This document shows positions 1 through 64,000 of a DNA stretch of 64,000 bases, piece by piece. The notes beneath the pieces were generated by a model. That model worked only from the letters and a program-made list of their open reading frames with translations, made no database searches and was not told the DNA's origin. Made by a program: the position numbers and the translations under genes. This DNA is from Phycisphaeraceae bacterium. Its GTDB lineage: Bacteria > Planctomycetota > Phycisphaerae > Phycisphaerales > UBA1924. The stretch lies in the NCBI GenBank assembly GCA_019636515.1, contig JAHBXI010000001.1:310001-374000 (forward strand), in the 5' to 3' direction. The stretch's first letter is position 1; every line of letters begins with the position of its first letter.

Positions 1-1109
1 ACCTGCTCGGTTCGATCAAGCAGCGGTTCCCGTCGATCCACGTGCATGCCTTCAGCCCGCCGGAGTTGGTCGAGTTCGTCAATTTCTTCAACCCGCCCGG
101 CGGGGACCTGCTCGCCAAGTGCCGCTGGGTCCTGGCGAAGTTGCAGGAAGCCGGGCTTGATTCACTGCCCGGCGGGGGCGGTGAGATCTTCGCCGCGCCG
201 GTTCGCCGGAAAATCGGCCTGGGCAAGTGCGACGCCGAGTCGTGGCTGACCGTCATGCACGCGGCGCATTCGCTGGGGATGTTCACCAGCGCGACGATGA
301 TGTTCGGACACATCGAGGGGTACGCCGACCGAATCCACCACATGCTTCTGGTGCGGGACTGGCAGGACCGATCGCTGGAGGCCGCCAAACGCGGCGAGGG
401 CGCCCAGGAGACCCCGCCCGGCCGCGGCCCCCGACAGGGGTTCGGCCACTACAAGGCGTTCATTTCCTGGCCGTTCCAGCGAGAGAACACGCCGCTGGGC
501 CGTGTGCCCCACTGGGGAGAGGACCCGGCGGACAACAACCGGGAGTTCCCGGGGGACGTGGTGGCGCGGGCCTTTGACTGGGGACGCGGGGGCGAGGTGG
601 ATCACCGGTTGCTCGGCCCCGCCGCGGCGCCATTCGGGCGGCGGGTGCGGATGTCGGGCTCGACGGACTACCTGCGGACCCAGGCCGTGTCGAGACTCAT
701 GCTGGACAACATCTTCTCGATCGGCAGTTCGTGGGTGACGATGGGTCCCCACCTGGGCCAGGTGGGGCTGGCGTTTGGCGCCAACGACATGGGCAGCGTG
801 ATGATGGAGGAAAACGTCGTCTCCTCGGCGGGTACCACGTACTGCCTCGACGAGGCGGTCCTGTGCCGCCTGATCCGGGAAAGCGGGTTCATCCCGGCGC
901 AGCGCGACAACGCGTACGACCTGTTGAAGATCCATGACGGGCCGGACGCCCCCGACCGATCGGTCTCGGACTGGTCGCTTCACCGGGCGCGAACCCTGGC
1001 ACGCCAGTCGGTCTCGGCCGGGACGGGAACCCAGGCCAAGCCAGGGGCGCCTCCGAGCCGTGTGAACCTGACGGTCGGGGCAACCCGTGCCGAAGTTGAT
1101 CCGGCGTAA
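1..1109 (+). CDS. mqnC: Cyclic dehypoxanthinyl futalosine synthase (MqnC), 3' part
   Basis: Radical-SAM enzyme of the futalosine route to menaquinone, which cyclises dehypoxanthinyl futalosine. The gene is cut by the window edge. The frame is open from base 3 and gives 368 visible residues. The N-terminal CxxxCxxC cluster must lie upstream and cannot be seen. Family signatures are present in order: GGGGEIFAAPVRRKI, MMFGHIE, FISWPFQRENTPLG and, near the end, MEENVVSSAGTTY. An insertion of roughly 20 residues rich in Gly, Pro and Arg separates the MMFGHIE part from the FISWPFQ part. The gene converges on ribonuclease Y with only 21 bp between the stop codons, and I see no terminator there. Related MqnE is less likely because the GGGxEI and WPFQ motifs fit MqnC better. 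Confidence 0.9.
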   Translation, partial: LLGSIKQRFPSIHVHAFSPPELVEFVNFFNPPGGDLLAKCRWVLAKLQEAGLDSLPGGGGEIFAAPVRRKIGLGKCDAESWLTVMHAAHSLGMFTSATMMFGHIEGYADRIHHMLLVRDWQDRSLEAAKRGEGAQETPPGRGPRQGFGHYKAFISWPFQRENTPLGRVPHWGEDPADNNREFPGDVVARAFDWGRGGEVDHRLLGPAAAPFGRRVRMSGSTDYLRTQAVSRLMLDNIFSIGSSWVTMGPHLGQVGLAFGANDMGSVMMEENVVSSAGTTYCLDEAVLCRLIRESGFIPAQRDNAYDLLKIHDGPDAPDRSVSDWSLHRARTLARQSVSAGTGTQAKPGAPPSRVNLTVGATRAEVDPA

Positions 1110-1130
1110 ACCCACGCCGGTTCACGGCAA

Positions 1131-2720
1131 TCAGCGGGCGTACTCGATCGCCCGGGTCTCTCGCAGGACGGTGACCTTGATCTCACCGGGGAAGGTCATC
1201 TCCTCGCTGACTCGCTTGGCGATCTGGTGGGCGATGAGGAAGGCCTCGTCGTCGCCGACCCTGGCGGCGTCGATCATCACGCGGACCTCGCGACCGGCCT
1301 GGATGGCGTACGCCTCGGTCACGCCCTTGAACCCGGTGGCGATGTCCTGGAGTTCCGTCAGGCGCTGGACGTACTTTTCCATGCTCTCCCGTCGGGCTCC
1401 GGGCCGAGCGGAGGAGACCGCATCGGCCGCCATCACGATCGGGGTGTAGAAACTCGTCGAGGGGATGTCGGCGTGGTGCCCGCCGATCGCGTTGAGCACC
1501 GGCTCTTTCTCCCCGTACTGGCGGGCAAAGTCCATGCCGATCTTGGGGTGTCCCCCCTCCATCTCCTGGTCCATCGCCTTGCCGATGTCGTGCAGGAACC
1601 CGCAGCGTCGCGCCACCGTGCCGTCGAGGCCCAGGAGGTCGGCGATGATCTGGCTGAGGAAGGCGACCTCGATCGAGTGCCGGAGCACGTTTTGCCCGAA
1701 ACTCGTCCGGTAGTGGAGTTTGCCCATCGCCTCAACGACCTTGGGGTGCAGCCCGCGGAGGTTGGCCTCCAGCACGGCGTCCTTGCCCGCCTTGATGATC
1801 TTCTCCCCGATCTCCGATCGAACCTTCTCGACGACCTCCTCGATGCGGGTCGGGTGCATGCGACCGTCGGCGATGAGGCGGTTGAGGGACTCGACGGCCA
1901 CGGCCTGGCGGATCTTGTCAAAGCAGGAGACCACGATCACGCCCGGGGTATCGTCGACGATGATGTCAACGCCGGTGGCCTTCTCGATTGCCCGGATATT
2001 GCGGCCCTCACGCCCGATGATCCGCCCCTTCATGTCGTCGGAGGGGATCTCGACCGTCCGGACGGTGGATTCGGAGGTGTGCTCCCCGGCGTAGCGCTGG
2101 ACCGCCATCAGCGTGATCTCACGGGCCTTGGCCTTGGCCTCGTGCTCGGCGTCCTCGACGATCTTGCGGGCCACTTTGGCCGCTTCCTGGCGACACTCAC
2201 CCTCGATCCGCTCAAGAAGAAGTTCCTTGGCGGCGTTCGGGGTAAGATCGGCGATCTTGAGGAGTTTGTCCTTCTGCTCCTCCAGGATGCGCTGCGACTC
2301 GACTTCACGCTGTCCGATCCGCTCTTCCCGCTGGCGCAGCGACTCGGACTGCTTGGAGAGGCCCTGCTCCTTGAGGGTGAGGGTTTCCTCCTTGCGGTCC
2401 ACGAGGTCTTCCCGCTTGGCGAGCCGCCGCTCGTACTCACGGATCTCGCCCCGGGACTGTTCGAGTTCCTTCTCGGCTCGTTCCTTGCGCTCAAGGATGG
2501 CTCGCTCGCCATCGAGCCTGGATTTCTCGGCTTCGGTCCTGGCCTGGGACTCGGCCTGCTCACGTATGCGGCGGGCATCCGCCTTGGCCTGGGAGAGACT
2601 CGCCAGGCCGATGGCCTTCGAAATCACGATGGCAACGATGATGCCGGCGAAGAGTCCCCCGGCCATCCATCCGAACTCGGCGGCCCCTACCGCCATTCCA
2701 AGGACCATGTCGTGGTGCAT
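1131..2720 (-). CDS. rny: Ribonuclease Y
   Basis: Membrane-anchored endoribonuclease that starts mRNA decay. The protein has 529 residues from the chosen start, the usual size. In order it shows a membrane segment (about residues 17-37), a long charged coiled coil rich in Glu, Arg and Lys (about 45-215), a KH RNA-binding domain with GRIIGREGRNIRAIE (from about 232), and an HD phosphohydrolase domain with RHSIEV and HDIGKAMD (about 348-384). The ATG at 2720 was chosen because GGAGGA lies 9 nt upstream. A longer reading from 2798 adds 26 residues with no family similarity. It is divergent from the lipoprotein gene across a 580-bp gap. Confidence 0.95.
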   Translation of the reverse strand: MHHDMVLGMAVGAAEFGWMAGGLFAGIIVAIVISKAIGLASLSQAKADARRIREQAESQARTEAEKSRLDGERAILERKERAEKELEQSRGEIREYERRLAKREDLVDRKEETLTLKEQGLSKQSESLRQREERIGQREVESQRILEEQKDKLLKIADLTPNAAKELLLERIEGECRQEAAKVARKIVEDAEHEAKAKAREITLMAVQRYAGEHTSESTVRTVEIPSDDMKGRIIGREGRNIRAIEKATGVDIIVDDTPGVIVVSCFDKIRQAVAVESLNRLIADGRMHPTRIEEVVEKVRSEIGEKIIKAGKDAVLEANLRGLHPKVVEAMGKLHYRTSFGQNVLRHSIEVAFLSQIIADLLGLDGTVARRCGFLHDIGKAMDQEMEGGHPKIGMDFARQYGEKEPVLNAIGGHHADIPSTSFYTPIVMAADAVSSARPGARRESMEKYVQRLTELQDIATGFKGVTEAYAIQAGREVRVMIDAARVGDDEAFLIAHQIAKRVSEEMTFPGEIKVTVLRETRAIEYAR

Positions 2721-3303
2721 GGCGAACGGTCCTCCACCCGTGGCGGCCGACCATGCGGCATCCACGGCCCTGGTTGACCGCGATCGGCGGAAAGACACTC
2801 GACATCGGTGCGTGGATCGGTCCTGAGCGATCGGTTCACGCAGGTGCCCGTGGCGCCTGCCTTAAAGGACAACTCCTGCTGGCCGGGCTTGCGGCGCCCC
2901 CGCGACGTGCCCGACCCCATGAGATCCATCTTGACGGAAAGAGGCCTTGATTTGATCGCCCGGGCGGCGGGAAAAACCCGGGAACTGCAGATCCGCCTGA
3001 CTGTCGATCGAACCGGACGTTTCCGAACCAGACCACCAAAGCGCCCGCGGTCGGCGGGCCTCGATCACGCACGAATCTCGAATCTCCGCGCCATTCGCGG
3101 GGTAAAGTGAACACGCGGACGCCCCGTGGCGGCCGACTTAAAACATTCTACACCTTCTCGAACCAGGCCGGCGCGACCACACCACCCCGAGGGCGGATCT
3201 TTCGGGCCTCCGTCATGCCTCCGGGGATGCACGGCCGATTCAATCACGTCCCCCGATTCACGCGAAATAGAGTTTGTATTTTGTTTGGAACAGGACACCC
3301 ACC
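2721..3303. other. Divergent intergenic region of 583 bp
   Basis: No convincing gene here. The short ORFs on both strands resemble no family I know. It should hold the promoters for ribonuclease Y (minus) and the lipoprotein (plus), but no clear -35/-10 pair is visible. One hairpin is visible at 2840-2860: a 9-bp stem (GCAGGTGCC with GGCGCCTGC, one G-U pair) and a 3-nt loop, with no T tract after it. An AT-richer stretch at about 3270-3295 just ahead of the lipoprotein gene is the likeliest place for its promoter. I looked for signal recognition particle RNA, tmRNA and RNase P RNA signatures and found none. Confidence 0.4.
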
Positions 3304-4071
3304 ATGCCCAGCATGAATCCGATCAACAAGTCACGCCACTCCGGTTCGCGGTTCGCCCTCGGGGCCATAAGCGTGCTGCTGGCCGCCGTCCTGACCGTCG
3401 GGTGCGCCCTCAAGTCGCCGATGCGCGTCAAGATCCCCGGGGCGGATGAGCCGGTGGTCGGGCCGTTCGCCGCGGACATCCAGAACGTCCGCGGGGCGGT
3501 GGAGTTGATCGTGGAGGGGTGGCTTGACCGGCCCGTGGTCGAGGTCCTTTCCATTGAATCCGGACGGCCGGTGGACTCCTCCGAGCACGTCGCGGCGTCG
3601 GTTACACGCGGGGAGTTCGGCTCGATTCTCCGGGTTGTCAGTTCGGACACGGCTCGGCAAGCCGCCCCCGCGATGATGATCCGTGTGCGGATGCCGGCAT
3701 GCGACGGTGCCCGCGTGCGCACGGCCGGGGGAGGCGTGTTGGCGCTGGGCGTGGGAGGGAGCATCGACATCAAGGTCGTCCAGGCCGACCACGCAAGCGG
3801 GAGCATCGTGGTACGCACCCGCCGGCCGATCAGCCAGCCGCTCTCGATCACGACCGATTCGGGTGATGTTTCGGTCACGCTGGGGTCCGCCTCGAACCTC
3901 CGCGTGGTTGCACGCACCGCGGAGGGATCCGCCAAACTCCAGGCGAACGTGGCACGGACCTCGATGAACACCCAGGACCTGGTGCATTTCGACGTTGACA
4001 TCAACGACGCTTCGGCGCCGGGCGAGGTGAGGACCGGGCGGGGGGATATACGGGTCGTGTTCCGGGATTGA
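3304..4071 (+). CDS. Predicted lipoprotein with beta-rich exported domain
   Basis: Exported protein of unknown function. The N-terminus has basic residues, a hydrophobic stretch and a lipobox-like LTVGC with the Cys at about residue 34, so it is probably lipid-anchored. The remaining 220 residues are rich in Val, Gly, Ser and Thr with alternating hydrophobic residues. Stretches such as SGSIVVRTRRPI, ITTDSGDVSVTLG and EVRTGRGDIRVVFRD look like the repeating strands of DUF4097-type adhesin-like beta proteins. That relationship is an inference. ATG 3304 is used; a second ATG at 3313 is equally possible. It lies 57 bp upstream of mnmG on the same strand. Confidence 0.7.
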   Translation: MPSMNPINKSRHSGSRFALGAISVLLAAVLTVGCALKSPMRVKIPGADEPVVGPFAADIQNVRGAVELIVEGWLDRPVVEVLSIESGRPVDSSEHVAASVTRGEFGSILRVVSSDTARQAAPAMMIRVRMPACDGARVRTAGGGVLALGVGGSIDIKVVQADHASGSIVVRTRRPISQPLSITTDSGDVSVTLGSASNLRVVARTAEGSAKLQANVARTSMNTQDLVHFDVDINDASAPGEVRTGRGDIRVVFRD

Positions 4072-4128
4072 CGGGGAATCGCTCCTTGTGCGCGGGGCCT
4101 GCGTGGCGGTTGATTCGTAGAATCCGGC

Positions 4129-6102
4129 GTGATTGAGCGCACGTACGCGGTCATCGTGATCGGCGGCGGGCACGCCGGCGTCGAGGCCGCGTGGTCCGCG
4201 GCCAACCTTCTCGGCCAGGCCGGATCCGTGGCCCTGGTGACGATTGACCCGGGGCGGATCGGCGTGATGTCCTGCAACCCCGCGATCGGCGGGCTCGCCA
4301 AGGGGCAACTCGTTCGAGAGGTGGACGCGATGGGCGGGCTGATGGGCCTGGCCGCCGACGCGACGGGGATCCAGTTCCGGGTGCTCAACACCTCCAAAGG
4401 TGAGGCCGTCCGTGGGCCGCGCGCCCAGTGCGATAAGCACGCGTACGCGGAAGCGGTGCGGAGGCTGATCGCATCTCGCCGCGAGATCGAGGTGATCGCG
4501 GGCGTGGTCGAACGCCTCGTGGTGCATGGCGGGCGCATCGAAGGCGTCGATATCCGGGGAGGTCTTGACGAGCAAGGAACCTTCAACCGGCTCCGCTCAC
4601 GGGCCGTCGTCCTCACGACCGGGACATTCATGCGGGGGCTGATGCACACAGGCCAGACCCGCACCGCCGGGGGGCGCCACGGGGAGTCGCCGGCCGTCGG
4701 GATCTCCGAGGCACTGCGGAACCTGGGCTTTGAACTCGGCCGGCTCAAGACCGGCACCCCGCCGCGGCTTCTCCGATCGTCGATCCGCTGGGATGACCTG
4801 CCAGCCCAGTTCGGGGATGAATCGCCGACACCGTTTTCCGACCTGACCGCGCGGGTAGGAAACCCCAAAGCGCAAGGCACCCCGGGGCCTGGCCTTCAAT
4901 CCACCGCCGACCTGCAGGCGTGGGCCGAATCGGGGTTCGTGCTCGGGCGATTCCCGCTGCTGGACCAGGTCGAATGCCGCCAGACCTCGACGACGCCAGC
5001 CGCGCACGCGCTGATCCGCGAGAACCTGCACCGCGCGCCGATGTACTCCGGGCAGATCGAGTCGATGGGGCCTCGCTACTGCCCGAGCATCGAGGACAAG
5101 GTTGTTCGGTTCGCGCAGCGCGATTCGCACGGGGTCTTCCTGGAGATCGAGTCGCACCGCGACGACTGGATCTACTGCAACGGGATCTCGACTTCGCTCC
5201 CGTCCGACGTGCAGGACATGATCGTCCGCTCGATGCCCGGCTGCGAACAGGCCCGGATCCTGCGGTACGGGTACGCGGTCGAGTACGACATGGTCCGCCC
5301 GCACCAGATCCTGCCGACGGGTCAGACCCGGCTGGTGGCGGGGCTGTACCTGGCCGGACAGATCAACGGGACCAGCGGCTACGAGGAGGCGGCGGGGCAG
5401 GGCCTGATCGCCGGAATCAACGCCGCCAGAGAGGCCGCCGGGCAGGGAGAGTTCACGCTGGGGCGCGACCAGGCGTACCTCGGCGTGATGATGGACGACC
5501 TTGTCACCAAGACACCCGTCGAGCCGTACCGGATGTTCACCAGCCGCGCCGAGCACCGGCTCCTGCTGCGCGCCGACAACGCCGCCGACAGGCTCACGCC
5601 AACGGCCGACCGACTCGGCCTGCTCGGCTCAACCCGCCTGGGACAGCGACGGCGCGAGGCGATGGCCGCGCGCGCTCACGCGATGGCCGAACTCAACCGC
5701 CTGATCGATTCGACCAGGGAAAACGGGGCCTTGCTCGCCGACCGCATACGCACGCAGAACTTCGGCCTTGACCACCTGAAGCAGGCGCTGGCCGTACGCC
5801 CCGATGGGCTGATCTTCGACCCCGGCGCGTGGGAAACCGTCTTTGCCGACCGCAAGTACGAGGCCTACCTCTCTCGCCAGCGGGCCGAGATACGGCGCCA
5901 GGCCGAGAACGAACACCGCCGTATCCCGGACGGTTTCGAGCAAACCCCGCTGGAAGGGCTGCGGGCCGAAGCCCGGCAATCGCTCCGGAGGTTTCGCCCG
6001 CGGACTTTCGGCCAGGCCTCGCGGCTTGAAGGGATCACCCCCGCGGACCTGACGCTGCTCTCCGTGCTGGTCAAGCGGTACGGGGCGACCGTGCGACGGT
6101 GA
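4129..6102 (+). CDS. mnmG: tRNA uridine-5-carboxymethylaminomethyl modification enzyme MnmG
   Basis: FAD-dependent enzyme that works with the GTPase MnmE to build the cmnm5 modification on U34 of certain tRNAs. The 657-residue length is slightly above the usual 620-650. The FAD-binding IGGGHAGVEAA lies at residues 11-21, followed by SCNPAIGGLAKGQLV at about 47, the PRAQCDKHAY signature, and the GYEEAAGQGLIAGINA signature at about 420. The C-terminal helical domain ends with the expected DLTLLSVLVKRYG. The start is GTG at 4129, which puts the FAD motif at the usual distance. MnmE is not in the window. The next feature downstream is a tRNA on the opposite strand. Confidence 0.95.
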   Translation: MIERTYAVIVIGGGHAGVEAAWSAANLLGQAGSVALVTIDPGRIGVMSCNPAIGGLAKGQLVREVDAMGGLMGLAADATGIQFRVLNTSKGEAVRGPRAQCDKHAYAEAVRRLIASRREIEVIAGVVERLVVHGGRIEGVDIRGGLDEQGTFNRLRSRAVVLTTGTFMRGLMHTGQTRTAGGRHGESPAVGISEALRNLGFELGRLKTGTPPRLLRSSIRWDDLPAQFGDESPTPFSDLTARVGNPKAQGTPGPGLQSTADLQAWAESGFVLGRFPLLDQVECRQTSTTPAAHALIRENLHRAPMYSGQIESMGPRYCPSIEDKVVRFAQRDSHGVFLEIESHRDDWIYCNGISTSLPSDVQDMIVRSMPGCEQARILRYGYAVEYDMVRPHQILPTGQTRLVAGLYLAGQINGTSGYEEAAGQGLIAGINAAREAAGQGEFTLGRDQAYLGVMMDDLVTKTPVEPYRMFTSRAEHRLLLRADNAADRLTPTADRLGLLGSTRLGQRRREAMAARAHAMAELNRLIDSTRENGALLADRIRTQNFGLDHLKQALAVRPDGLIFDPGAWETVFADRKYEAYLSRQRAEIRRQAENEHRRIPDGFEQTPLEGLRAEARQSLRRFRPRTFGQASRLEGITPADLTLLSVLVKRYGATVRR

Positions 6103-6160
6103 GGCACGATCGAGAAGGAGCACGCGCCGCCCCGGCCCCCCCCGATCGCCACGGATCAAA

Positions 6161-6233
6161 AGCCGCCGGTCGGACTCGAACCGACAACCCCCGCATTACA
6201 AATACGGTGCACTACCAGTTGTGCTACGGCGGC
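6161..6233 (-). tRNA. tRNA-Thr (anticodon TGT)
   Basis: Read on the minus strand the cloverleaf is complete. The acceptor GCCGCCG pairs perfectly with CGGCGGC, the D-arm is GCACAACTGGTAGTGC, the anticodon stem CCGTA/TGCGG closes the loop TTTGTAA (anticodon TGT at loop positions 3-5), and the T-arm is GTCGGTTCGAGTCCGAC. The discriminator base is T. CCA is not encoded and must be added after transcription. It lies between mnmG and the insertion sequence, which begins 75 bp away. Confidence 0.95.
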
Positions 6234-6299
6234 GGCCAGAGAAGAGTGTACCCCGGATCGGGGATCTCGGACCTGGCCGGGAAGCCGGCCGCCCGCTCG

Positions 6300-6330
6300 G
6301 CGTACTTCGGAAATATGTACTTGTTGAAAA
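6300..6330. repeat. Left target duplication and terminal inverted repeat of the IS
   Basis: The 8-bp target duplication gcgtactt is at 6300-6307. It is followed by the 23-bp left terminal inverted repeat (6308-6330), which begins CGGAAATATGTAC and ends TGTTGAAAA. It matches the reverse complement of the right end at 21 of 23 positions. An inverted copy of the inner box, TTTTCAACA, sits at 6348-6356, so the left end carries two facing copies of this probable transposase-binding motif. Confidence 0.93.
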
Positions 6331-6336
6331 TATCTC

Positions 6337-6364
6337 TTGACCCAGAGTTTTCAACAGATAAAAT
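6337..6364 (+). promoter_or_regulatory. Probable transposase promoter
   Basis: TTGACC (6337-6342) and TAAAAT (6359-6364) are separated by 16 bp and resemble sigma-70 -35 and -10 boxes. Transcription from them would begin at about 6371, which is the transposase ATG itself, so the message could be leaderless. The inverted TTTTCAACA box (6348-6356) lies inside the spacer, so transposase bound there could repress its own gene. That last point is inference. Confidence 0.55.
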
Positions 6365-6370
6365 GATTTC

Positions 6371-7342
6371 ATGGTCCACGAGAAGTCCAAGAAGCCCGAG
6401 CTTGAGCAGTCCGAAGTCATCGAAGAGATGCCGCTCGCCTGTTCTACGGAACGCGCGGCGGTGGAGTTCTTCGAGGCAAAGCGATGGGGCGATTGTCCGT
6501 GTTGCCCACACTGCGGCGACACCGACGTGTACACCATGAAGGATCGCAAGACGGGCGACCGCAACAAGGATTTCCGTTGGCGCTGTCGCGGGTGCGGCTC
6601 GCTCTACTCGGTTCGCACGGGCATGATCTTCGAGGAATCGCTTATCCCGCTGCACAAGTGGGCGCGGGCGATTTGGGAAGCGGCGTCGGGCAAGAACGGC
6701 GTGAGCGCGCTTGAGATTTCCCGCAAGTGCCAGATTTCCTACAAGTCGGCGCTGTTCGTCATGCACCGGCTGCGCCACGCGATGGCGGACGACTTCACCA
6801 GCCCGCCGAAGCTCACGGGCACGATTGAGTGTGACGAGACGTACATCGGCGGCAAGCCCCGCTACAGGGGCAAGAGCAAGCGCGGGCGCGGCACCAAGAA
6901 GCAGCCGGTGGTCGCGGTCCTTCAGCGCGGCGGCATCGTGCGGACGCGGGTTATCCCCGTCGTCAACGCCGAGAACGTCAAGACGATGATCCGCGAGAAC
7001 GTGGCGAAGTCCGCCCGCATCTGCACGGACTCTGAGAGTTCGTACCGGGGCATCGGAGCTGAGTACCGGGGCGGTCACCACTCGGTCAATCACGGCGCGG
7101 GCGAGTACGTCCGGGGCGACGTGACCACGAACGCCGTTGAGGGATTCTTCGCCCGTGTCAAGCGGGGCATGAAGGGCGTCTACCACAACGTGAGCCGTGA
7201 GCACTTGTTCCGGTACATGGACCAATTCGAGTTCGCCCACAACACCCGCAAGATGAATGACGGGGAGCGGGTACTGTCCCTGATAGACAAGGCGGACGGG
7301 AAGCGCCTGCGGTACAGGGAGCCGGGCAAGAAGGCTGGCTAG
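6371..7342 (+). CDS. IS1595-family transposase
   Basis: DDE-type transposase that moves the surrounding element. The protein has 323 residues. An N-terminal zinc ribbon is visible (CPCCPHCG at about residue 43 and CRGCG at about 74), followed by a DNA-binding region, then the ISXO2-type catalytic core starting at about 154 with TIECDETYIGGK. It continues through ICTDSESSY and HHSVNHGAGEYV and ends with NAVEGFFARVKRGMKGVYH, which contains the conserved N-x-x-E segment. The Asp-Asp-Glu/Asn residues are all present and the frame is unbroken, so it is probably active. No ribosome-binding site precedes the ATG, which fits the leaderless promoter described above. A later Met at about residue 21 is an alternative start. 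Confidence 0.93.
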   Translation: MVHEKSKKPELEQSEVIEEMPLACSTERAAVEFFEAKRWGDCPCCPHCGDTDVYTMKDRKTGDRNKDFRWRCRGCGSLYSVRTGMIFEESLIPLHKWARAIWEAASGKNGVSALEISRKCQISYKSALFVMHRLRHAMADDFTSPPKLTGTIECDETYIGGKPRYRGKSKRGRGTKKQPVVAVLQRGGIVRTRVIPVVNAENVKTMIRENVAKSARICTDSESSYRGIGAEYRGGHHSVNHGAGEYVRGDVTTNAVEGFFARVKRGMKGVYHNVSREHLFRYMDQFEFAHNTRKMNDGERVLSLIDKADGKRLRYREPGKKAG

Positions 7343-7352
7343 AGTTCTCCGC

Positions 7353-7505
7353 ATGGCTGCCAAGAAAAAGACCAAGAAGCGCGGACCTACTCCCAAAACG
7401 TTGAGGATTGAGGGAGGCTTTGAGGCTGCGGTTGAGAAATTGGTGCGGGCTGCGGCGACGAAGCGGAAGGCGAAGCGTCGGTCGCTGGCGCGTTTGTCGA
7501 AGTAG
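7353..7505 (+). CDS. Small basic protein ORF downstream of transposase
   Basis: A 50-residue, very basic ORF (starts MAAKKKTKKRGPTP) that begins 10 bp after the transposase stop on the same strand. Its middle part KTLRIEGGFEAAVEKLVRAA resembles, from memory, small ORFs often found behind IS1595-family transposases; this is not verified. It could be a DNA-binding accessory or regulatory protein of the element. Its last 119 bp overlap the end of the ORF on the opposite strand. The ATG has no strong ribosome-binding site. Function is unknown. Confidence 0.55.
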   Translation: MAAKKKTKKRGPTPKTLRIEGGFEAAVEKLVRAAATKRKAKRRSLARLSK

Positions 7506-8142
7506 GATCGAGGCCCCACGCCTTACTCCACACCCACTGCCCAAAGCGGGCAATAAGAGCGTCTGGCGTCATCGCCAAAACACCAACCAGCGTTAGGAAC
7601 GCAATGAACCAGTTGAAACGGGAGTCGCGCTTGCGACGGTCGTTTTCAACTTTGGTGGCGTCGGCATCTCGACGTTCCTCCCATTTGCGGCGATCGGCCT
7701 CCATGGTCCTTTCCCATGCACGCCGATTATCTTCTAGTCTTTCTTCAAGTGCCTCAAACATGGCCATCTCCAACATCAGTCCGGGATCAGTGCCCGGCAC
7801 GTATTCAGACCACTTCGCACACACCCTCTCTTCATTCAGTACGGTCAACGCAACGCGCCGTTCTTCCTGTATCCGCTCTCGTTCCTCGTTCCCCTCTACC
7901 AAAGCGCCGAGCCGGATTTTCACACCGCGCGGCTCAAGCAACTTCCGAAACGAGACTTGACGCCGCAGGCAAATGGGCTCTGCACCGTACTTGCCCTTCT
8001 CTGCCACAATGTGAAAAAGTGAGCCGTCGCCGCGCCGCTCCTGCTCGACTTCTGTGATGTGCGGGCCCGTCGAAAATGGCGTGTGCCGAAGCGCCAGAAA
8101 TCCACAGTCCACGCACCGCCTCCGCTCCACTTGGTGTTCCAT
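7387..8142 (-). CDS. Passenger protein of the insertion sequence, predicted membrane protein
   Basis: A 251-residue ORF filling the right half of the element and convergent with the transposase. The N-terminus has CVDC and a third Cys at about residue 58 (PICLRR), possibly a metal-binding unit. The middle (about 125-175) is strongly charged and probably coiled coil (EERLEDNRRAWERTMEADRR). One hydrophobic segment follows (FNWFIAFLTLVGVLAM, about 178-193), and the tail is rich in Pro, Gln and Ser. I do not recognise a family. It is not one of the usual IS1595 passengers I know. The tail overlaps the 51-codon ORF antisense, so the true end may differ. The ATG at 8142 lies only 41 bp from the right end of the element. 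Confidence 0.6.
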   Translation of the reverse strand: MEHQVERRRCVDCGFLALRHTPFSTGPHITEVEQERRGDGSLFHIVAEKGKYGAEPICLRRQVSFRKLLEPRGVKIRLGALVEGNEERERIQEERRVALTVLNEERVCAKWSEYVPGTDPGLMLEMAMFEALEERLEDNRRAWERTMEADRRKWEERRDADATKVENDRRKRDSRFNWFIAFLTLVGVLAMTPDALIARFGQWVWSKAWGLDPTSTNAPATDASPSASSPQPAPISQPQPQSLPQSSTFWE

Positions 8143-8160
8143 GCGCCAAGGGTAGCCCTG

Positions 8161-8191
8161 TTTTCAACAGGTACATACTTCCGGCGTACTT
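8161..8191. repeat. Right terminal inverted repeat and target duplication of the IS
   Basis: The right terminal inverted repeat is 8161-8183, starting TTTTCAACAGGTAC and ending TTCCG. The second copy of the target duplication, gcgtactt, is at 8184-8191 and is identical to the copy at 6300-6307. A short AT-containing spacer separates the inverted repeat from the passenger gene. Confidence 0.93.
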
Positions 8192-8325
8192 CCCTCGCGG
8201 AATTGGCGTGAGTCATCCGGCGGGGGTGCGTTCAAGGGAAGTGCCCGCTCGCTTCGAGTTGACGGCGAAGGGGAGCCTCCGCCGTTGGTGGGGCCGCCGT
8301 GCGTTTGGCCTGAGGAGTACTGGAT

Positions 8326-9462
8326 ATGCCGACGTTTGTTTCCCGCGTGTTCACCCGCCGCTGTTGGCCCCTCTCGCTGGCCATCGCCGGGGTGGTGGCC
8401 GCGGCGTGTTCCTCGACGGCGCTGTCGGGGACGTTCAATTCACTGGTGGTCTTTGGCGACAGTTTATCGGACACGGGGAACGTCAAGAAGACGACGGGTA
8501 GCCGCCCGCTGAAGCCCTGGTACGACGACGGCCGCTGGACCAACGGGTCGAGCCTCAACAAGGAGCCCAAACTCGACCTTGCCGACACGCAGGCATCGGG
8601 GGTATGGCACGAGGTCTTTGCCCGGAGTTTCGGGAAGGACAAGGCGGGCAAGCCCATCGTGCCGGCGGCGACCTACTCGCGAGGAGGCGGATCGAACTAC
8701 GCCTACGGGGGAGCCGCGACGGGCAACGATTGGCACGTGGGTTACAACGACATCGGCTATCAGTTGAAAAATGAGTTCCTGAAGACCAAGCCGACGTTCA
8801 GCGAGAACACGATTTACTGCATCTGGGGCGGAGGGAACGACATCCGCAACGCGGTGATCGACAAGAAAGCGAAGATCCAACCGGCGCGAGCGGCCCTGGA
8901 CGCCGTCACCAACCTCGAAAGTCACATCGCCCTGCTGGCGACCGAGGCGGCCAAGTCCAAGACGAAGATCACGGTGATGTGGCCCAACGTCCCACCGATG
9001 CACCAGGTCCCCGATTTTCTCGGCGCGGCCAAGGCGGTTCGGGAAAGCCTCGAGAAGGCCTCTCAGACGTTCCGCGACCAGCAGTTGAAATCGGTCACCG
9101 CACTGACCAAGGCCCACGAAAACCTGACGATCAAGGTTCTCAACATCCACGGCCTGTTCGAGGACGTGCTCGCGGGCAAAATCGACATGGGCAAGGGGTT
9201 CGACGTCAAGACGCCGATCCTGGACTTCAACGGCTTCTCGGATTGGGTGTTCAATCCCACTCGCAACAAGGATGTGGCCTCCCAGGCGAACCCAGACCTG
9301 TTCATGTTCTGGGACAAGGTCCACCCGACCGCGAAGATTCACGAGATGATCGGCCGCAAGGCGTACGAACTGATCCCGTCGCCGGGGAGCGCATGGCTCG
9401 TGGCCGCGGCGGGGCTGGTGGCGGCCCGGCGGCGAAGGACACCGATCGAATCGCGGCCGTGA
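8326..9462 (+). CDS. GDSL/SGNH-family hydrolase with PEP-CTERM-like tail
   Basis: Exported serine hydrolase (lipase/esterase type) with 378 residues. After a signal peptide (cleavage probably near SSTALSG) comes block I, VVFGDSLSDTGN, with the nucleophile Ser at about residue 46. Other SGNH blocks are visible: GGGSNYAYGGA, IWGGGNDI, and DKVHPTAKIH with the catalytic Asp and His. The C-terminus has IPSPGSAWLVAAAGLVAARRRR, the PEP-CTERM pattern of a Pro motif, membrane segment and Arg cluster, so it is probably sorted by an exosortase. No exosortase is in the window. GAGGAG lies 8 nt before the ATG. Substrate cannot be told. The family includes thermolabile-haemolysin-type lipases. Confidence 0.85.
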   Translation: MPTFVSRVFTRRCWPLSLAIAGVVAAACSSTALSGTFNSLVVFGDSLSDTGNVKKTTGSRPLKPWYDDGRWTNGSSLNKEPKLDLADTQASGVWHEVFARSFGKDKAGKPIVPAATYSRGGGSNYAYGGAATGNDWHVGYNDIGYQLKNEFLKTKPTFSENTIYCIWGGGNDIRNAVIDKKAKIQPARAALDAVTNLESHIALLATEAAKSKTKITVMWPNVPPMHQVPDFLGAAKAVRESLEKASQTFRDQQLKSVTALTKAHENLTIKVLNIHGLFEDVLAGKIDMGKGFDVKTPILDFNGFSDWVFNPTRNKDVASQANPDLFMFWDKVHPTAKIHEMIGRKAYELIPSPGSAWLVAAAGLVAARRRRTPIESRP

Positions 9463-9515
9463 CGTGGGGTTGGCTCGTCCGGTCCTCGACTTCGTCGTCG
9501 TCACCTTCGTCGTCG

Positions 9516-12500
9516 TCAGCGCGGCGGCTCATCACGGGCCGGAGCGGCAACGGCCCGTGCCTGGGAATACCACGGCTCGAGAGAGGCGATGATCGCGGCG
9601 CGTTCGTCGTCAGAGGGGGCTTGCTCGATCAGGCGCTCGACCTCGGCCAGGTGCCTCGCCGCGACGCCGCGCTCGGCGTTGACGGCGGCGGCGATGGCGA
9701 TCCACAGTCCTCGCCTGGGATTGTCAGGCCCCAGACGCGCCGCGCGTTCGGCCGAAGCCCTCCCCTCTCGGTACCGGCCGATGATCATGAGAGCCTCGGC
9801 GTGTCGGTCGAGTTCATCGACCTGGGCGTCGGGCCTTGAGGCAAAGGGGGCGATGACTTGGGCGGCCCTGGCGGGGTCCTTGCACTCGACGTCCCGACAC
9901 TCGATCAGGAGAGTCGAGAGCAAAAGGGCGTAGGACCTGCGCTCCGGGTCGGCGCGACGGGCGCGGTCCGCGGCCTCGATGGCTTCCTGGCAGAGGGTGA
10001 AATCATCGAGGGCGCGGGCGATGGCTCCCCAGGTCGAGGCGGAGAGGTCCGCCCGCGCCAGGAGCGTGGCGGCGGTCTGCCTGGCCATGTCGGCGTCGCC
10101 GGTGGCGAGGTGGACGCCGATGGAGCGGAGGATGGTGTAGGGTGAATGAACGCCCGAGTCGGCGGCGCAGCGGAGTTCGTCGGAGGCCTTGTCGTACCAG
10201 CCCACGGAGGCGAAGGCCTCGGCGAGGCGGACCTGGGCATCCACCCCGGCGGATTCGAGGTCTTCGGCGACGACTTCCCAGACGGTCACGGCGGGGTTGT
10301 CGGCCTTGATAAGCAGGGAGTGCTCGAACGCGGCCGTGAGCGATGGATCCTCGGTCGAGACGGCGAAACGATCGACGGCGGCGTGGGCGGCTTCAATCGA
10401 GCCGCCTTCAACAAGCAGGTCGATGTACCGACCCAGGGCGTAGGCATCGGCGGGATAGGCGGTCAAGTGGATGCTGAGGCACTCGATGGCCTGATCGGTC
10501 ATGCCGGCGGTGGCGTACGACTCGCCGGCGAGGAGCCAGTATCGCCGGGGCGGCGTGGCGAGGGCGGCCGCCATGCCGAAATGCTGGGCCGCCTCGGCGT
10601 GCCTCCCCCACTCTCTGTCGATCCAACCCATGGAGTGCCGGATCGATGGTTCGGTGGGTTCAAGGTCTCGGGCGCGTGCGAGGGCCTTCATGGCCTCGTC
10701 GTACTGCCGGAGCGAGCGGCAGGCATCGGCCAGCCTGAGGAGAACTTCGACGTCGGCGGGGGCGGTCAGCAGCACGCGCGACCAGGCCTGGGCGGATCGG
10801 GCGGCATCGGCGAAAGGGTTGGCGGCTTCCCCGAGAGGTCGAAAGTCGCCCGAGTGGAGGATCCCAAGCGCGCGATTGACCGATTCGGTGATTTCTGGAG
10901 ATTCCGATCGCGCCAGCGCGGTAAAGGCCTCGCTCGCGCCGGGACGTTCGAACCTGGCCAGCATCGCCCACCCGCCGGCGAGTATGCCTCGCGGGCCGGG
11001 AGGCATGGTTGCCGCCGCCAGGTCGAAGCACGCGGCGGCATCGGCCAGACGGCCGGCGGCGTGGTCCGCCCGGTCGGGGGCCGCCACGGCGAGCCACAGG
11101 AGCGTCTCTCCCGCGGTCTGGAGGGCGATGGGGAAGCCGGTCTCGTCGGCGACGGGGACCTTCAAGGCCCATCTCCGGGCACGTTCGCCGAGGGCGGAAT
11201 CCACCGACGGCACCTGCCCGCCCGCGGTCGCGTGCGCGGCGACCAGGTCGGCGACCGCGTCGAGTGCCTCACGCGTCGAGGCGCCCGCGGCGATGGCTCG
11301 CCACGAGGGCATCGTGATCCTGGCCCGGGAGGCGTAGGCGAGCGAGAACTGGGGGTTGGCGGAGATGGCCAGGTCAAGCAACCGCCGGGCCTGCTCCGCG
11401 GGCGCGCGGCGCTGGATGAGGTCGCTGGCCTGCTCGTACAGGCGAGAGGCTTCGAGCGTCCGCTCGGTAAGGTCAAGACGCTCTCCGCGCTCACGGGCCA
11501 GGTCGGCGGCCATGAACGCGACAATGGGTCCACCGATGGCAAGCGTGGCGAGGGCCGCGCCCATTCCCAGGAACGCGGCACGGTGCCGACGGGCCGCCTT
11601 GGAAAAGACATACGCCAGAGACGGCGGCCTCGCGGCGATCGGCCGATCGGCCAGGGAGCGGCGGAGGTCCTCTCCCAGGGCCGCGGCGGAGGCGTACCGG
11701 TCGTTTCGGTCGCGGGCCAGGGCGGTGGCGACAATGCACTCGATATCGCCCCTGAGCGCGGGGTTCAGCCGCCCGATCGGGGCGATCCGGGCGGTGCGTA
11801 CCGCATGGATGGCTTCCCGGAGCGTGAGCCCGTGCGTGTCGATCGGGAGGCGGCCGGTGAGCAATTCGTGCAGGACGACGCCGATGCCGTACACATCGGC
11901 GCGGGTGTCGGCTTCGCCGTCGGCGTCGAGTTGCTCGGGCGCCATGTAGGAGAGCGTGCCCAGCAGATGCGGAAGGGTCATCGACCCGCCCGCGGGGGTC
12001 GTTCGTGCAGGGGGACCAATTCGGTTCGTCGCCGGTTCGTGGGATTCCCCCGAGACGATCCGGGCGATGCCGAAATCGAGGACCTTGACGTGGCCGTCGG
12101 GGGTGACCAGCAGGTTCCCCGGCTTGAGATCCCGGTGGATGACGCCGCGGGAATGGGCGTGGTCGATGGCATCGCAGGCCTGGACGACCAGCCCGGCCAC
12201 CTGCCGCGTGGTGAGGCGATGCCCGCGGGCGTGCGCGTCGATCTGTATCCCGTCGATGTGCTCCATCACGACATACGGCCGTGGGCCGGTGGCCGTCTGA
12301 ACGACCCCCGCGTCGTATACGTGAGCGATGCCGGGATGGCGAAGTCGAGCCAGGATCGAGGCCTCCCGGTCGAAATGACCGACCAGGGTGTGGTCACGGA
12401 TATCCGCGCGGAGCAGTTTGAGGACCACGGTTCGACGGGGGCTTGACTGCTGCGCGAGCAAGACAACCCCCATGCCGCCGACGGCGAGCCGGCGCGTGAT

Positions 12501-12752
12501 GGTGTAGGGACCGATGGTCTTTGGGATGTCCCCTTCGTCGGGAGCCAGCGCCTCGGAGAGGGCCTCGCAGAGAACTCCCGTGGCGGCCCTGAGGTCCGTT
12601 TCGCCGCGGTCCTGGTCGATCATGCGGCGCAGGCGGTGGCGGATCTCGTCGGACGGGCATCGCTCACGAAGGAACCGATCGCGCTGGTCCGGCGGGAGAC
12701 CGATGGCTCGGCCGAACAATTCGGAGAGGATCTCGTAGTCGGCGGCGTTCAT
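9516..12752 (-). CDS. Transmembrane Ser/Thr protein kinase with TPR repeats
   Basis: A 1,078-residue signalling kinase. A short N-terminal region (1-80) precedes the Hanks-type kinase domain (about 80-375). It contains the glycine loop LAVGGMGVV, the ATP-binding Lys at 112 (VVLKLL), the catalytic HRDLKPGN at 206-213 and DFG at 226-228. All catalytic residues are present. One membrane segment follows (about 397-415, FLGMGAALATLAIGGPIVAF). The remaining 650 residues are Ala-rich helical TPR-like repeats (for example YDEAMKALARARDLEPTEPS). The ATG overlaps the sigma-factor stop (ATGA), so the two are translationally coupled. A sigma factor coupled to a kinase is a common planctomycete arrangement, so the kinase probably controls that sigma factor. 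That function is inferred. Confidence 0.92.
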   Translation of the reverse strand: MNAADYEILSELFGRAIGLPPDQRDRFLRERCPSDEIRHRLRRMIDQDRGETDLRAATGVLCEALSEALAPDEGDIPKTIGPYTITRRLAVGGMGVVLLAQQSSPRRTVVLKLLRADIRDHTLVGHFDREASILARLRHPGIAHVYDAGVVQTATGPRPYVVMEHIDGIQIDAHARGHRLTTRQVAGLVVQACDAIDHAHSRGVIHRDLKPGNLLVTPDGHVKVLDFGIARIVSGESHEPATNRIGPPARTTPAGGSMTLPHLLGTLSYMAPEQLDADGEADTRADVYGIGVVLHELLTGRLPIDTHGLTLREAIHAVRTARIAPIGRLNPALRGDIECIVATALARDRNDRYASAAALGEDLRRSLADRPIAARPPSLAYVFSKAARRHRAAFLGMGAALATLAIGGPIVAFMAADLARERGERLDLTERTLEASRLYEQASDLIQRRAPAEQARRLLDLAISANPQFSLAYASRARITMPSWRAIAAGASTREALDAVADLVAAHATAGGQVPSVDSALGERARRWALKVPVADETGFPIALQTAGETLLWLAVAAPDRADHAAGRLADAAACFDLAAATMPPGPRGILAGGWAMLARFERPGASEAFTALARSESPEITESVNRALGILHSGDFRPLGEAANPFADAARSAQAWSRVLLTAPADVEVLLRLADACRSLRQYDEAMKALARARDLEPTEPSIRHSMGWIDREWGRHAEAAQHFGMAAALATPPRRYWLLAGESYATAGMTDQAIECLSIHLTAYPADAYALGRYIDLLVEGGSIEAAHAAVDRFAVSTEDPSLTAAFEHSLLIKADNPAVTVWEVVAEDLESAGVDAQVRLAEAFASVGWYDKASDELRCAADSGVHSPYTILRSIGVHLATGDADMARQTAATLLARADLSASTWGAIARALDDFTLCQEAIEAADRARRADPERRSYALLLSTLLIECRDVECKDPARAAQVIAPFASRPDAQVDELDRHAEALMIIGRYREGRASAERAARLGPDNPRRGLWIAIAAAVNAERGVAARHLAEVERLIEQAPSDDERAAIIASLEPWYSQARAVAAPARDEPPR

Positions 12753-13534
12753 GTCGAGTCGTCATCGAGGCGCGACCGCAGCCAGGCCTTGGCCGTGCGC
12801 CAGTCGCGTTCGGCCGTGGGGACCGAGATCCCCATGATCTCGGCCGCCTGGGGCATCGTCAGGCCGGCGTAAAAACGCAGTTCGACCAGGCGGGCATGCC
12901 TGGGATTGAGACGCTCGAGTTCGTCGAGCAGTTCGGCAAGGTCAACCGGGTTGACGCCCGATCCGGGAGCGGCCGGGTCGCCGGGAACGGCCGTCGCGCT
13001 GGATTCGAAGCGGTCGATCCCGGAACGGACGGCTCCACCGCCGCGCTTGGCCGCTTTCTGGGCACGGCCGTGGTCGGCCAGGATCCGCCGCATCGCCATC
13101 GCCGCCAGCGCCAGGTAGTGGTTGCGATCGGACCACTTGGTCGGATCCTGACGGCTGAGTTTGAGGTACGCCTCGTGGACCAGGGCGGTGGGCTGGAGCG
13201 TGTGGTCACGACGTTCCCGGCTGAGCATGGAGGCCGCCAGGTGACGCAGTTCAACGTACAGGTCGGCGTACAGGGCGGCCTCGCGAGGGGAGTCCACTCC
13301 GGATTCGCCGCTGGGCACGGACCCGTCCGGGGCTGGGTTGAGCCCGGGGGCGTCGGATGACCACGACCCGCCCGAGGGCGGCAACGTCTCGTCCAGGCGA
13401 TGATCCGACCCTTCGGGATGCACCGCCAAATCATAGGGGTCGGTTGATTTCGTACGGGCGGGCACGCCGCCAGGCGTCGGCGAGCCGACCGCCCGCCCGG
13501 GAATCGTGTTCGGCCCGGGCATCGGCCTGAACAC
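12749..13534 (-). CDS. ECF-type RNA polymerase sigma factor
   Basis: Sigma-70 family factor of the extracytoplasmic-function type (the ECF group found in planctomycetes and acidobacteria, TIGR02999-like). Region 2 is ELRHLAASMLSRERRDHTLQ through VHEAYLKL (about residues 96-125). Region 4 is LNPRHARLVELRFYAGL followed by the helix-turn-helix TMPQAAEIMGISVPTAERDW (about 215-250). No anti-sigma factor gene is adjacent; instead the kinase overlaps its stop codon and the SpoIIE-type phosphatase ends 21 bp upstream. The first 85 residues are Pro/Gly/Ser-rich without similarity, so the true start may lie further in, but no better in-frame ATG exists. Confidence 0.88.
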   Translation of the reverse strand: MFRPMPGPNTIPGRAVGSPTPGGVPARTKSTDPYDLAVHPEGSDHRLDETLPPSGGSWSSDAPGLNPAPDGSVPSGESGVDSPREAALYADLYVELRHLAASMLSRERRDHTLQPTALVHEAYLKLSRQDPTKWSDRNHYLALAAMAMRRILADHGRAQKAAKRGGGAVRSGIDRFESSATAVPGDPAAPGSGVNPVDLAELLDELERLNPRHARLVELRFYAGLTMPQAAEIMGISVPTAERDWRTAKAWLRSRLDDDST

Positions 13535-13555
13535 TCGCCCGGATCGGGCGAGGGA

Positions 13556-14626
13556 TCACGGGCGGGATCGACGGTCGGTGCCGCCCAGTCCCTTGAACGC
13601 CGCGCCGAGAGTCCGAAGGCTCATCTCCGGTCGGCTCACGGGCGTGGAGCCGCCGCGCATCGCGCCCAGCATCTGCGACGCGACCGCCCTGAGGCCCCGC
13701 GCGAGATACACAATCCCGGACTTGGGCCGAACGGCGTTTCGCCGAATCAGCAGGCACGTCACGTCGTCGGCGAACTCTTCGGAGTTCTGCTCAACAGCCA
13801 GCGCCTCCAGGAGCAACGGGATGAACCCGGCGGGATCGGCCGGGTCGATGCCCCCGAGGATCCGGAGCAGTCCCTGCGAGCCGACGAGTCGCCCGTCTCG
13901 GTCGCGGGCCTCCAGGAGCGAGTCGGTGTAGATGAGAACCAGGTCGTCTTCATCGAGTTTGACGGAGAACTGGTCGTAGGTGGTTGGTTCAAGAACCCCA
14001 AGAGGAAGGTTGGCGGGCGAGGACCGCGGTGACGAGTTTGAGCCTTCCGAGGCGAGGTACTCCCACGTCCCGGTGGCGGCCCTGCGGATGAGCGGTGGCG
14101 GGTGCCCCGCGTTGGTCGCCACCAGCGTCGAGGAAGGGACCCAGTACGTGGCGACCAGGGCCGTGGCGAACGACCCGGACCGGTTGTCGTGGCCGAACTG
14201 GACGTTGAGGTTCTCGACAAAGCGGCTCTGGTCGAGGAAGTTCACGTATCGGCGCATCAGGTCGCGCAGGGCGACGGCGGCCTGATCGACGGCGGCCCCG
14301 TGGCCCGCGACATCGGCGACGAGCATCCGGGAGATCCGGCCCGACATGCAACTGGACAGGTAGTGGATATCCCCCCCTCCGGATTCACCCGGCACGGCGC
14401 CCGCGTCGGACGCCGCGTCGGATCCCATGCCGGTCCCGGACGAGGACTTGGAGGGCTTGGCATACACCCATGTATCCAGTCCCGCGAGCGTCACCCCGGT
14501 ATTGATGGCCCTGTTGCCGCCCCACACTTCCATGCACTGCATGACGTGCGGAGCGGCGGCCGGAGCGGGGGAGGTGGTGGCGGGCATATGAAAAACTCGG
14601 GGAGTCTTGCGGCGGGCGGATGGCAT
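13556..14626 (-). CDS. SpoIIE/RsbU-type PP2C serine phosphatase
   Basis: PPM-type protein phosphatase that would dephosphorylate a regulator. The conserved metal-binding signatures are visible: MLVADVAGHGAA, VATNAGHPPP, DDLVLIYTDSLLEA and DDVTCLLI. No sensor domain (PAS, GAF, HAMP) is recognisable in the 85 N-terminal residues. The C-terminal 50 residues are basic and unassigned. ATG 14626 is used because AAGGAAG lies 6 nt upstream; a reading from 14728 adds 34 unlikely residues. It is followed 21 bp later by the sigma factor and then the kinase, so the three probably form one operon in which phosphatase and kinase could act on the same pathway. Confidence 0.88.
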   Translation of the reverse strand: MPSARRKTPRVFHMPATTSPAPAAAPHVMQCMEVWGGNRAINTGVTLAGLDTWVYAKPSKSSSGTGMGSDAASDAGAVPGESGGGDIHYLSSCMSGRISRMLVADVAGHGAAVDQAAVALRDLMRRYVNFLDQSRFVENLNVQFGHDNRSGSFATALVATYWVPSSTLVATNAGHPPPLIRRAATGTWEYLASEGSNSSPRSSPANLPLGVLEPTTYDQFSVKLDEDDLVLIYTDSLLEARDRDGRLVGSQGLLRILGGIDPADPAGFIPLLLEALAVEQNSEEFADDVTCLLIRRNAVRPKSGIVYLARGLRAVASQMLGAMRGGSTPVSRPEMSLRTLGAAFKGLGGTDRRSRP

Positions 14627-14737
14627 GGCGGACTTCCTTCGTCCGCCGGGCTCCGTGGGTTTGGATGCCGGGAACACTGAACCGTGGCACAGGAACCGGC
14701 AATCGAACGACGCGCCATCGGACGACACGCCATTGGA

Positions 14738-15940
14738 CTACGCCAGGAGAGCATCCAGGAGTTGCGTGATGCCCTGGCCCTTGGTCGCGACGGTCTCGAC
14801 GATCGGCCGGCGGCCGGCGATGTCCCGCAGGTCGCGGACGAGTTCGTTCTCCCCGGGGTGGTCGGCCTTGTTGCAGACAAAGATATCCGCGATTTCGAGG
14901 ATACCGGCCTTATCCATCTGGACGGCGTCGCCCATGCCCGGTGTAAGCACCACCACGGTTGTATCGACGTGGGAGCGGATCCTGGTCTCGTTCTGCCCGG
15001 CGCCGACGGTCTCGACAAAGAGCGTGTCAATGGAGAGATCGGCCCCTGGCTCCCACACCCCGCCGATGAGTTCGACGATGTGGTCGACGCCTCGGTAATC
15101 CTCCCCGCTGATGGCCAAACTTCGGTAGTAAATGGATTCATCGAGCGCGTTGAAGTCAACGCGGAGTCGGTCGCCCAGCAGAGCCCCGCCGGTGATGGGG
15201 CTCATGGGGTCAAAGGCCAGCACGGCGCAACGGCCGGACGGGCCTGATCCCGGGGCCGCCGCGTCGGCCCGACGGGCCGCGACGCGGCGTGTGTATTCGG
15301 CGGCGAGTTGCGCGACCAACGTGCTCTTGCCCGCGCCCGGTGAGCCGGTGACGCCGATGACCCTGGCCGGACGGCGGCGCGTGGCATCCGGGCGCGGGGC
15401 CTTGCCGTCGTGGACGAGGGAGATATCTCGCGCAAGTTGGGCGGTGCGGTGCGACGACCCGGGCGCGGGCACGACGACCGGGGGGCGTGGCTTGACCGCC
15501 TCCTTGACGGCCTGCACGATCTCCACCAGGCCGACGCCCGTGGTGAAGCAACGCGCGACCCCGCCCGCCAGGAGGGTCCGAAGATCTTCCTGCGGGAGGA
15601 TCCCACCCATGTACACGGGCATGTCGGGGCGCCCGACGGACCCCAGTTCATTGACCAGGCGGGGTCCGAGAACCAGGTGGGAGTTGGACATCATCGAAGC
15701 GCAGATGACGTCGCAGTCCTCGTCGCGGGCGGAGATCGCCAGGGATCGCGGGGTCTGCCAGAGACCCGAGTAGATGACATGGACCCCCGAATCCCGCAAC
15801 GCCCGGGCGATGACCTTGACGCCCCGGTCGTGACCATCGAGGCCCATTTTGCCCAGCAGGACACGGGGCCGGTGGTCAAGGCCGGCGCAGCGGTCGGTTT
15901 TCTCGAACTCGGTGGTGGGAACATGCAGGGCGGTGGTCAT
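14738..15940 (-). CDS. Cobalamin-binding domain fused to MeaB/ArgK-like GTPase
   Basis: The N-terminal 130 residues match the B12-binding domain of acyl-CoA mutases: LGKMGLDGHDRGVKVIARAL with the cobalt-ligand pattern DxHxxG (Asp35, His37, Gly40), then SGLWQTP and a GGILP segment. The C-terminal half is a MeaB-type G protein with Walker A GSPGAGKS (about 199-206), a VETVGAGQNE switch region and NKAD. MeaB proteins guard methylmalonyl-CoA mutase and gate cofactor loading. Fused mutases (IcmF) carry B12-GTPase-catalytic domains; here the catalytic domain is missing. The GTPase part also looks short at its C-terminus, where MeaB dimerises. ATG 15940 is chosen; no strong ribosome-binding site is seen. 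No mutase gene is in the window. Confidence 0.88.
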   Translation of the reverse strand: MTTALHVPTTEFEKTDRCAGLDHRPRVLLGKMGLDGHDRGVKVIARALRDSGVHVIYSGLWQTPRSLAISARDEDCDVICASMMSNSHLVLGPRLVNELGSVGRPDMPVYMGGILPQEDLRTLLAGGVARCFTTGVGLVEIVQAVKEAVKPRPPVVVPAPGSSHRTAQLARDISLVHDGKAPRPDATRRRPARVIGVTGSPGAGKSTLVAQLAAEYTRRVAARRADAAAPGSGPSGRCAVLAFDPMSPITGGALLGDRLRVDFNALDESIYYRSLAISGEDYRGVDHIVELIGGVWEPGADLSIDTLFVETVGAGQNETRIRSHVDTTVVVLTPGMGDAVQMDKAGILEIADIFVCNKADHPGENELVRDLRDIAGRRPIVETVATKGQGITQLLDALLA

Positions 15941-16022
15941 CCAACCATGATAGAAGCCGCGAAGTAGACTGGGGACGCCTGGCGGCTTTGATGGGGTTCC
16001 ATCCCCTCTCAAGGAGAAGCCC

Positions 16023-16826
16023 GTGGATTCAGGGACGACGCTGCCCCCGACACCCTCATCGCCGCCGACGACGCCCCCGCCCCGACCCGGGAAGTCCCTC
16101 GGGGCCGGCCCGCGGTCGTTCCGCTATTACGACCTGATCATGGCGGCGTTCGTCACGGTCCTGCTGTGCTCGAACATGATCGGCCCGGGCAAGTCGTGCT
16201 CTCTCGAACTGCCCTTCGAGATCCCGCTGATCGGGGCGGTGCTGGTGTTCGGCGCGGGAAACCTGTTCTTCCCGATCAGTTACATCTTCGGGGACGTGCT
16301 GACGGAGGTGTACGGGTACGCCCGCACGCGGCGGGTCATCTGGGCCGGGTTCGGGGCGATGCTCTTCTACGTTGGAATGAGCCAGGTCGTGATCCGGATG
16401 CCTCCCAACCCCGGAGAGCCGTACAACGAGGTGATCCAGCCCGCGCTCGAGACGGTCTTTGGTCCCGGGTGGCGCATCGTCGGGGCGTCGATGCTCGCCT
16501 TCTGGGCGGGCGACTTTGCCAACTCGTTCGTGATGGCGAAGATGAAGGTGTGGACGTCCGGCCGCCACCTCTGGACGCGGACGATCGGCTCGACCGCGGT
16601 GGGCCAGGGGGTGGATTCAGCGATTTTTTATCCGCTGGCCTTCGGCGGGGTGTGGACGACCGAGACCATGATCAAGGTCGTCCTCTTCAACTGGGCTTTC
16701 AAGGTCGCCGTGGAGGCGCTTCTCACCCCGGTGACGTACCTGGTGTGCGGGTTCCTCAAGCGGGCCGAGAACGTGGATCACTACGACCGCGACACAAACT
16801 TCACGCCATTTCGACTGAAAGTGTGA
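16023..16826 (+). CDS. Queuosine precursor transporter (VUT/YhhQ family)
   Basis: Integral membrane protein of 267 residues, predicted to import a queuosine precursor (preQ0/preQ1 or queuine). After a Pro-rich N-terminus of about 35 residues there are about six membrane segments. The family signature FPISYIFGDVLTEVYGY is at about 80-96, with ASMLAFWAGDFANSFVMAKMK and TIGSTAVGQGVDSAIFYPLAF further on. The start is GTG with AAGGAG 6 nt upstream. It is divergent from the B12/MeaB gene (82 bp) and converges on the esterase gene. No queuosine biosynthesis genes or preQ1 riboswitch are visible nearby. Confidence 0.9.
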   Translation: MDSGTTLPPTPSSPPTTPPPRPGKSLGAGPRSFRYYDLIMAAFVTVLLCSNMIGPGKSCSLELPFEIPLIGAVLVFGAGNLFFPISYIFGDVLTEVYGYARTRRVIWAGFGAMLFYVGMSQVVIRMPPNPGEPYNEVIQPALETVFGPGWRIVGASMLAFWAGDFANSFVMAKMKVWTSGRHLWTRTIGSTAVGQGVDSAIFYPLAFGGVWTTETMIKVVLFNWAFKVAVEALLTPVTYLVCGFLKRAENVDHYDRDTNFTPFRLKV

Positions 16827-16853
16827 GCCGGGGCGCTTGCTCGCCCGGGACGC

Positions 16854-18467
16854 TCAGCCCCCGGACGCGTCCGACTTCGACGGGCTTCCCGCGGCTCGAT
16901 CAAGAATCGCCTGGAACATGGCGGCGTTGCCCGGTCCATGCAGGGTGTGCCCCATGCCCGGGATGATCTCGACCACGGCGGAGGATCCCAGGTCCTCCAG
17001 GGTTTTCTTGAGCAGTTCCACGGAGCCTTCGAGGTAGAACGTGTCGGCCCCTCCCGCGTAGACGTGGATCTTCCCCGAGAGGGAAGGACCGATCCGGGCC
17101 CAGTCTCGCTCGAGGACAAGGCGGATGTCGTACCCCTCCCACGCCCGGGCCACCGCGAGATCCACCTCGCCGGTCGTGCGGTCAAAGAGCAACGCCGGCT
17201 CACCGTCGGCGGACCTGGGGCTGAAGACGGCCTCGAATGAGTGGATCTGCCCCCCGGGTCCCAGGACCCATTCGCGACGGCAGAAATCCTCGTACCAGAG
17301 CAGGACCCGGTCGCCGCGGCGGGCCAGGGGGCGACGCTCGCCGGCCTCATCACGGTACATGTTGGCGGGCTGCTCGTAGATGTTGATCCTCTGAAAATCC
17401 CTGAAATCCACGGGATCCGGGCAGTGCGACCAGCACCCGGCAAAGCGGTCGGGATAGGTGACCTGGAGCCACAGGCTGCTCCATCCGCCCGACGAGACCC
17501 CGGTGACGTATCGCTGCGCCTCCCCCGCGCCGTGGAACCGCGACTCGACCTCGGGGATGAGTTCGTCGATGAACATCCGCCCCCAGGGCCCGTTGTTCTC
17601 CGAATCGGCCAGAACGCTATGGCCTCGGTAGCACGAGGCGTCGGGAACCACCATGATGACATGGGCCGCGGCCTCGGGCGGGACCATCCGCTGGATCCCG
17701 TGGGCCGCGCGATGGTCACCGCCGAAACCCGTGATCGAATACACGACCGGGTAACGGACCGACCCGTCGGAGACATGCCCCTCCGGGAGCAGGACGCCGG
17801 CTCGGACCTTGTACTCCCGACCGTGGAAGGCCGAAAGGGATGAACTCACGATCTCGACCAGGCGAACACGGTCGGTCTCCCGGAAAGGAGGGGCGGAAAC
17901 ACGCTCGGTCGCACGGACTATCCCCTCGTCGCGGTCCCCCGGCTCAAAGGGGATCCGCACCGCGACCGGCTCGCTGATGAGGTCGTTCTCGCCTTGACCG
18001 GCGCTGGGTGAATCGAGGCTGCGCCGGACAACGGCCTGAGCCGCGTATTCGCCCTCGGGCACCGAAGACCACCGACCCGGGAACCCGAGCCACCCGTCGT
18101 CGATGGACAGTTCCTCTCCCGGCTCAAGCCCGACCACATCCTTCGAAAAAATGATCGCCGGCCGGAACCAGTCGTGCATTCGGCGGCGCGGCTCGACCTG
18201 GCCGGCGGGGGTCAGGGCGAGGTAGACCCGACCCGAGAATGGCCCGGACTGGACCGCCGGATCAAGCACGATCCTGGGAGCGAGATCATCCGAGGCAATC
18301 CGCGGGCGGGGTTCGCCCGCGACGGCAAGGTTTGACAGCACGCACCCGGCCACGGCGGCGAGCCAACGAATCGGCACGCAGGCATTGCGGCCGGTTTCAA
18401 GGCCGCGGCGAGGGAGGTGGCCGGTGGAAGCAACGGCCGGGCCGGCCGAATCGGTCACGAAAATCAT
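16854..18467 (-). CDS. Exported alpha/beta-hydrolase esterase (EsteraseD-like)
   Basis: A predicted secreted serine esterase of up to 537 residues. A hydrophobic signal segment (WLAAVAGCVLSNLAVAG) sits at about residues 35-51. The C-terminal 320 residues form the hydrolase: VVYSITGFGG, a nucleophile elbow YVTGVSSGGWSS (Ser at about 338), and PGMGHTLHGPG with the likely catalytic His. The N-terminal 200 residues look like a beta-sandwich domain, similar in layout to enterochelin-esterase-type proteins. The first 30 residues precede the signal segment, so GTG 18377 is a credible alternative start. It lies 90 bp downstream of the beta-helix gene on the same strand and may be cotranscribed with it. 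The substrate is unknown. Confidence 0.8.
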   Translation of the reverse strand: MIFVTDSAGPAVASTGHLPRRGLETGRNACVPIRWLAAVAGCVLSNLAVAGEPRPRIASDDLAPRIVLDPAVQSGPFSGRVYLALTPAGQVEPRRRMHDWFRPAIIFSKDVVGLEPGEELSIDDGWLGFPGRWSSVPEGEYAAQAVVRRSLDSPSAGQGENDLISEPVAVRIPFEPGDRDEGIVRATERVSAPPFRETDRVRLVEIVSSSLSAFHGREYKVRAGVLLPEGHVSDGSVRYPVVYSITGFGGDHRAAHGIQRMVPPEAAAHVIMVVPDASCYRGHSVLADSENNGPWGRMFIDELIPEVESRFHGAGEAQRYVTGVSSGGWSSLWLQVTYPDRFAGCWSHCPDPVDFRDFQRINIYEQPANMYRDEAGERRPLARRGDRVLLWYEDFCRREWVLGPGGQIHSFEAVFSPRSADGEPALLFDRTTGEVDLAVARAWEGYDIRLVLERDWARIGPSLSGKIHVYAGGADTFYLEGSVELLKKTLEDLGSSAVVEIIPGMGHTLHGPGNAAMFQAILDRAAGSPSKSDASGG

Positions 18468-18557
18468 GAGCGGAGTCTACCGCCGGCGGGCATTTTCTCC
18501 ACCTCGGATTATGATCGCCCCTCCCGTGACCGGGGAGCGGCGTGGTTTCCGAGCGGA

Positions 18558-20864
18558 TCACCGGACCTGCTCGATGCCCAGTTCAAGGACGCTGTAGCCG
18601 TCGATCTCGAAGTGCTCGACCCGGATCGTGACCTGGCCTTCGCGCTCCATGACAAACTCGCCGGCGTCACGGGTTGGGGCGTGCCACGTCCAGTTTTCGA
18701 TGACGACGGTATCGTTGACGGTCACGCGGACGCCGTCGTCGCTGAGGGTCCAGAACCGCCACTTCCCCGGCGCAAGGCTGATCCGCGTGGAGGCGACCGT
18801 TCCGAAGCGGTCGGAGCCGATCCCGCTCTCCCCGACCTTGCGGTCGAGATTGAGATTCCGGGGTCCCCCGCTTCCAAAGGGGAGGTTGAGTGGTCCCGCC
18901 AGGGTGGCGCGGGCGGTCGAGGTCTCGGCCAGTCGCCGCCAGGCGTCGAGATTCTCGCGTGGATCGGATTGCTCATCCCAGGCGAAAAAAGCGATGTTCC
19001 AGCGTGCGGGCATCAGGGTCCCGCGGATGACACGCTCGAACGAAGGCCCCGCCCGGACGGTCAGCGCGTAGGGCTGCACGGCGTCCCTGCCGGACACGGT
19101 GATGCGCGCGGGTCTGTGGTCGAGCCCGGGCTCGGTCTGAACCAGGAGGGACGTTGGCTCGACCGACGCGGTGACGGGCGCTGAACCCGAACCGAGAAGT
19201 TCGTAGACGTGGGCCGTGCCGGCCAGGTTGGAGGGGCGGAGCAGCGGGGATTCGTGGTCCCAGGGCCCCCACTCATCCATGATGATGTTCTGCCGGCCCG
19301 CGAGGTGACGGCGTGCCCCGACCGGGGTGGTCTTGCCGAGGACCTCGGCGCGAGGCGCCTCGTGCCGGGGTGTGGGCCCGGTGTTTCGAAACTCGATGCC
19401 GGGATCGGCGGCCAGTTCGCGCCCACGCACCCCCTGGAACAGGACCACGTTCTGGGAGAGTTGATTGTCCCGGACGTTCTCGTCCTTTCGGCGCGCGGAC
19501 CGGGCCGGGGAATCGGCGGGGGGCGCCGGCGGCGCAACGTCCCGGAACTGCCAGGCGAGGAACTCGAAATCGGCGGGGAGATTGCGGAAGGGGTGATCCG
19601 CGTTGACGACCACCTCGTTCTCGGCGATGACGTTCGCGGAGACGGCCTTGTAGTTCCGCTTGACGCCGGGCTTTTCCAGCAGGACCGCGTCGTTGTCCCA
19701 CCACATATGCACGGCGACCTTGTTGTTGAGGAAGGTGTTCCTGAAGATCTTGTTCCCCGCGGCGTGCTCCATGTTGATGGCGCCACGCTCAAGGCCGTAG
19801 GCCATGCCGCCGTTGCCGGAGAACGAGTTGCCCGTGATCACCGTGTCCTGGGAGTATCCGCCCCAGACCCCGCAGATCGCGTTCTGGTCGAATCGGTTCT
19901 CGATGATCCGGTTGGCGTAACTGAAGGTGATCTCCAGCCCGTGGGCCGAGGCGTACGAGAGGTCGTTGCGAAGGAAGAGATTCTCGTTGCACCCCTTGCG
20001 TGTGTAATTGAAGTTCGCCGGCGCCGGGCCGTCGCCGATGGCCTCGATGCCGGCGAACGCAAAGACACCGTCCCCCCCGTGGGTGACGGAGTTCTCGGCG
20101 ATGGTGTTGTTCGAGCATTGCTCGAACATCAGGATGCCCGCCGAGTCCTGCCCGCGGTTGTAGACCCCTTCCACGTGCCCCCGGACGCAGAAATCGAGCG
20201 CGTTTCGCGTGATGACGTTCCGGCTGGATCGCCACAGGGCCAGGCCCCAGCCCGAGAGAAACGAGCAGTCGTTGTCGTAGACCTTTGAGTCGTTGACGCG
20301 GTCCAGGACTATGCCGTTTTGCGTCCGGCGGCAGCGCACCCCGCGGACGGTGGCCTGCCTGGACTCGAGGATCCACAGCGCGGCCCCGTGGTCGCTGGTC
20401 CACTGGGCCTGGTCGTTGCGGTGCGGGAAAAGCCAGTCGGAGGAATCCTCGGCCCGTGGCGTGGAACGGAGCCGGCGACGGAAATTATCGGAAAGGTCCG
20501 CCCCGTCAAGGGTCAGGGCCGTGGTGTTCCGGGCGTGGATGCCGACCTTGTAGCCGTGGACCCGCGCCCCGACGATGCTGACGCGGCGACCCCCGTCGAT
20601 CACCAGCCCAAAGCCGGTCAGTTCATCGCCGGGGGTCGCGGGGGAAGCCCCGCGGAGTTCCGATCCCGCGGCAAACTCCACCGTGATGTTGTCCCCGCGG
20701 ACCTGGATCACGCCGTCGCCGTCGGCGTCGGCGAGCACCGTCCCCGGGGGGATCACGATCCGGCACGAGGACGTGATCAGGGTGTTGTCGGAAGTGACCG
20801 TCACCTCCGGGAGACGGGGGCCTGGCTGGCCGATCAGCATCGCCGCGAGCAGGGTGTGGATCAT
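18558..20864 (-). CDS. Exported right-handed beta-helix protein with C-terminal PA14-like domain
   Basis: A 768-residue predicted exported protein. A short signal peptide (MIHTLLAAMLIGQPGP) is followed by a long parallel beta-helix region (about 20-440) with repeated strands rich in Asn, Gly and Val, such as NTIAENSVTHGGDGVFAF and DTVITGNSFSGNGG. These are typical of NosD/pectate-lyase-like PbH1 repeats, which bind or cleave polysaccharides. Then comes an unassigned linker and, at the C-terminus, WRFWTLSDDGVRVTVND with IENWTWH, which looks like a PA14 carbohydrate-binding fold. ATG 20864 was chosen to expose the signal peptide; the longer reading from 20960 has none. A role in polysaccharide recognition is inference. 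No catalytic residues could be assigned. Confidence 0.75.
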   Translation of the reverse strand: MIHTLLAAMLIGQPGPRLPEVTVTSDNTLITSSCRIVIPPGTVLADADGDGVIQVRGDNITVEFAAGSELRGASPATPGDELTGFGLVIDGGRRVSIVGARVHGYKVGIHARNTTALTLDGADLSDNFRRRLRSTPRAEDSSDWLFPHRNDQAQWTSDHGAALWILESRQATVRGVRCRRTQNGIVLDRVNDSKVYDNDCSFLSGWGLALWRSSRNVITRNALDFCVRGHVEGVYNRGQDSAGILMFEQCSNNTIAENSVTHGGDGVFAFAGIEAIGDGPAPANFNYTRKGCNENLFLRNDLSYASAHGLEITFSYANRIIENRFDQNAICGVWGGYSQDTVITGNSFSGNGGMAYGLERGAINMEHAAGNKIFRNTFLNNKVAVHMWWDNDAVLLEKPGVKRNYKAVSANVIAENEVVVNADHPFRNLPADFEFLAWQFRDVAPPAPPADSPARSARRKDENVRDNQLSQNVVLFQGVRGRELAADPGIEFRNTGPTPRHEAPRAEVLGKTTPVGARRHLAGRQNIIMDEWGPWDHESPLLRPSNLAGTAHVYELLGSGSAPVTASVEPTSLLVQTEPGLDHRPARITVSGRDAVQPYALTVRAGPSFERVIRGTLMPARWNIAFFAWDEQSDPRENLDAWRRLAETSTARATLAGPLNLPFGSGGPRNLNLDRKVGESGIGSDRFGTVASTRISLAPGKWRFWTLSDDGVRVTVNDTVVIENWTWHAPTRDAGEFVMEREGQVTIRVEHFEIDGYSVLELGIEQVR

Positions 20865-21069
20865 GCGGGAAGGGTACCAGCGCGTGAGGCCGCAGTCCGG
20901 CGACTCCGATCGCCCGGCAAGATGGCGCATCGCTCGCGCAAGCCAAGTCGGAGCGTGCAAGGAGGCGGGCGCATCGCCAGGCCGCCTCCGGATGACCGCC
21001 CGTGGACCCTGATCGAGCCGTGCTCAACCGCGGCTTTCGGCTCTCCGAGACCCATTGAGCGAGACGCTC

Positions 21070-21915
21070 TTATCGCCGGCGGCCCGGCTGCTGCTGCTGC
21101 GGGAGGTTGCGAACCGCGATCAACTTGAACTCGATGACCAGCGGCACGTTGGTCGGACGCTTGACCTCCAGTTGAGGCGGCGAGCCGTTCATCGGCGCGG
21201 GGATGAACACCCGGCGCACCCCGCCGACCTTCATCCCGTCAAAGACCAGTTGCATCGTGTCGAACTGCGTGCCCATCGCGTTCATCTCGCCCGGCAGCCA
21301 CACGTACGGATCGGCCATGTCGGCCTTCTCGACCTCGTGCCCGTCCGCATCCTTCACGCTGTGGGTGGTGACCGCCACGCACATGCCCGAGGCCTCGTCC
21401 CCCGTGCCGGCGGTCACGTCCTCGTAGAACAACGCATCCTCCAGCCTCACCACGAACACAAGGTCCGAGTTCGCCGGGATCTTGTCCGAAGGGCTGCGCT
21501 CCCCGTACGCCAGGGCCGAGGGGATCGTCAGCCGGCGAACCCCGCCGACCTTCATCCCCGGCAGGCCCTTGGTCCAGCCCGCGATCACGCCGTCAAGATG
21601 GAACGACGCCGGCTCCCCGCGAGTGAACGACGAGTCAAATTCCGCCCCCGTGCTCTTGAGCGTCCCGTGGTAGTGCGCCACGACCGCCATGCCCGGCTTC
21701 ACCTCGTGGCCCGTCCCGATCACCATGTCCTCGACGACAAGGCCCCCCTCTCGTTCTTCACGCTGGACCACCGGCCCGTCGGGGACCGGGATCGAAACCG
21801 GCGAGGGCCGTGCGTCCTCCGGCGGCGGCGCCCAGGCAAGCGTGGAGTCGGCGGCCGAAGCAATGCCCGCGCCGCACAAGCACGCGAGAGCAACAACAAC
21901 GAGCAGACGAGACAT
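21070..21915 (-). CDS. Exported tandem FKBP-type peptidyl-prolyl isomerase
   Basis: A 281-residue protein with a clear signal peptide (MSRLLVVVALACLCGAGIASA). The first FKBP domain (about 55-160) has VVAHYHGTL, EFDSSFTRGEP, VIAGWTKGLPGMKVGG and IPSALAYGE, the pattern of an active folding helper. The second domain (about 160-270) is recognisable by GTQFDTMQ and GMKVGGVRRVFIPAPM but lacks the early VxVHYTG strand and the SALAYG loop, so it is probably not catalytic. AAAGGAAC lies just upstream of ATG 21915. It starts 47 bp after the scpB stop on the same strand. Confidence 0.88.
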   Translation of the reverse strand: MSRLLVVVALACLCGAGIASAADSTLAWAPPPEDARPSPVSIPVPDGPVVQREEREGGLVVEDMVIGTGHEVKPGMAVVAHYHGTLKSTGAEFDSSFTRGEPASFHLDGVIAGWTKGLPGMKVGGVRRLTIPSALAYGERSPSDKIPANSDLVFVVRLEDALFYEDVTAGTGDEASGMCVAVTTHSVKDADGHEVEKADMADPYVWLPGEMNAMGTQFDTMQLVFDGMKVGGVRRVFIPAPMNGSPPQLEVKRPTNVPLVIEFKLIAVRNLPQQQQPGRRR

Positions 21916-21962
21916 GGAGTTCCTTTCTGGTTGGATCGAACGATAGCCCGCGTCCCGCCGGG

Positions 21963-22736
21963 TCACAGCGAAGACTTCAGTTCCGCCGCGGATGGAAGGT
22001 CCCTGAGCGTGGCCAGGCCGAACGCATCGAGAAAGTGCTTCGTCGTGCCGTAGAGCATCGGGCGGCCGAGTTCCTCGGACCTCCCCACGATCGCCACCAG
22101 ACGACGCTCCATCAGCGAACGCACCACCTCACCCGAAGATACCCCCCGGATGGCTTCCAGTTCCGCACGCGTCACCGGCTGGCGGTACGCGATGATCGCC
22201 AGCGTCTCGATCGCCTGCCGTGACATCTTCACCTGGTCTCGATCCTGACGCACCGACGCCACCGCCCGGGCATGCCGGGCGAGCGTCATGAAGCGGTACC
22301 CCCCCGAGATCCGCTCGATCCGAAACGACCGGCCGGTCTTCTCATACACATCGTTGAGCCGCCGGATCGCCCCTTCGACCATCGACACCGCCCCCGGTTC
22401 ATCCGGGCGCGGCGTGCCCTTGCGGCGCGTCGGCTTGGCTTCTCGGACGTGCTCTCCCCCTGCTTCCGACTGATCACCGGATCCATCTTCGACGACCTGT
22501 CCACCCGGTCTCGCCGCCGACAATTCAGCCGGATCGGCCTCGGCGGAGATCAGGCCAAGCGCGACCGCGATCCTGACCGCGGGCAAAGCCCGGCCCGAGG
22601 CCATCAGCACGGCCTCAACATCCGCCGCAAGGGCCTCCGAGTCCGACGAAAAAGGATGATTATGGCGCGATTTGCCCGGTGCATCCCCTGAGTCCGCGGC
22701 GAATCGGTCGGTCGCATCGGTGGCTGGGCTGGTCAT
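21963..22736 (-). CDS. scpB: Segregation and condensation protein B (ScpB)
   Basis: Winged-helix partner of the SMC-ScpA condensin complex, which compacts and separates chromosomes. Two winged-helix units are visible: an N-terminal one (ALAADVEAVLMASGRALP, with a 40-residue charged insertion) and a C-terminal one with the signature QAIETLAIIAYRQPVTRAELEAIRGVSS and LMERRLVAIVGRSEELGRP. The insertion makes the protein, at 257 residues, longer than most. ATG 22736 is chosen; upstream in-frame sequence has no similarity. No ribosome-binding site stands out. scpA and smc are not in the window. Confidence 0.92.
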   Translation of the reverse strand: MTSPATDATDRFAADSGDAPGKSRHNHPFSSDSEALAADVEAVLMASGRALPAVRIAVALGLISAEADPAELSAARPGGQVVEDGSGDQSEAGGEHVREAKPTRRKGTPRPDEPGAVSMVEGAIRRLNDVYEKTGRSFRIERISGGYRFMTLARHARAVASVRQDRDQVKMSRQAIETLAIIAYRQPVTRAELEAIRGVSSGEVVRSLMERRLVAIVGRSEELGRPMLYGTTKHFLDAFGLATLRDLPSAAELKSSL

Positions 22737-22897
22737 GGAAGCAATGCTACGCCCAGACTCAAGGCCTTCGTGGGGCAATCCGCCAACTTCACCCCCGCCA
22801 ACTTCACCGCGATGGCATGGCATAAAGGCCCATCCCGTAACTGGATGGGCGTTTCGGCGGGCGGTTCCAAATTTTTTCTCCAATGCCTCAATATGAT

Positions 22898-22926
22898 TTG
22901 TCAATCAAGGCGGTACCGGCTAGCAT
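22898..22926 (+). promoter_or_regulatory. Sigma-70-like promoter of PEP-CTERM protein gene
   Basis: TTGTCA (22898-22903) and TAGCAT (22921-22926) are separated by exactly 17 bp, close to the sigma-70 consensus and unusual in this GC-rich region. Predicted transcription start is near 22933. This would give a leader of about 57 nt with AGGAGAGG just before ATG 22990. It is divergent from scpB. Confidence 0.7.
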
Positions 22927-22989
22927 ATGGGCATAGGAGAGTGCCCCTGTCGGGGTATTCGTAGTTTTCCATATTCAGGAGAGGGACAC

Positions 22990-23607
22990 ATGGCTGTTCT
23001 TTCGATTCGCTCCGCCGCCGTTGCCGCTGTTCTCGCCGCTGGTTCGCTCGCGTCCGCCACGGTCTACACCGACCTGGCTTCCTTCCTCGCGAACACCCAG
23101 CCCGGGTACTACTTCAACAACTTCTCGAGCGTCGGCGCCGGCCCCTCCGGCCCGCTGGCCTTCGGCCCGGTCAACGGCTACTCCTACGTGGTCGACACGA
23201 TCGGCCCGGGGAACACCGCCCCCACCAGCGGCCTGTACAACAACCCCGGCGTCATCTCGACCGACAACGCCACCGACCTGATCCGCGTGACCTTCACCGG
23301 CGCGCCGGTGACCGCGGTCGGCGGCAACTTCTGGGGCACCGACATCAACTTCGGCGCCATCCCCACGACCGTGACGATCGCCCTGAGCAACGGCGACGTC
23401 GAGACGTTCGTCACCAACTCGTCCACCGCCTTCCGCGGCTTCACCAGCAACGTCGTGATCACGTCGCTCACCATCGACGCGGCCGACTCGCCCGGGTTCA
23501 ACTGGTCCACGATGGACAACCTCTACGTCGGCGCGGCCGTCCCGGCCCCCGCCTCGCTCGCCCTCGTTGGTCTGGGCGGCCTCGCGGCCATCCGTCGCCG
23601 CCGCTGA
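22990..23607 (+). CDS. Exported PEP-CTERM protein
   Basis: A 205-residue exported protein of unknown function. It has a signal peptide (MAVLSIRSAAVAAVLAAG, cleaved near ASA), a 155-residue beta-rich domain poor in charged residues and rich in Asn, Thr, Gly and Ser (similar in style to PEP-CTERM proteins of extracellular matrices), and the sorting tail VPAPASLALVGLGGLAAIRRRR. The tail predicts exosortase processing. It stands alone between its own promoter and a strong terminator, so it is a single-gene unit. AGGAGAGG lies 5 nt before the ATG. Confidence 0.88.
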   Translation: MAVLSIRSAAVAAVLAAGSLASATVYTDLASFLANTQPGYYFNNFSSVGAGPSGPLAFGPVNGYSYVVDTIGPGNTAPTSGLYNNPGVISTDNATDLIRVTFTGAPVTAVGGNFWGTDINFGAIPTTVTIALSNGDVETFVTNSSTAFRGFTSNVVITSLTIDAADSPGFNWSTMDNLYVGAAVPAPASLALVGLGGLAAIRRRR

Positions 23608-23649
23608 TCCGGCGTTCGTCCTCGTCAATTCGATTGAATTGATCCTCAG

Positions 23650-23679
23650 CGCCCCGGTGAAAGCCGGGGCGTTGTCTTT
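23650..23679 (+). terminator. Rho-independent terminator
   Basis: A perfect 8-bp stem, CGCCCCGG with CCGGGGCG, and a 6-nt loop (TGAAAG) are followed by TTGTCTTT. It ends transcription of the PEP-CTERM gene 42 bp after its stop. It is the only clear intrinsic terminator I found in the window. Confidence 0.88.
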
Positions 23680-23706
23680 GATTCGCCATCGCTTGCGCGT
23701 CTTCGA

Positions 23707-24714
23707 TCACCGCTCCCGGACACGCAGAACCTGGCACGCCCACGCGATGCCCGCCCCAAAGCCGACGGCGACCACCAACTGGCCCGGCACCAGCCTCCCG
23801 CGCTCCCTGGCCCGGCCGATCGCGATCGGGATCGACGCGGCCGCCGTGTTCCCGGTCTGGTCGATATCGATCACCAGGTTCTTCTCCGCAACCCCGAGCA
23901 TCTCCCCGACCGCATCGACGATCCGGGCGTTGGCCTGGTGCGGGATCACAAGGTTAAATGAACGCGGATCGATTCCCACGCGGTCCGCCGCCCGGCGGAT
24001 CGCGTCGACCATGTGCCGCACCGCCTGCTTGAAGACCTCTCGCCCCTTGAGTTCAAGCGTGTGCAGCGAGGCCGCCACCGAGTCCATCGACGCCGGCAAC
24101 CGGCTCCCCCCCGCCTGCACCCGGATCATGCTCGCCCCGCGACCGTCGGCCCCGATGTCCGAATCGATCACGTCGAGGAACCCCTCGCTCCCGACCACCG
24201 CCGCCCCCGCCCCATCCCCGAACAGGATGCACGACTGGCGGTCGCGGTAATTGGTGATCCGTGTCAGGGCGTCGGCGCCGACCACCAGCACCTTGCGGTG
24301 CATCCCCGACGACACCGCCGCCCCCGCCATATGGAGCCCGTAACCAAACCCCGCGCATCCCGCCCCCAGGTCCATCGCCGGAATCCCAGGGCACTCAAGC
24401 CGCGCCTGCAGCAGGCAACCCGTCGAAGGCACCGGGGTGTCGGGCGTCGCCGTCGCCACCAGGATCAGGTCAAGGTCGCAGGCTCGCACACCCGCATCGT
24501 CGAGGGCCGCCACCGCCGCCCGGTACGCCATGTCGCTGGTCGCCTCCCCCACCGCCACACGATGGCGGGCGCGGATCCCGGTGCGCTCGACAATCCACTC
24601 ATCGCTCGTGTCCACAAACATCGCGAGGTCCTGGTTGGTGACCATGTCCTCGGGAAGAAAGTACCCAAGACCCGCGATCGAGCAGATCGACTTCTTCGCC
24701 CCGCGTGAACCCAT
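23707..24714 (-). CDS. fabH: Beta-ketoacyl-ACP synthase III (FabH)
   Basis: Starts fatty-acid synthesis by condensing acetyl-CoA with malonyl-ACP. The 335-residue protein carries the full catalytic triad: Cys120 in DLGAGCAGF, His in VIPHQANARI and Asn in TGNTAAASIP. The typical start ICSIAGLGYFLPEDMVTNQDL and TSDEWIVERTGIRAR are present. ATG 24714 is chosen because the family begins a few residues before the glycine-rich first strand; the longer reading from 24855 adds 47 unrelated residues. No other fab genes are adjacent. Confidence 0.93.
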   Translation of the reverse strand: MGSRGAKKSICSIAGLGYFLPEDMVTNQDLAMFVDTSDEWIVERTGIRARHRVAVGEATSDMAYRAAVAALDDAGVRACDLDLILVATATPDTPVPSTGCLLQARLECPGIPAMDLGAGCAGFGYGLHMAGAAVSSGMHRKVLVVGADALTRITNYRDRQSCILFGDGAGAAVVGSEGFLDVIDSDIGADGRGASMIRVQAGGSRLPASMDSVAASLHTLELKGREVFKQAVRHMVDAIRRAADRVGIDPRSFNLVIPHQANARIVDAVGEMLGVAEKNLVIDIDQTGNTAAASIPIAIGRARERGRLVPGQLVVAVGFGAGIAWACQVLRVRER

Positions 24715-25004
24715 CAAGCCCGCCAGGGCTGGATCACCAACTTCCGACACGCCACAATCGGGAAATCGTTCAGTTCCGATGGCCGTACTCCTGCGATCAC
24801 GGCGCGGCGGCCACGAGCCGCCGGCGGTGCATCCCCGGGAGAATCCGATCCGCACCGCGCCTCGCCCGAAAGAGCGTAGGCATCAAGGGACCCCTGCCTC
24901 CCCAAATCACGGACCAAGTCCCTTCCAGGTACCGCGGGGACCGACGGGGCTCCCGGGCTGGCTCGATTCGCACCCGTCCCCGAGCCTCACTACGCTTGGC
25001 CCCG

Positions 25005-25376
25005 ATGGAGCGTCAGACCCGACAACGAAAGGCCATCCGTGGTGCGTTGCACCAGGCCGGACGACCGCTCAGTCCCACCGAGATCCACGCCCTCTCCAGG
25101 ACTCGGTCCCGCGGGCTGGGCATGGCCACCGTCTACCGGTCCATCCGGCTGATGGTCGAGTCGGGAGAACTTGTCGCCGTCGAACTGCCCGGAGAGCCGC
25201 CTCGCTACGAAGCCGCCGGAAAGCACCACCACCACCACTTCCATTGCCGATCCTGCCGCCGTGTCTACGAGGTCGAAGGCTGCCCCGATGACATCGACTC
25301 CCTGGTTCCCACGGGGTTTTCTCTCGAAGACCACGAGGTCGTCCTGTACGGCCGATGCGCCGCCTGCCGGCGATGA
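25005..25376 (+). CDS. Fur-family metal-responsive transcription regulator
   Basis: A 123-residue repressor of the Fur/PerR/Zur group. The winged helix is in the N-terminal 75 residues (RQTRQRKAIRGALHQAGRPL and GLGMATVYRSIRLMVESGEL). The metal-binding region KHHHHHFHCRSCRRVYEVE and the C-terminal CAAC give the two CxxC pairs of the structural zinc site, and the His run supplies the regulatory site. The His-rich stretch and shortened dimerisation domain do not tell whether it senses iron, zinc or peroxide. ATG 25005 fits the family start, though no ribosome-binding site is seen. The HAD gene follows after 33 bp. Confidence 0.88.
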   Translation: MERQTRQRKAIRGALHQAGRPLSPTEIHALSRTRSRGLGMATVYRSIRLMVESGELVAVELPGEPPRYEAAGKHHHHHFHCRSCRRVYEVEGCPDDIDSLVPTGFSLEDHEVVLYGRCAACRR

Positions 25377-25409
25377 TCCAACACGCCCCGCTCACGTACA
25401 CTCACCCCG

Positions 25410-26075
25410 ATGATGGGCGTCGTGTTCGATTTCGACGGCGTGATCGTGGATTCCGAGCCGATCCACCAGGCCGCCCTCCGCCGGGCCGCCAACGAGGTCG
25501 GGCTTGACTTCACCCACGAAGAATACCTCGCCACCTACATCGGATTCGATGACCGCGATGTCCTTCGCGTCCTGGCACGCGACCGCGGGAAGGCCCTTTC
25601 CCACGACGAAAACCAACGATTCCACCAGGCCAAGCGCCGCCACTTCATGCGAGAGGTCTCCGAAGGCCGCGTCCGGGCCTTCCCGGGGGCCGTCGAACTC
25701 ATCCGCGCCGCCGCCGCGCGCGGGCCCATCGCCGTCTGCTCGGGCGCTCGAACGCACGAGATCGATCCCATCCTCGAGCACCTCGGGGTCCGCTCCCTCA
25801 TGGCCACCGTCGTCAGCGCCGACGACGTCGCCGCCAGCAAGCCGGCGCCCGACCCCTACACCCTCACCGCCAGACGCCTGGGACAATCCCCACGCGCCCT
25901 GGTCGCCATCGAGGACACACCCGCCGGGATCGAATCCGCCCTCGCCGCCGGCTACGCCGTCGCCGCCGTCGAGCACAGTTTCACCGCCGACGATCTCACA
26001 CGCGCAAACCACGTCTTCCCATGCATCGCCCGCGTCTCCATCGACGCCCTGGCCTCGCTCCTCGCCGACCATTGA
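25410..26075 (+). CDS. HAD-superfamily phosphatase (beta-phosphoglucomutase-like)
   Basis: A 221-residue haloacid-dehalogenase-type phosphohydrolase with a small helical cap. Motif I is FDFDGVIVDSEP (nucleophile Asp7, acid/base Asp9), motif II CSGA, motif III Lys in ASKPAPDPY and motif IV EDTPAGIESA. This layout matches phosphoglycolate phosphatases and beta-phosphoglucomutases; the substrate cannot be fixed. Two ATGs (25410 and 25413) are possible starts. The stop is 3 bp before the permease ATG, so the genes are probably cotranscribed. Confidence 0.88.
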   Translation: MMGVVFDFDGVIVDSEPIHQAALRRAANEVGLDFTHEEYLATYIGFDDRDVLRVLARDRGKALSHDENQRFHQAKRRHFMREVSEGRVRAFPGAVELIRAAAARGPIAVCSGARTHEIDPILEHLGVRSLMATVVSADDVAASKPAPDPYTLTARRLGQSPRALVAIEDTPAGIESALAAGYAVAAVEHSFTADDLTRANHVFPCIARVSIDALASLLADH

Positions 26076-26078
26076 CCG

Positions 26079-27086
26079 ATGATCCCCCTGATCCTCCGAA
26101 GGCTCGCCCAGTTGCCACTCATCCTCGCGGTGATCTACACCCTCACCCTCGCGCTCGCCTGGGCCGCCCCGGGAAACCCGATCGAACGACCCGAAGGACG
26201 ACGGCCGCCCCCGGAGGTCGAACTGGCCATGAAACGCCAGTACAACCTCGAGAGTTTCTGGTCGTTTTACTTCAGTTATCTCGACAACGCGACGGGACTG
26301 CGATTCGCACGCGAGTCCCTGCGAAATCAACCCTCCGCCGACTCCCTCAATCCCGGCCCGACGCCCGACGCCCGCCCCGATCGCCCCGTCTTCGACCTCG
26401 GGCCATCGCTTCAATACCGCGACCGCCGCGTCAACGAGATCATCGCCGAGTCGTTGCCCATCTCCGTCCGCCTGGGACTCCTGTCGATCCTGCTCGCCCT
26501 GGTGATCGGCCTGGCCGCGGGGATCGCCGGGGCCTGGCGCCCCGGCTCGCTGCTTGACGCCTCCACGCTGGGCGTCGCCCTCGTGGGCATCAGCCTCCCC
26601 ACGTTCGTCATCGGCACGGCGCTGCTGCTGGTCTTCCCGGTCTGGCTCGGCCTGGGCCGCGTCGGTCCCCCGCGAGGGCCGGCCGACCTCCTCCTCCCCG
26701 CCCTGACCCTCAGCCTCCCCACCGCCGCGTACATCGCCCGCCTGACACGCATGGGAATGATCGATCAGTTCTCATCGGATCACGTGCGAACCGCCCGCGC
26801 CAAGGGCCTCCCCGAATCGGCGGTCATCCTCCGCCACGCCCTGCGCAACGCGATGATGCCCGTGGTCAGTTTCCTGGGTCCCGCCACGGCGGCAGCCCTG
26901 ACCGGCTCGTTCGTCGTGGAACGCGTCTTTTCAGTCCCGGGGCTGGGCCAGCACTTCGTCAGCGCGGTCCAGAACAAGGATCTTTTCCTCATTATCGGCG
27001 TGGTCATGATCTACGCCACCATGCTCGTGCTCTTCAACCTCGCCGCCGACCTGATGCACCGCTGGCTCGACCCCCGGATCGCCTGA
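26079..27086 (+). CDS. Oligopeptide/dipeptide-type ABC transporter permease (OppB/DppB family)
   Basis: Inner-membrane permease of 335 residues. An N-terminal membrane segment and PGNP motif are followed by a periplasmic loop that is longer than usual by about 35 Pro/Asp/Arg-rich residues. About five more membrane segments come next. The cytoplasmic coupling loop is DHVRTARAKGLPESAVILRH with HALRNAMMPVV, which contacts the ATPase. No second permease, ATPase or binding-protein gene adjoins it, so its partners must be elsewhere or lost. It starts 3 bp after the HAD gene. Confidence 0.9.
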   Translation: MIPLILRRLAQLPLILAVIYTLTLALAWAAPGNPIERPEGRRPPPEVELAMKRQYNLESFWSFYFSYLDNATGLRFARESLRNQPSADSLNPGPTPDARPDRPVFDLGPSLQYRDRRVNEIIAESLPISVRLGLLSILLALVIGLAAGIAGAWRPGSLLDASTLGVALVGISLPTFVIGTALLLVFPVWLGLGRVGPPRGPADLLLPALTLSLPTAAYIARLTRMGMIDQFSSDHVRTARAKGLPESAVILRHALRNAMMPVVSFLGPATAAALTGSFVVERVFSVPGLGQHFVSAVQNKDLFLIIGVVMIYATMLVLFNLAADLMHRWLDPRIA

Positions 27087-27091
27087 TTCAT

Positions 27092-27151
27092 CACGTGGGT
27101 TCCGACAAGCAGGTTCCGCCAAAAGTGGGTTCCGACACGTGGGTTCCGACA
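27092..27151. repeat. Short direct repeats of GTGGGTTCCGACA
   Basis: Between oppB and purQ the phrase GTGGGTTCCGACA occurs three times (within 27093-27107, 27123-27137 and 27138-27151), with a degenerate fourth copy, GCAGGTTCCGCCA, at 27109-27121. Spacing is irregular, about 14-16 bp per unit. Both genes flanking it end here (convergent), so it may be a short interspersed repeat or part of a termination region. Confidence 0.75.
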
Positions 27152-27192
27152 CGTCCAGGACCCCGGCGATTCACCCAGCCGCGCTTCCCGCC

Positions 27193-27987
27193 TCACGCCG
27201 CCGCGACGGCGTTGCGGAACATCATCAGCCCGCAGGGGTCCTTCCCCGTCACCGACGTGCCAAGCCGGGTCCAGTACGGATGGCGTGTCCATTCCAAAAA
27301 CCGCTCGGGATGGGGCATCAGGCCGAAGATCCGACCCGTCGCGTCGCAGATCCCCGCCACCGACCCCTGCGACCCGTTGACATCCTCCGTGTACCGCAGC
27401 GCCACGCGCCCCGTGCGCTCAAGGTCCGCCAGCGTGGAAGGCGAATCGGCCGTGAACCGTCCCTCCCCGTGCGCGATCGGAAGCATCAACGAATCCTCGC
27501 GATCCGCCGGATCAAACGCATCCGCAAGCCCCTTCGTCCACACGCAGACCGAATCCAACTCGACCCGCATCCCCACCCAGCGATCGAGGAACCTGGCCCC
27601 ACCATTTTCCGCCAGGGCCACGGACTGCCCCGGACGCGCCGCGGGCCACGGCTCGCCCACGCCAGGCCCGGGCAGCAGGCCCACCTGCGCCATCACCTGG
27701 AAGCCGTTGCACGCCCCGATCATCGGAACACCACGCTCGGCGGCCCGACGAAGAGCCGGCCACAGCGATTCCCGCAGACGCATCGCCAGGATCCGGCCCG
27801 ACCCGACATCGTCCCCGTAACTGAAACCGCCGGGAAATCCCACCAGCCGCGCTTCGTCCAGCAACGAAGGCTCACGGGCCAGCGCTTCGACGTGAAAAAG
27901 CCGCGCCCGGGCGCCGGCCATTTCAAACGCACGGCACATCTCCACGTCGCAGTTGGTCCCCGCGGAACGGATCACGATCGCGATCAT
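27193..27987 (-). CDS. purQ: Phosphoribosylformylglycinamidine synthase, glutaminase subunit PurQ
   Basis: Glutamine amidotransferase that supplies ammonia to PurL in the fourth step of purine synthesis. The 264-residue protein has the class-I triad: Cys93 in MIGACNGFQ, plus His and Glu in LMPHPERF near residue 235. FPGGFSYGDDVGSGRI and LPIAHGEGRF are PurQ signatures. The start at 27987 (MIAIVIRSAGTNCD) matches the family. purL and purS are not adjacent, so the gene stands alone, converging on oppB. Confidence 0.92.
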   Translation of the reverse strand: MIAIVIRSAGTNCDVEMCRAFEMAGARARLFHVEALAREPSLLDEARLVGFPGGFSYGDDVGSGRILAMRLRESLWPALRRAAERGVPMIGACNGFQVMAQVGLLPGPGVGEPWPAARPGQSVALAENGGARFLDRWVGMRVELDSVCVWTKGLADAFDPADREDSLMLPIAHGEGRFTADSPSTLADLERTGRVALRYTEDVNGSQGSVAGICDATGRIFGLMPHPERFLEWTRHPYWTRLGTSVTGKDPCGLMMFRNAVAAA

Positions 27988-28070
27988 CTTCACGGGCCAA
28001 GCATAGGACCTCCCCAACGCCCATCCCCCCACCACCGCTTCTATACTGCCACCTTTCCACAGGAGGAGCC

Positions 28071-29417
28071 ATGCCCGCGGTGCATCCTTTCCACGCGATC
28101 CAGTACCACGGCGGCGCCGGCGATGTGTCCCGCTTCATCGCCCCTCCGTACGACGTGCTCGACCTTGCCGCCAAGGCGCGACTGCTCTCCCACGACCCCT
28201 TCAACGTCGTGGGCATCGACCTGCCGCACGTGCCCGCCAGGCAACTCGGACCCCGCGAGACCTACGAAGCCGCCGGATCCCGCTTCGAAAGCATGCTGGC
28301 CGAGGGGATCCTCACGAAGCGTTCAACGCCCGCCATGTTCGCCTACCGACAACGCTTCACGTTCTCCTCCGCGACGCACGAACGTCTTGGGATGGCCTGC
28401 GCCCTCGATATCGCTCCCTTCGGGCCGCGCGACGGCGGCGGCATCCTCCCCCACGAAGAGACCTTCTCGGGACCCAAGGAAGACCGCTTCGCCCTCATGC
28501 GAGCCACCCGCGCCCAACTCTCCCCCATTTTCGGGCTCCACGCCGATGAGCAAGGCACCGCCGTCCAACTCCTCCGATCCATCGTTTCGTCCCGCCCCGC
28601 CGACCTCACCGCCCGGATGGCCGACGACGTGCTGCACGAGGTCTGGACCGTCGAGGACCCCGCCGCCATCACCGCGTACTCCAACGCCCTGGCGGGGCAG
28701 GATGTCTTCATCGCCGACGGACACCACCGCTACACCACCGCCCTCAACTATCTGCGTGAACTCGAAGCCGCCGGCGCACTCCACCAGCACCACCCCGCCC
28801 GGCGATGCATGGCCGTCCTGGTCGGCATGTCGGATCCGGGGCTGGTCATCGGGCCGACGCACCGCGTCCTGGGCGGCATGGAGACCTACACCATCGACCG
28901 GTTCCTCCAGGCACTCGCGCCTTTCGCCCAGGTCGCCGAGGGACCCACCCACCTGATCGAGATCGAACGCGCGATGACCCAGGCCGCCGCCGATGCCAAC
29001 GGCCGCAACGTCCTGGGGCTTATCGACTTCAGGACTCACACCAGTTTTGTCGCCACCCTCCGCGACCCCGATCCCCTCGCCGCCGACTGCCCCGACAAGC
29101 CACGCGAATGGCGGACCCTCGACGTCGCCGTCATCCAGCACCTGATCGTCCGCCGCATCTGTGAACCGACCCTCAACGGCGGACGCCCCGTCACGTGGGC
29201 CTTCCCGCACTCGGTCGATGAGGCACTCGACATCGGCAAGGGCCGCGAGACCGGGGCCGGCGGCGGGGCCGGGTTTGCCCAACTCGCCGTGATCGTCCGC
29301 CCAACGCCGCTGGAGGCGGTACGGGCCGTGAGCAAGGCCGGACAACTCATGCCCCAGAAGTCAACCTTCTTTTACCCCAAACTCGCCACCGGGCTGTTCA
29401 TCAACCCCGTCGGCTGA
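28071..29417 (+). CDS. DUF1015 family protein
   Basis: A 448-residue cytoplasmic protein of a widespread uncharacterised family. Diagnostic segments are the N-terminal RFIAPPYDVL, the central FIADGHHRYTTALNY with a conserved Asp-Gly-His-His, and the late ending MPQKSTFFYPKLATGLFINP. No transport or membrane signals are seen. AGGAGGAG lies 4 nt before the ATG. It is divergent from purQ (83 bp). In many genomes this family lies near serine-synthesis genes, but nothing of that kind is here. Molecular function is unknown to me. Confidence 0.88.
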   Translation: MPAVHPFHAIQYHGGAGDVSRFIAPPYDVLDLAAKARLLSHDPFNVVGIDLPHVPARQLGPRETYEAAGSRFESMLAEGILTKRSTPAMFAYRQRFTFSSATHERLGMACALDIAPFGPRDGGGILPHEETFSGPKEDRFALMRATRAQLSPIFGLHADEQGTAVQLLRSIVSSRPADLTARMADDVLHEVWTVEDPAAITAYSNALAGQDVFIADGHHRYTTALNYLRELEAAGALHQHHPARRCMAVLVGMSDPGLVIGPTHRVLGGMETYTIDRFLQALAPFAQVAEGPTHLIEIERAMTQAAADANGRNVLGLIDFRTHTSFVATLRDPDPLAADCPDKPREWRTLDVAVIQHLIVRRICEPTLNGGRPVTWAFPHSVDEALDIGKGRETGAGGGAGFAQLAVIVRPTPLEAVRAVSKAGQLMPQKSTFFYPKLATGLFINPVG

Positions 29418-29486
29418 ACCACGCCCGCCGCCCGCCGAAAGCCCCCCCACCCCAGGCCCGCCCCAAACCACAGGCCAGGCCACGCC

Positions 29487-31106
29487 TCACACAGGTGTCA
29501 GACCCCCCTCGCGGGCCAGCGCTCGCGCGATGCGAGCCGCCTGGGCACGTAGCGACGATCGTTCGCGCCCCGTCATCGACGCCGTCTCATCCACGACCTG
29601 AACCAGCGCCCGCTTCCCGTCCACGCGAAGCACCGATTCCACCGCGGCGGGGTCTCCACCGCACACCGGACGGCCCGATCGGCCCGTCGCGTCGTCGGTG
29701 CCGCCGATCGTCACCGTCGCCTCCACCGCCCTCCACGCCCCATCCCGCGGGGCCATGCGCTGCAGCACCCGGACATCGGGCGCGACTCGCCACCGCCCCG
29801 CCAGAACCCCCTCGTCACGATGATCGGCCTCGACCGCGGCGACCGCGGCGCGACCGTCCAGACCCCTGGCCACATCCACCGCCCCGGAGTCAATCCACGC
29901 CGTCTCCATCGAATCAAACTCAAAGAACGCCGGACGCGCCCGACGCACCACCATCGCCCCGTACGAGATCCGTTCGATCCCCAGCGACCCGTAGTGCTTC
30001 ATCCAGCGGTCAAAGCGATCGGCGAACATCGCCTCGCTCCACCCGGGTGTTCCGGACTCGGTATGGCGTATCCACATCGACGCGTACTCGTCAACCCGTT
30101 GCGTGTCGGTCCTGAGAACCCACGCCTGCATCCCGGGCGGCGCCCACGACGACAACCGGCCCGAACCGTCATCCCCCTCCCCGTGCGACCAGTTCACGAG
30201 CATCACCAGCACCCCGTCGTCCCGAAGAACTCCCGGCGCGTGCCGCGCGATCCACGAGCAGAACTCGTCCCCATGCCCCCGCGCTCCACCCGCCTCGGGA
30301 CGCCGCGCGCCATCTCGGTACACCTGCCCGGTCTCCGGAGAGATCACAAACGGCGGGTTCGTCACCACCAGGTCGAACGACTCGCCCGCCACCGGGTCGG
30401 TCATGCTCCCCAGGCGGAACGTCGCGTTGGGCAACCCGTTGAGACGGGCGTTGAAAACCGACATCCCCACCGCCCGCTCGTTCACATCCGTCCCGATCGC
30501 CGACTCGAACGCCCCCGCCATCCGCAGCGCCAGGTACCCGCACCCGCACCCCAGGTCCAGCACCCGCCCCGCCCCCCCACAGGCAGCCCCCGCCGAGCCA
30601 TCTCTCACCGAACCACCGCCTCCCCGTCGTCCCTTCGCCGCGCCCCGGGCCAGTTTGCCAAGCGCTGCGCTGCTCCGACCCACCCCCATCACGTGGTCGA
30701 ACTCGCGAGCGATCTCCCCCGAGGTACGCCTGGAAAAATCCGCCGCGAGAACCAGGTCCTCGTACGGCACCAGCGCGACCGTCGCCCGCACAAGAGATGG
30801 ATCCAGTGGATCGCTCTCGATCAGCCCCGCCCGGGCGGCCTCGCCCAGGCCAACCGGATCGAGCGCCCTCTCCGCCGCGCCCGCCTCCACCGACGCCCCC
30901 CCGATGAACAGCCGCACCATCGTGCTCAGCGGCAGACCGTCGGCCGTGCGCCGCATCAGCAAAGGGCCGCTCGAAATGTCCACGAACCCCCCGGCCCCGA
31001 TCCCCAGCACCCGCTTCAGACCCGCGTGGTCGTACCCACGCCGAGCCAGGGCCTCGCGCAAAGTCTCGGCAACGTCGGGTTGGATTCGCCGGATCACGTC
31101 GCCCAC
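29487..31106 (-). CDS. SAM-dependent methyltransferase with NPPF motif
   Basis: Class-I methyltransferase of about 540 residues. Motif I is VLDLGCGCGYLALRMA, followed by GTDVNERAVGMSVFNA. The catalytic motif is VVTNPPFVIS, seen in enzymes that methylate amide or base nitrogens (PrmC/HemK, RsmC and similar). The N-terminal 180 residues resemble the substrate-binding part of such proteins and the C-terminal 200 are unassigned. The target cannot be named. The frame stays open upstream through the tRNA-Pro gene, so the start must lie below 31141. GTG 31106 is the first candidate and GTG 31097 an alternative; neither has a clear ribosome-binding site. Confidence 0.8.
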   Translation of the reverse strand: MGDVIRRIQPDVAETLREALARRGYDHAGLKRVLGIGAGGFVDISSGPLLMRRTADGLPLSTMVRLFIGGASVEAGAAERALDPVGLGEAARAGLIESDPLDPSLVRATVALVPYEDLVLAADFSRRTSGEIAREFDHVMGVGRSSAALGKLARGAAKGRRGGGGSVRDGSAGAACGGAGRVLDLGCGCGYLALRMAGAFESAIGTDVNERAVGMSVFNARLNGLPNATFRLGSMTDPVAGESFDLVVTNPPFVISPETGQVYRDGARRPEAGGARGHGDEFCSWIARHAPGVLRDDGVLVMLVNWSHGEGDDGSGRLSSWAPPGMQAWVLRTDTQRVDEYASMWIRHTESGTPGWSEAMFADRFDRWMKHYGSLGIERISYGAMVVRRARPAFFEFDSMETAWIDSGAVDVARGLDGRAAVAAVEADHRDEGVLAGRWRVAPDVRVLQRMAPRDGAWRAVEATVTIGGTDDATGRSGRPVCGGDPAAVESVLRVDGKRALVQVVDETASMTGRERSSLRAQAARIARALAREGGLTPV

Positions 31107-31140
31107 TCGAAATCGAGCCGCGAAGCCTGGAACGCAACAA

Positions 31141-31214
31141 TCAGGGTGACAGGATTTGAACCTGCGACCTTGTGGACCCAAACCACACGCTCTACCAAAC
31201 TGAGCTACACCCTG
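31141..31214 (-). tRNA. tRNA-Pro (anticodon TGG)
   Basis: A complete cloverleaf on the minus strand: acceptor CAGGGTG/CACCCTG with the C1-G72 pair typical of bacterial tRNA-Pro, D-arm GCTCAGTTTGGTAGAGC, anticodon stem TGTGG/CCACA with loop TTTGGGT (anticodon TGG), T-arm GCAGGTTCAAATCCTGT and discriminator A. CCA is not encoded. It ends 34 bp before the methyltransferase start and may share a transcript with it. Confidence 0.95.
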
Positions 31215-31349
31215 CCGACCCGATCGTAGTCCGCGCGACCCGCCACCGCCCGCGGTCAACCGCCGCCACCACGCCCCGGCGGCCATGCCCCGGCGACCAC
31301 GCGCCAGGCACCGCTCGCCGGCGCGCCGCGGACCCGCTCCATCCCTCCA

Positions 31350-34300
31350 TCACATCGGAACCTCGCGGAAGAACACGATCCTCGGCCGCTCGCCCGTGCG
31401 CGTGACCGCCGACCGATCAACGACCATCACGTACCGGCGCTGGACCGACGGCACCATCGGCGTGTTCATCCCAAGCCCGCGGACGTCGGTGCTCTTGAAC
31501 CCGGCCACCACGAACCACACCGCGAAGAAATCGCTCCGCGCCGAGACCGAGTTCAACGCCGCGTTGGCGATCAGAACCTTGTCCTCGAACACCTCGTAGT
31601 CCGTCCGCACCGCGTTCATGTCCGAGTAGTCGAGCGAGCCGACACCCTTCTCCGCCGCGTTGATGCGCGACTGACCCCCCGTGTGCAGGCTCCCCACGTC
31701 CCAGCCCATGAAGTCGATGTTGGACGAGTCACGCGGCGAAACCGTCGCCGCCGTATTCCCCGGCAACAGGAAACGACGCGTCGCCCCGAGGATCTCTCCC
31801 GCCGACACCAGCCCGACCTGCTCGCGGATCCCGCGGAAGTCCGAACGGCCGCCTCGCCCGTTGAAGTTCACCTCGTTGGTCAGGTCCGAGAGCGGATCCC
31901 CGCCGACCGTCCGGTCGTCAAACGCCAGCGTCGGCCCCGGGCTTGACAGATTCGCCGGGTCGCGCTGACGCCGCACCCACGACTTGTCGCGGTACGAGGC
32001 GATCGTCGCCGCAAGATCCACCGATCCATCCAGCCGGGAGTTGTTCCCGCCCTGGTTGGTCCACCACCACCCAAACCCGGTCGTCGATTCCCCCGTCGGG
32101 TTCAGCATCGGCAGCACCCGGAGCACCGACAGCGGCGCCGTCGAGATGTTCACCGTCCCGAACTGCGGCTTGACCAGGCTCGGAACGCCCACCAGCGACG
32201 TGAACTGCTCGATCACCGCCATCGCCGGGCTGATCCCAAGCGAAACATCCTCGCGCTGCGCCGCCGTCGGGGGCGTGTACACCCCGTCGGCGTTGCGATC
32301 CACGAACGGCACGAACGGGGAAAGCACCCGCGTCGCCGGGCTGGGGTTGGCCGGATCGCCGTACGAAGGCCCGATCACCAGACGACCGGCATCCGTCGCC
32401 GGGTACACCGGGGGAGAGGCCGTCGGAGAGGCCTCCCCGAATCCGCTGTACAACTTCCACCTCGCGCTGGCGGCCAGCACCGTGTTGTTGTGCTCGTAGT
32501 TGAGCGCCAGCGCCCACGCCTCCGAGAGCGTCAGCCACCGCTCGTCGAGTTGCGCCGCCGTCGCCGCGGGCATGTCCGCCGCACGGAACGAGAACTGCGG
32601 CCCGATCGCCAGCGGCAGCAGCACGTCCGCCCCTCGCATCGTCGAGGTCTTCTTGGTCGCCCACAGCAGCGGGCGGATCGAATCGAACGACCGGCTGTAC
32701 TGCGGCTCGTCGGGCATCCCCGCCGCGCCGTCCTGCAGGTCCTCCCCGCTGGCGTCCTTGGCCAGCACCTGCCATTGCGAAGGCGCGTTGCCAAGTGTGT
32801 TGAACAGCGGCAAAGAGTTCACCATCGGGTCAACCGCGAACGCTTGCTTGCCGAACCACGAGTCACGCCCGTCGAACGCGCTGTTCGACTCCTTGTACAG
32901 GATGTGCGCCCCACCCATGTTCTGGTAGTCGCGCAGCGAGACGTCGAATTTCACATTCCCGGCCTCGATCTCGTAGGTCCGAACCGCCGTGTTCGAGAGC
33001 GAGCCGCTCCCAAACGCGCTCTCCACGCAGTACGCCGGCAAAAGGCCCGTCCTCTCGATCTGGTTCCCCGCCTCGTCCCCGCGACGGTTCACCAGCCCCG
33101 CGAACGTGAACGTCATGCCCGACGCCCGGTTGTCGTTGCGGGCGTTTCGAAGTTCGATCGGGTCGGAAGTCCAGTCCCAACCGCGCGAGCCGACCACCTT
33201 GTTAAAACCAGTCCCAACCGGGTGACGCCACGTTGAACCGCCGTTGGGGTCGCGCAGGCGGTCCACCAGGAGGTCGTTGGCCAGGTTCTGTTCAGGCACG
33301 CTCGCGTACGTCGCCGGCAGGTCCGGGTTCTCCGCGCTCGAGTCCCACCTCTCGTTGGCGTTGCCCAGCGACGCGTCGTAGGGATCACGCATCGCCCGCC
33401 ACAGGCGGACAAGGCCCGTCGAGCCCGTCGGGTTCGTCGTGTCGCGCGACGTGATGTCCACGAGCGTCGTCGAGGTCAGCGGGATCGCCGCCCCCGTCAC
33501 CGGGTTGAACTGCTCCACGAACGTCGGCTTGCCCGAGAACGAAGCCCCCGACAACTGCGTCGAGAGCCACTCCTTGAAGTACCGCGCCGGATCCCCGTCG
33601 CTGGAAACCGGCAGCGCCACCGCCCCCTCGGCCGTGTCCTGGGAGTTGCGCATCCGAGACTCGATCACGTCCAGCGGCAGGCTCGTGAAGTAGAACACCC
33701 GGGACTCCGAAGGGCCCAGCGTCACCGACACAGGCCCGTCATCGGTCAGGATGTCCGGTGTCCCCGCGTCGCTCCACTGCGCCAGGCGGTAATAACGGCC
33801 CGCGTACTCCAGGTAGTAATCGAAGCGTGTCCGCGTCGCCGCCCACACCGCCTGGTTCGGATCGGTCGCGCTGGGAGTGAACTTGATCTCGCCCCCCAGC
33901 GTGATGCTCTGCTGGAACGGGTTGACCACCTGCACCGCGAACACCTCGCCCAGGTAATCCGAGTTGGCGATCGTGCGGTCGCCCTGGATCTCGACCTCCG
34001 GCGCCCCCGTCGGGAACCCGATCTCGTACGTCTTTGAGTCGGCCGGGTCGTTCGTCCCCTTCGAGTCCGTGTAGATCGAAAAACTCGCCGCCGCCGTGAT
34101 GAACGGCTGGGGAGTCACCCCGTACACGTTCACCGCGTCCGCCGAGACCCGCATCCCCATCGGGTCGGCCCCCGTCGCCGAAAGACGCGAGGCGTCGAGC
34201 GCCCCACGACGCGAGGAGTACGGCCACGCCGACCACTTGTACTGCCGGTCCCTCCACGGCTTGGGAAGGCCCGACACGAGGTCGCCGTTCAGGTTCCCGA

Positions 34301-36545
34301 TCATCTGCCGCCAGATCGCAACCGTCAGCATCGGGGGCTCCCCGGCGATCGACGACCGCATCGTCTCAAGGTTCAGCGCCATGTGCGCCGACATCCGCAG
34401 GCCAACCTCCGGAGAACGGTACCCGTAGTTCAGGAAACGGTGCGCCGCGTACTCCGCCGTCCCCGGCCATGCCCTCGCATCCGCCGAGTACGGCGCCAGG
34501 CCGTCCGCGTACGCCTGGTACGACGACGAGGCCGACACACTCGATGATGGACGCTTCAACTCGCTGGCCTGCAACCGATCCGCCGAAACCTCGTACCGGT
34601 TCGTCTCCGTGCTCTGCACCACCGGGATCTCCGCCGTCCGGATCGGGCGGGCGCCGCTGATCGTCGTCAGACGCTTGCGGACATCCGCCGCCAGGTGCGC
34701 GTAGATCCGTGGCTCGATCGTGCCGTACGACGACGCATCCCTCGCCGAAACCGACAGACGCTCCAGCGCCAGCGGGCGGTTGTCACGCAGCGGGCTGTAC
34801 CGCAGGTACTGCTCCTGGTCCATCGCCGAAGGGCCTTCGTACTTGCCACCCGCCGCGCTCTCCAGCGTCGACGTGAACGACGGATCGTTCGCCCCCCGGT
34901 ACGTCAGCAACTCAAGAAGGTCCTGGTTCCCAAACGGGCTGCGCATCCGCGAGGTATACGTCGGATTCCCCGAGGTGTCCGCGCCCTCCCCGCCCGAAAC
35001 CCCGTCGGGGCTCACGCCCATCGACGCGTAGTACTCGAAACGGCTCTTCGCCCCGGTCGTGGTGTTCGTGTTGGTCCCGAACCGCGACTTGTCCGCTGGC
35101 GAGTTGACATCCGCCAGCGCGGCGATCGTCCCGCGCTCGATCGTGTACGCCATCGACAGGTACGCCCGGTTCCCGATCAGGGGCGTCAGCGGCACGGGAT
35201 CATTCGTGTACCCCGAGTAGTTCGAAGGCCTGAGCGCGTCGTCGAACGGGTTGAAGTTGATTCGCAGTTTGTCGTAGGAAATCATCTCCGGACCGGATTC
35301 CTGCCACGGATCGTTCAGACCCAGCAGCCGGCGAAGGTCCACGTCCGTCGGCGAAGAGCCCGCCCCGAACTTGCCCTCCGAATCCGGCGGAGCCGTGAAA
35401 TCGCCCGCCGTGTTCACGTTCACGCTCGCCGACAGGTCCACCACCCGCGCCGCGAAGAAGTAACGCACGCGGTCGCTGGTGATCCCCAGCACGTCGATCG
35501 GGTTGTCGTAGTCCAGGCCCGTGTCCAGTCGCGGGTCCAGCATCTCGAACCACCGAGAGTCGTAGATCCCGTCCCCATCCGCATCCGCCCACTGGTACGG
35601 ACGGTACGACGGGCTGGACGGCACGCCCTCGGTCAGCGGGGAACCCACCGGCACCGCCGCCCCGCGCTGGCGCATCGTCCAGAACGCCGGGCGGTTCGGA
35701 TCCGAGCCCAGCCCAAAGTCCGTCGCCTGCGTCGGATTGCCGCTCCCATCCGTCAGCGACAGGTTCCTCGCCATGTCCCGGTGGTTGGCGTTGAAGTTCC
35801 CGACGTAGTTCGCCAGCGTCCCACGCATGTTGTGCAGGTTGACGAACCGGCCGTCGGGAGCCACGTTCGTGATGTGCGCCCAGTCACGGCGCTTCAGGTA
35901 CTCCCTGGCCACTTCGGCGGGAGCCGTCGATTCCTCCAGGTCGTGGTTCAGCCACACCGGCTCGGTTGAAGAGAGCCACGGGTCCGAGGGCTTCCACGAA
36001 GACGGCAGGCCCGCCAGGCCGTACTCCGGGCGGTACGTCCCCACCGGGTCGAAGAACCGGCTCGGATCACCCACCAGCGCCTCGGACGAGCGGTTCCAGT
36101 CCGTGTACGGATAGTCGATCGCCTCGCGAAACAGCGGGATGGCGTTGATGGGCACGCCGTCGGCACGCTTCGCCCGCGCCGAACTGTCCGTGTAGAACGT
36201 CGAGAGCGTGTCGTCGGCGATCACCTGCGCGATGTACCTCGCGAACTTCTCCGCGACCTCGTCACGCGAGGAGATCCCAGAACGCCCCGTCGGATCGTCC
36301 GCCAGGCCCAGCGACCCGCGCCGGATCGCCGAACTGAGTTGCTGGTCCGCCCGCCCCACCGCCACGTACACGATCATGAACGCCGAGACGAGCGCGAGGA
36401 TCCCGATAACCAGCACCAGGAACGACCCGCGGCGCGACCGCCCGTCGGAAGCGACCCCCGCGGGGTGGGCACACGCCGGCGCGGACCACCCGTCCGGGGA
36501 CGAACGTCGGCTCTCGAACGTGGATTGGCAAGTGGATCGTCGCAT
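31350..36545 (-). CDS. Giant GspK-like minor pseudopilin
   Basis: A 1,731-residue protein at the end of the secretion cluster. The N-terminus carries a GspK-style prepilin leader, SRRGSFLVLVIGILALVSAF (membrane segment about 42-63), without the Glu+5 of ordinary pilins, as in GspK. Two GspK hallmark phrases occur, SVNVNTAG at about 390 and TVNISTAPLSVLRVLP at about 1,550, the second in the place of the helix-hairpin-helix region that guides the pseudopilus tip. GspK is usually about 320 residues, so this one is five times longer. Between these lie Asp/Ser/Thr/Asn-rich beta-type sequence and several tracts unlike anything I know. A tip or adhesin role is inference. The stop is 135 bp from tRNA-Pro. 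Confidence 0.8.
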   Translation of the reverse strand: MRRSTCQSTFESRRSSPDGWSAPACAHPAGVASDGRSRRGSFLVLVIGILALVSAFMIVYVAVGRADQQLSSAIRRGSLGLADDPTGRSGISSRDEVAEKFARYIAQVIADDTLSTFYTDSSARAKRADGVPINAIPLFREAIDYPYTDWNRSSEALVGDPSRFFDPVGTYRPEYGLAGLPSSWKPSDPWLSSTEPVWLNHDLEESTAPAEVAREYLKRRDWAHITNVAPDGRFVNLHNMRGTLANYVGNFNANHRDMARNLSLTDGSGNPTQATDFGLGSDPNRPAFWTMRQRGAAVPVGSPLTEGVPSSPSYRPYQWADADGDGIYDSRWFEMLDPRLDTGLDYDNPIDVLGITSDRVRYFFAARVVDLSASVNVNTAGDFTAPPDSEGKFGAGSSPTDVDLRRLLGLNDPWQESGPEMISYDKLRINFNPFDDALRPSNYSGYTNDPVPLTPLIGNRAYLSMAYTIERGTIAALADVNSPADKSRFGTNTNTTTGAKSRFEYYASMGVSPDGVSGGEGADTSGNPTYTSRMRSPFGNQDLLELLTYRGANDPSFTSTLESAAGGKYEGPSAMDQEQYLRYSPLRDNRPLALERLSVSARDASSYGTIEPRIYAHLAADVRKRLTTISGARPIRTAEIPVVQSTETNRYEVSADRLQASELKRPSSSVSASSSYQAYADGLAPYSADARAWPGTAEYAAHRFLNYGYRSPEVGLRMSAHMALNLETMRSSIAGEPPMLTVAIWRQMIGNLNGDLVSGLPKPWRDRQYKWSAWPYSSRRGALDASRLSATGADPMGMRVSADAVNVYGVTPQPFITAAASFSIYTDSKGTNDPADSKTYEIGFPTGAPEVEIQGDRTIANSDYLGEVFAVQVVNPFQQSITLGGEIKFTPSATDPNQAVWAATRTRFDYYLEYAGRYYRLAQWSDAGTPDILTDDGPVSVTLGPSESRVFYFTSLPLDVIESRMRNSQDTAEGAVALPVSSDGDPARYFKEWLSTQLSGASFSGKPTFVEQFNPVTGAAIPLTSTTLVDITSRDTTNPTGSTGLVRLWRAMRDPYDASLGNANERWDSSAENPDLPATYASVPEQNLANDLLVDRLRDPNGGSTWRHPVGTGFNKVVGSRGWDWTSDPIELRNARNDNRASGMTFTFAGLVNRRGDEAGNQIERTGLLPAYCVESAFGSGSLSNTAVRTYEIEAGNVKFDVSLRDYQNMGGAHILYKESNSAFDGRDSWFGKQAFAVDPMVNSLPLFNTLGNAPSQWQVLAKDASGEDLQDGAAGMPDEPQYSRSFDSIRPLLWATKKTSTMRGADVLLPLAIGPQFSFRAADMPAATAAQLDERWLTLSEAWALALNYEHNNTVLAASARWKLYSGFGEASPTASPPVYPATDAGRLVIGPSYGDPANPSPATRVLSPFVPFVDRNADGVYTPPTAAQREDVSLGISPAMAVIEQFTSLVGVPSLVKPQFGTVNISTAPLSVLRVLPMLNPTGESTTGFGWWWTNQGGNNSRLDGSVDLAATIASYRDKSWVRRQRDPANLSSPGPTLAFDDRTVGGDPLSDLTNEVNFNGRGGRSDFRGIREQVGLVSAGEILGATRRFLLPGNTAATVSPRDSSNIDFMGWDVGSLHTGGQSRINAAEKGVGSLDYSDMNAVRTDYEVFEDKVLIANAALNSVSARSDFFAVWFVVAGFKSTDVRGLGMNTPMVPSVQRRYVMVVDRSAVTRTGERPRIVFFREVPM

Positions 36546-36672
36546 GGTGAACTCCAGTCATTCATCGGCCCGGCCGCGGCCGCCCGACGCCAACCAACTC
36601 CCGCGCAAACCCTGCCTGTTCCCGGCGAGCGACGCTCGCGCCGTCTCGTGCCGGGCACAAACCCCGCGAGAT

Positions 36673-38514
36673 TCAGGCCCCGCCGACACCGTTGCCGGGG
36701 GTCTTGAACACGAACTGGAACGTCTGCTCCGTCGAGGAATCCAGGGGATCGACCAGCCGGAGCGTCACCCGCACGAACTCGGGCCAGGCCCACGGCCGGC
36801 CCTGCGCCCCGGTCGTGTCCTCGTACCCAAAGTGCGACGTCAGCGCCATGATCGGCGCATTCGCCACACCCGGGTACACCGGCCCGTAGATCAACTCGGG
36901 GAGCACCCGGTCCTTCACCGGCACGCTCCCGCCGGACGAAGCCCACGCCCCCGTCGTCCCCTGCACCAGCGAGCCATCCACCTTGACGAACGGGAACGTG
37001 AACGCCGGCGTCATCACCGCGTCGTTGAAGGCCCGGAACGGGTACGGCCGGGTCAGCATCGGCTCCAGAACCGGGTCGTCCTGCACCCCGTTGCCGTTGA
37101 GGTCGGAGAAACGCGACAGGCCGTACCACACCAGTTCGCTCGTCGCCGGGTCCACCTCACCGAAGGACCAGTCAACGATGAACTCGCTGCATGCCCGCAG
37201 GAAGCCGTGGGACGCCAACTGCAACTGGTCCACCCGAAGGTCCGACGCGGTCAGGTCGTCCGAGGAACTGAAGTTCCCCTCTCGACGCAGCACCTCCATC
37301 AGGAACGGCGGCGCGGGCTCCACCCGCATACGGCCCCCCGTGGGAACCTGCAGCGGAAGCCCGCCGTACGCGGTCATCATCGGCTCGAACGGCGGGGTCC
37401 GCGTCTGGTCCGACTGCGTCGGCCACGCGCTGTCCATCCACGCCTGGGCCTTGAACGTCTTGTTGAACGGCGGTGACGACGACCCGTCCACCTCAAAGAC
37501 GCTCCCCGAAGGGTCCGGGCCGACCGTCGAGTACCAGTTCGTGCTCCCGATGTTCCGAGGGAACAGGCGAGACGACGTCACCACGTCACGAACCTCGCGA
37601 AGGCTCGTCGTCACGATGTCGCACAGACCCGACGAAAGACGCCTCGACCCCGTCCGGAGCATCAGGTTCTTGTTGTTCAAAGGGAACGCCGCCAGCGAAG
37701 CCGGCTGAACCTGGGGCATGCCCGACAGGTGCCGGAAGACGCTCAGCGCCGCCGGCTGCAACGCGACCTGCCCTTCCTTGTCCGACAGTTTCAGCCGCGC
37801 CGCCGGGCTCGATGGATCAAGCCCGAACACCGGCTGAAGATCGTAAATCGTCTGGCGAGGATCCACCAGCAGGCACTGGTGACGCACCAGCGTCCAGTCC
37901 CCCGCGTACTGGTTGGGCGTGTTCGTCTGGCCGAGCCACCCCGCCGCCGTGTTGTAATCCGTCAACGCCGCCGGACGCGGCGCACCGATCACCGGCTGGC
38001 GAGTCCCGTGACCGTAGTAGATCCTCGCCACCCGGGACGTCGCCTGGTACGACGGATGCGCCGGCTCACGGGACGACGCGAACTCGCCCTTCGCAAAGAA
38101 CAGGACCTCGTCGATCCGACGCCCGCGAGCAGGGTTCGCGTCCGTCGGGCCAAGCGAGACGCGCCGCACCTGTGCCTGCGCCCCGCCCGTGTTGGTCATC
38201 TGCTGGCGGATCATCAAAAACCCGTCGCGGGACATCCTCGCGAAATCCTTGCGCATCACCGTCTCGATCTGCGCCGCCTGCGCCGACAACTGGCTGATCC
38301 GCTTCCCCCCGGACACCGTCTTGCCGATCGCCGAAAAAACCGCCGCGATGCCCACCGTGATGATCGCCACCGCCCCCACGGCCACCAGCATCTCCATCAG
38401 CGTGAACCCGCGACGCGCCGACCCGCGACGGACCAACCGCACGCCCGCAAGCACCCGCGTCCACGGGATACCGCGCCTGGCTCGGTCACCAAAGAGGGGG
38501 GCAATCGGTGTCAT
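36673..38514 (-). CDS. GspJ-like pseudopilin (large)
   Basis: A 613-residue protein with a type IV prepilin signal: RRGFTLMEMLVAVGAVAIIT, Gly-1, Phe+1 and Glu+5 intact. The residues after the helix (QAAQIETVMRKDFARMSRDG) resemble GspJ/PilW proteins. GspJ is normally about 200 residues, so the globular domain is about three times larger and contains tracts rich in Pro, Ser and Asp. AAGGAG lies 9 nt before ATG 38514, which rules out the longer reading from 38829. It lies between the GspI-like gene (56 bp) and the GspK-like gene (127 bp). Confidence 0.82.
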   Translation of the reverse strand: MTPIAPLFGDRARRGIPWTRVLAGVRLVRRGSARRGFTLMEMLVAVGAVAIITVGIAAVFSAIGKTVSGGKRISQLSAQAAQIETVMRKDFARMSRDGFLMIRQQMTNTGGAQAQVRRVSLGPTDANPARGRRIDEVLFFAKGEFASSREPAHPSYQATSRVARIYYGHGTRQPVIGAPRPAALTDYNTAAGWLGQTNTPNQYAGDWTLVRHQCLLVDPRQTIYDLQPVFGLDPSSPAARLKLSDKEGQVALQPAALSVFRHLSGMPQVQPASLAAFPLNNKNLMLRTGSRRLSSGLCDIVTTSLREVRDVVTSSRLFPRNIGSTNWYSTVGPDPSGSVFEVDGSSSPPFNKTFKAQAWMDSAWPTQSDQTRTPPFEPMMTAYGGLPLQVPTGGRMRVEPAPPFLMEVLRREGNFSSSDDLTASDLRVDQLQLASHGFLRACSEFIVDWSFGEVDPATSELVWYGLSRFSDLNGNGVQDDPVLEPMLTRPYPFRAFNDAVMTPAFTFPFVKVDGSLVQGTTGAWASSGGSVPVKDRVLPELIYGPVYPGVANAPIMALTSHFGYEDTTGAQGRPWAWPEFVRVTLRLVDPLDSSTEQTFQFVFKTPGNGVGGA

Positions 38515-38570
38515 CACGGACAACTCCTTCGTGGCAACCCGGGCGGAACGCCCGACCGGGGATGGACCCG

Positions 38571-39626
38571 TCACGGGTCGATATCGACGATCGTCACCGA
38601 GGCCGGCGGCTGGGGCGTCATCACGAACAGCACCGAGGCCCCGAGGGTCTTCTGCCTCCATACCGAGCGGCTCAGTTCCGGGGAGAGGCGGATCCACTCC
38701 ACACGCCGACCGTCCGACGCCGTTTCCTCTCCCGCCCGCGTCCCCACCACCGTGTACAGGTTCCCCATGTTGTCCACCAGTTGCTGACCGACCGACTCCG
38801 CCCGCCGAAACGCCCGGCTCGTCGCCCACGACGAATCCCCGTCGTTCACGTCCGCGAACGTCACCAGCGCCGGGTCCGACTCGGTCGAGTCATCACCGCC
38901 CCAGCGAGACAGTTCGATCACGCGCACCCGCGAGTACGCCCCCACCCCGTTGCCCGTCGGCTGACCCAGAGGATCCGTCGCCACCGGACGGCGACGCTGC
39001 CCCGAGGCAACCCCGCGGCCCACCAGCACGTGCGAGAGCGTCCACCCCTGCGCCACCGAGACCTGCGCGTCGATCCGCCGCGTGAACACCACCACCTGCG
39101 CCCCGCCCTCGGCCTTGCGACGCAGCGCGATATCCCACACGTACTGCGGGTCGATCCCCGGCGTAAAAGGCCCCGGGAACATCCGATCCGTGATCGGGAC
39201 GAACAACGCCCCCGACACCGGGTGCGGCAGCGTCACGATCCCCGTCGCCGGGTCCAGACTCCCGAAGTTCGCCGCCGTCTCCGACCACGTGAACCACGGC
39301 GTCGCCGAAAACTCCGGCGCGGAATCCTCGTTGCCGTCGAGGTTCATGTCGTACGCCAGGTTCCGCAGCGACAACGCCAGGTCCCGGCGGCCCGTCACGT
39401 ACGAAGCCGCCGCTCGCGACGCGATCTGACCGTTGATCACGTCCTGGGACTGACGCTGCGAACGGATCACCACCGGGAACACCGCGCCAACCCCCAGCAA
39501 CCCAAGCGCCAGCACCACCACCGCGATCAGAACCTCGATCAGCGAGAACCCACCACGACGACGCGCCGTCAGACGCCCCGCCAGCACCGCCCAACGCCGG
39601 TAGATCCGCCGAAGGTCCCAAGTCAT
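38571..39626 (-). CDS. GspI/PilV-like pseudopilin
   Basis: A 351-residue prepilin-like protein. The leader is long and basic, followed by RGGFSLIEVLIAVVVLALGL with Gly-1 and Glu+5 intact. The VVVLALGLLGVGA run and the following Gln/Arg-rich helix are typical of GspI and PilV. The family is usually 120-180 residues, so the globular part is enlarged. ATG 39626 shares one base with the stop of the GspH-like gene (TGATG) and has GGAGGT upstream, so translation is coupled. Confidence 0.82.
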   Translation of the reverse strand: MTWDLRRIYRRWAVLAGRLTARRRGGFSLIEVLIAVVVLALGLLGVGAVFPVVIRSQRQSQDVINGQIASRAAASYVTGRRDLALSLRNLAYDMNLDGNEDSAPEFSATPWFTWSETAANFGSLDPATGIVTLPHPVSGALFVPITDRMFPGPFTPGIDPQYVWDIALRRKAEGGAQVVVFTRRIDAQVSVAQGWTLSHVLVGRGVASGQRRRPVATDPLGQPTGNGVGAYSRVRVIELSRWGGDDSTESDPALVTFADVNDGDSSWATSRAFRRAESVGQQLVDNMGNLYTVVGTRAGEETASDGRRVEWIRLSPELSRSVWRQKTLGASVLFVMTPQPPASVTIVDIDP

Positions 39627-40774
39627 CAGCGCACCTCCGTTGGACGGCCGCTCGCGTGGTCGATCGTGAACACGAACGCCCCGGCCTCCGACGCGCTCCG
39701 CGGGTCCAGCGCATCGGACGCGAACCACTCGTTGATCCGCCGCGCCACGTCCGCCGCGTTGAACGACCCGAACAGCGTCACGTCAAACTCCGGCGTCATC
39801 GTCCCTCGCCCCGAAGAGCCGTACAGGCTCCCCGTCACCCGGTTCAGCGAGCCCGCCCCCAACGCCGCCGCCAGGTCCGCCTCACGGTACAACGCGATCT
39901 CCGTCACCCCGCGAGCCAGAACCGTGTCCGTCGCCCGGTCGCCGATCAACTCCCGCTTCCGGTCGTCATCCAGTTCGCTCGACCTCGCCGCGAGCACCTG
40001 GGAAACCAGCACGCCCACGTCCTCCCCGCGATTGAACCGAAACAGCCGGTACGGCGACTGCGTCCGGAACGCGTTGGAGGGCGATGGGTCGATCACCAGC
40101 GCCAATCGGCGCTCCCCGGACCTGATCATCCCGGTCCCGGCTTCAAATCGCACCATGAACGTCTGCCGCACCGCTATCCCGAGCGGCTGGTCCTTCACCT
40201 CGTCCCCGACCTTCGGGTTGTAAAAGCCCGTCTCCGGGAAGACCCAGTTCCACCACGGCCGGCCGGAAGGACCCGCCTCGAACTCACGCTTGCCCGGGAT
40301 CGGCTCGTACCAACCCGAATCGTTCCGGCCGCCGTCGTGCAACGCTCCCACCGGGGCCAGGCCGCGAACCATCCACCCCGAAGGCAGCGTAAAAGGCTGC
40401 AACGCCGCCGGAACAAACACGTCGCGAACCGTGTCCTTGTTATCGTTGTCCTTGTCCGTCAACTCGCCCGCCCGCCGGTACACGCCGATCGAGGCCTTCC
40501 CCCCGGGCGTGAAGAAGAACACCGCCGCCGCGTCCTGCCCCGTCTCCGACGTGATCGCCACCGAGCGAGCCGCCGCCAGCGCCACGTCCAACTGGTTCCG
40601 CGCCGAGGCCTCCTCCGTCGAGCGGATGATCGCGTTGACCGATGGCACCGCCACCGCCAGCAGCAGCACCAACAGCGAGACGACCACCAGCAGTTCAAGC
40701 AGCGTAAAGCCGCGCAAACGCCCGGACGACCCGCCCGACGACCGCCAACGCGATGGGAAGTCAGTTCGCCGCAC
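39626..40774 (-). CDS. GspH-like pseudopilin
   Basis: A 382-residue prepilin-like protein with the leader LRGFTLLELLVVVSLLVLLL (Gly-1, Glu+5 intact). The helix end ARNQLDVALAAARSVAITSE matches GspH/FimT, which share an A-x-L-x-x-A-R-x-x-A pattern. The expected length is about 170, so this is again enlarged. The start is GTG 40774 with GGAGGT 5 nt upstream, overlapping the end of the GspG-like gene by 14 bp. A longer reading from 40852 would add an Arg/Trp-rich segment without similarity. Confidence 0.82.
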   Translation of the reverse strand: MRRTDFPSRWRSSGGSSGRLRGFTLLELLVVVSLLVLLLAVAVPSVNAIIRSTEEASARNQLDVALAAARSVAITSETGQDAAAVFFFTPGGKASIGVYRRAGELTDKDNDNKDTVRDVFVPAALQPFTLPSGWMVRGLAPVGALHDGGRNDSGWYEPIPGKREFEAGPSGRPWWNWVFPETGFYNPKVGDEVKDQPLGIAVRQTFMVRFEAGTGMIRSGERRLALVIDPSPSNAFRTQSPYRLFRFNRGEDVGVLVSQVLAARSSELDDDRKRELIGDRATDTVLARGVTEIALYREADLAAALGAGSLNRVTGSLYGSSGRGTMTPEFDVTLFGSFNAADVARRINEWFASDALDPRSASEAGAFVFTIDHASGRPTEVR

Positions 40775-41768
40775 GGCCCACCTCCACCAGGTTGTCCGCC
40801 CACGCCCGGGCACGAAGCGCCGCCTCCGACATCGATTCATCCACCGACGCACCCTCGTACCCGCGCAACGCCTGAACGATCACGTCGATCGGCTCGTCCC
40901 CGAACACACGGTTCGGGCCCGCCATCACGCACGCCCAGTTCGCCCCCGTGATCCGCGGGTCGGCCTGCTCGCGCTGCGAAGCCGACGTCGACGAATGGAA
41001 CTTCGGGTAGTCCGGGCCGATCACCATCGGCGGGATGTTCAGGTCGTCCCACGTCGTCACCGACTGGTTCTTCAGCCACCGGTAGTACCGCACCGGGACC
41101 TGGTTGCGGTCCTGCACGATCACCGTCGGGAAATCCGGGTCGTCGTTGCGGGCCACCGTCAGCGTGCGCCCCCCCACGTCGATGAACGGGCCGAACCGGC
41201 CCTTCTCAAACCCGCCCGAAAGCGTCGGCCGACCCGTCCCGGGGCCGGGCACCAGGTCAACCGGCACCTCCGCCACGCTCGAACGCCGCGGCGCGGACAT
41301 CACCCCCGCCAGGTACACCCCCAGCGAATTCACGCTGAAGCGACGGTCGTTCACCGCCAGCGGGTTGGACATCGAGATGTTCAGGTTCGACCCGCGAAGG
41401 AAGTTCCCGTCCGACGCCGGCGTGTACACCGCGATCGATGAAACCTCCACCGAGTCCACCATCGTCTTCACGATCGTACGCGGCGTCGAGACGTGCTGAT
41501 CCCGAACCAAGGGAGGAGCGAAATCGAACGTCGCCGAAAACGCCGTCATCCCCGTCGTGATCGCGCCCATCACCTGCGTGTCCGCCCCGCGGATCGCCGA
41601 ACGCCTCGCCAGCGACATCGCCGTCAGCAAAATCCCCGACAAGGTCCCCACCACCGCCAGCGTGACCAGCAACTGGATCAGGGTGAAGCCGCGGCCCCGC
41701 GCCCACGACGCCGCCGACCGCATCCGGACCGGGGCCGCGCCGCGAACGCTCGCCTGGGTGTCCTTCAT
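40761..41768 (-). CDS. GspG-like pseudopilin lacking Glu+5
   Basis: A 335-residue prepilin-like protein in the position of the major pseudopilin, directly after gspF. The cleavage region is RGRGFTLIQLLVTLAVVGTL: Gly-1 and Phe+1 are present but position +5 is Gln instead of the near-universal Glu. The globular part is about 270 residues, long for GspG, and lacks the calcium-site signature I would look for. ATG 41768 has AAGGAA 10 nt upstream; GTG 41798, overlapping the gspF stop (GTGA), is an alternative that keeps all signatures. Calling it GspG rests mainly on gene order. Confidence 0.75.
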   Translation of the reverse strand: MKDTQASVRGAAPVRMRSAASWARGRGFTLIQLLVTLAVVGTLSGILLTAMSLARRSAIRGADTQVMGAITTGMTAFSATFDFAPPLVRDQHVSTPRTIVKTMVDSVEVSSIAVYTPASDGNFLRGSNLNISMSNPLAVNDRRFSVNSLGVYLAGVMSAPRRSSVAEVPVDLVPGPGTGRPTLSGGFEKGRFGPFIDVGGRTLTVARNDDPDFPTVIVQDRNQVPVRYYRWLKNQSVTTWDDLNIPPMVIGPDYPKFHSSTSASQREQADPRITGANWACVMAGPNRVFGDEPIDVIVQALRGYEGASVDESMSEAALRARAWADNLVEVGRAAN

Positions 41769-41794
41769 CGTCACGCCATTCCTTTCGACGAACT

Positions 41795-43081
41795 TCACTT
41801 CCCGCCGCCCTGGAGCGACTCGATCATCGCCACCATCGGCATGAACATCGCCACCACGATCGTCCCGACCATCCCGCCCAGCACCACCACCATGATCGGC
41901 TCGAGCAGCGAGACCAGCGCCTCGACCTGCTCGTCAACCTCCTCGTCGTAGTTGTCGGCGATCTTCAGGAGCATCCCGTCGAGTTCGCCCGTCTCCTCGC
42001 CCACGTCGATCATGTTCACCACGATCGCGTCGCACGTCTTGCTCTCGCGCAGGGGGCCCGCGAAACTCTCGCCCTCGCGGATCGAGTCGTGTACGTTCCC
42101 CAGCGCCTTCTCGTAGACGTAGTTCCCCGACGTCTCCTTCGTGATGTTGATCGCCTCCAGGATCGGCACGCCCGCCGAGATCAGCGTCCCCAGCGTCCGC
42201 GTGAAACGCGCGATCGACGACTTGCGGATCAGGCTCCCGAACACCGGGATCTTCAGCATGCACCAGTCCGTCACCGCCCGGCCGACCTCCGCCTTGCGGA
42301 TCAGTTTCAGGCCGATCCAGAGGATGAACGGGCCCGTCAGCACGAACACGAACCCCGGAACCTGCTGCCCGGGAACGTTCCCCGCCACCCAACGGCTCGT
42401 GTTCATCAGCCAGAGCGTGATCGCCGGAAGTTTCACCCCAAAGTCCGTGAAGATCTCCTCGAACTTCGGGATGATGAAGATCATGATGCCCGACAGGATC
42501 AGCACCGCGATCGAAACAACCACGATCGGGTACACCATCGCCCCGCGGATCTTGCGCTTCAGACGCTGCGCCTTTTCCATGAACTCCGACAGACGCTGCA
42601 GGATGATGTCCAGAACACCGCCGATCTCGCCCGCGTTGACCATCTTCACAAACAGGCGGTTGAAGGCGCGCGGGAACTTGCTCATCGCCTCCGACAGGCT
42701 CGAACCGCCCTCCACCTCGTCGCACACGCCCTGCAGGATGTTCTTCATCAGCCCGGGCTTCTGCTGGCCCTCGAGGATCTGCAGCGAACGCAGCAGCGGA
42801 AGACCCGCGTCCTGCAGCGTCGACAACTGCCTCGTGAACAGCGTCAGCAGTTTCGGGCTCACCCGCCCGATCCCGCCGCCGCCGCCTCGCTTCTTCTTCT
42901 TCGCCGCGGGCTTGGCCGCGTCCTTCTCCGCCTGCTTCTTGGCCTTCTGCTCACGCACCGACGTCGGGAAGAAACCCTGCGAGCGGATCTTCTGAACCGC
43001 CTCGTCGTTGGTCGACGCGTCAACCGTCCCCTTCTGGGGCTTCCCCGCCGCGTTCAACGCCTCGTATGCGAACGTCGCCAT
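41795..43081 (-). CDS. Type II secretion/type IV pilus platform protein GspF/PilC
   Basis: Inner-membrane platform protein, 428 residues. It begins with the typical FAYEALNAAGKPQKGTVDA, then a Lys/Ala-rich linker (about 46-70, with a GGGGG run) that is longer than usual. Two T2SSF domains follow (about 75-200 and 280-400), with three membrane segments, near 185, 240 and 405. Signatures include FTRQLSTLQDAGLPLLRSL and FTRTLGTLISAGVPILEAI. It works with the assembly ATPase encoded just upstream (106 bp). Confidence 0.93.
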   Translation of the reverse strand: MATFAYEALNAAGKPQKGTVDASTNDEAVQKIRSQGFFPTSVREQKAKKQAEKDAAKPAAKKKKRGGGGGIGRVSPKLLTLFTRQLSTLQDAGLPLLRSLQILEGQQKPGLMKNILQGVCDEVEGGSSLSEAMSKFPRAFNRLFVKMVNAGEIGGVLDIILQRLSEFMEKAQRLKRKIRGAMVYPIVVVSIAVLILSGIMIFIIPKFEEIFTDFGVKLPAITLWLMNTSRWVAGNVPGQQVPGFVFVLTGPFILWIGLKLIRKAEVGRAVTDWCMLKIPVFGSLIRKSSIARFTRTLGTLISAGVPILEAINITKETSGNYVYEKALGNVHDSIREGESFAGPLRESKTCDAIVVNMIDVGEETGELDGMLLKIADNYDEEVDEQVEALVSLLEPIMVVVLGGMVGTIVVAMFMPMVAMIESLQGGGK

Positions 43082-43187
43082 GATTCACGCTCCGGGCACG
43101 CCCGCGGCGCGCCGATCCAGTCCCGTCGCCCACAACCCGATCCGCCACGAACCGACATCAACCCGCCGGGGGTCAAGAACCACCCTC

Positions 43188-44924
43188 TTACGCGTCCTCC
43201 GACAGCGTCTCACGAACCACCTCGTCGATCGTCGTGATCCCCTCGTAGATCGCAAGCAGGCCCGACTCACGCAGCGTCCGCATCCCCTTCTTCCGCGACG
43301 CCTGGCGAAGCACCGCCGTGCTCGCCTCGTGCATGACCATCTCCCGCATCTCGTCGTCCAGCGTCATGATCTCGAACAGCGCCAGACGGCCCTTGTACCC
43401 CGAGTTGTTGCACGCCGTGCAGCCCTTGCCCCGCATGAAACGCTTCCCGCGGACCTGCTCGGGAGTCATGTTCAGTTCCATCAGTTCCTCTTCCGAAGGA
43501 ACGTACTCCTCCTTGCACGAGACGCACACCTTGCGAACCAGGCGCTGCGCCACGATCCCCTCCACCGTCGCCGTCAGAAGGAAGGCCTCCAGGCCAAGGT
43601 CCAGCAGCCGCACGATCGAACTGGGCGCGTCGTTGGTGTGCAGCGTGCTCAGCACAAGGTGGCCCGTCAGCGACGCCTGCACCGCGATCTGCGCCGTCTC
43701 AAGGTCGCGGATCTCGCCCACCAGGATGATGTCGGGGTCCTGGCGAAGGAAACTCCGAAGCGCCTTGGCGAACGTCAGGCCCGTCTCCGCGTTCATCTGG
43801 CACTGGCAAAGCCCGTCGATGTCGTACTCGACCGGGTCCTCCGCCGTCAGGATCTTCGTCTCCACGTCGTTCAGGCTCGCCAGCGCCGCGTACAGCGTCG
43901 TCGTCTTCCCCGAGCCCGTCGGCCCCGTCACGATCACGATCCCGTTGGGCTTGTTGATCAGGCGCTGCACCTTCGAAAGGTCGTCCTCACGCAGGCCAAG
44001 ACGCTCCAGCGAGAGTTCCACGTTCGAGCGGTCCAGCACGCGCATCACCACCGATTCCCCGTGCATCGTCGGAAGAACCGCCACGCGAAGGTCCACCGGG
44101 TTCCCCCCGATCGTCAGTTCGATACGCCCGTCCTGCGGCAGGCGACGCTCCGCGATGTCAAGGTTCGACATGACCTTCACCCGGCTGGTGATCGCCGGCC
44201 CGAGGTGCTTGGGCGGAGAGTTCATCTCGTACAGAACCCCGTCGATCCGGTACCGCATCTTGAACTCGTCCTCGAACGGCTCGAAATGGATGTCCGACGC
44301 ACGGTCCTTGATCGCCTGCAGCAGCACCAGGTTCAGCAACTTGATCACCTGGTTGTCGTCGGCCATCTCCATGATCGCGTCAAGGTCGATCGACTCCCCC
44401 CGGCCCTCCAGGGACTTGTACTTGTCGTCCTTGGCCAACTGGCTCACCACGTCGACCACCGACTCGCTCTTGCTGTAGTGCTTCTTGATCAGCGCGTCGA
44501 TCAACGCCGAATCACCCACCACCGCCTCCACGTTGAAGCCCATCAGCAGGCGAAGGTCGTCCACCGCACGGAAGTTGTCCGGGCTCTTCATCGCGATCTT
44601 CAGACGCTTGCTGATCGGGTTGTACTCGATCGGGATCACCTGGTACGACTGCACGTTCTCCGACGGGATCACCCCACGCACATCCTCGGGGATGTCCTTG
44701 CCCGCCAGGTCCACGTACTGCATCCCCGCCTGGCCCGCCAACGCCTCGGCCACGTCACGCGCATTCACAAGGCCCAGTTCCGTCAGCAACTGCCCCAGAA
44801 GCACCTTCCGCGTCTTCTGCACCGACAACGCCTCGTGAACCTGGTCACGCGTCACCTTCCCCATCTTCGTGAGGATCCGACCGATCTTCTTGCCCTTCAG
44901 TTCCGTTGGGTCGAGCACCGGCAT
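43188..44924 (-). CDS. Secretion/pilus assembly ATPase GspE/PilB (copy 1)
   Basis: Hexameric ATPase of 578 residues that powers pseudopilus or pilus assembly. An N-terminal MshEN-type domain (about 10-150) is followed by the Walker A GPTGSGKTTT (334-343), the Asp box with VEYDIDG, Walker B ILVGEIRDLETAQ, the His box GHLVLSTLHTND and a tetracysteine zinc site (CVSC and CTAC). All functional motifs are intact. ATG 44924 has GGAAGG upstream. It is the first gene after a 780-bp gap and directly precedes gspF, so it is probably the ATPase of that platform. Confidence 0.95.
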   Translation of the reverse strand: MPVLDPTELKGKKIGRILTKMGKVTRDQVHEALSVQKTRKVLLGQLLTELGLVNARDVAEALAGQAGMQYVDLAGKDIPEDVRGVIPSENVQSYQVIPIEYNPISKRLKIAMKSPDNFRAVDDLRLLMGFNVEAVVGDSALIDALIKKHYSKSESVVDVVSQLAKDDKYKSLEGRGESIDLDAIMEMADDNQVIKLLNLVLLQAIKDRASDIHFEPFEDEFKMRYRIDGVLYEMNSPPKHLGPAITSRVKVMSNLDIAERRLPQDGRIELTIGGNPVDLRVAVLPTMHGESVVMRVLDRSNVELSLERLGLREDDLSKVQRLINKPNGIVIVTGPTGSGKTTTLYAALASLNDVETKILTAEDPVEYDIDGLCQCQMNAETGLTFAKALRSFLRQDPDIILVGEIRDLETAQIAVQASLTGHLVLSTLHTNDAPSSIVRLLDLGLEAFLLTATVEGIVAQRLVRKVCVSCKEEYVPSEEELMELNMTPEQVRGKRFMRGKGCTACNNSGYKGRLALFEIMTLDDEMREMVMHEASTAVLRQASRKKGMRTLRESGLLAIYEGITTIDEVVRETLSEDA

Positions 44925-45027
44925 GCACGTTTCCTTCCCGCGACCTCGGGCACCGCGACTTCCAAATCACCACAACATCGGACCTCAACCACACACGACT
45001 CGACTCAGGCCAGCCGCCCCGTCGCGA

Positions 45028-45103
45028 CCAGCCGTCAAACTCGCGGCCAGCCATCAAATTCGCGGCCAGCCATCAAATTCGCGGCCAGCCATCAAATTCG
45101 CGG
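45028..45103. repeat. Tandem repeat, 4 x 19 bp
   Basis: Four consecutive 19-bp units. Units 2-4 (45047-45103) are identical, ccagccatcaaattcgcgg, and unit 1 (45028-45046) differs at two positions. There are no spacers, so it is not a CRISPR array. It lies about 105-180 bp upstream of the gspE1 start, where a set of binding sites or a slippage-prone array could affect expression. Confidence 0.92.
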
Positions 45104-45572
45104 CCACCGCCGACCACGATCAAGCACAAGATCGGAACCGGGAATTCCTCGCCGGACCCGACCTTCGGCCCATCCCCGGACAGGGTTCAAAGGACGGACC
45201 ACGTGCCGACCCGCAAACCCTCATTCTTCCGGCAAAGGACCTTCACGCGGCCGCTCGACCTTCGACCCGCCGCTCGCGCTTCGCTCCGTCACCCGAGGAG
45301 CGAAACCCAAACAGAAAACGATTGAAGACCCTTACGTCCCAATCCTGGTCGAAAGCCGCCAGCGTCGCCACATATTCCGAACCGGGAATGAATCAGCCGC
45401 CCGTGCCGATCCAAACCAGCCCGAAAAACCAACCCCCAAACCAAACCCCCAAACAAGCCGCATTTCCAAATACCGAACAAGCCGCGATCCATCACCGAGT
45501 ACCCTGATCCGGTAGGCGTCCTGCCCACAAGGACCACGACAACACACGGCGCGAAGGCACGGCCACTCTACC

Positions 45573-45593
45573 ATTCGTGCAATGTACACGAAT
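45573..45593. promoter_or_regulatory. Perfect inverted repeat ATTCGTG-N7-CACGAAT
   Basis: ATTCGTG (45573-45579) and CACGAAT (45587-45593) are perfect inverted copies around a 7-bp centre. This is the form of a dimeric regulator's operator or a small hairpin. It is 112-132 bp beyond the pilT stop and about 650 bp upstream of gspE1. No regulator can be assigned. Confidence 0.4.
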
Positions 45594-45704
45594 CGCTCAT
45601 GGATTCCAAGCCGATAACGGCTTAAAAACCATTCGACAACTGGATTTTTAGTCTCTAAGAGACCGTGAGAATCGGCGATGGCGAATCAAAATCGCCACCT
45701 TGAC

Positions 45705-46826
45705 CTACTCCTTCTGGAGATCCAGGTCTTCATCCCACTCGGCTCGGCCGACCTTGCCACCTTCCTTGTGGATCTTGTCCGTCAGGTCAGCCGGATTTTT
45801 ACCCTTGTCGATCATCTCCTCGGCGGAGATCATGCCCCGCTTGTACAGCGACCAGAGATGATCGTCCAGCAATTGCATGCCGAACTTCCGACCCGTCTGG
45901 ATGGCCGAGTCGATCCGGAAGGTTTTGGCCTCGCGGATCAGGTTGGCGATGGCCGGTGTAACCACCAGGAATTCGTACCCGGCGACCATCCCGCTGGTAT
46001 CGACCCGGGAGAGGAGAACCTGGCTGAGGACGCAGATCAGGGCGGTGGACAACTGCACGCGGATCTGGTTCTGCTGGGCCTGTGGGAAGGCGTCGACCAG
46101 GCGGTCGATGGTCTTGGCGGCGCCGGTGGTGTGCAGGGTTCCGAAAACCAAGTGGCCGGTCTCGGCGGCCCGGACGGCCGACTCGATGGTTTCGAGGTCT
46201 CGCATTTCGCCGACCAGGATCACGTCGGGATCCTGCCGCAGGACGCGTCGGAGGGCCTCGGCGAAGGATGGAACATCGTCGTGGATCGCCCGCTGGTTCA
46301 CGATGCTCTTCTTGTGGTAGTGGTAGTACTCGATCGGGTCTTCCATCGTGACGATGTGCCGGTCGAAATTCATGTTGACGTAGTCGATCATGGTCGCCAG
46401 CGAGGTGGTCTTTCCGGATCCGGTCGGGCCGGTGACCAGAAAGAGTCCACGGGGCCGGCGGACCAGGTCGCGCACGATCTCGGGAAGCCCGATCTGCTCG
46501 AACGTGAGCAGTTTGTTCGGGATGCGGCGCAGGACCATGGCAAGGTCGCCGCGCTGGCGAAACACGGACGTCCTGAAGCGGCAGGAGTCGCCGTAGGCGA
46601 AACCAAAGTCGGTCCCGCCGACCTCGGCGAGTTCCTGCTGGTTGCGCTCGGGCGTGATCGCCTTCATCAGGGAGACCATGTCGTCGGACTCGAGGACCTT
46701 GGTCTTGAGGTTCTGCAGATGCCCGTGCAGGCGAACGGTGGGTGGGCGGCCGACGGTGAGGTGGAGATCGCTCGCCCCGGTCTTGACGACGGTGTCGAGG
46801 AGTCGGTCAATCTGCATCTGCGACAT
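45705..46826 (-). CDS. pilT: Type IV pilus retraction ATPase PilT
   Basis: Retraction-type ATPase of 373 residues. It shows the short N-terminal PAS-like region (IDRLLDTVVKTGASDLHLTVG), Walker A GPTGSGKTT (about 133-141), the Asp box MEDPIEYYH, Walker B ILVGEMRDLET and the His box GHLVFGTLHTTGAAKTIDRL, plus the AIRNLIRE-like ATPAIANLIREAKT motif of PilT. Its presence shows that the filament made here can probably be retracted, which separates it from a pure type II secretion system. GAAGGAAC lies 5 nt before the ATG. It follows gspE2 by 134 bp. Confidence 0.95.
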   Translation of the reverse strand: MSQMQIDRLLDTVVKTGASDLHLTVGRPPTVRLHGHLQNLKTKVLESDDMVSLMKAITPERNQQELAEVGGTDFGFAYGDSCRFRTSVFRQRGDLAMVLRRIPNKLLTFEQIGLPEIVRDLVRRPRGLFLVTGPTGSGKTTSLATMIDYVNMNFDRHIVTMEDPIEYYHYHKKSIVNQRAIHDDVPSFAEALRRVLRQDPDVILVGEMRDLETIESAVRAAETGHLVFGTLHTTGAAKTIDRLVDAFPQAQQNQIRVQLSTALICVLSQVLLSRVDTSGMVAGYEFLVVTPAIANLIREAKTFRIDSAIQTGRKFGMQLLDDHLWSLYKRGMISAEEMIDKGKNPADLTDKIHKEGGKVGRAEWDEDLDLQKE

Positions 46827-46960
46827 CGTGGTTCCTTCGCGTGATCGTGGTCATTGTCCGCCGATGACCGCGTTGATATTCCGGTACGGTCGGCCGCTGG
46901 TTCGCGGCGCCGGAGGCCGGGATTTGGGAGGGGTCGGGAGGGCTTTTTTTGGGGGGGCGC

Positions 46961-48700
46961 TCAGGCGGCGGCCCCCGATGAGATGTTGTCGAGGTCAACC
47001 TGGGTGCTTCGAGCGATTTCGTCCGGGGTGCTGCGTCCGGAGAGGATCTTGATCTTGCCGTCACCGACCAGCGGCCGCATCCCGGCGTGGAGGGCGGCTC
47101 TGCGCAGTTCGGAAACCGGGGCGAGTTTGAAAGCCAGGTCGCGGATGGCGGCGGTCATGACCATCATCTCGAAGATGCCCTGGCGGCCGCGGTACCCGGT
47201 CCTGGCGCAGTTGTCGCACCCGGCGCCCTTCATGATCTTTCCGTCGGCCTCCTCGGGGGTGATCCCGGTGAGGTTCAGGTACTTGTGGTCCGGCTCGGGG
47301 TCGGGGACCTTGCACTGCTTGCAGATGATGCGGATGAGCCGCTGGGCCAGGACGGCCTGGATGGAAGAAGCCACCAGGAAGGGCTTGACACCCATATCGA
47401 CCAGTCGCGTGATGGCCGAGGGCGCGTCGTTGGTGTGCAGGGTCGAGAAGACCAGGTGGCCGGTGAGCGCGGCCTGGATGGCGATCTCGGCGACTTCCTT
47501 GTCTCGGATTTCGCCCACCAGGATGATGTTGGGAGCCTGGCGGAGCATGGACTTGAGGATCGCCGAGAAGGTCAGGCCGATGTTTTCCCTCACCTGGCAC
47601 TGGTTGATGCCGGTGAAGTTGTATTCGACGGGGTCCTCGGCGGTGATGATCTTCTTGTCGGGGCGGTTGAGGGTGTCGAGGGCCGAGTAGAGGGTGGTCG
47701 TCTTTCCCGAACCGGTCGGCCCGGTCACCAGGAAGATCCCGTTGGGCCGTCGGATGATCTTGTTGAACGCGGCGAGGGTGTCGGGCTCGAAGCCGATGTT
47801 GACCAGGCCGATGCGTACGGACTCTGGCCTGAGGATACGGAGCACGACGCTCTCGCCGTGGTAGGCCGGGCAGGCCGAGACGCGAAAGTCGATCTGGACG
47901 TCGTTGACGGGGAGTTTGATGCGGCCGTCCTGGGGAACCCGCTTCTCGGCGATGTTCATCGAGGACATGAGTTTGACGCGGGAGAGCAGGGCATTTTGCA
48001 TGCGTGACGGGAGGTTGTCGCGCTCGATGCAGACGCCGTCGATCCGGTATCGAAGCCGGACGCGATCGGCCATCGGCTCGATGTGGATGTCGCTGGCCCT
48101 CATGTTCACCGCCTCGGTCAGGATGCGGTTGCAGAGGCGGACGATCGGGGCGTCCTCGCTGGCGATGTCGATGGACTTGTCCATCGACCGATCGACCGAT
48201 CGGTCCACGGTCCGGTCCATGGACTCGGAGATCAGCGATTCGGTCGGGGCGATCGCCTTGTCTTTCTTCCCGCCCCCGCCGTCGAGGAACTGCTTGATCT
48301 GGCTCCGCGCGGCGAGTTTGGGCTCGATCTCCACGTTGAGCCTGAACCGGAGCATGTCGAGCATCTCCAGGTCCATGGGGTCGTGGATGACCAGTTGAAG
48401 CCTGCCCCCGTTCTTTGACATCGGCAGGATCAGGAACTTCTTGACCAGGTCGTCGGGCACGAGTTTGAGGTCGATCTTCGACGACATCCCCTGGGCGGCG
48501 ATATCGACGTACTCCATCCCGAACTGGTGGGCCAGGGCCTTTGAGACCTGGTCCTCGGTCACAAATCCCAGTTCCACCAGCGCCTCGCCCATCCTCTTTC
48601 CGGAGGCCTTGGCCACCTGCGCCGCCTTGTCGGCCTGCGCGCTGTTGAGGAGTCCCCAGCCGACCAGGATCTCGCCAAGTTTCTTCTTCGATCGTGCCAT
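46961..48700 (-). CDS. Secretion/pilus assembly ATPase GspE/PilB (copy 2)
   Basis: A second assembly ATPase of 579 residues, clearly divergent from the copy at 43188-44924. The MshEN-type N-terminus is followed by an unusual linker (about 161-178, MDRTVDRSVDRSMDKSID) and the ATPase core: Walker A GPTGSGKTTT (327-336), ILVGEIRDKEVAE, GHLVFSTLHTND and the zinc site CKQC/CDNC. All motifs are intact. It is the first gene of the cluster, 134 bp before pilT, with a 324-bp upstream gap that holds an inverted repeat. It may serve a different filament from copy 1. Confidence 0.94.
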   Translation of the reverse strand: MARSKKKLGEILVGWGLLNSAQADKAAQVAKASGKRMGEALVELGFVTEDQVSKALAHQFGMEYVDIAAQGMSSKIDLKLVPDDLVKKFLILPMSKNGGRLQLVIHDPMDLEMLDMLRFRLNVEIEPKLAARSQIKQFLDGGGGKKDKAIAPTESLISESMDRTVDRSVDRSMDKSIDIASEDAPIVRLCNRILTEAVNMRASDIHIEPMADRVRLRYRIDGVCIERDNLPSRMQNALLSRVKLMSSMNIAEKRVPQDGRIKLPVNDVQIDFRVSACPAYHGESVVLRILRPESVRIGLVNIGFEPDTLAAFNKIIRRPNGIFLVTGPTGSGKTTTLYSALDTLNRPDKKIITAEDPVEYNFTGINQCQVRENIGLTFSAILKSMLRQAPNIILVGEIRDKEVAEIAIQAALTGHLVFSTLHTNDAPSAITRLVDMGVKPFLVASSIQAVLAQRLIRIICKQCKVPDPEPDHKYLNLTGITPEEADGKIMKGAGCDNCARTGYRGRQGIFEMMVMTAAIRDLAFKLAPVSELRRAALHAGMRPLVGDGKIKILSGRSTPDEIARSTQVDLDNISSGAAA

Positions 48701-49024
48701 GTCGTTCTCACGTCATGCGGCGAACCCGCCCCGAACCCCCGAACCACCGATCACGGACCCCGGATCCCGTGATCCGGACCTGGATAGGTGGTACCGGGCG
48801 AGCGACGTTCGCGGCCGTTGCCTGTCTCCCCGAGCGAGGGGCGTCATGGTAGCGTCTCCGGGGGCGATCCCCACCCCGCCGGACGTCTGACCAGCATGGC
48901 CGCGGGTACTCCCTCGTGCGGCCATTCGCCCCGGGGTCCCGGACGGTTCCCTCACGCCTGGCTCACGCCCGTAAAATGAACCACGCACCCCGCCCGGAGC
49001 CTTCCCACGCCGACGCGATTTCTC
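48701..49024. other. Divergent intergenic region between gspE2 and the CoaB-like gene
   Basis: About 324 bp without a convincing gene. It should contain promoters for gspE2 (minus) and the CoaB-like gene (plus). The only clear structure is the 8-bp inverted repeat at 48749-48774. No strong -35/-10 pair is visible. Confidence 0.4.
48749..48774. promoter_or_regulatory. Perfect inverted repeat GATCACGG-N10-CCGTGATC
   Basis: Two perfect 8-bp inverted arms (48749-48756 and 48767-48774) around a 10-bp centre, 49-74 bp upstream of the gspE2 start. Spacing of about 18 bp centre to centre suits a dimeric regulator on one face of the helix. As RNA it could form a hairpin in the gspE2 leader. Which of these is right cannot be told from sequence. 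Confidence 0.45.
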
Positions 49025-49666
49025 ATGACCGCCGGTCCGACGCACGAGCCGATCGACGCGGTGCGGTACATCGCCAACCGCAGTTCGGGGCGTGTCGGGA
49101 CGCTGCTCGCACGGGAGGCCGCCCGCCGGGGGCACGCGGTCACGCTGCTTCTTGGGCCTGTGGCGTGCTCTGCCCCGTTGGAGGGGGTGGTGGTCCAGCG
49201 GTTCCGGACGTGCGAGGACCTTCGGGCACTTTTGTCCGCGCACGCCCACGAAGCCCGCGTGATCGTGATGGCCGCCGCCGTCGCGGACTTCCGGCCCTCC
49301 GGAGACCGATCGACCCTGGGAAAGATCAAACGCCGCCCGGGGGAGTCCCTGACCCTCGAACTCGAATCCACTCCGGACCTGATCGCCGAGGTTGCCAGCC
49401 GCCGCCGACCGGGCCAGTTCATCGTCGCCTTTGCGCTCGAGACCGCGGGAGAGGTCCTGGCCTCGGCGCGCACCAAACTCGATCGCAAGCGGGTTGACCT
49501 GGTGGTAGGCAACCCGCTCGACACGATGGATGCCCAGACGATCGAAGCGGTCGTGGTAGATCGCTCGGGGATCGCCGGGCAAACCCCTGGCGTGATCGGC
49601 AAGGAAGCGTTCGCCGCCTGGCTGCTTGACCTGATCGAATCCAGGTTGGCGGGCCAATCGCCGTGA
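49025..49666 (+). CDS. CoaB-like phosphopantothenate-cysteine ligase domain protein
   Basis: A 213-residue stand-alone version of the CoaB half of the coenzyme A enzyme CoaBC. The start RFLMTAGPTHEPIDAVRYIANRSSG is the family's opening, where it would read RxLVTAGGTREPID. VIVMAAAVADFRP and GKIKRRPGESLTLEL carry the AxxDF and KI-K signatures, and VDLVVGNPL the C-terminal part. No CoaC flavoprotein domain is fused or adjacent. ATG 49025 sits inside the conserved opening, and no ATG, GTG or TTG lies between it and the in-frame stop at 48977, so initiation may use another codon or this ATG with a trimmed first strand. Confidence 0.82.
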   Translation: MTAGPTHEPIDAVRYIANRSSGRVGTLLAREAARRGHAVTLLLGPVACSAPLEGVVVQRFRTCEDLRALLSAHAHEARVIVMAAAVADFRPSGDRSTLGKIKRRPGESLTLELESTPDLIAEVASRRRPGQFIVAFALETAGEVLASARTKLDRKRVDLVVGNPLDTMDAQTIEAVVVDRSGIAGQTPGVIGKEAFAAWLLDLIESRLAGQSP

Positions 49667-49883
49667 TCGACGCGCCCTTTGCCGATCGAGGCGCGAACAC
49701 CCTCCGCGCCCAACCCTACGCTCTTCCATGGCCAAGACTCCCCGAACACCCCGAGCGAGCCGTGACCGCGGGGCTCCCGCCGCCCGACGGGATCCCGTGG
49801 CGGACCGCCGGGGTCGCCCCCCGGGCCCGGTCAATCGCCGCGGGGGACCCGCCCGCGGAGAGGACGGCTTCGGGAGGCCGCGT

Positions 49884-51728
49884 ATGGATGACCGGCCATC
49901 GATCGAGATTGATCCGGCGGATATCGGGCTGGGTGTGCGGGTCGTTCACGTGGATGAAGACGTCATCGTGGTGGATAAGCCGACGGGCCTGGTGACGGCG
50001 CCGATGCCCGGCACGCCCGAGCACGACGACCCGGACCTCCGGGAACGAAGCGTCTTCGGCGTGGTCAAGCGCCATGTCAAGGATCTCCGCCGGACGCGTG
50101 GGACCCGGGTCTGGGTCATCCACCGACTCGACAAGGAAGCCAGCGGGCTGCTGGTCTTCGCGGTCAGCGACCGGGCGTTCGAGCAACTCAAGGAGGAGTT
50201 CCGCACCAAGCGAGCGCACCGGCTGTACATGGCGGTCGTGGAAGGGGAGATCTCGATCTCGACTCCGGCGCTGCCGGGTCGTACGCCGGCGCCGGCGTCG
50301 GGGATCATCCGCAGTTCGCTCGCCGAAGGGCCCGACGGGCTGATGCGGTCGATTGACGAGTCCCGGGCGCGGCCACGCGGAGCCTCGCGTCGCCCCGGTC
50401 CCGTACCTGGCTTTGGACCCGGCCCATCCCCCGGCGCGGGGCAGAACGCGGTGACGCATTGGCGCGTGGCGGGAGTCGGGAACGGCCGCACGCTGGTTCA
50501 ACTGCGCCTGGACACGGGACGCAAGAACCAGATCCGCGTTCACATGCGGGAGTTGGGGCGCCCGCTGGTGGGAGACCGCCGCTACGGGGGGCGTTCCAAC
50601 CCGATCTCCCGGCTGTGTCTTCACGCGACCGAACTGGGCTTTTCACACCCGGCGACGGGGCGGGATCTTCGCTTTTTTTCTCCACCTCCCCAGGCGTTTT
50701 ACGGGCTTATCGGAGAGATCGCGCCGCCCAACACGGTGGGAAGAACACCGCCGTCGGTGGTCGGGGCGCCGCGAGCCCTTGCCCCGAGTCCGACGCGCAC
50801 GCCGCACGGGCCGCGTCCCGGCGATCCGGATGGCGGGGACACCTCGTGGGATCACGTCGCGGATTGGTACGGCCGCCTGATCGGGGAAGGTCGAAGCGAT
50901 CATCACGAGAAGGTGATCCTGCCGGGCGTTCTGCGGCTGCTGAGGCCCGAGTCGGGGATGAAGGTCCTGGACCTTGCCTGCGGGCAAGGGGATTTTTGCC
51001 GACGGCTTTGGGGACTTGGGGTTGAAGCAACCGGGGTGGACGCCTCCCCGAGGCTGATCGAGGCGGGGAGAGCGGGCGCACGAGCCGGAGGCGGGCCGGA
51101 TGAGATCCCCGCTCCGGTCTTTGTGCATGGGGATGTTCGTCGTCTGGCGGATATCCCCGAGGTTCGTGCGAGCCGCGAGGCCGGCGGGTTCGACGCGGTG
51201 ACGAGCCTGATGGCGCTGATGAACATGGAGCCGCTCGATCCGGTGCTCTCCGGGGCCGCGGACTCGCTCCGTCCTGGCGGCGCGCTGGTGCTTGTGATCC
51301 TGCATCCGGCGTTCCGTTCGCCGGGCCAGACCTCGTGGGGATGGGAGCACGAGACGGGGCGCGAGGCTCGCCGCGCCCGCGGGGCACGTGCCGAGGAACG
51401 CGGCGCCGGGACGGGGGCGGTCGCGAGGCAGTACCGTCGCGTGGACGGGTATCTTTCGCCGGGTCAGACGCCGATCGTGATGAACCCCGGGGGCGCCGCG
51501 CACGGGGCGGACGCGGTGACCACGTTGACGTTCCACCGTCCGATCCAGACGTACGCCCGGCTGCTGTTCGAGGCGGGCTTTGTGATCGAGGCGATCGAGG
51601 AGTGGCCCAGCGCCCGCAAGAGCCAGCCCGGCCCGAAAGCCGCGGAAGAGAACCGCGCCCGCCGGGAAATCCCGATGTTCCTGGCGATCCGTGCCCGATT
51701 GCCATGGCGGACCGCGCCTGGGGAGTGA
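49884..51728 (+). CDS. RluA-type pseudouridine synthase fused to SAM-dependent methyltransferase
   Basis: A 614-residue fusion. The N-terminal half is an RluA/RluC-family rRNA or tRNA pseudouridine synthase with VIVVDKPTGLVT, the catalytic HRLDKEASGLLVF (Asp at about 83) and the substrate-binding DTGRKNQIRVHM. A 40-residue Pro-rich linker leads to a class-I methyltransferase with VLDLACGQGDF (about 361) and GVDASPRLIEAG, ending in the usual methyltransferase sheet. The frame is open throughout. ATG 49884 has GGGAGG 6 nt upstream; ATG 49728 would add 52 Arg/Pro-rich residues. Both activities may act on the same RNA, but that is inference. Confidence 0.88.
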   Translation: MDDRPSIEIDPADIGLGVRVVHVDEDVIVVDKPTGLVTAPMPGTPEHDDPDLRERSVFGVVKRHVKDLRRTRGTRVWVIHRLDKEASGLLVFAVSDRAFEQLKEEFRTKRAHRLYMAVVEGEISISTPALPGRTPAPASGIIRSSLAEGPDGLMRSIDESRARPRGASRRPGPVPGFGPGPSPGAGQNAVTHWRVAGVGNGRTLVQLRLDTGRKNQIRVHMRELGRPLVGDRRYGGRSNPISRLCLHATELGFSHPATGRDLRFFSPPPQAFYGLIGEIAPPNTVGRTPPSVVGAPRALAPSPTRTPHGPRPGDPDGGDTSWDHVADWYGRLIGEGRSDHHEKVILPGVLRLLRPESGMKVLDLACGQGDFCRRLWGLGVEATGVDASPRLIEAGRAGARAGGGPDEIPAPVFVHGDVRRLADIPEVRASREAGGFDAVTSLMALMNMEPLDPVLSGAADSLRPGGALVLVILHPAFRSPGQTSWGWEHETGREARRARGARAEERGAGTGAVARQYRRVDGYLSPGQTPIVMNPGGAAHGADAVTTLTFHRPIQTYARLLFEAGFVIEAIEEWPSARKSQPGPKAAEENRARREIPMFLAIRARLPWRTAPGE

Positions 51729-51763
51729 GGCAATTCGCTCGTCGGGGGGTGGGCGTTGGCGGC

Positions 51764-52843
51764 TTACACGACCGCGCCGTGGGGGATCGGGTGGTCGGCC
51801 GCGACCGCCGCGGCGAGTTTTTTCCCGGGGATCTCGTCGAGACGCCAGGGCTCGAGTCCGGTGCCGGGGCGCTTGATGGTCAGGTCGCCAGGGGTGAGGA
51901 GATGCCCCGCGGGCAGGTCGCGTCGCGCGACGATCGACTGGCGGGAGAGGCGGCGGACGTCCTGCTCGATATCAAGAACTTGCTTGACCGCTTCGATCGG
52001 GGGCCGTGAATAGGACGTGGGTGATCCGTAGCGGAGGTGGGCTCGCCGTTCGCCGGAGGCCATCCGCGCCGCGTGCGCGTATTCGCGGAAGCGGTCGGGA
52101 GTAAGCGAGGCCGCGTGATCCGGCCCGACGGAGGCGTTGTCGAGGGTGAGGTGCTTTTCGAGGATGCACGCCCCGCGGGCGGCGGCCTGGGCGCCGGTTT
52201 CAACGCCGGTGGTATGGTCGCTGTAGCCGACCGGGCCGGGGAAGATATCCGCGATCGCGGCGATGCCGCCGAGTTCCTTGTGGTCATCGGGCGTGGGATA
52301 ACTGCTGACGCACTGGAGCACCGCGACGCGGTCGCGTGCCTCCTTGGCCCAGGTCAGGGCGCGGCCGACCTCGGGCAGGGTCGAGGCTCCGGTGCTGATG
52401 ATGAGGGGCCGGCCGGTGGCGGCCAGCGCGGCGAGCAGGGGCCGGTGGATGATGTCGGGCGAGGCGGACTTGTACGCATCCCAGGGAAGGGCGTCGGCGG
52501 GCGTGACGAGTTCGAGTGAAAAGACGGTGACGATGGCATGAACGGCCCGCTGGTGAGCCCGCTGGACGACGCGGGCCATGGCGTCGAGTGGGAGTTCGAG
52601 CCTTCGCAGCATGTCGATGGGGTCTGATTCTCCCGCGTCGCGCTGGTAGTTGGCCAGCGTCGAAGCGCGGCTGATCAGTCGGTCGGCCTCGAAGTACTGG
52701 AGTTTGACGGCGTCGGCGCCCGCCTGGGCGGCGGCATCGACCAGTTCGATGGCCGTGTCGAGCGAACCGTTGTGGTTCACGCCGATCTCGGCGATGACGT
52801 ACGGGTCGTGGTTGGAGGAGATGGGTCGGTCGGCGATCCTCAT
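51764..52843 (-). CDS. N-acetylneuraminate (nonulosonic acid) synthase NeuB
   Basis: Condenses a modified hexosamine with phosphoenolpyruvate to make a sialic-type acid. Length is 359 residues. The TIM-barrel part has YVIAEIGVNHNGSLDTA, ADAVKLQYFEAD, IISTGAST, LQCVSSYP and VGYSDHTTG, all NeuB signatures. The C-terminal 65 residues form the antifreeze-like SAF domain (SIVARRDLPAGHLLTPGDL). Whether it makes sialic, legionaminic or pseudaminic acid cannot be told. ATG 52843 follows the neuA stop by 10 bp; the longer reading adds 28 unlikely residues. Last gene of the lspA-lepB-neuA-neuB run. Confidence 0.88.
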   Translation of the reverse strand: MRIADRPISSNHDPYVIAEIGVNHNGSLDTAIELVDAAAQAGADAVKLQYFEADRLISRASTLANYQRDAGESDPIDMLRRLELPLDAMARVVQRAHQRAVHAIVTVFSLELVTPADALPWDAYKSASPDIIHRPLLAALAATGRPLIISTGASTLPEVGRALTWAKEARDRVAVLQCVSSYPTPDDHKELGGIAAIADIFPGPVGYSDHTTGVETGAQAAARGACILEKHLTLDNASVGPDHAASLTPDRFREYAHAARMASGERRAHLRYGSPTSYSRPPIEAVKQVLDIEQDVRRLSRQSIVARRDLPAGHLLTPGDLTIKRPGTGLEPWRLDEIPGKKLAAAVAADHPIPHGAVV

Positions 52844-52853
52844 GGTGAACCGA

Positions 52854-53633
52854 TCACGCCCTGACGGGCGGTTGCTCGACAAGCCGGTTGGCGTCTCGCA
52901 GGATGGCATCGGCGACGGCAAGATCAATCGGGGAGTCGATGTCCACGACCGAACCCTCCGGGTTGCGGATCCCGCGGCGGTCCTTGCCGAGGAAGGCGTG
53001 AGGGCCGGGTTCGACGCCGGCGACCTTCAGAAACAGGGCCGCTCGCCGCACGGCCAGCACGCCGCCGTCTGGGATGAACGCCGGCGGGAGGTCCTGTCGG
53101 CGATGGACGCCGTGATTCAGGACCGTGCCTTCCCACGGCTCGACACAACCCTGGGCGTTGAGACGGGCGGTCCACCACGGATGATATTTGCCGACGGGGG
53201 AATAACTCTGAACGCTGTCGCAGGAGGAGGCGACGCACAGGTCCAGGGCGCGATCGATCAGCCCCGGCGGCCTGACCGGGACGTTGCCGTAGAGGATGAC
53301 GACCGGATCAAGGGTGACGCCCATCGCGCGGTCGTGATCGTGCGAGCACAGGGCATGGTCGATCGTCACGACGGCGTGCCGGGCCGCGTCGTCGATGGTC
53401 GCGGTGTCGGTGGCAAGGGCATCGGGGCGGCCGACGACTCGAACGCCCATGCCCTCGGCGAGGCGTTGGATCTCCGGGTCGTCGGTGCTGACACAAACCA
53501 GGTGGACGCGTGCGGCCTGGAGCGCGGCCTCGATCGTCCAGCGGACGCAGGGCTTTCCCGCGACAGGGCGGGTGTTCTTGCCGGGTACCCCCCGGCTCCC
53601 CGCGCGTGCCAGAATGACCGCCAGTGCTCCCAT
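52854..53633 (-). CDS. CMP-nonulosonic acid cytidylyltransferase NeuA-like
   Basis: Activates a sialic-type acid with CTP for transfer to glycans. Length 259 residues from ATG 53633. The nucleotide-binding opening is LAVILARAGSRGVPGKNTRP and later VSTDDPEIQRLAEGMGVRVV and DSVQSYSPVGKYHPWW, with a conserved D-x-D-x-P near the end (VVDIDSPIDLAVADAI). ATG 53642 three codons further upstream is an alternative. It sits between lepB (31 bp) and neuB (10 bp), which supports a role in the same surface-sugar pathway. Confidence 0.85.
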   Translation of the reverse strand: MGALAVILARAGSRGVPGKNTRPVAGKPCVRWTIEAALQAARVHLVCVSTDDPEIQRLAEGMGVRVVGRPDALATDTATIDDAARHAVVTIDHALCSHDHDRAMGVTLDPVVILYGNVPVRPPGLIDRALDLCVASSCDSVQSYSPVGKYHPWWTARLNAQGCVEPWEGTVLNHGVHRRQDLPPAFIPDGGVLAVRRAALFLKVAGVEPGPHAFLGKDRRGIRNPEGSVVDIDSPIDLAVADAILRDANRLVEQPPVRA

Positions 53634-53664
53634 CGTGGCCATCTCTCCATAGGTCTGGGGCCGG

Positions 53665-55377
53665 TCACCAGATGAGCCGCATGCGTCCGACGTCGGGGAT
53701 GGGGATGCGTCGGTTGGGGTCCGCCGCCGGGAGGTAGACAAAGAAGGCCTTCCCGATCAGAAGGCTGCGGTGTACGACGCCGATCGTCGAATCGAATTCC
53801 GCCGCCACCCACGGATCCACGGAGTTCCATGCCCGGCCGTCGAGGCTGGAAGGGCTGTTGTCTCCGCAGCAGAAGAACTGGTCGGGCGAGGTGGTCAGGA
53901 CGGTCCTGGGGTCGGTCGTGAGGCCGGGGGGACCGACGATCCCGCCCTTGTTGGTCGCCTGGTAATGGAGGTCCCTCCACAGGCCGACACGGCTGAGCGT
54001 CACGGGAGAACCCTGGAAGGCGATGCTGACGCCGGGGCGTCGGTATTTGGTTCCATCCACCAGAACCCCCGGGCGGGCGCCGCCGGCGGTCGATTCCTCG
54101 ACATCACGGAGCGTCAACCCCATGGCGTGGGCGATTCGCTGGGCCGGGGACCAGGCGTACTGGGCATGCACGATCGGCCGTCCATCGATCCAGACCTTCA
54201 ACGATTGATCGACGTGCCAGAACTCGACCATGGAGACACGCCCGGGCGTGAACAACCCCGGCACCTGGGCCGTGGCCAGGGCGGTCCAGGGGCGGTCTTC
54301 CCCGACGATGGCCGGATCCTCTCGCATGTTGATGGTGGCGGTGCCTTCGGCGAGCAAGGCCTGGAATTGATGCCCTCGCGCGACGATGTTGAACGCCCCC
54401 TGCAACCCGTTGTCCTGGGGCTTGACACCGGCGGCCACTCGAAGGTCCGAGACCGGGTAATAGAGCATCGGTCCCTGGTGCGGGTAGGTCGGCCGCCACA
54501 TGGATCCAAGCAGGACCGCGCTGGGACCGACCTGGGAGCGCAGGTCGGCCTCGTTGTATGGGAAACGGTCCACCAGCGGCCAGCGTTCGATGTCCCAGTC
54601 AAGGCGCGTCGGGGAAGACTGCCCGTAGTGATAGGTGGGCCGGTCGTTCATCTCCCATCCGGGCGTGGAGGGAGTCCACGGGCAGTAGAACCACTGCCGC
54701 CCGTCGATCCGGGCGGACGCGGGGGTGTACTGGCTTTCGAAGATGGATTGCCAGACGGCCCGCTGGACCAGTTCGGGCTTTCGGGCGATCGACCATCCCT
54801 CGCCCTCCCAGGGGTGGAGCGGATCCTGGTCGGCGCTGGAGGCGGGGCGGACGAAGATGTCGCCGTCGACGATGGCGACCTGCTCGTTGGGGAGGCCGAC
54901 GAGGCGCTTGATGACGTTTTCCTGCGGCTTTTGTGGGTTCTTGAAGACAACGATGTCGAACCTCGCGGGATCGAAGATCGAGAACAGGTACTTGAGGACA
55001 AAGACGCGGTCCCCCGACAGGGCGGGCATCGCCCGGGGGCTGAGGCGGTAATTGCTCATCGGGTCATGGACGACGATCGGCCCTTCGCGGCCCGTTCTCT
55101 GGACCGGGGCGGGGAAGTCGAATCCGCCGTCGAGGTATTCCCAGGGGGCGACGGTCCATTCAGCGCCGGTCACGGGGCTTTGGAACCGCATGTGCGCGCC
55201 CAGGAGGGTGGGCGCCATGGAGCCGGTGGGGATCTGGAACCCCTCGACCACAAAGCCGCGGAAGACAAAGGCCAGGACCAGCGAGATCAGCACGGAGATC
55301 ACCGTGTCCTTCGTGTTGGAAGGCTCCGCGGGTGGGGCGCCCGCGACCGAGACCACGCCGTGCTGCTGGTTCGACAT
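53665..55377 (-). CDS. lepB: Signal peptidase I with a large inserted domain
   Basis: Removes signal peptides from exported proteins. A membrane segment (about 24-46) is followed by box B FQIPTGSMAPTLLG with the catalytic Ser53 and box D GDRVFVLKYLF with the catalytic Lys129. FDIVVFKNPQKPQENVIKRLVGLPNEQ follows as expected. Then comes about 330 residues of insertion with beta-type stretches (for example FNIVARGHQFQALLAEG and VEFWHVDQSLKVWIDG) before the conserved box E CCGDNSPSSLDGRAW at the C-terminus. The total of 570 residues is more than twice the usual length. ATG 55377 is preferred; ATG 55407 is possible. It follows lspA by 55 bp. Confidence 0.88.
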   Translation of the reverse strand: MSNQQHGVVSVAGAPPAEPSNTKDTVISVLISLVLAFVFRGFVVEGFQIPTGSMAPTLLGAHMRFQSPVTGAEWTVAPWEYLDGGFDFPAPVQRTGREGPIVVHDPMSNYRLSPRAMPALSGDRVFVLKYLFSIFDPARFDIVVFKNPQKPQENVIKRLVGLPNEQVAIVDGDIFVRPASSADQDPLHPWEGEGWSIARKPELVQRAVWQSIFESQYTPASARIDGRQWFYCPWTPSTPGWEMNDRPTYHYGQSSPTRLDWDIERWPLVDRFPYNEADLRSQVGPSAVLLGSMWRPTYPHQGPMLYYPVSDLRVAAGVKPQDNGLQGAFNIVARGHQFQALLAEGTATINMREDPAIVGEDRPWTALATAQVPGLFTPGRVSMVEFWHVDQSLKVWIDGRPIVHAQYAWSPAQRIAHAMGLTLRDVEESTAGGARPGVLVDGTKYRRPGVSIAFQGSPVTLSRVGLWRDLHYQATNKGGIVGPPGLTTDPRTVLTTSPDQFFCCGDNSPSSLDGRAWNSVDPWVAAEFDSTIGVVHRSLLIGKAFFVYLPAADPNRRIPIPDVGRMRLIW

Positions 55378-55432
55378 GCCGGTGAGAGTAGCCGCGGCGG
55401 GCATCATCCGCGCCCGGTCACCGCGCGCCGGC

Positions 55433-56080
55433 TCAGGCCGGCGCCCGATCGCGATCGGCGCGAGCGGCGCCGCGCCAGGACTGGACCAGCAGGATCCCGA
55501 TGGCGATGAGCAGGAACAGGTCCGCGACGTTGGAGACGTACGGCCAGACTTCCCGCGAGCCGTTGGGCAGGGTCCAGCCAAAGGGCAGGCGCACGCCGGG
55601 GAGCGGGTGAATGAAGTCTCGGACGCAGGCGAACACGAGACGGTCGTAGAGGTTCCCGACGGCCCCGGCGATGAGCAGGCCGATGGCGGCGTGTGAGGCG
55701 GTCTGTCGCGGCGTGGTCCACCGCATGAAGATCCACCCGGCGAAGGCGATGGCCACGAACGTGACGGTGATGAAGAACGCTCGCTTGCCGGCGCCGATGC
55801 CGAACACGGCCCCGGGGTTCAGCACGAGCGTGAACTCCAGCAGCCTTGGCACGACCACGACCGGCGGATGGGGCGGGATCAGCCCCGCCAGGCCGGAAGA
55901 TGCCATGACTCTCTCACGGTCCACGATGACCGGATCGCCGGCGATGGTGGCAAAGGCCCAGGACTTGGTCGCCAGGTCCGCGGCCAGGCCCGCCAGGGTC
56001 ACCGCCAGCAGCACCACCCAGGCCCGGGCGCTTCGCCGGGTCGATGTCGTGGCTCGATGTTCGGTCGTCGTGGTCGTCAC
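55433..56080 (-). CDS. lspA: Lipoprotein signal peptidase LspA
   Basis: Aspartic membrane protease that cleaves lipoprotein precursors. A 215-residue protein with four membrane segments. Family motifs are DLATKSWA, LVLNPGAVFGIG, the first catalytic Asp in GAVGNLYDR (about 146), FIHP and the second Asp in VSNVADLF (about 187). A 25-residue Thr/Arg-rich N-terminal extension and one insertion make it longer than the common 160-170. The GTG start overlaps the stop of the dksA-like gene (GTGA), so the two are coupled. Confidence 0.9.
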   Translation of the reverse strand: MTTTTTEHRATTSTRRSARAWVVLLAVTLAGLAADLATKSWAFATIAGDPVIVDRERVMASSGLAGLIPPHPPVVVVPRLLEFTLVLNPGAVFGIGAGKRAFFITVTFVAIAFAGWIFMRWTTPRQTASHAAIGLLIAGAVGNLYDRLVFACVRDFIHPLPGVRLPFGWTLPNGSREVWPYVSNVADLFLLIAIGILLVQSWRGAARADRDRAPA

Positions 56081-56928
56081 AGCCTCATCTGGCGGCGTTC
56101 GAGATCACGGGCCGCCTCGATGGAATACTTCGCCCAGGGGAGTTCCTCCAGGCGTTCGATCTTGATGGGCTTGCCCGTCAACTCACAGACACCATACGTC
56201 CCGTTCTCGATACGCGTGAGTGCCTCGTCGATCTCGCGGATGAGTTTGCGGTCCGCCGCGGCCAGGTCGAGCGAGAGCGACTGGTCGTAGGTCTCGGAGC
56301 CCTGCTCGGCCATGTGCTGAGGGAGGCTTGAGAGCGATCCGCTCTCTCGCTTGAGCGCCTCGGATTCCATCGATGAAACATCACGCACGAGTTCGACGCG
56401 CTTCTGGAGAAGGACCTGTCGGAAATGCGCGAGTTCCTTTTTCCCGAAGGGGGACTTGGCTTCCTTCCTTGGGCCGTCGGCGTCGTGTCCGTGGTAGCCA
56501 AGCGGCTGGAAGGGGGTTGCCGCCGGCCCGGAAGGGATCAGCGGCTTCATCGTGCCCGACTTGCCGCCCATCATCGAGGAGACCGCGGCGGCCCCGCTCA
56601 TCGGCGCGCGGGGCTTTGGCTTTGGTTTCTTGACCACCTTGGGCGTCACGATCGTGATGCCTTTGCGACCGCCCTTGCCATCGGCCGGGGCGGGGGCCGC
56701 CTTCGACGGCGCGCCGGCCTTGGTCGGGGAACCCTTTGGGGCGGGCTTGGCCTTGGGGCGCTCGGCGGGCCTGGGCTTTTTGACGGGAGCGACTTTGGCC
56801 TTGCCCTTGGACGGGGCCGGGCGGGACTTGCCCGCGGGCTTGTTCTTGACGGGCGATCGAGTGCCCCCCGCCGAGGATCCCGGTTTTCCGGCCGTCGTTT
56901 TCGACGATTTCGAGGTCTTTTTCGCCAA
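56077..56928 (-). CDS. DksA/TraR-like protein with basic N-terminal tail
   Basis: A 283-residue protein. The first 120 residues are very rich in Lys, Pro and Ala, like a histone H1-type DNA-binding tail. The C-terminal 120 residues match DksA/TraR: FRQVLLQKRVELVRDVSSME, then LAAADRKLIREIDEALTRIE and GTYGVCELTGKPIKIERLEE. Of the four zinc Cys expected, only the first remains (the others are replaced by Thr, Ser and Ala), so the zinc finger is probably absent and the fold must be held differently. A role in transcription control is inferred. It is first of the dksA-lspA-lepB-neuA-neuB run. Confidence 0.82.
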   Translation of the reverse strand: MAKKTSKSSKTTAGKPGSSAGGTRSPVKNKPAGKSRPAPSKGKAKVAPVKKPRPAERPKAKPAPKGSPTKAGAPSKAAPAPADGKGGRKGITIVTPKVVKKPKPKPRAPMSGAAAVSSMMGGKSGTMKPLIPSGPAATPFQPLGYHGHDADGPRKEAKSPFGKKELAHFRQVLLQKRVELVRDVSSMESEALKRESGSLSSLPQHMAEQGSETYDQSLSLDLAAADRKLIREIDEALTRIENGTYGVCELTGKPIKIERLEELPWAKYSIEAARDLERRQMRL

Positions 56929-57131
56929 GTCAATCGCCTGTAAGGGACTCGGAGGGATTGCCGACGCCGTGCGCTGCCACGCACACCCTTACGAAAGGGT
57001 GCCAACCGTAGGAACACCGGGCGGGGGAGTCAAAGAACCAACCCGGGCCTTGCATGGCCGGGTCGTGGACCCGCGGGCCGAACGTGGGCCGGGACCCGTC
57101 GGTGTGACCATCGGCCCCATGTCCATGCCGA

Positions 57132-58223
57132 TCAATCGGCGGGCATCGGATCGGCCGCGACCGCCGATGGGGCTTGTTCGAGCCAACTCCCCATCGATCG
57201 GAACCTGGCGTACCTGCCGTCGAGGAGTTCCTGGACGGGCTTGCGGATCAGTTCGTCGAGCGACTGGACGATCCACTGCCTGACCTGGTCGGCCGTCCCG
57301 CGGGGATCGCGGTGCGCTCCTCCCACCGGCTCGGGGATGATCGCGTCGATGATCCCCAGGGAGAGGTTGTCCCTGGCGGTCAGCCGGAGCGACTGGGCGG
57401 CGGCGGAGTTGGTCTGCTCGTTGGCCTCTTTCCAGAGGATGGCGGCGCACCCCTCGGGGCTGATGACCGAGTACCAGGAGTTCTGGAGCATGGCGACGCG
57501 ATCGGCAACGGCGATTCCCAGCGCGCCCCCGGAACCTCCTTCGCCGATGACCACGCTGACGATGGGCACGGGGAGGCGGGACATCTCCCGCATGTTGACG
57601 GCGATGGCCTCGGCCTGCCCGCGCTGCTCGGCGCCCAGGCCCGGATAGGCTCCGGGGGTATCCACGAAGGTGACGATGGGAACGCCATGCTTGGCGGCCA
57701 GTTCCATCTTGGCGAGGGCTTTTCGGTACCCCTCGGGGTGGGCGCAGCCGAAGTGACAGGCGATCTTCTCGGCGGTTTCCTTGCCCTTCTGGTGGCCGAC
57801 GATCATCGCCTTGTGCGGCCCGATCCGGGCGAATCCCGTCACGATCGCGGGGTCTTCTCCGTACCGCCGGTCGCCGTGGAGTTCGGCAAAGTCACGGGCG
57901 ATCATCGCGATGTAATCCCGTGTCTGCGGACGCGCGGGGTGGCGAGCCACTCGAACGGTCTGCCAGGGGGTGAGTTTCCCGTAGATCTCGGCGAGTTGGC
58001 GTCGGTGGGACTCCCGGAGTTCGGCGATGCGGGCGAGCAGGCGCTGGGCCTGGGGATCGAGCATCGTCACCGAGCCGAGCGGGTCGAGAGCCGCCTCGGG
58101 AGCGAGCCCCGCGGTTGGGGAGCGAGAAGGGAACTCGCGATCGAACCGGCCCTGGGCCTCGGCGATCTCCTGTTCGAGGGCCGAGAGTGGTTTCTCGAAG
58201 TCGAGTTGATAGAACGCGGACAT
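57132..58223 (-). CDS. accA: Acetyl-CoA carboxylase carboxyltransferase subunit alpha
   Basis: Alpha subunit of the enzyme that makes malonyl-CoA for fatty-acid synthesis. Length 363, slightly long. Signatures in order: LDFEKPLSALEQEI, RRYGEDPAIVTGFARI, MIVGHQKGKETAEKI, VDTPGAYPGLGAEQRGQAEA, GEGGSGGALGIAVADRV and YSVISPEGCAAILWK. A 15-residue insertion follows the N-terminal helix. accD is not in the window. It is followed by 203 bp without a gene up to the dksA-like start, and preceded by a G-rich repeat. Confidence 0.95.
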   Translation of the reverse strand: MSAFYQLDFEKPLSALEQEIAEAQGRFDREFPSRSPTAGLAPEAALDPLGSVTMLDPQAQRLLARIAELRESHRRQLAEIYGKLTPWQTVRVARHPARPQTRDYIAMIARDFAELHGDRRYGEDPAIVTGFARIGPHKAMIVGHQKGKETAEKIACHFGCAHPEGYRKALAKMELAAKHGVPIVTFVDTPGAYPGLGAEQRGQAEAIAVNMREMSRLPVPIVSVVIGEGGSGGALGIAVADRVAMLQNSWYSVISPEGCAAILWKEANEQTNSAAAQSLRLTARDNLSLGIIDAIIPEPVGGAHRDPRGTADQVRQWIVQSLDELIRKPVQELLDGRYARFRSMGSWLEQAPSAVAADPMPAD

Positions 58224-58274
58224 GCCCGATGGTAGGAGAATCGCGGCGTGATCGACGCTCCGCCGGGTCGTGCC

Positions 58275-58314
58275 GGGGGGCTCCGGGCGCGGGGGGCGCC
58301 GGGGGGCGCCGGGG
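58275..58314 (+). repeat. G-rich repeat with quadruplex potential upstream of accA
   Basis: The plus strand reads GGGGGG-ctcc-GGG-cgc-GGGGGG-cgcc-GGGGGG-cgcc-GGGG: five runs of at least three G separated by 3-4 nt. This fits the usual pattern for an intramolecular G-quadruplex. It lies 52 bp upstream of the accA start, on the strand that is the template for accA. Two of the units (gggggg-cgcc) are direct repeats. Confidence 0.75.
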
Positions 58315-58352
58315 AAGGGTCGCTCGGAGAACCGTTCGCGTCCGGTGGGCCG

Positions 58353-58844
58353 TCAGGTGACCTTCCCGGCGGCGACGGCCTGGGCGGTCATGTCGCGGAC
58401 GTACCGCTGGAACTCGTCGTGAAGGATCTTCATTTTCTTGTCGTCGATCATCTTCTGGAACGACTCTTCCTGCTCGATGATCTTCATGCGGTCGACCCAA
58501 CTCTTGTAGTAGTCGTCTGGGAGTTGCCTCATCCGGTGGCTGAACCAGACGATCTCGAAGATGGAGAGTTGCATGAGGTTCATGAAATGCTCACGGATCT
58601 CCTGGTCGGTCTGGAGGTCCACGACGTCGTGCTTGTAGACACGGGCCAGGGAGGGGTCCTCGACCCGCATCCGGCGCAACTGCATCTGGAGTTCGACCAG
58701 TTTCGTGAAATTTGAGACGTACGCGGCCCTGCGCCAGTGTCGGAACTGAAGTCCCGTGTAGACAAGGCCGAAGGCGAAGATCGTGCTGGTGATGAACTGG
58801 AGGGCGACTTTGAGCCATTCCAGGATCGTGTCGGAAGGAGGCAT
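58353..58844 (-). CDS. Small hypothetical membrane-anchored protein
   Basis: A 163-residue protein I do not recognise. It has one N-terminal membrane segment (WLKVALQFITSTIFAFGLVY, about 10-29), then a soluble helical region with a strongly charged pattern (LQMQLRRMRVEDPSLARVYK, YKSWVDRMKIIEQEESF). The C-terminal half could form a coiled coil. ATG 58844 is chosen; a much longer reading from 59375 would run through the repeat arrays and overlap the metallopeptidase. No ribosome-binding site is obvious. It is divergent from the metallopeptidase gene. Confidence 0.6.
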   Translation of the reverse strand: MPPSDTILEWLKVALQFITSTIFAFGLVYTGLQFRHWRRAAYVSNFTKLVELQMQLRRMRVEDPSLARVYKHDVVDLQTDQEIREHFMNLMQLSIFEIVWFSHRMRQLPDDYYKSWVDRMKIIEQEESFQKMIDDKKMKILHDEFQRYVRDMTAQAVAAGKVT

Positions 58845-58988
58845 GGGGCGATGGTACGGGGGGCGGTGAGCCGGCGAGGCGGTCAACTTGCGTTGCGGTG
58901 GCGTTCGTGGTATACCCCTTGAAGCGGCGTCGCCTCGGGGCGGTGGCGCTGGGCGGGCCGTCGATGACCCGGATCGGGCTGGGTTGCG

Positions 58989-59060
58989 GGTTCCGGTCTT
59001 GGTTCCGGTTTTGGTTTCGGTCCTGGTTTCGGTCTTGATTTCGGTCTTGGTTTCAGTCTG
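58989..59060 (+). repeat. Tandem repeat, 6 x 12 bp (GGTTTCGGTCTT)
   Basis: Six consecutive 12-bp units with consensus ggtttcggtctt, each differing from the consensus at no more than two positions. The plus strand here has almost no A. The region lies in the 334-bp gap (58845-59178) between two divergent genes. Confidence 0.9.
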
Positions 59061-59080
59061 GGAGTGGCACCGGGTCTGGC

Positions 59081-59134
59081 TTTGGGCTTGGGTTTGGTTT
59101 TGGGCTTGGGTTTGGTTTTGGGCTTGGGTTTGGC
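59081..59134 (+). repeat. Tandem repeat, 3 x 18 bp (TTTGGGCTTGGGTTTGGT), G-quadruplex potential
   Basis: Three adjacent copies of an 18-bp unit with only the last base of copy 3 differing. Each unit holds two GGG runs and one GG run, giving six GGG runs in 54 bp on the plus strand, enough for a G-quadruplex. It ends 45 bp before the metallopeptidase start. Confidence 0.9.
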
Positions 59135-59178
59135 ATGCCGGCCGACTCGTGCCCGAATTCAAGGATCGGGGGGTTCTC

Positions 59179-61209
59179 GTGGCGAAGCGAAATGCCGGTT
59201 CAGGCGTGAACCGCTCGGTGTTTTCGAAGCCGGCGAAGCCCTCAGGGGCGTTGACGCGTCGTCGCCTTCGTGCGTACGCGTTTGACCCGAGCCTGAGCAT
59301 CAAACTCGAGACGTGGCGGATGAACCAGGTGACCCTGAGCGTGCCGTGGGAGCCGCTTGGGATCTGGGATGGCAAGCGTCTGATCCCCGGCCCGGTCGGG
59401 GACTACGTCGAGATCGTGGATGAGGATCCGGCGACGGGGATGGCCTACCCGGCGGTCAACCTCGATGACCCCGAGTTGCTCGCCACCGACGGCCTTCCCG
59501 CCAGCGAGATCGACCCGCGGTTCCATCAGCAGATGGTGTACGCGGTGGTCATGAGCACGATCACGCACTTTGAGCGGGCGCTTGGCCGAACGTCGCTGTG
59601 GGCCCCGAGGTGGGTGGCGATCAAGACGGATCGCGGGAAGGTCGAGTGGCGCCCCGAGTACGTCCACCGGCTGCGGATCTACCCGCACGCGATGCGGGAG
59701 GCCAACGCGTACTACAGCCCGGATAAGAAGGCCCTGCTGTTCGGCTACTTCAAGGCGAACGACCACCAGACGGGCGCCATCATGCCCGGCTCAACGGTTT
59801 TCACGTGCCTGTCGCATGACGTGATCGCGCACGAGACCACGCACGCCCTGCTCGACGGCCTGCACCCGTACTTCACGGAGGCGAGCAACCCGGACGTGCT
59901 GGCGTTTCACGAGGCGTTCGCGGACATCGTTTCGCTGTTCTCGCGGTTCTCGATCCCCGAGATCGTGCGCGCGGAGATCGCCCGCTCGCGGGGCCGGATG
60001 AGCGACGCGGACCTGCTGGGTTCCCTGGCGATGCAGTTCGGCTCGGCGATCGGGAGCCGGGACGCGCTTCGGACGTACATCGGCGTGGAGCCGGATCCGG
60101 GGAAGATCCGGGGGACGTTCCAGCCGCACGCGCGTGGAGCGATCCTGGTGGCGGCGGTGTTCGACGCGTTTCTGGGGATTTACCGTTCGCGCACGGCGGA
60201 CCTGGTCCGCCTGGCGTCGGGCGGGACCGGGATGCTGCCGGCGGGCGACATCCACCCGGACCTGGTCGAACGCCTGACGCAGGAGGCGTGCAAGGCGGCC
60301 CGTCACGTGCTGACGATGTGCATCCGGGCGCTGGATTACTGCCCCCCGGTGGACCTGACGTTCGGGGAGTACCTGAGGGCGTTGATCACGGCCGACGCGG
60401 ACATGGTCCCCGACGACGACAAGCATTACCGCGTGGCCATGATCGAGGGGTTCCGCCGCCACGGGATCTTCCCCCAGGGGGTGAACTCGATGTCGGAGGA
60501 GGCGCTGCGGTGGGAGCGCCCGAAGTTCAGCCGCAAACTGGAGGAGTGCCTGGACGAGGCCATCGCGGCGGTGGAAGGCACGAGCCGTTCGGCCTCGGGG
60601 CGTGGGGCGCGGGGGGCCTCTTCCGATCACGAGTACGTGCAGGCCGCGTCGGTGCCCGACCGCCTGACCCGGCGCGGGCGTGAGTGGACGGCGATGGAAC
60701 GAGCCTGCGCGATCATCCGAGACAAACTGATCGAGTTGCTGGCCGATGAAGACGACGTGCAATGGCAACTGGGCGTGTGCGTCGGGCGGGGGGCGCACGG
60801 CTCGGTGCACACGACCGACTCGAAGGGTCGGCCGAGTTTCCAGGTCAACCGACTCCGCCGGTCTCGACGCCTCGGACCCGGCGGGCTTGAGGTCGGCGAT
60901 TACGTCCTTGAGATTACCCAGAAGCGAGACGGGTACTTCGATCCCGCGAGGCAGGCGAAGGCGGATAAGAAGGGCGCCCGGCCGAGCCAGGTTCGCCCCG
61001 AGAGCGGCCGTGATTTCCTCTTCCGGGGAGGGTGCACGCTCAACATCGACATGCGTTCGCGGCGGGTCCGGTACTGCGTCGCGAAGAACGTGCTGAGCGA
61101 GCAGCGCCTGCAGCGTCAGCGCGAGTTCATCGGCGGGACCGAGCCGCGGCTTGGCATCTATTCTCGGATTCCCGATCGTGAGACGTTCGCGATGCTCCAC
61201 CGCTGCTGA
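59179..61209 (+). CDS. Gluzincin-type zinc metallopeptidase of unknown role
   Basis: A 676-residue protein with a thermolysin-type zinc site: HETTH at residues 218-222 and the third ligand Glu245 in HEAFAD. The opening RRRLRAYAFDPSLSIKLETW recalls a little-studied group of large metallopeptidases. No signal peptide is seen, so it is probably cytoplasmic. The C-terminal 200 residues (from about 480) lack similarity I know and contain LEVGDYVLEITQKRDGYFD. GTG 59179 was chosen because the family-like part starts about 30 residues later and AAGGATCGGGGGG precedes it; the frame is open further upstream only through repeats. Followed by the MBL-fold gene after 45 bp. Confidence 0.75.
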   Translation: MAKRNAGSGVNRSVFSKPAKPSGALTRRRLRAYAFDPSLSIKLETWRMNQVTLSVPWEPLGIWDGKRLIPGPVGDYVEIVDEDPATGMAYPAVNLDDPELLATDGLPASEIDPRFHQQMVYAVVMSTITHFERALGRTSLWAPRWVAIKTDRGKVEWRPEYVHRLRIYPHAMREANAYYSPDKKALLFGYFKANDHQTGAIMPGSTVFTCLSHDVIAHETTHALLDGLHPYFTEASNPDVLAFHEAFADIVSLFSRFSIPEIVRAEIARSRGRMSDADLLGSLAMQFGSAIGSRDALRTYIGVEPDPGKIRGTFQPHARGAILVAAVFDAFLGIYRSRTADLVRLASGGTGMLPAGDIHPDLVERLTQEACKAARHVLTMCIRALDYCPPVDLTFGEYLRALITADADMVPDDDKHYRVAMIEGFRRHGIFPQGVNSMSEEALRWERPKFSRKLEECLDEAIAAVEGTSRSASGRGARGASSDHEYVQAASVPDRLTRRGREWTAMERACAIIRDKLIELLADEDDVQWQLGVCVGRGAHGSVHTTDSKGRPSFQVNRLRRSRRLGPGGLEVGDYVLEITQKRDGYFDPARQAKADKKGARPSQVRPESGRDFLFRGGCTLNIDMRSRRVRYCVAKNVLSEQRLQRQREFIGGTEPRLGIYSRIPDRETFAMLHRC

Positions 61210-61254
61210 TGCCCGGGGCGCGACCCGAGCCATCCACCTCCGGGAGAGATCGAC

Positions 61255-62691
61255 ATGGCGAAGAAACCGTCGGATCCCGCCGTTCACGTCCGCATGTACC
61301 GAGTCGGGCTGGGGGACTGCTTCCTGGTCACGCTTGACGGGGCTTCGCCGTTCCACATGCTCATCGACTGCGGGATGTGGGAGGGTTCCGCCGCGGCCAA
61401 GGCCCGCATGAAGCAGTGCGTGGCGGACATCGCGAAGGTCACCGGCGGGCGGCTCGACATACTGGTGGTCACGCACGAGCACTGGGATCACGTGTCGGGG
61501 TTCTCGACCGGGCAGGGGCGTGATTTCTTTGACCGGGCGACGATCGGCCGGCTGCTCGTGGCCTGGACGGAGGACCCCGGCAACGACGACGCCCGAGCCA
61601 TCCGGAATTCGACCGCGGCGTTGCGGATGTCGTTGACGCGGGCGCTGCGGGCGGCGGAGCAGACCGGCCTCAGGGGCCTGGCCGACGAGCAGGTCCTGCA
61701 CATCAACGGGGTCGGCAAGAACCTTGGGACGGGGGCGGTGCTGGGGGCTAGCCCGTCCGATTCGTTCGACTGGATCAAGAGCCGGTGCAACGCCTCCCCG
61801 ACGACGGAGGTGATCTACGCCGCTCCGGGGAAGAGCGTGGCGATTCCCGGCGCCCGGATCCATGTCCTGGGTCCGCCGCAACGGCTCGCGGCCCTGCGTA
61901 AGAACGACGGCGGGGCGGCCGGGCGAACATCGGGCGAGTCGTATTTCGACGCCGATTCTCCCGACGCGCTGGCCGAGGCGCTCGACAACGGGGTGACCGA
62001 GGCGCTGTTGTTCGCGGCGTCCGGACGGATGCATCGCCCGTCCGCCTACAAGGGCCGTTGGCCGTTCACCCACGGCGACGGCGGCGCCGACCTGGCCACC
62101 GCCCGAAGAACGGACCCGTTCCTGTCGGCGATCCACGCCCGGCATCGGGAGGAGGCGTGGCGGTCGATCGATCGAGACTGGGCCGCTTCCGTGTCGAGCA
62201 TCGCGCTGCGGCTGGATCGATTCACCAACAACACAAGTTTGGCGCTGGCCATCGAACTCGAGCACAGCGGCCGGGTGCTGCTGTTTCCCGCCGACGCCCA
62301 GTTCGGCAACTGGTCCTCGTGGAATGATGTGGTGTTCCCCGAGCACCCGGACCTGACCGCGTCGGATCTGCTCCGCCGCACCGTGCTGTACAAGGTCGGG
62401 CATCACGGCAGCCACAACGCCACGCTTCGCCGGCGCGGCATCGATCTCATGACCTCTCCCGACCTGGTCGCCATGATCCCCGTCGACGAGGCGTTCGCCC
62501 GGTCACAGCCGCCAAACGGGTGGAACATGCCGTACCCGGCCCTGCTGCAGGACCTGCGGACCCGGACCAGGGGGCGCATCCTGCGGGCCGATACGGGTGC
62601 TCCGCCGCCGAGCAGCGTGGATGCGGCGGTGCGGCGTCGCTTCTCGCGCGCGGTCAAGGTCACCCCGGCCTGCGTGAAGTATTCTCTCTGA
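61255..62691 (+). CDS. MBL-fold metallo-hydrolase (ComEC-like beta-lactamase fold)
   Basis: A 478-residue metallo-beta-lactamase-fold protein. The metal-binding motif is VVTHEHWDHVSGF (HxHxDH), preceded by HMLIDCGMWEG. Later elements are LLFPADAQFG and YKVGHHGSHNAT, as in the soluble domain of ComEC-like nucleases. An insertion of about 200 residues, unlike known relatives, lies between them. There is no membrane segment, so it is probably cytoplasmic. GGGAGAG lies 5 nt before the ATG. It shares an operon with the metallopeptidase, which suggests a joint function. Its substrate (nucleic acid or another phosphodiester) is not known. Confidence 0.8.
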   Translation: MAKKPSDPAVHVRMYRVGLGDCFLVTLDGASPFHMLIDCGMWEGSAAAKARMKQCVADIAKVTGGRLDILVVTHEHWDHVSGFSTGQGRDFFDRATIGRLLVAWTEDPGNDDARAIRNSTAALRMSLTRALRAAEQTGLRGLADEQVLHINGVGKNLGTGAVLGASPSDSFDWIKSRCNASPTTEVIYAAPGKSVAIPGARIHVLGPPQRLAALRKNDGGAAGRTSGESYFDADSPDALAEALDNGVTEALLFAASGRMHRPSAYKGRWPFTHGDGGADLATARRTDPFLSAIHARHREEAWRSIDRDWAASVSSIALRLDRFTNNTSLALAIELEHSGRVLLFPADAQFGNWSSWNDVVFPEHPDLTASDLLRRTVLYKVGHHGSHNATLRRRGIDLMTSPDLVAMIPVDEAFARSQPPNGWNMPYPALLQDLRTRTRGRILRADTGAPPPSSVDAAVRRRFSRAVKVTPACVKYSL

Positions 62692-62982
62692 TCTGGTCGT
62701 TCTGATCCCGTCGTTTCTATCACCGGGCTTCTGATCCTGGCGTTGTCGGAGGCTTCCGATGGAGACCAGGCCCGTGGCACGGGCGTGGATCTCGACGAAT
62801 TCGCCCGGAGAACGGCCGCGGCCTGCGTGGTGGACGACACCGAACCCGCCTCGGATCGTCGGTGACGGTCGGAGGTGCTCCCCGATCGGTCGGCGAAGCC
62901 GGCGGGGCGGTACGATCCACGCGCCTGCATGCCCCGCCCTGGGGGCGGCCAGGCCCGCCCATTGCTTTTCAAGGAGAACCCG

Positions 62983-63804
62983 ATGTCCACCGCTCGCCAC
63001 GATTTCATGACGCGCCGCCGGGCGATCACCGCCGGAGCCGCGGCGGTTCTGCTTGGTCCGACGCTCGCCCGGGCCCGGGCCTCCTCACCGACGGGTCTTG
63101 CGCCGTGGTCGGAGGCGGGCCTTGTGCTTGGCCGCCGGGGAGAGTTCACGCTGGCGGACCTGCCGTACGCGTACACCGCGCTCGAGCCCTTCATCGACGC
63201 GGAAACGATGGAGATCCACCACTCCCGTCATCACAAGGCGTACGTCGACAACGCGAACAAGGCCCTGGCGGGGACCGAGTTCACGGGCATGACGTCCGAG
63301 CGGATCATCGCGATGCTGGACGATGTCCCGTCCGAGAAGCGTGCGGCGGTGCGCAACAACCTCGGGGGGCACATCAATCACTCGATGTTCTGGCTGATGA
63401 TGGCGCCCCCGGAGAAAGGCGGCGGCGGGGAGCCCGACGGGGCGCTGGCCGACGCGATCACCCGGGCGTTTGGGTCTTTCGGCGGGCCGGGCGGGTTCAA
63501 GGAGCGGTTTGCGCAGGCGGCGGCGTCGCGATTCGGTTCGGGGTGGGCGTGGCTGGTCTCCGAGGGCGGCGCGCTGACCATCTGCTCGACGGCGAACCAG
63601 GATTCACCGTACATGACGCCGGCCTATTCGGGTGGATGCTCGGGGACACCGATCCTGGGCCTTGACGTGTGGGAACACGCGTACTACCTGAAATACCGCA
63701 ACCGCCGCGCGGACTACGTCGGGGCGTTCTGGAACGTGGTCAACTGGGCGACCGTGGCGAGGCTGCACACGGCGACGATCGACCCCGCGGAGATCGGGAA
63801 GTGA
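62983..63804 (+). CDS. Exported Fe/Mn superoxide dismutase
   Basis: Converts superoxide to hydrogen peroxide and oxygen. The N-terminus has a twin-arginine signal ([16 protein letters not shown]), so the folded, metal-loaded enzyme is probably exported by Tat. The metal ligands are visible: His in [14 protein letters not shown], His in [10 protein letters not shown], and Asp and His in [15 protein letters not shown]. Length 273, including signal. AAGGAG lies 7 nt before ATG 62983. Iron or manganese preference cannot be told with confidence. The 291 bp upstream hold nothing I can identify. Confidence 0.92.
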
Positions 63805-63825
63805 TCGACCGGCCGGTTCCGCGGG

Positions 63826-64000
63826 TCACCGGGCCGCCACGATGTACGCGATATGCACCGGGCACACCTCGGGTCGGGTGACTTCCCGGAAGACGCCGTT
63901 GCCGCCGCCCTTGTCGTCGTCGCCTTCCCAGAACACGCTCGTCCGGCGGAACCCGGCCTCGGAGAGCAATTCACGGATCTCGGGGATCTGCCACAGGCGC
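63826..64000 (-). CDS. Probable SAM-dependent methyltransferase, C-terminal part
   Basis: The 3' end of a gene that enters from beyond the window. On the minus strand the 58 visible codons read RLWQIPEIRELLSEAGFRRT, then SVFWEGDDDKGGGNGVFREV, and end PVHIAYIVAAR. The IPEIRELLSEAGF segment is typical of the last helix and strand of class-I methyltransferases. The catalytic part is outside the window. It converges on the superoxide dismutase gene with 21 bp between stops. Confidence 0.7.
   Translation of the reverse strand, partial: RLWQIPEIRELLSEAGFRRTSVFWEGDDDKGGGNGVFREVTRPEVCPVHIAYIVAAR

Follow-up and report, generated by a model that had tools for sequence, protein, structure and literature searches.

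The metallopeptidase gene and the metallo-beta-lactamase (MBL)-fold gene at 59179-62691 of the window (the whole 64,000-nucleotide stretch of Phycisphaeraceae DNA that was analyzed) form a co-inherited module whose reality is strongly supported by sequence comparison, and they probably encode a pro-nuclease that is licensed by a metallopeptidase, with an immune function of the abortive-infection type as the likeliest role. The original prediction, made from the letters of the window, had placed an HExxH peptidase and a ComEC-like MBL-fold enzyme 45 bp apart behind a repeat-rich region. Both genes were confirmed on the plus strand, with 45 bp between the peptidase stop and the MBL ATG, which is preceded by GGGAGAG. 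The features of the pair were as follows.

59179..61209, plus strand: peptidase gene (P0002), 676 aa, GTG start; homologous in the 80 fetched loci
59830..59844, plus strand: HExxH zinc motif (HETTH), residues 218-222; H218, E219, and H222 identical in 63/63
59908..59925, plus strand: HEAFAD motif, residues 244-249; H244, E245, and D249 identical in 63/63
60127..60129, plus strand: H317 of the peptidase, identical in 63/63
60526..61206, plus strand: peptidase C-terminal domain, about residues 450-676; confidently modeled except for loops
61255..62691, plus strand: MBL-fold gene (P0001), predicted gated nuclease, 478 aa, ATG start
61474..61491, plus strand: HEHWDH metal motif of the MBL protein, residues 74-79; H74, H76, D78, and H79 invariant in 62 sequences
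61573..61806, plus strand: insertion 1 relative to ComEC-type MBL domains, about residues 107-184, from spacing comparison; core with pLDDT below 50 at 153-162
61879..62226, plus strand: insertion 2, about residues 209-324; disordered core at 259-278
62062..62067, plus strand: Pro270-Phe271 inside disordered loop 2; P in 61/62 and F in 60/62, with freely diverging surroundings
62293..62412, plus strand: the remaining active-site motifs, Asp347 (PADAQ) and K380-V-G-HHGS (H383/H384); D347, K380, H383, and H384 invariant

A TTG near 59251 was a candidate alternative to the GTG at 59179 as the peptidase start, and conservation of the peptidase began at residue 28. The repeat-rich region, present as predicted, lay immediately 5' of the pair at 58989-59134 and 5' of the conserved protein; it comprised a 12-bp unit repeated 5.9 times at 58989-59059, GGTTTCGGTCTT, and an 18-bp unit repeated 3.5 times at 59072-59134, GGGTTTGGCTTTGGGCTT. 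No extension matching this region was found in the peptidase homologs, and the repeats, which lacked conservation and had nothing linking them to the pair, were rejected as a system component. An 874-aa open reading frame on the minus strand (59791-62415), overlapping both genes, was dismissed as a GC-rich shadow because all homology backed the plus strand. A codon-usage caller chose this frame over the true peptidase and MBL genes, and automatic annotation of the family in GC-rich genomes may therefore err.

The pair was flanked by lepB-, lspA-, dksA-, and accA-like genes and by a superoxide dismutase-like gene, all named by eye from their translations, which contradicted the claim that it had no metabolic neighbors. 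A 163-aa protein with a weak DUF6082 match was encoded upstream at 58353-58844 on the minus strand and adjoined the pair in each of the three genus members, with 81 to 82% identity. Elsewhere in the family, this gene also occurred in genomes that lacked the pair, having spread independently, and it was not counted as a component. In an empty-site test among the genus members, with the 163-aa gene and accA as flanks, no clean insertion site was defined, because the former spreads independently and the latter was not linked to the pair in genome G001. A HerA-like ATPase gene was rejected as a third gene, since it occurred only in genome G002 and G001 had a DUF7133/cytochrome c protein in that position.

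A scan of GTDB species genomes yielded at least 569 peptidase relatives among the matches listed. The best 80 of these spanned Planctomycetota, Acidobacteriota, Pseudomonadota, Bacteroidota, Chloroflexota, Armatimonadota, and two archaeal bins, and in all 80 the peptidase gene was followed immediately by an MBL gene of the same orientation, in variable surroundings. Neither rare co-occurrence nor constant association with a known pathway, the two outcomes that the original prediction had named as counting against it, was thus observed. Co-occurrence is lower among remote relatives, the best 80 loci being the closest matches, and 392 planctomycete genomes were for this reason sampled without closest-relative bias. 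In that sample, all eight strong MBL matches (E < 1e-12; genomes G000, G107, G139, G154, G235, G236, G271, and G349) adjoined a peptidase gene, and the weaker peptidase matches in G117, G142, G167, and G344 (E 1e-10 to 1e-37) had no MBL partner. Distant family members without an MBL neighbor were seen at loci L161, L162, L163, and L164, one of them adjoining a HEAT-repeat protein. The trees of the two proteins correlated (mirror-tree r 0.69), and permutations reached at most 0.21. Together with hundreds of homologs in which active-site residues are invariant, this pattern indicates a real pair, far beyond chance.

The same distribution bears on the best-surviving alternative, a nonimmune role in which ordinary selection would maintain the two enzymes for housekeeping proteolysis and nucleic-acid processing (in repair, competence, or stress). 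This reading accommodates the surroundings in the window's genus, where the pair is chromosomal among housekeeping genes, and its presence in all three genus members tested, the only carriers among 61 relatives overall (3/61). It also accommodates a PADLOC comparison of nearest neighbors, in which 30 families were matched in 129 neighbors and 57 in 129 controls; the comparison was crude, with controls consisting only of random planctomycete genes and with kinase-type models dominating, and the expectation that defense genes would lie nearby was not borne out by it. It showed no defense-island enrichment. The nonimmune role is nevertheless unlikely, given the patchy presence of the peptidase (5 full-length matches in the 392 planctomycete genomes), the 30 of 62 peptidases whose nearest relative came from another phylum, the many plasmid copies of the pair, and the interchangeable effector-type partners described below. 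A phage-borne origin was rejected: viral contigs gave a single partial match, and phage records gave two.

The peptidase matched no family of Pfam, NCBIfam, or PADLOC at E <= 1, and among its homologs Pfam M4 was matched by 1 of 68, at an E value of 0.3. Its AlphaFold2 model had a mean pLDDT of 85 (plasmid-derived rows were left out of the alignments used as input for structure models). In Foldseek, the best match of the model was the M4 enzyme vibriolysin (E 3.4e-4), and aureolysin was also matched (E 1.3e-3), with a probability of 1.00. A profile search against the PDB found neutral protease and thermolysin weakly (E 0.19 to 0.9), with the zinc motifs in register and HEAFAD aligned with the glutamate/aspartate motif of these enzymes. 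By this alignment, E245 would be the third zinc ligand, with E245 and D249 placed as in M4 gluzincins. By analogy, H317 is a candidate equivalent of the catalytic His231 of thermolysin. The HExxH motif, the downstream Glu, and the M4-type fold of the model therefore point to a thermolysin-like (M4) gluzincin. The protein shares with thermolysin, vibriolysin, and aureolysin the HExxH motif, the Glu ligand and Asp, and the fold, but it falls below the Pfam M4 threshold, has no secretion signal or prodomain recognizable by eye, shares an operon with an MBL gene, and carries an extra C-terminal domain of about 225 residues. Q581 and G618 were invariant in this domain, for which no relative was found by the PDB profile search or by Foldseek, both of which explained the catalytic domain only.

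The MBL protein matched Lactamase_B (E 3.4e-8), Avs1a (E 3.5e-10), and LmuA (E 6.2e-13), the Avs1a score of 39 bits lying far below the curated cutoff of 420. In single-sequence searches, similarity to ComEC, Avs1a, and LmuA was confined mainly to the first 80 to 90 residues or so. When profiles were aligned with hhalign, the match to Avs1a-type nucleases (a comparison set of 12 proteins from Pseudomonas genomes, 3 of which exceed the curated cutoff) had an E value of 1.7e-15 over 344 columns and ran along the length of the MBL protein. Nine residues, D38, H74, H76, D78, H79, D347, K380, H383, and H384, were invariant in 62 sequences, and the last four corresponded to the invariant D271, K297, H300, and H301 of the Avs1a-type nucleases. 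The model (pLDDT 85) was a stand-alone MBL fold with insertions, and its best fold match was the ComEC MBL domain 9ic4 (E 1.6e-11). The protein resembles this DNA-uptake domain in fold and metal motifs but lacks the transmembrane channel part and has two large insertions. Profile and model thus indicate homology to Avs1a/HamM/LmuA-type nucleases and ComEC.

The segment between HxHxDH and NxxS measured 222 to 292 residues in the MBL family, 147 to 198 in Avs1a-type nucleases, and about 81 in ungated ComEC-like proteins, of which three were measured. The additional residues formed two insertions, one on each side of an LGP strand, and the core of each had a pLDDT below 50 (259-262 and 264-278 in insertion 2). 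Insertion 2 lay at the location of insertion 2 of the Avs1a-type nucleases, and the model predicts that both insertions are disordered and border the active site, in positions matching those of the Avs1a type. The near-invariant Pro-Phe dipeptide of loop 2 is a candidate recognition, cleavage, or gate site. In loop 1, a Phe at position 150 was common (53 of 62 homologs) and absent from the window copy. Bulky hydrophobic P1' residues suit thermolysin-like (M4) enzymes.

These insertions weigh on a second alternative, in which the pair would be a defense or toxin module with the peptidase itself as the effector, cutting proteins of the host or the phage, and with the MBL enzyme controlling it, for instance through destruction of a signal made of nucleic acid or nucleotide. 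The strict conservation of the peptidase active site, the distant peptidase relatives without MBL, and a weak fold match of the MBL model to the cyclic-nucleotide hydrolase Apyc1 are in keeping with it. However, the Apyc1 match fell far below that of ComEC, and the gating insertions and conserved loop dipeptide would be left unexplained, so that this alternative ranks below the nonimmune role and is improbable.

The preferred reading, a pro-nuclease licensed by a metallopeptidase, draws on known systems. Tuck et al. 2025 (PMC12799240) showed that the MBL pro-nuclease of Hachiman, AVAST, and Canu has two disordered insertions and is cut by a linked trypsin-like or caspase protease, after which it degrades DNA and protects against phage; MBL homologs beside proteases of other families are also noted there. 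The trypsin-MBL pairs of Hachiman (HamM/protease-HamA), AVAST type 1 (Avs1a/Avs1b), Lamassu, and DRT (PMC12799240) share with the present pair a ComEC-related MBL nuclease with an adjacent protease gene, disordered insertions that are two in number and match in position, co-inheritance, and mobility between contexts. The present pair differs in having an M4-like gluzincin in place of a trypsin-like or caspase protease, the MBL gene downstream rather than upstream, larger insertions, and usually no HamA, STAND, or SMC fusion. The loop residues kept here are Pro-Phe in loop 2 and the common Phe in loop 1, whereas those of the known systems are Ile or Gly, with Ile in the trypsin-MBL pairs. The caspase-nuclease Canu (CanABC; PMC12799240) is similar in having a protease upstream of a gated MBL, variable third components, and TPR-type domains in some cases, and differs in its caspase; lipases and subtilases are the partners here. 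No CanB-like conserved gene was detected in neighbor clustering of the pair loci. A literature search returned no description of the metallopeptidase pair, and a supplementary tree in PMC12799240 that covers several protease families may include the clade.

Among the 86 loci examined for partners, about 40% had an added lipase or protease-type enzyme, fused or adjacent. These included a subtilase (S8) fused to the peptidase N terminus in 12 loci, with the Ser motif in 12/12; a fused abhydrolase/LCAT-like domain in 4; a patatin-family gene upstream or downstream in about 16, with SGGS and DGG motifs in the examples read; and an adjacent Tle1-like lipase in 3. The proposal of an undescribed two-gene system consequently stood as far as a conserved module is concerned (80/80 of the best loci) but not as a strictly two-gene arrangement. 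In addition, there were two TPR-S fusions, and in two distant planctomycete relatives a TIR-NACHT-FGE or AAA_16-TPR STAND protein was encoded downstream of the pair, with two small genes intervening in one of them. The gene order in Rhizobium leguminosarum 248 was CBASS cyclase, DUF6602, patatin, peptidase, MBL, HamA, and helicase. On a Rhizobium plasmid (locus L094, 7884-16896), patatin, peptidase, and MBL genes were followed by HamA, helicase, and HamC-like genes, HamA lying 76 bp downstream of MBL; this locus is possibly the metallopeptidase equivalent of Hachiman systems that have a nuclease-protease pair. No lipase, subtilase, TPR-S, STAND, or Hachiman partner stood beside the window pair, whose neighbors were the housekeeping genes and the 163-aa gene, and no STAND or SMC gene, the partner genes of AVAST type 1 and Lamassu, adjoined it. 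In at least half of the loci, that of the window among them, no extra sensor gene was seen. A third alternative, that the MBL enzyme hydrolyzes a phospholipid or other ester and forms a peptidase-activated, lipid-degrading effector set with patatin, LCAT-like, or Tle1 partners, has in its favor the lipase partners in about 20 loci and the phosphorylcholine esterase CbpE as second-best fold match of the MBL model (E 3.3e-7), but it is the least likely of the three, because ComEC was a far better fold match, the match to Avs1a-type nucleases ran along the whole profile, and a lipase was absent from over half of the loci.

A defense role is the best reading of the pair because of its Avs1a/LmuA-type homology, the exchange of lipase and protease partners, the STAND, TPR-S, or Hachiman neighbors of some loci, and plasmid carriage. 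The suggestion of a defense- or toxin-type pair thus gained from these sequence comparisons but has against it the PADLOC comparison and the housekeeping surroundings in the window's genus. The loop 1 Phe missing from the window copy, the loci with no extra sensor gene, and the distant peptidase relatives that have no MBL neighbor also speak against the preferred reading. In the mechanism that we infer, which comprises sensing of infection, cleavage of the MBL protein by the peptidase, DNase activity, and phage defense, an intracellular thermolysin-like gluzincin would stay idle until infection was signaled by its C-terminal domain, by a partner that is fused or adjacent, or by an oligomerizing sensor. 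The triggered peptidase would then cut the disordered gating loop or loops of the MBL protein, with the Pro-Phe site as the prime candidate, and the unblocked ComEC-like active site would degrade DNA, halting the infected cell. The lipase or subtilase of some loci would be a further effector or a cascade member. A metallopeptidase-licensed DNase is proposed because the MBL anatomy fits the scheme of PMC12799240, with a metallopeptidase replacing the serine or cysteine protease.

The chances seem evenly balanced that the family represents a widespread undescribed immune system whose gated DNase is activated by an intracellular metallopeptidase of the thermolysin-like kind, acting by itself or together with a phospholipase or subtilase. 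If so, a third protease class, unrelated in fold to trypsins and caspases, would have been recruited to the same pro-nuclease switch, which would back the idea that prokaryotic immunity uses proteolytic activation as a general currency. From the lipase and subtilase partners, it seems that several killing enzymes may be licensed by a single protease. A precise prediction, a cut at the Pro-Phe loop, would follow, and a function would be assigned to a large protein family that has no Pfam, NCBIfam, or PADLOC entry.
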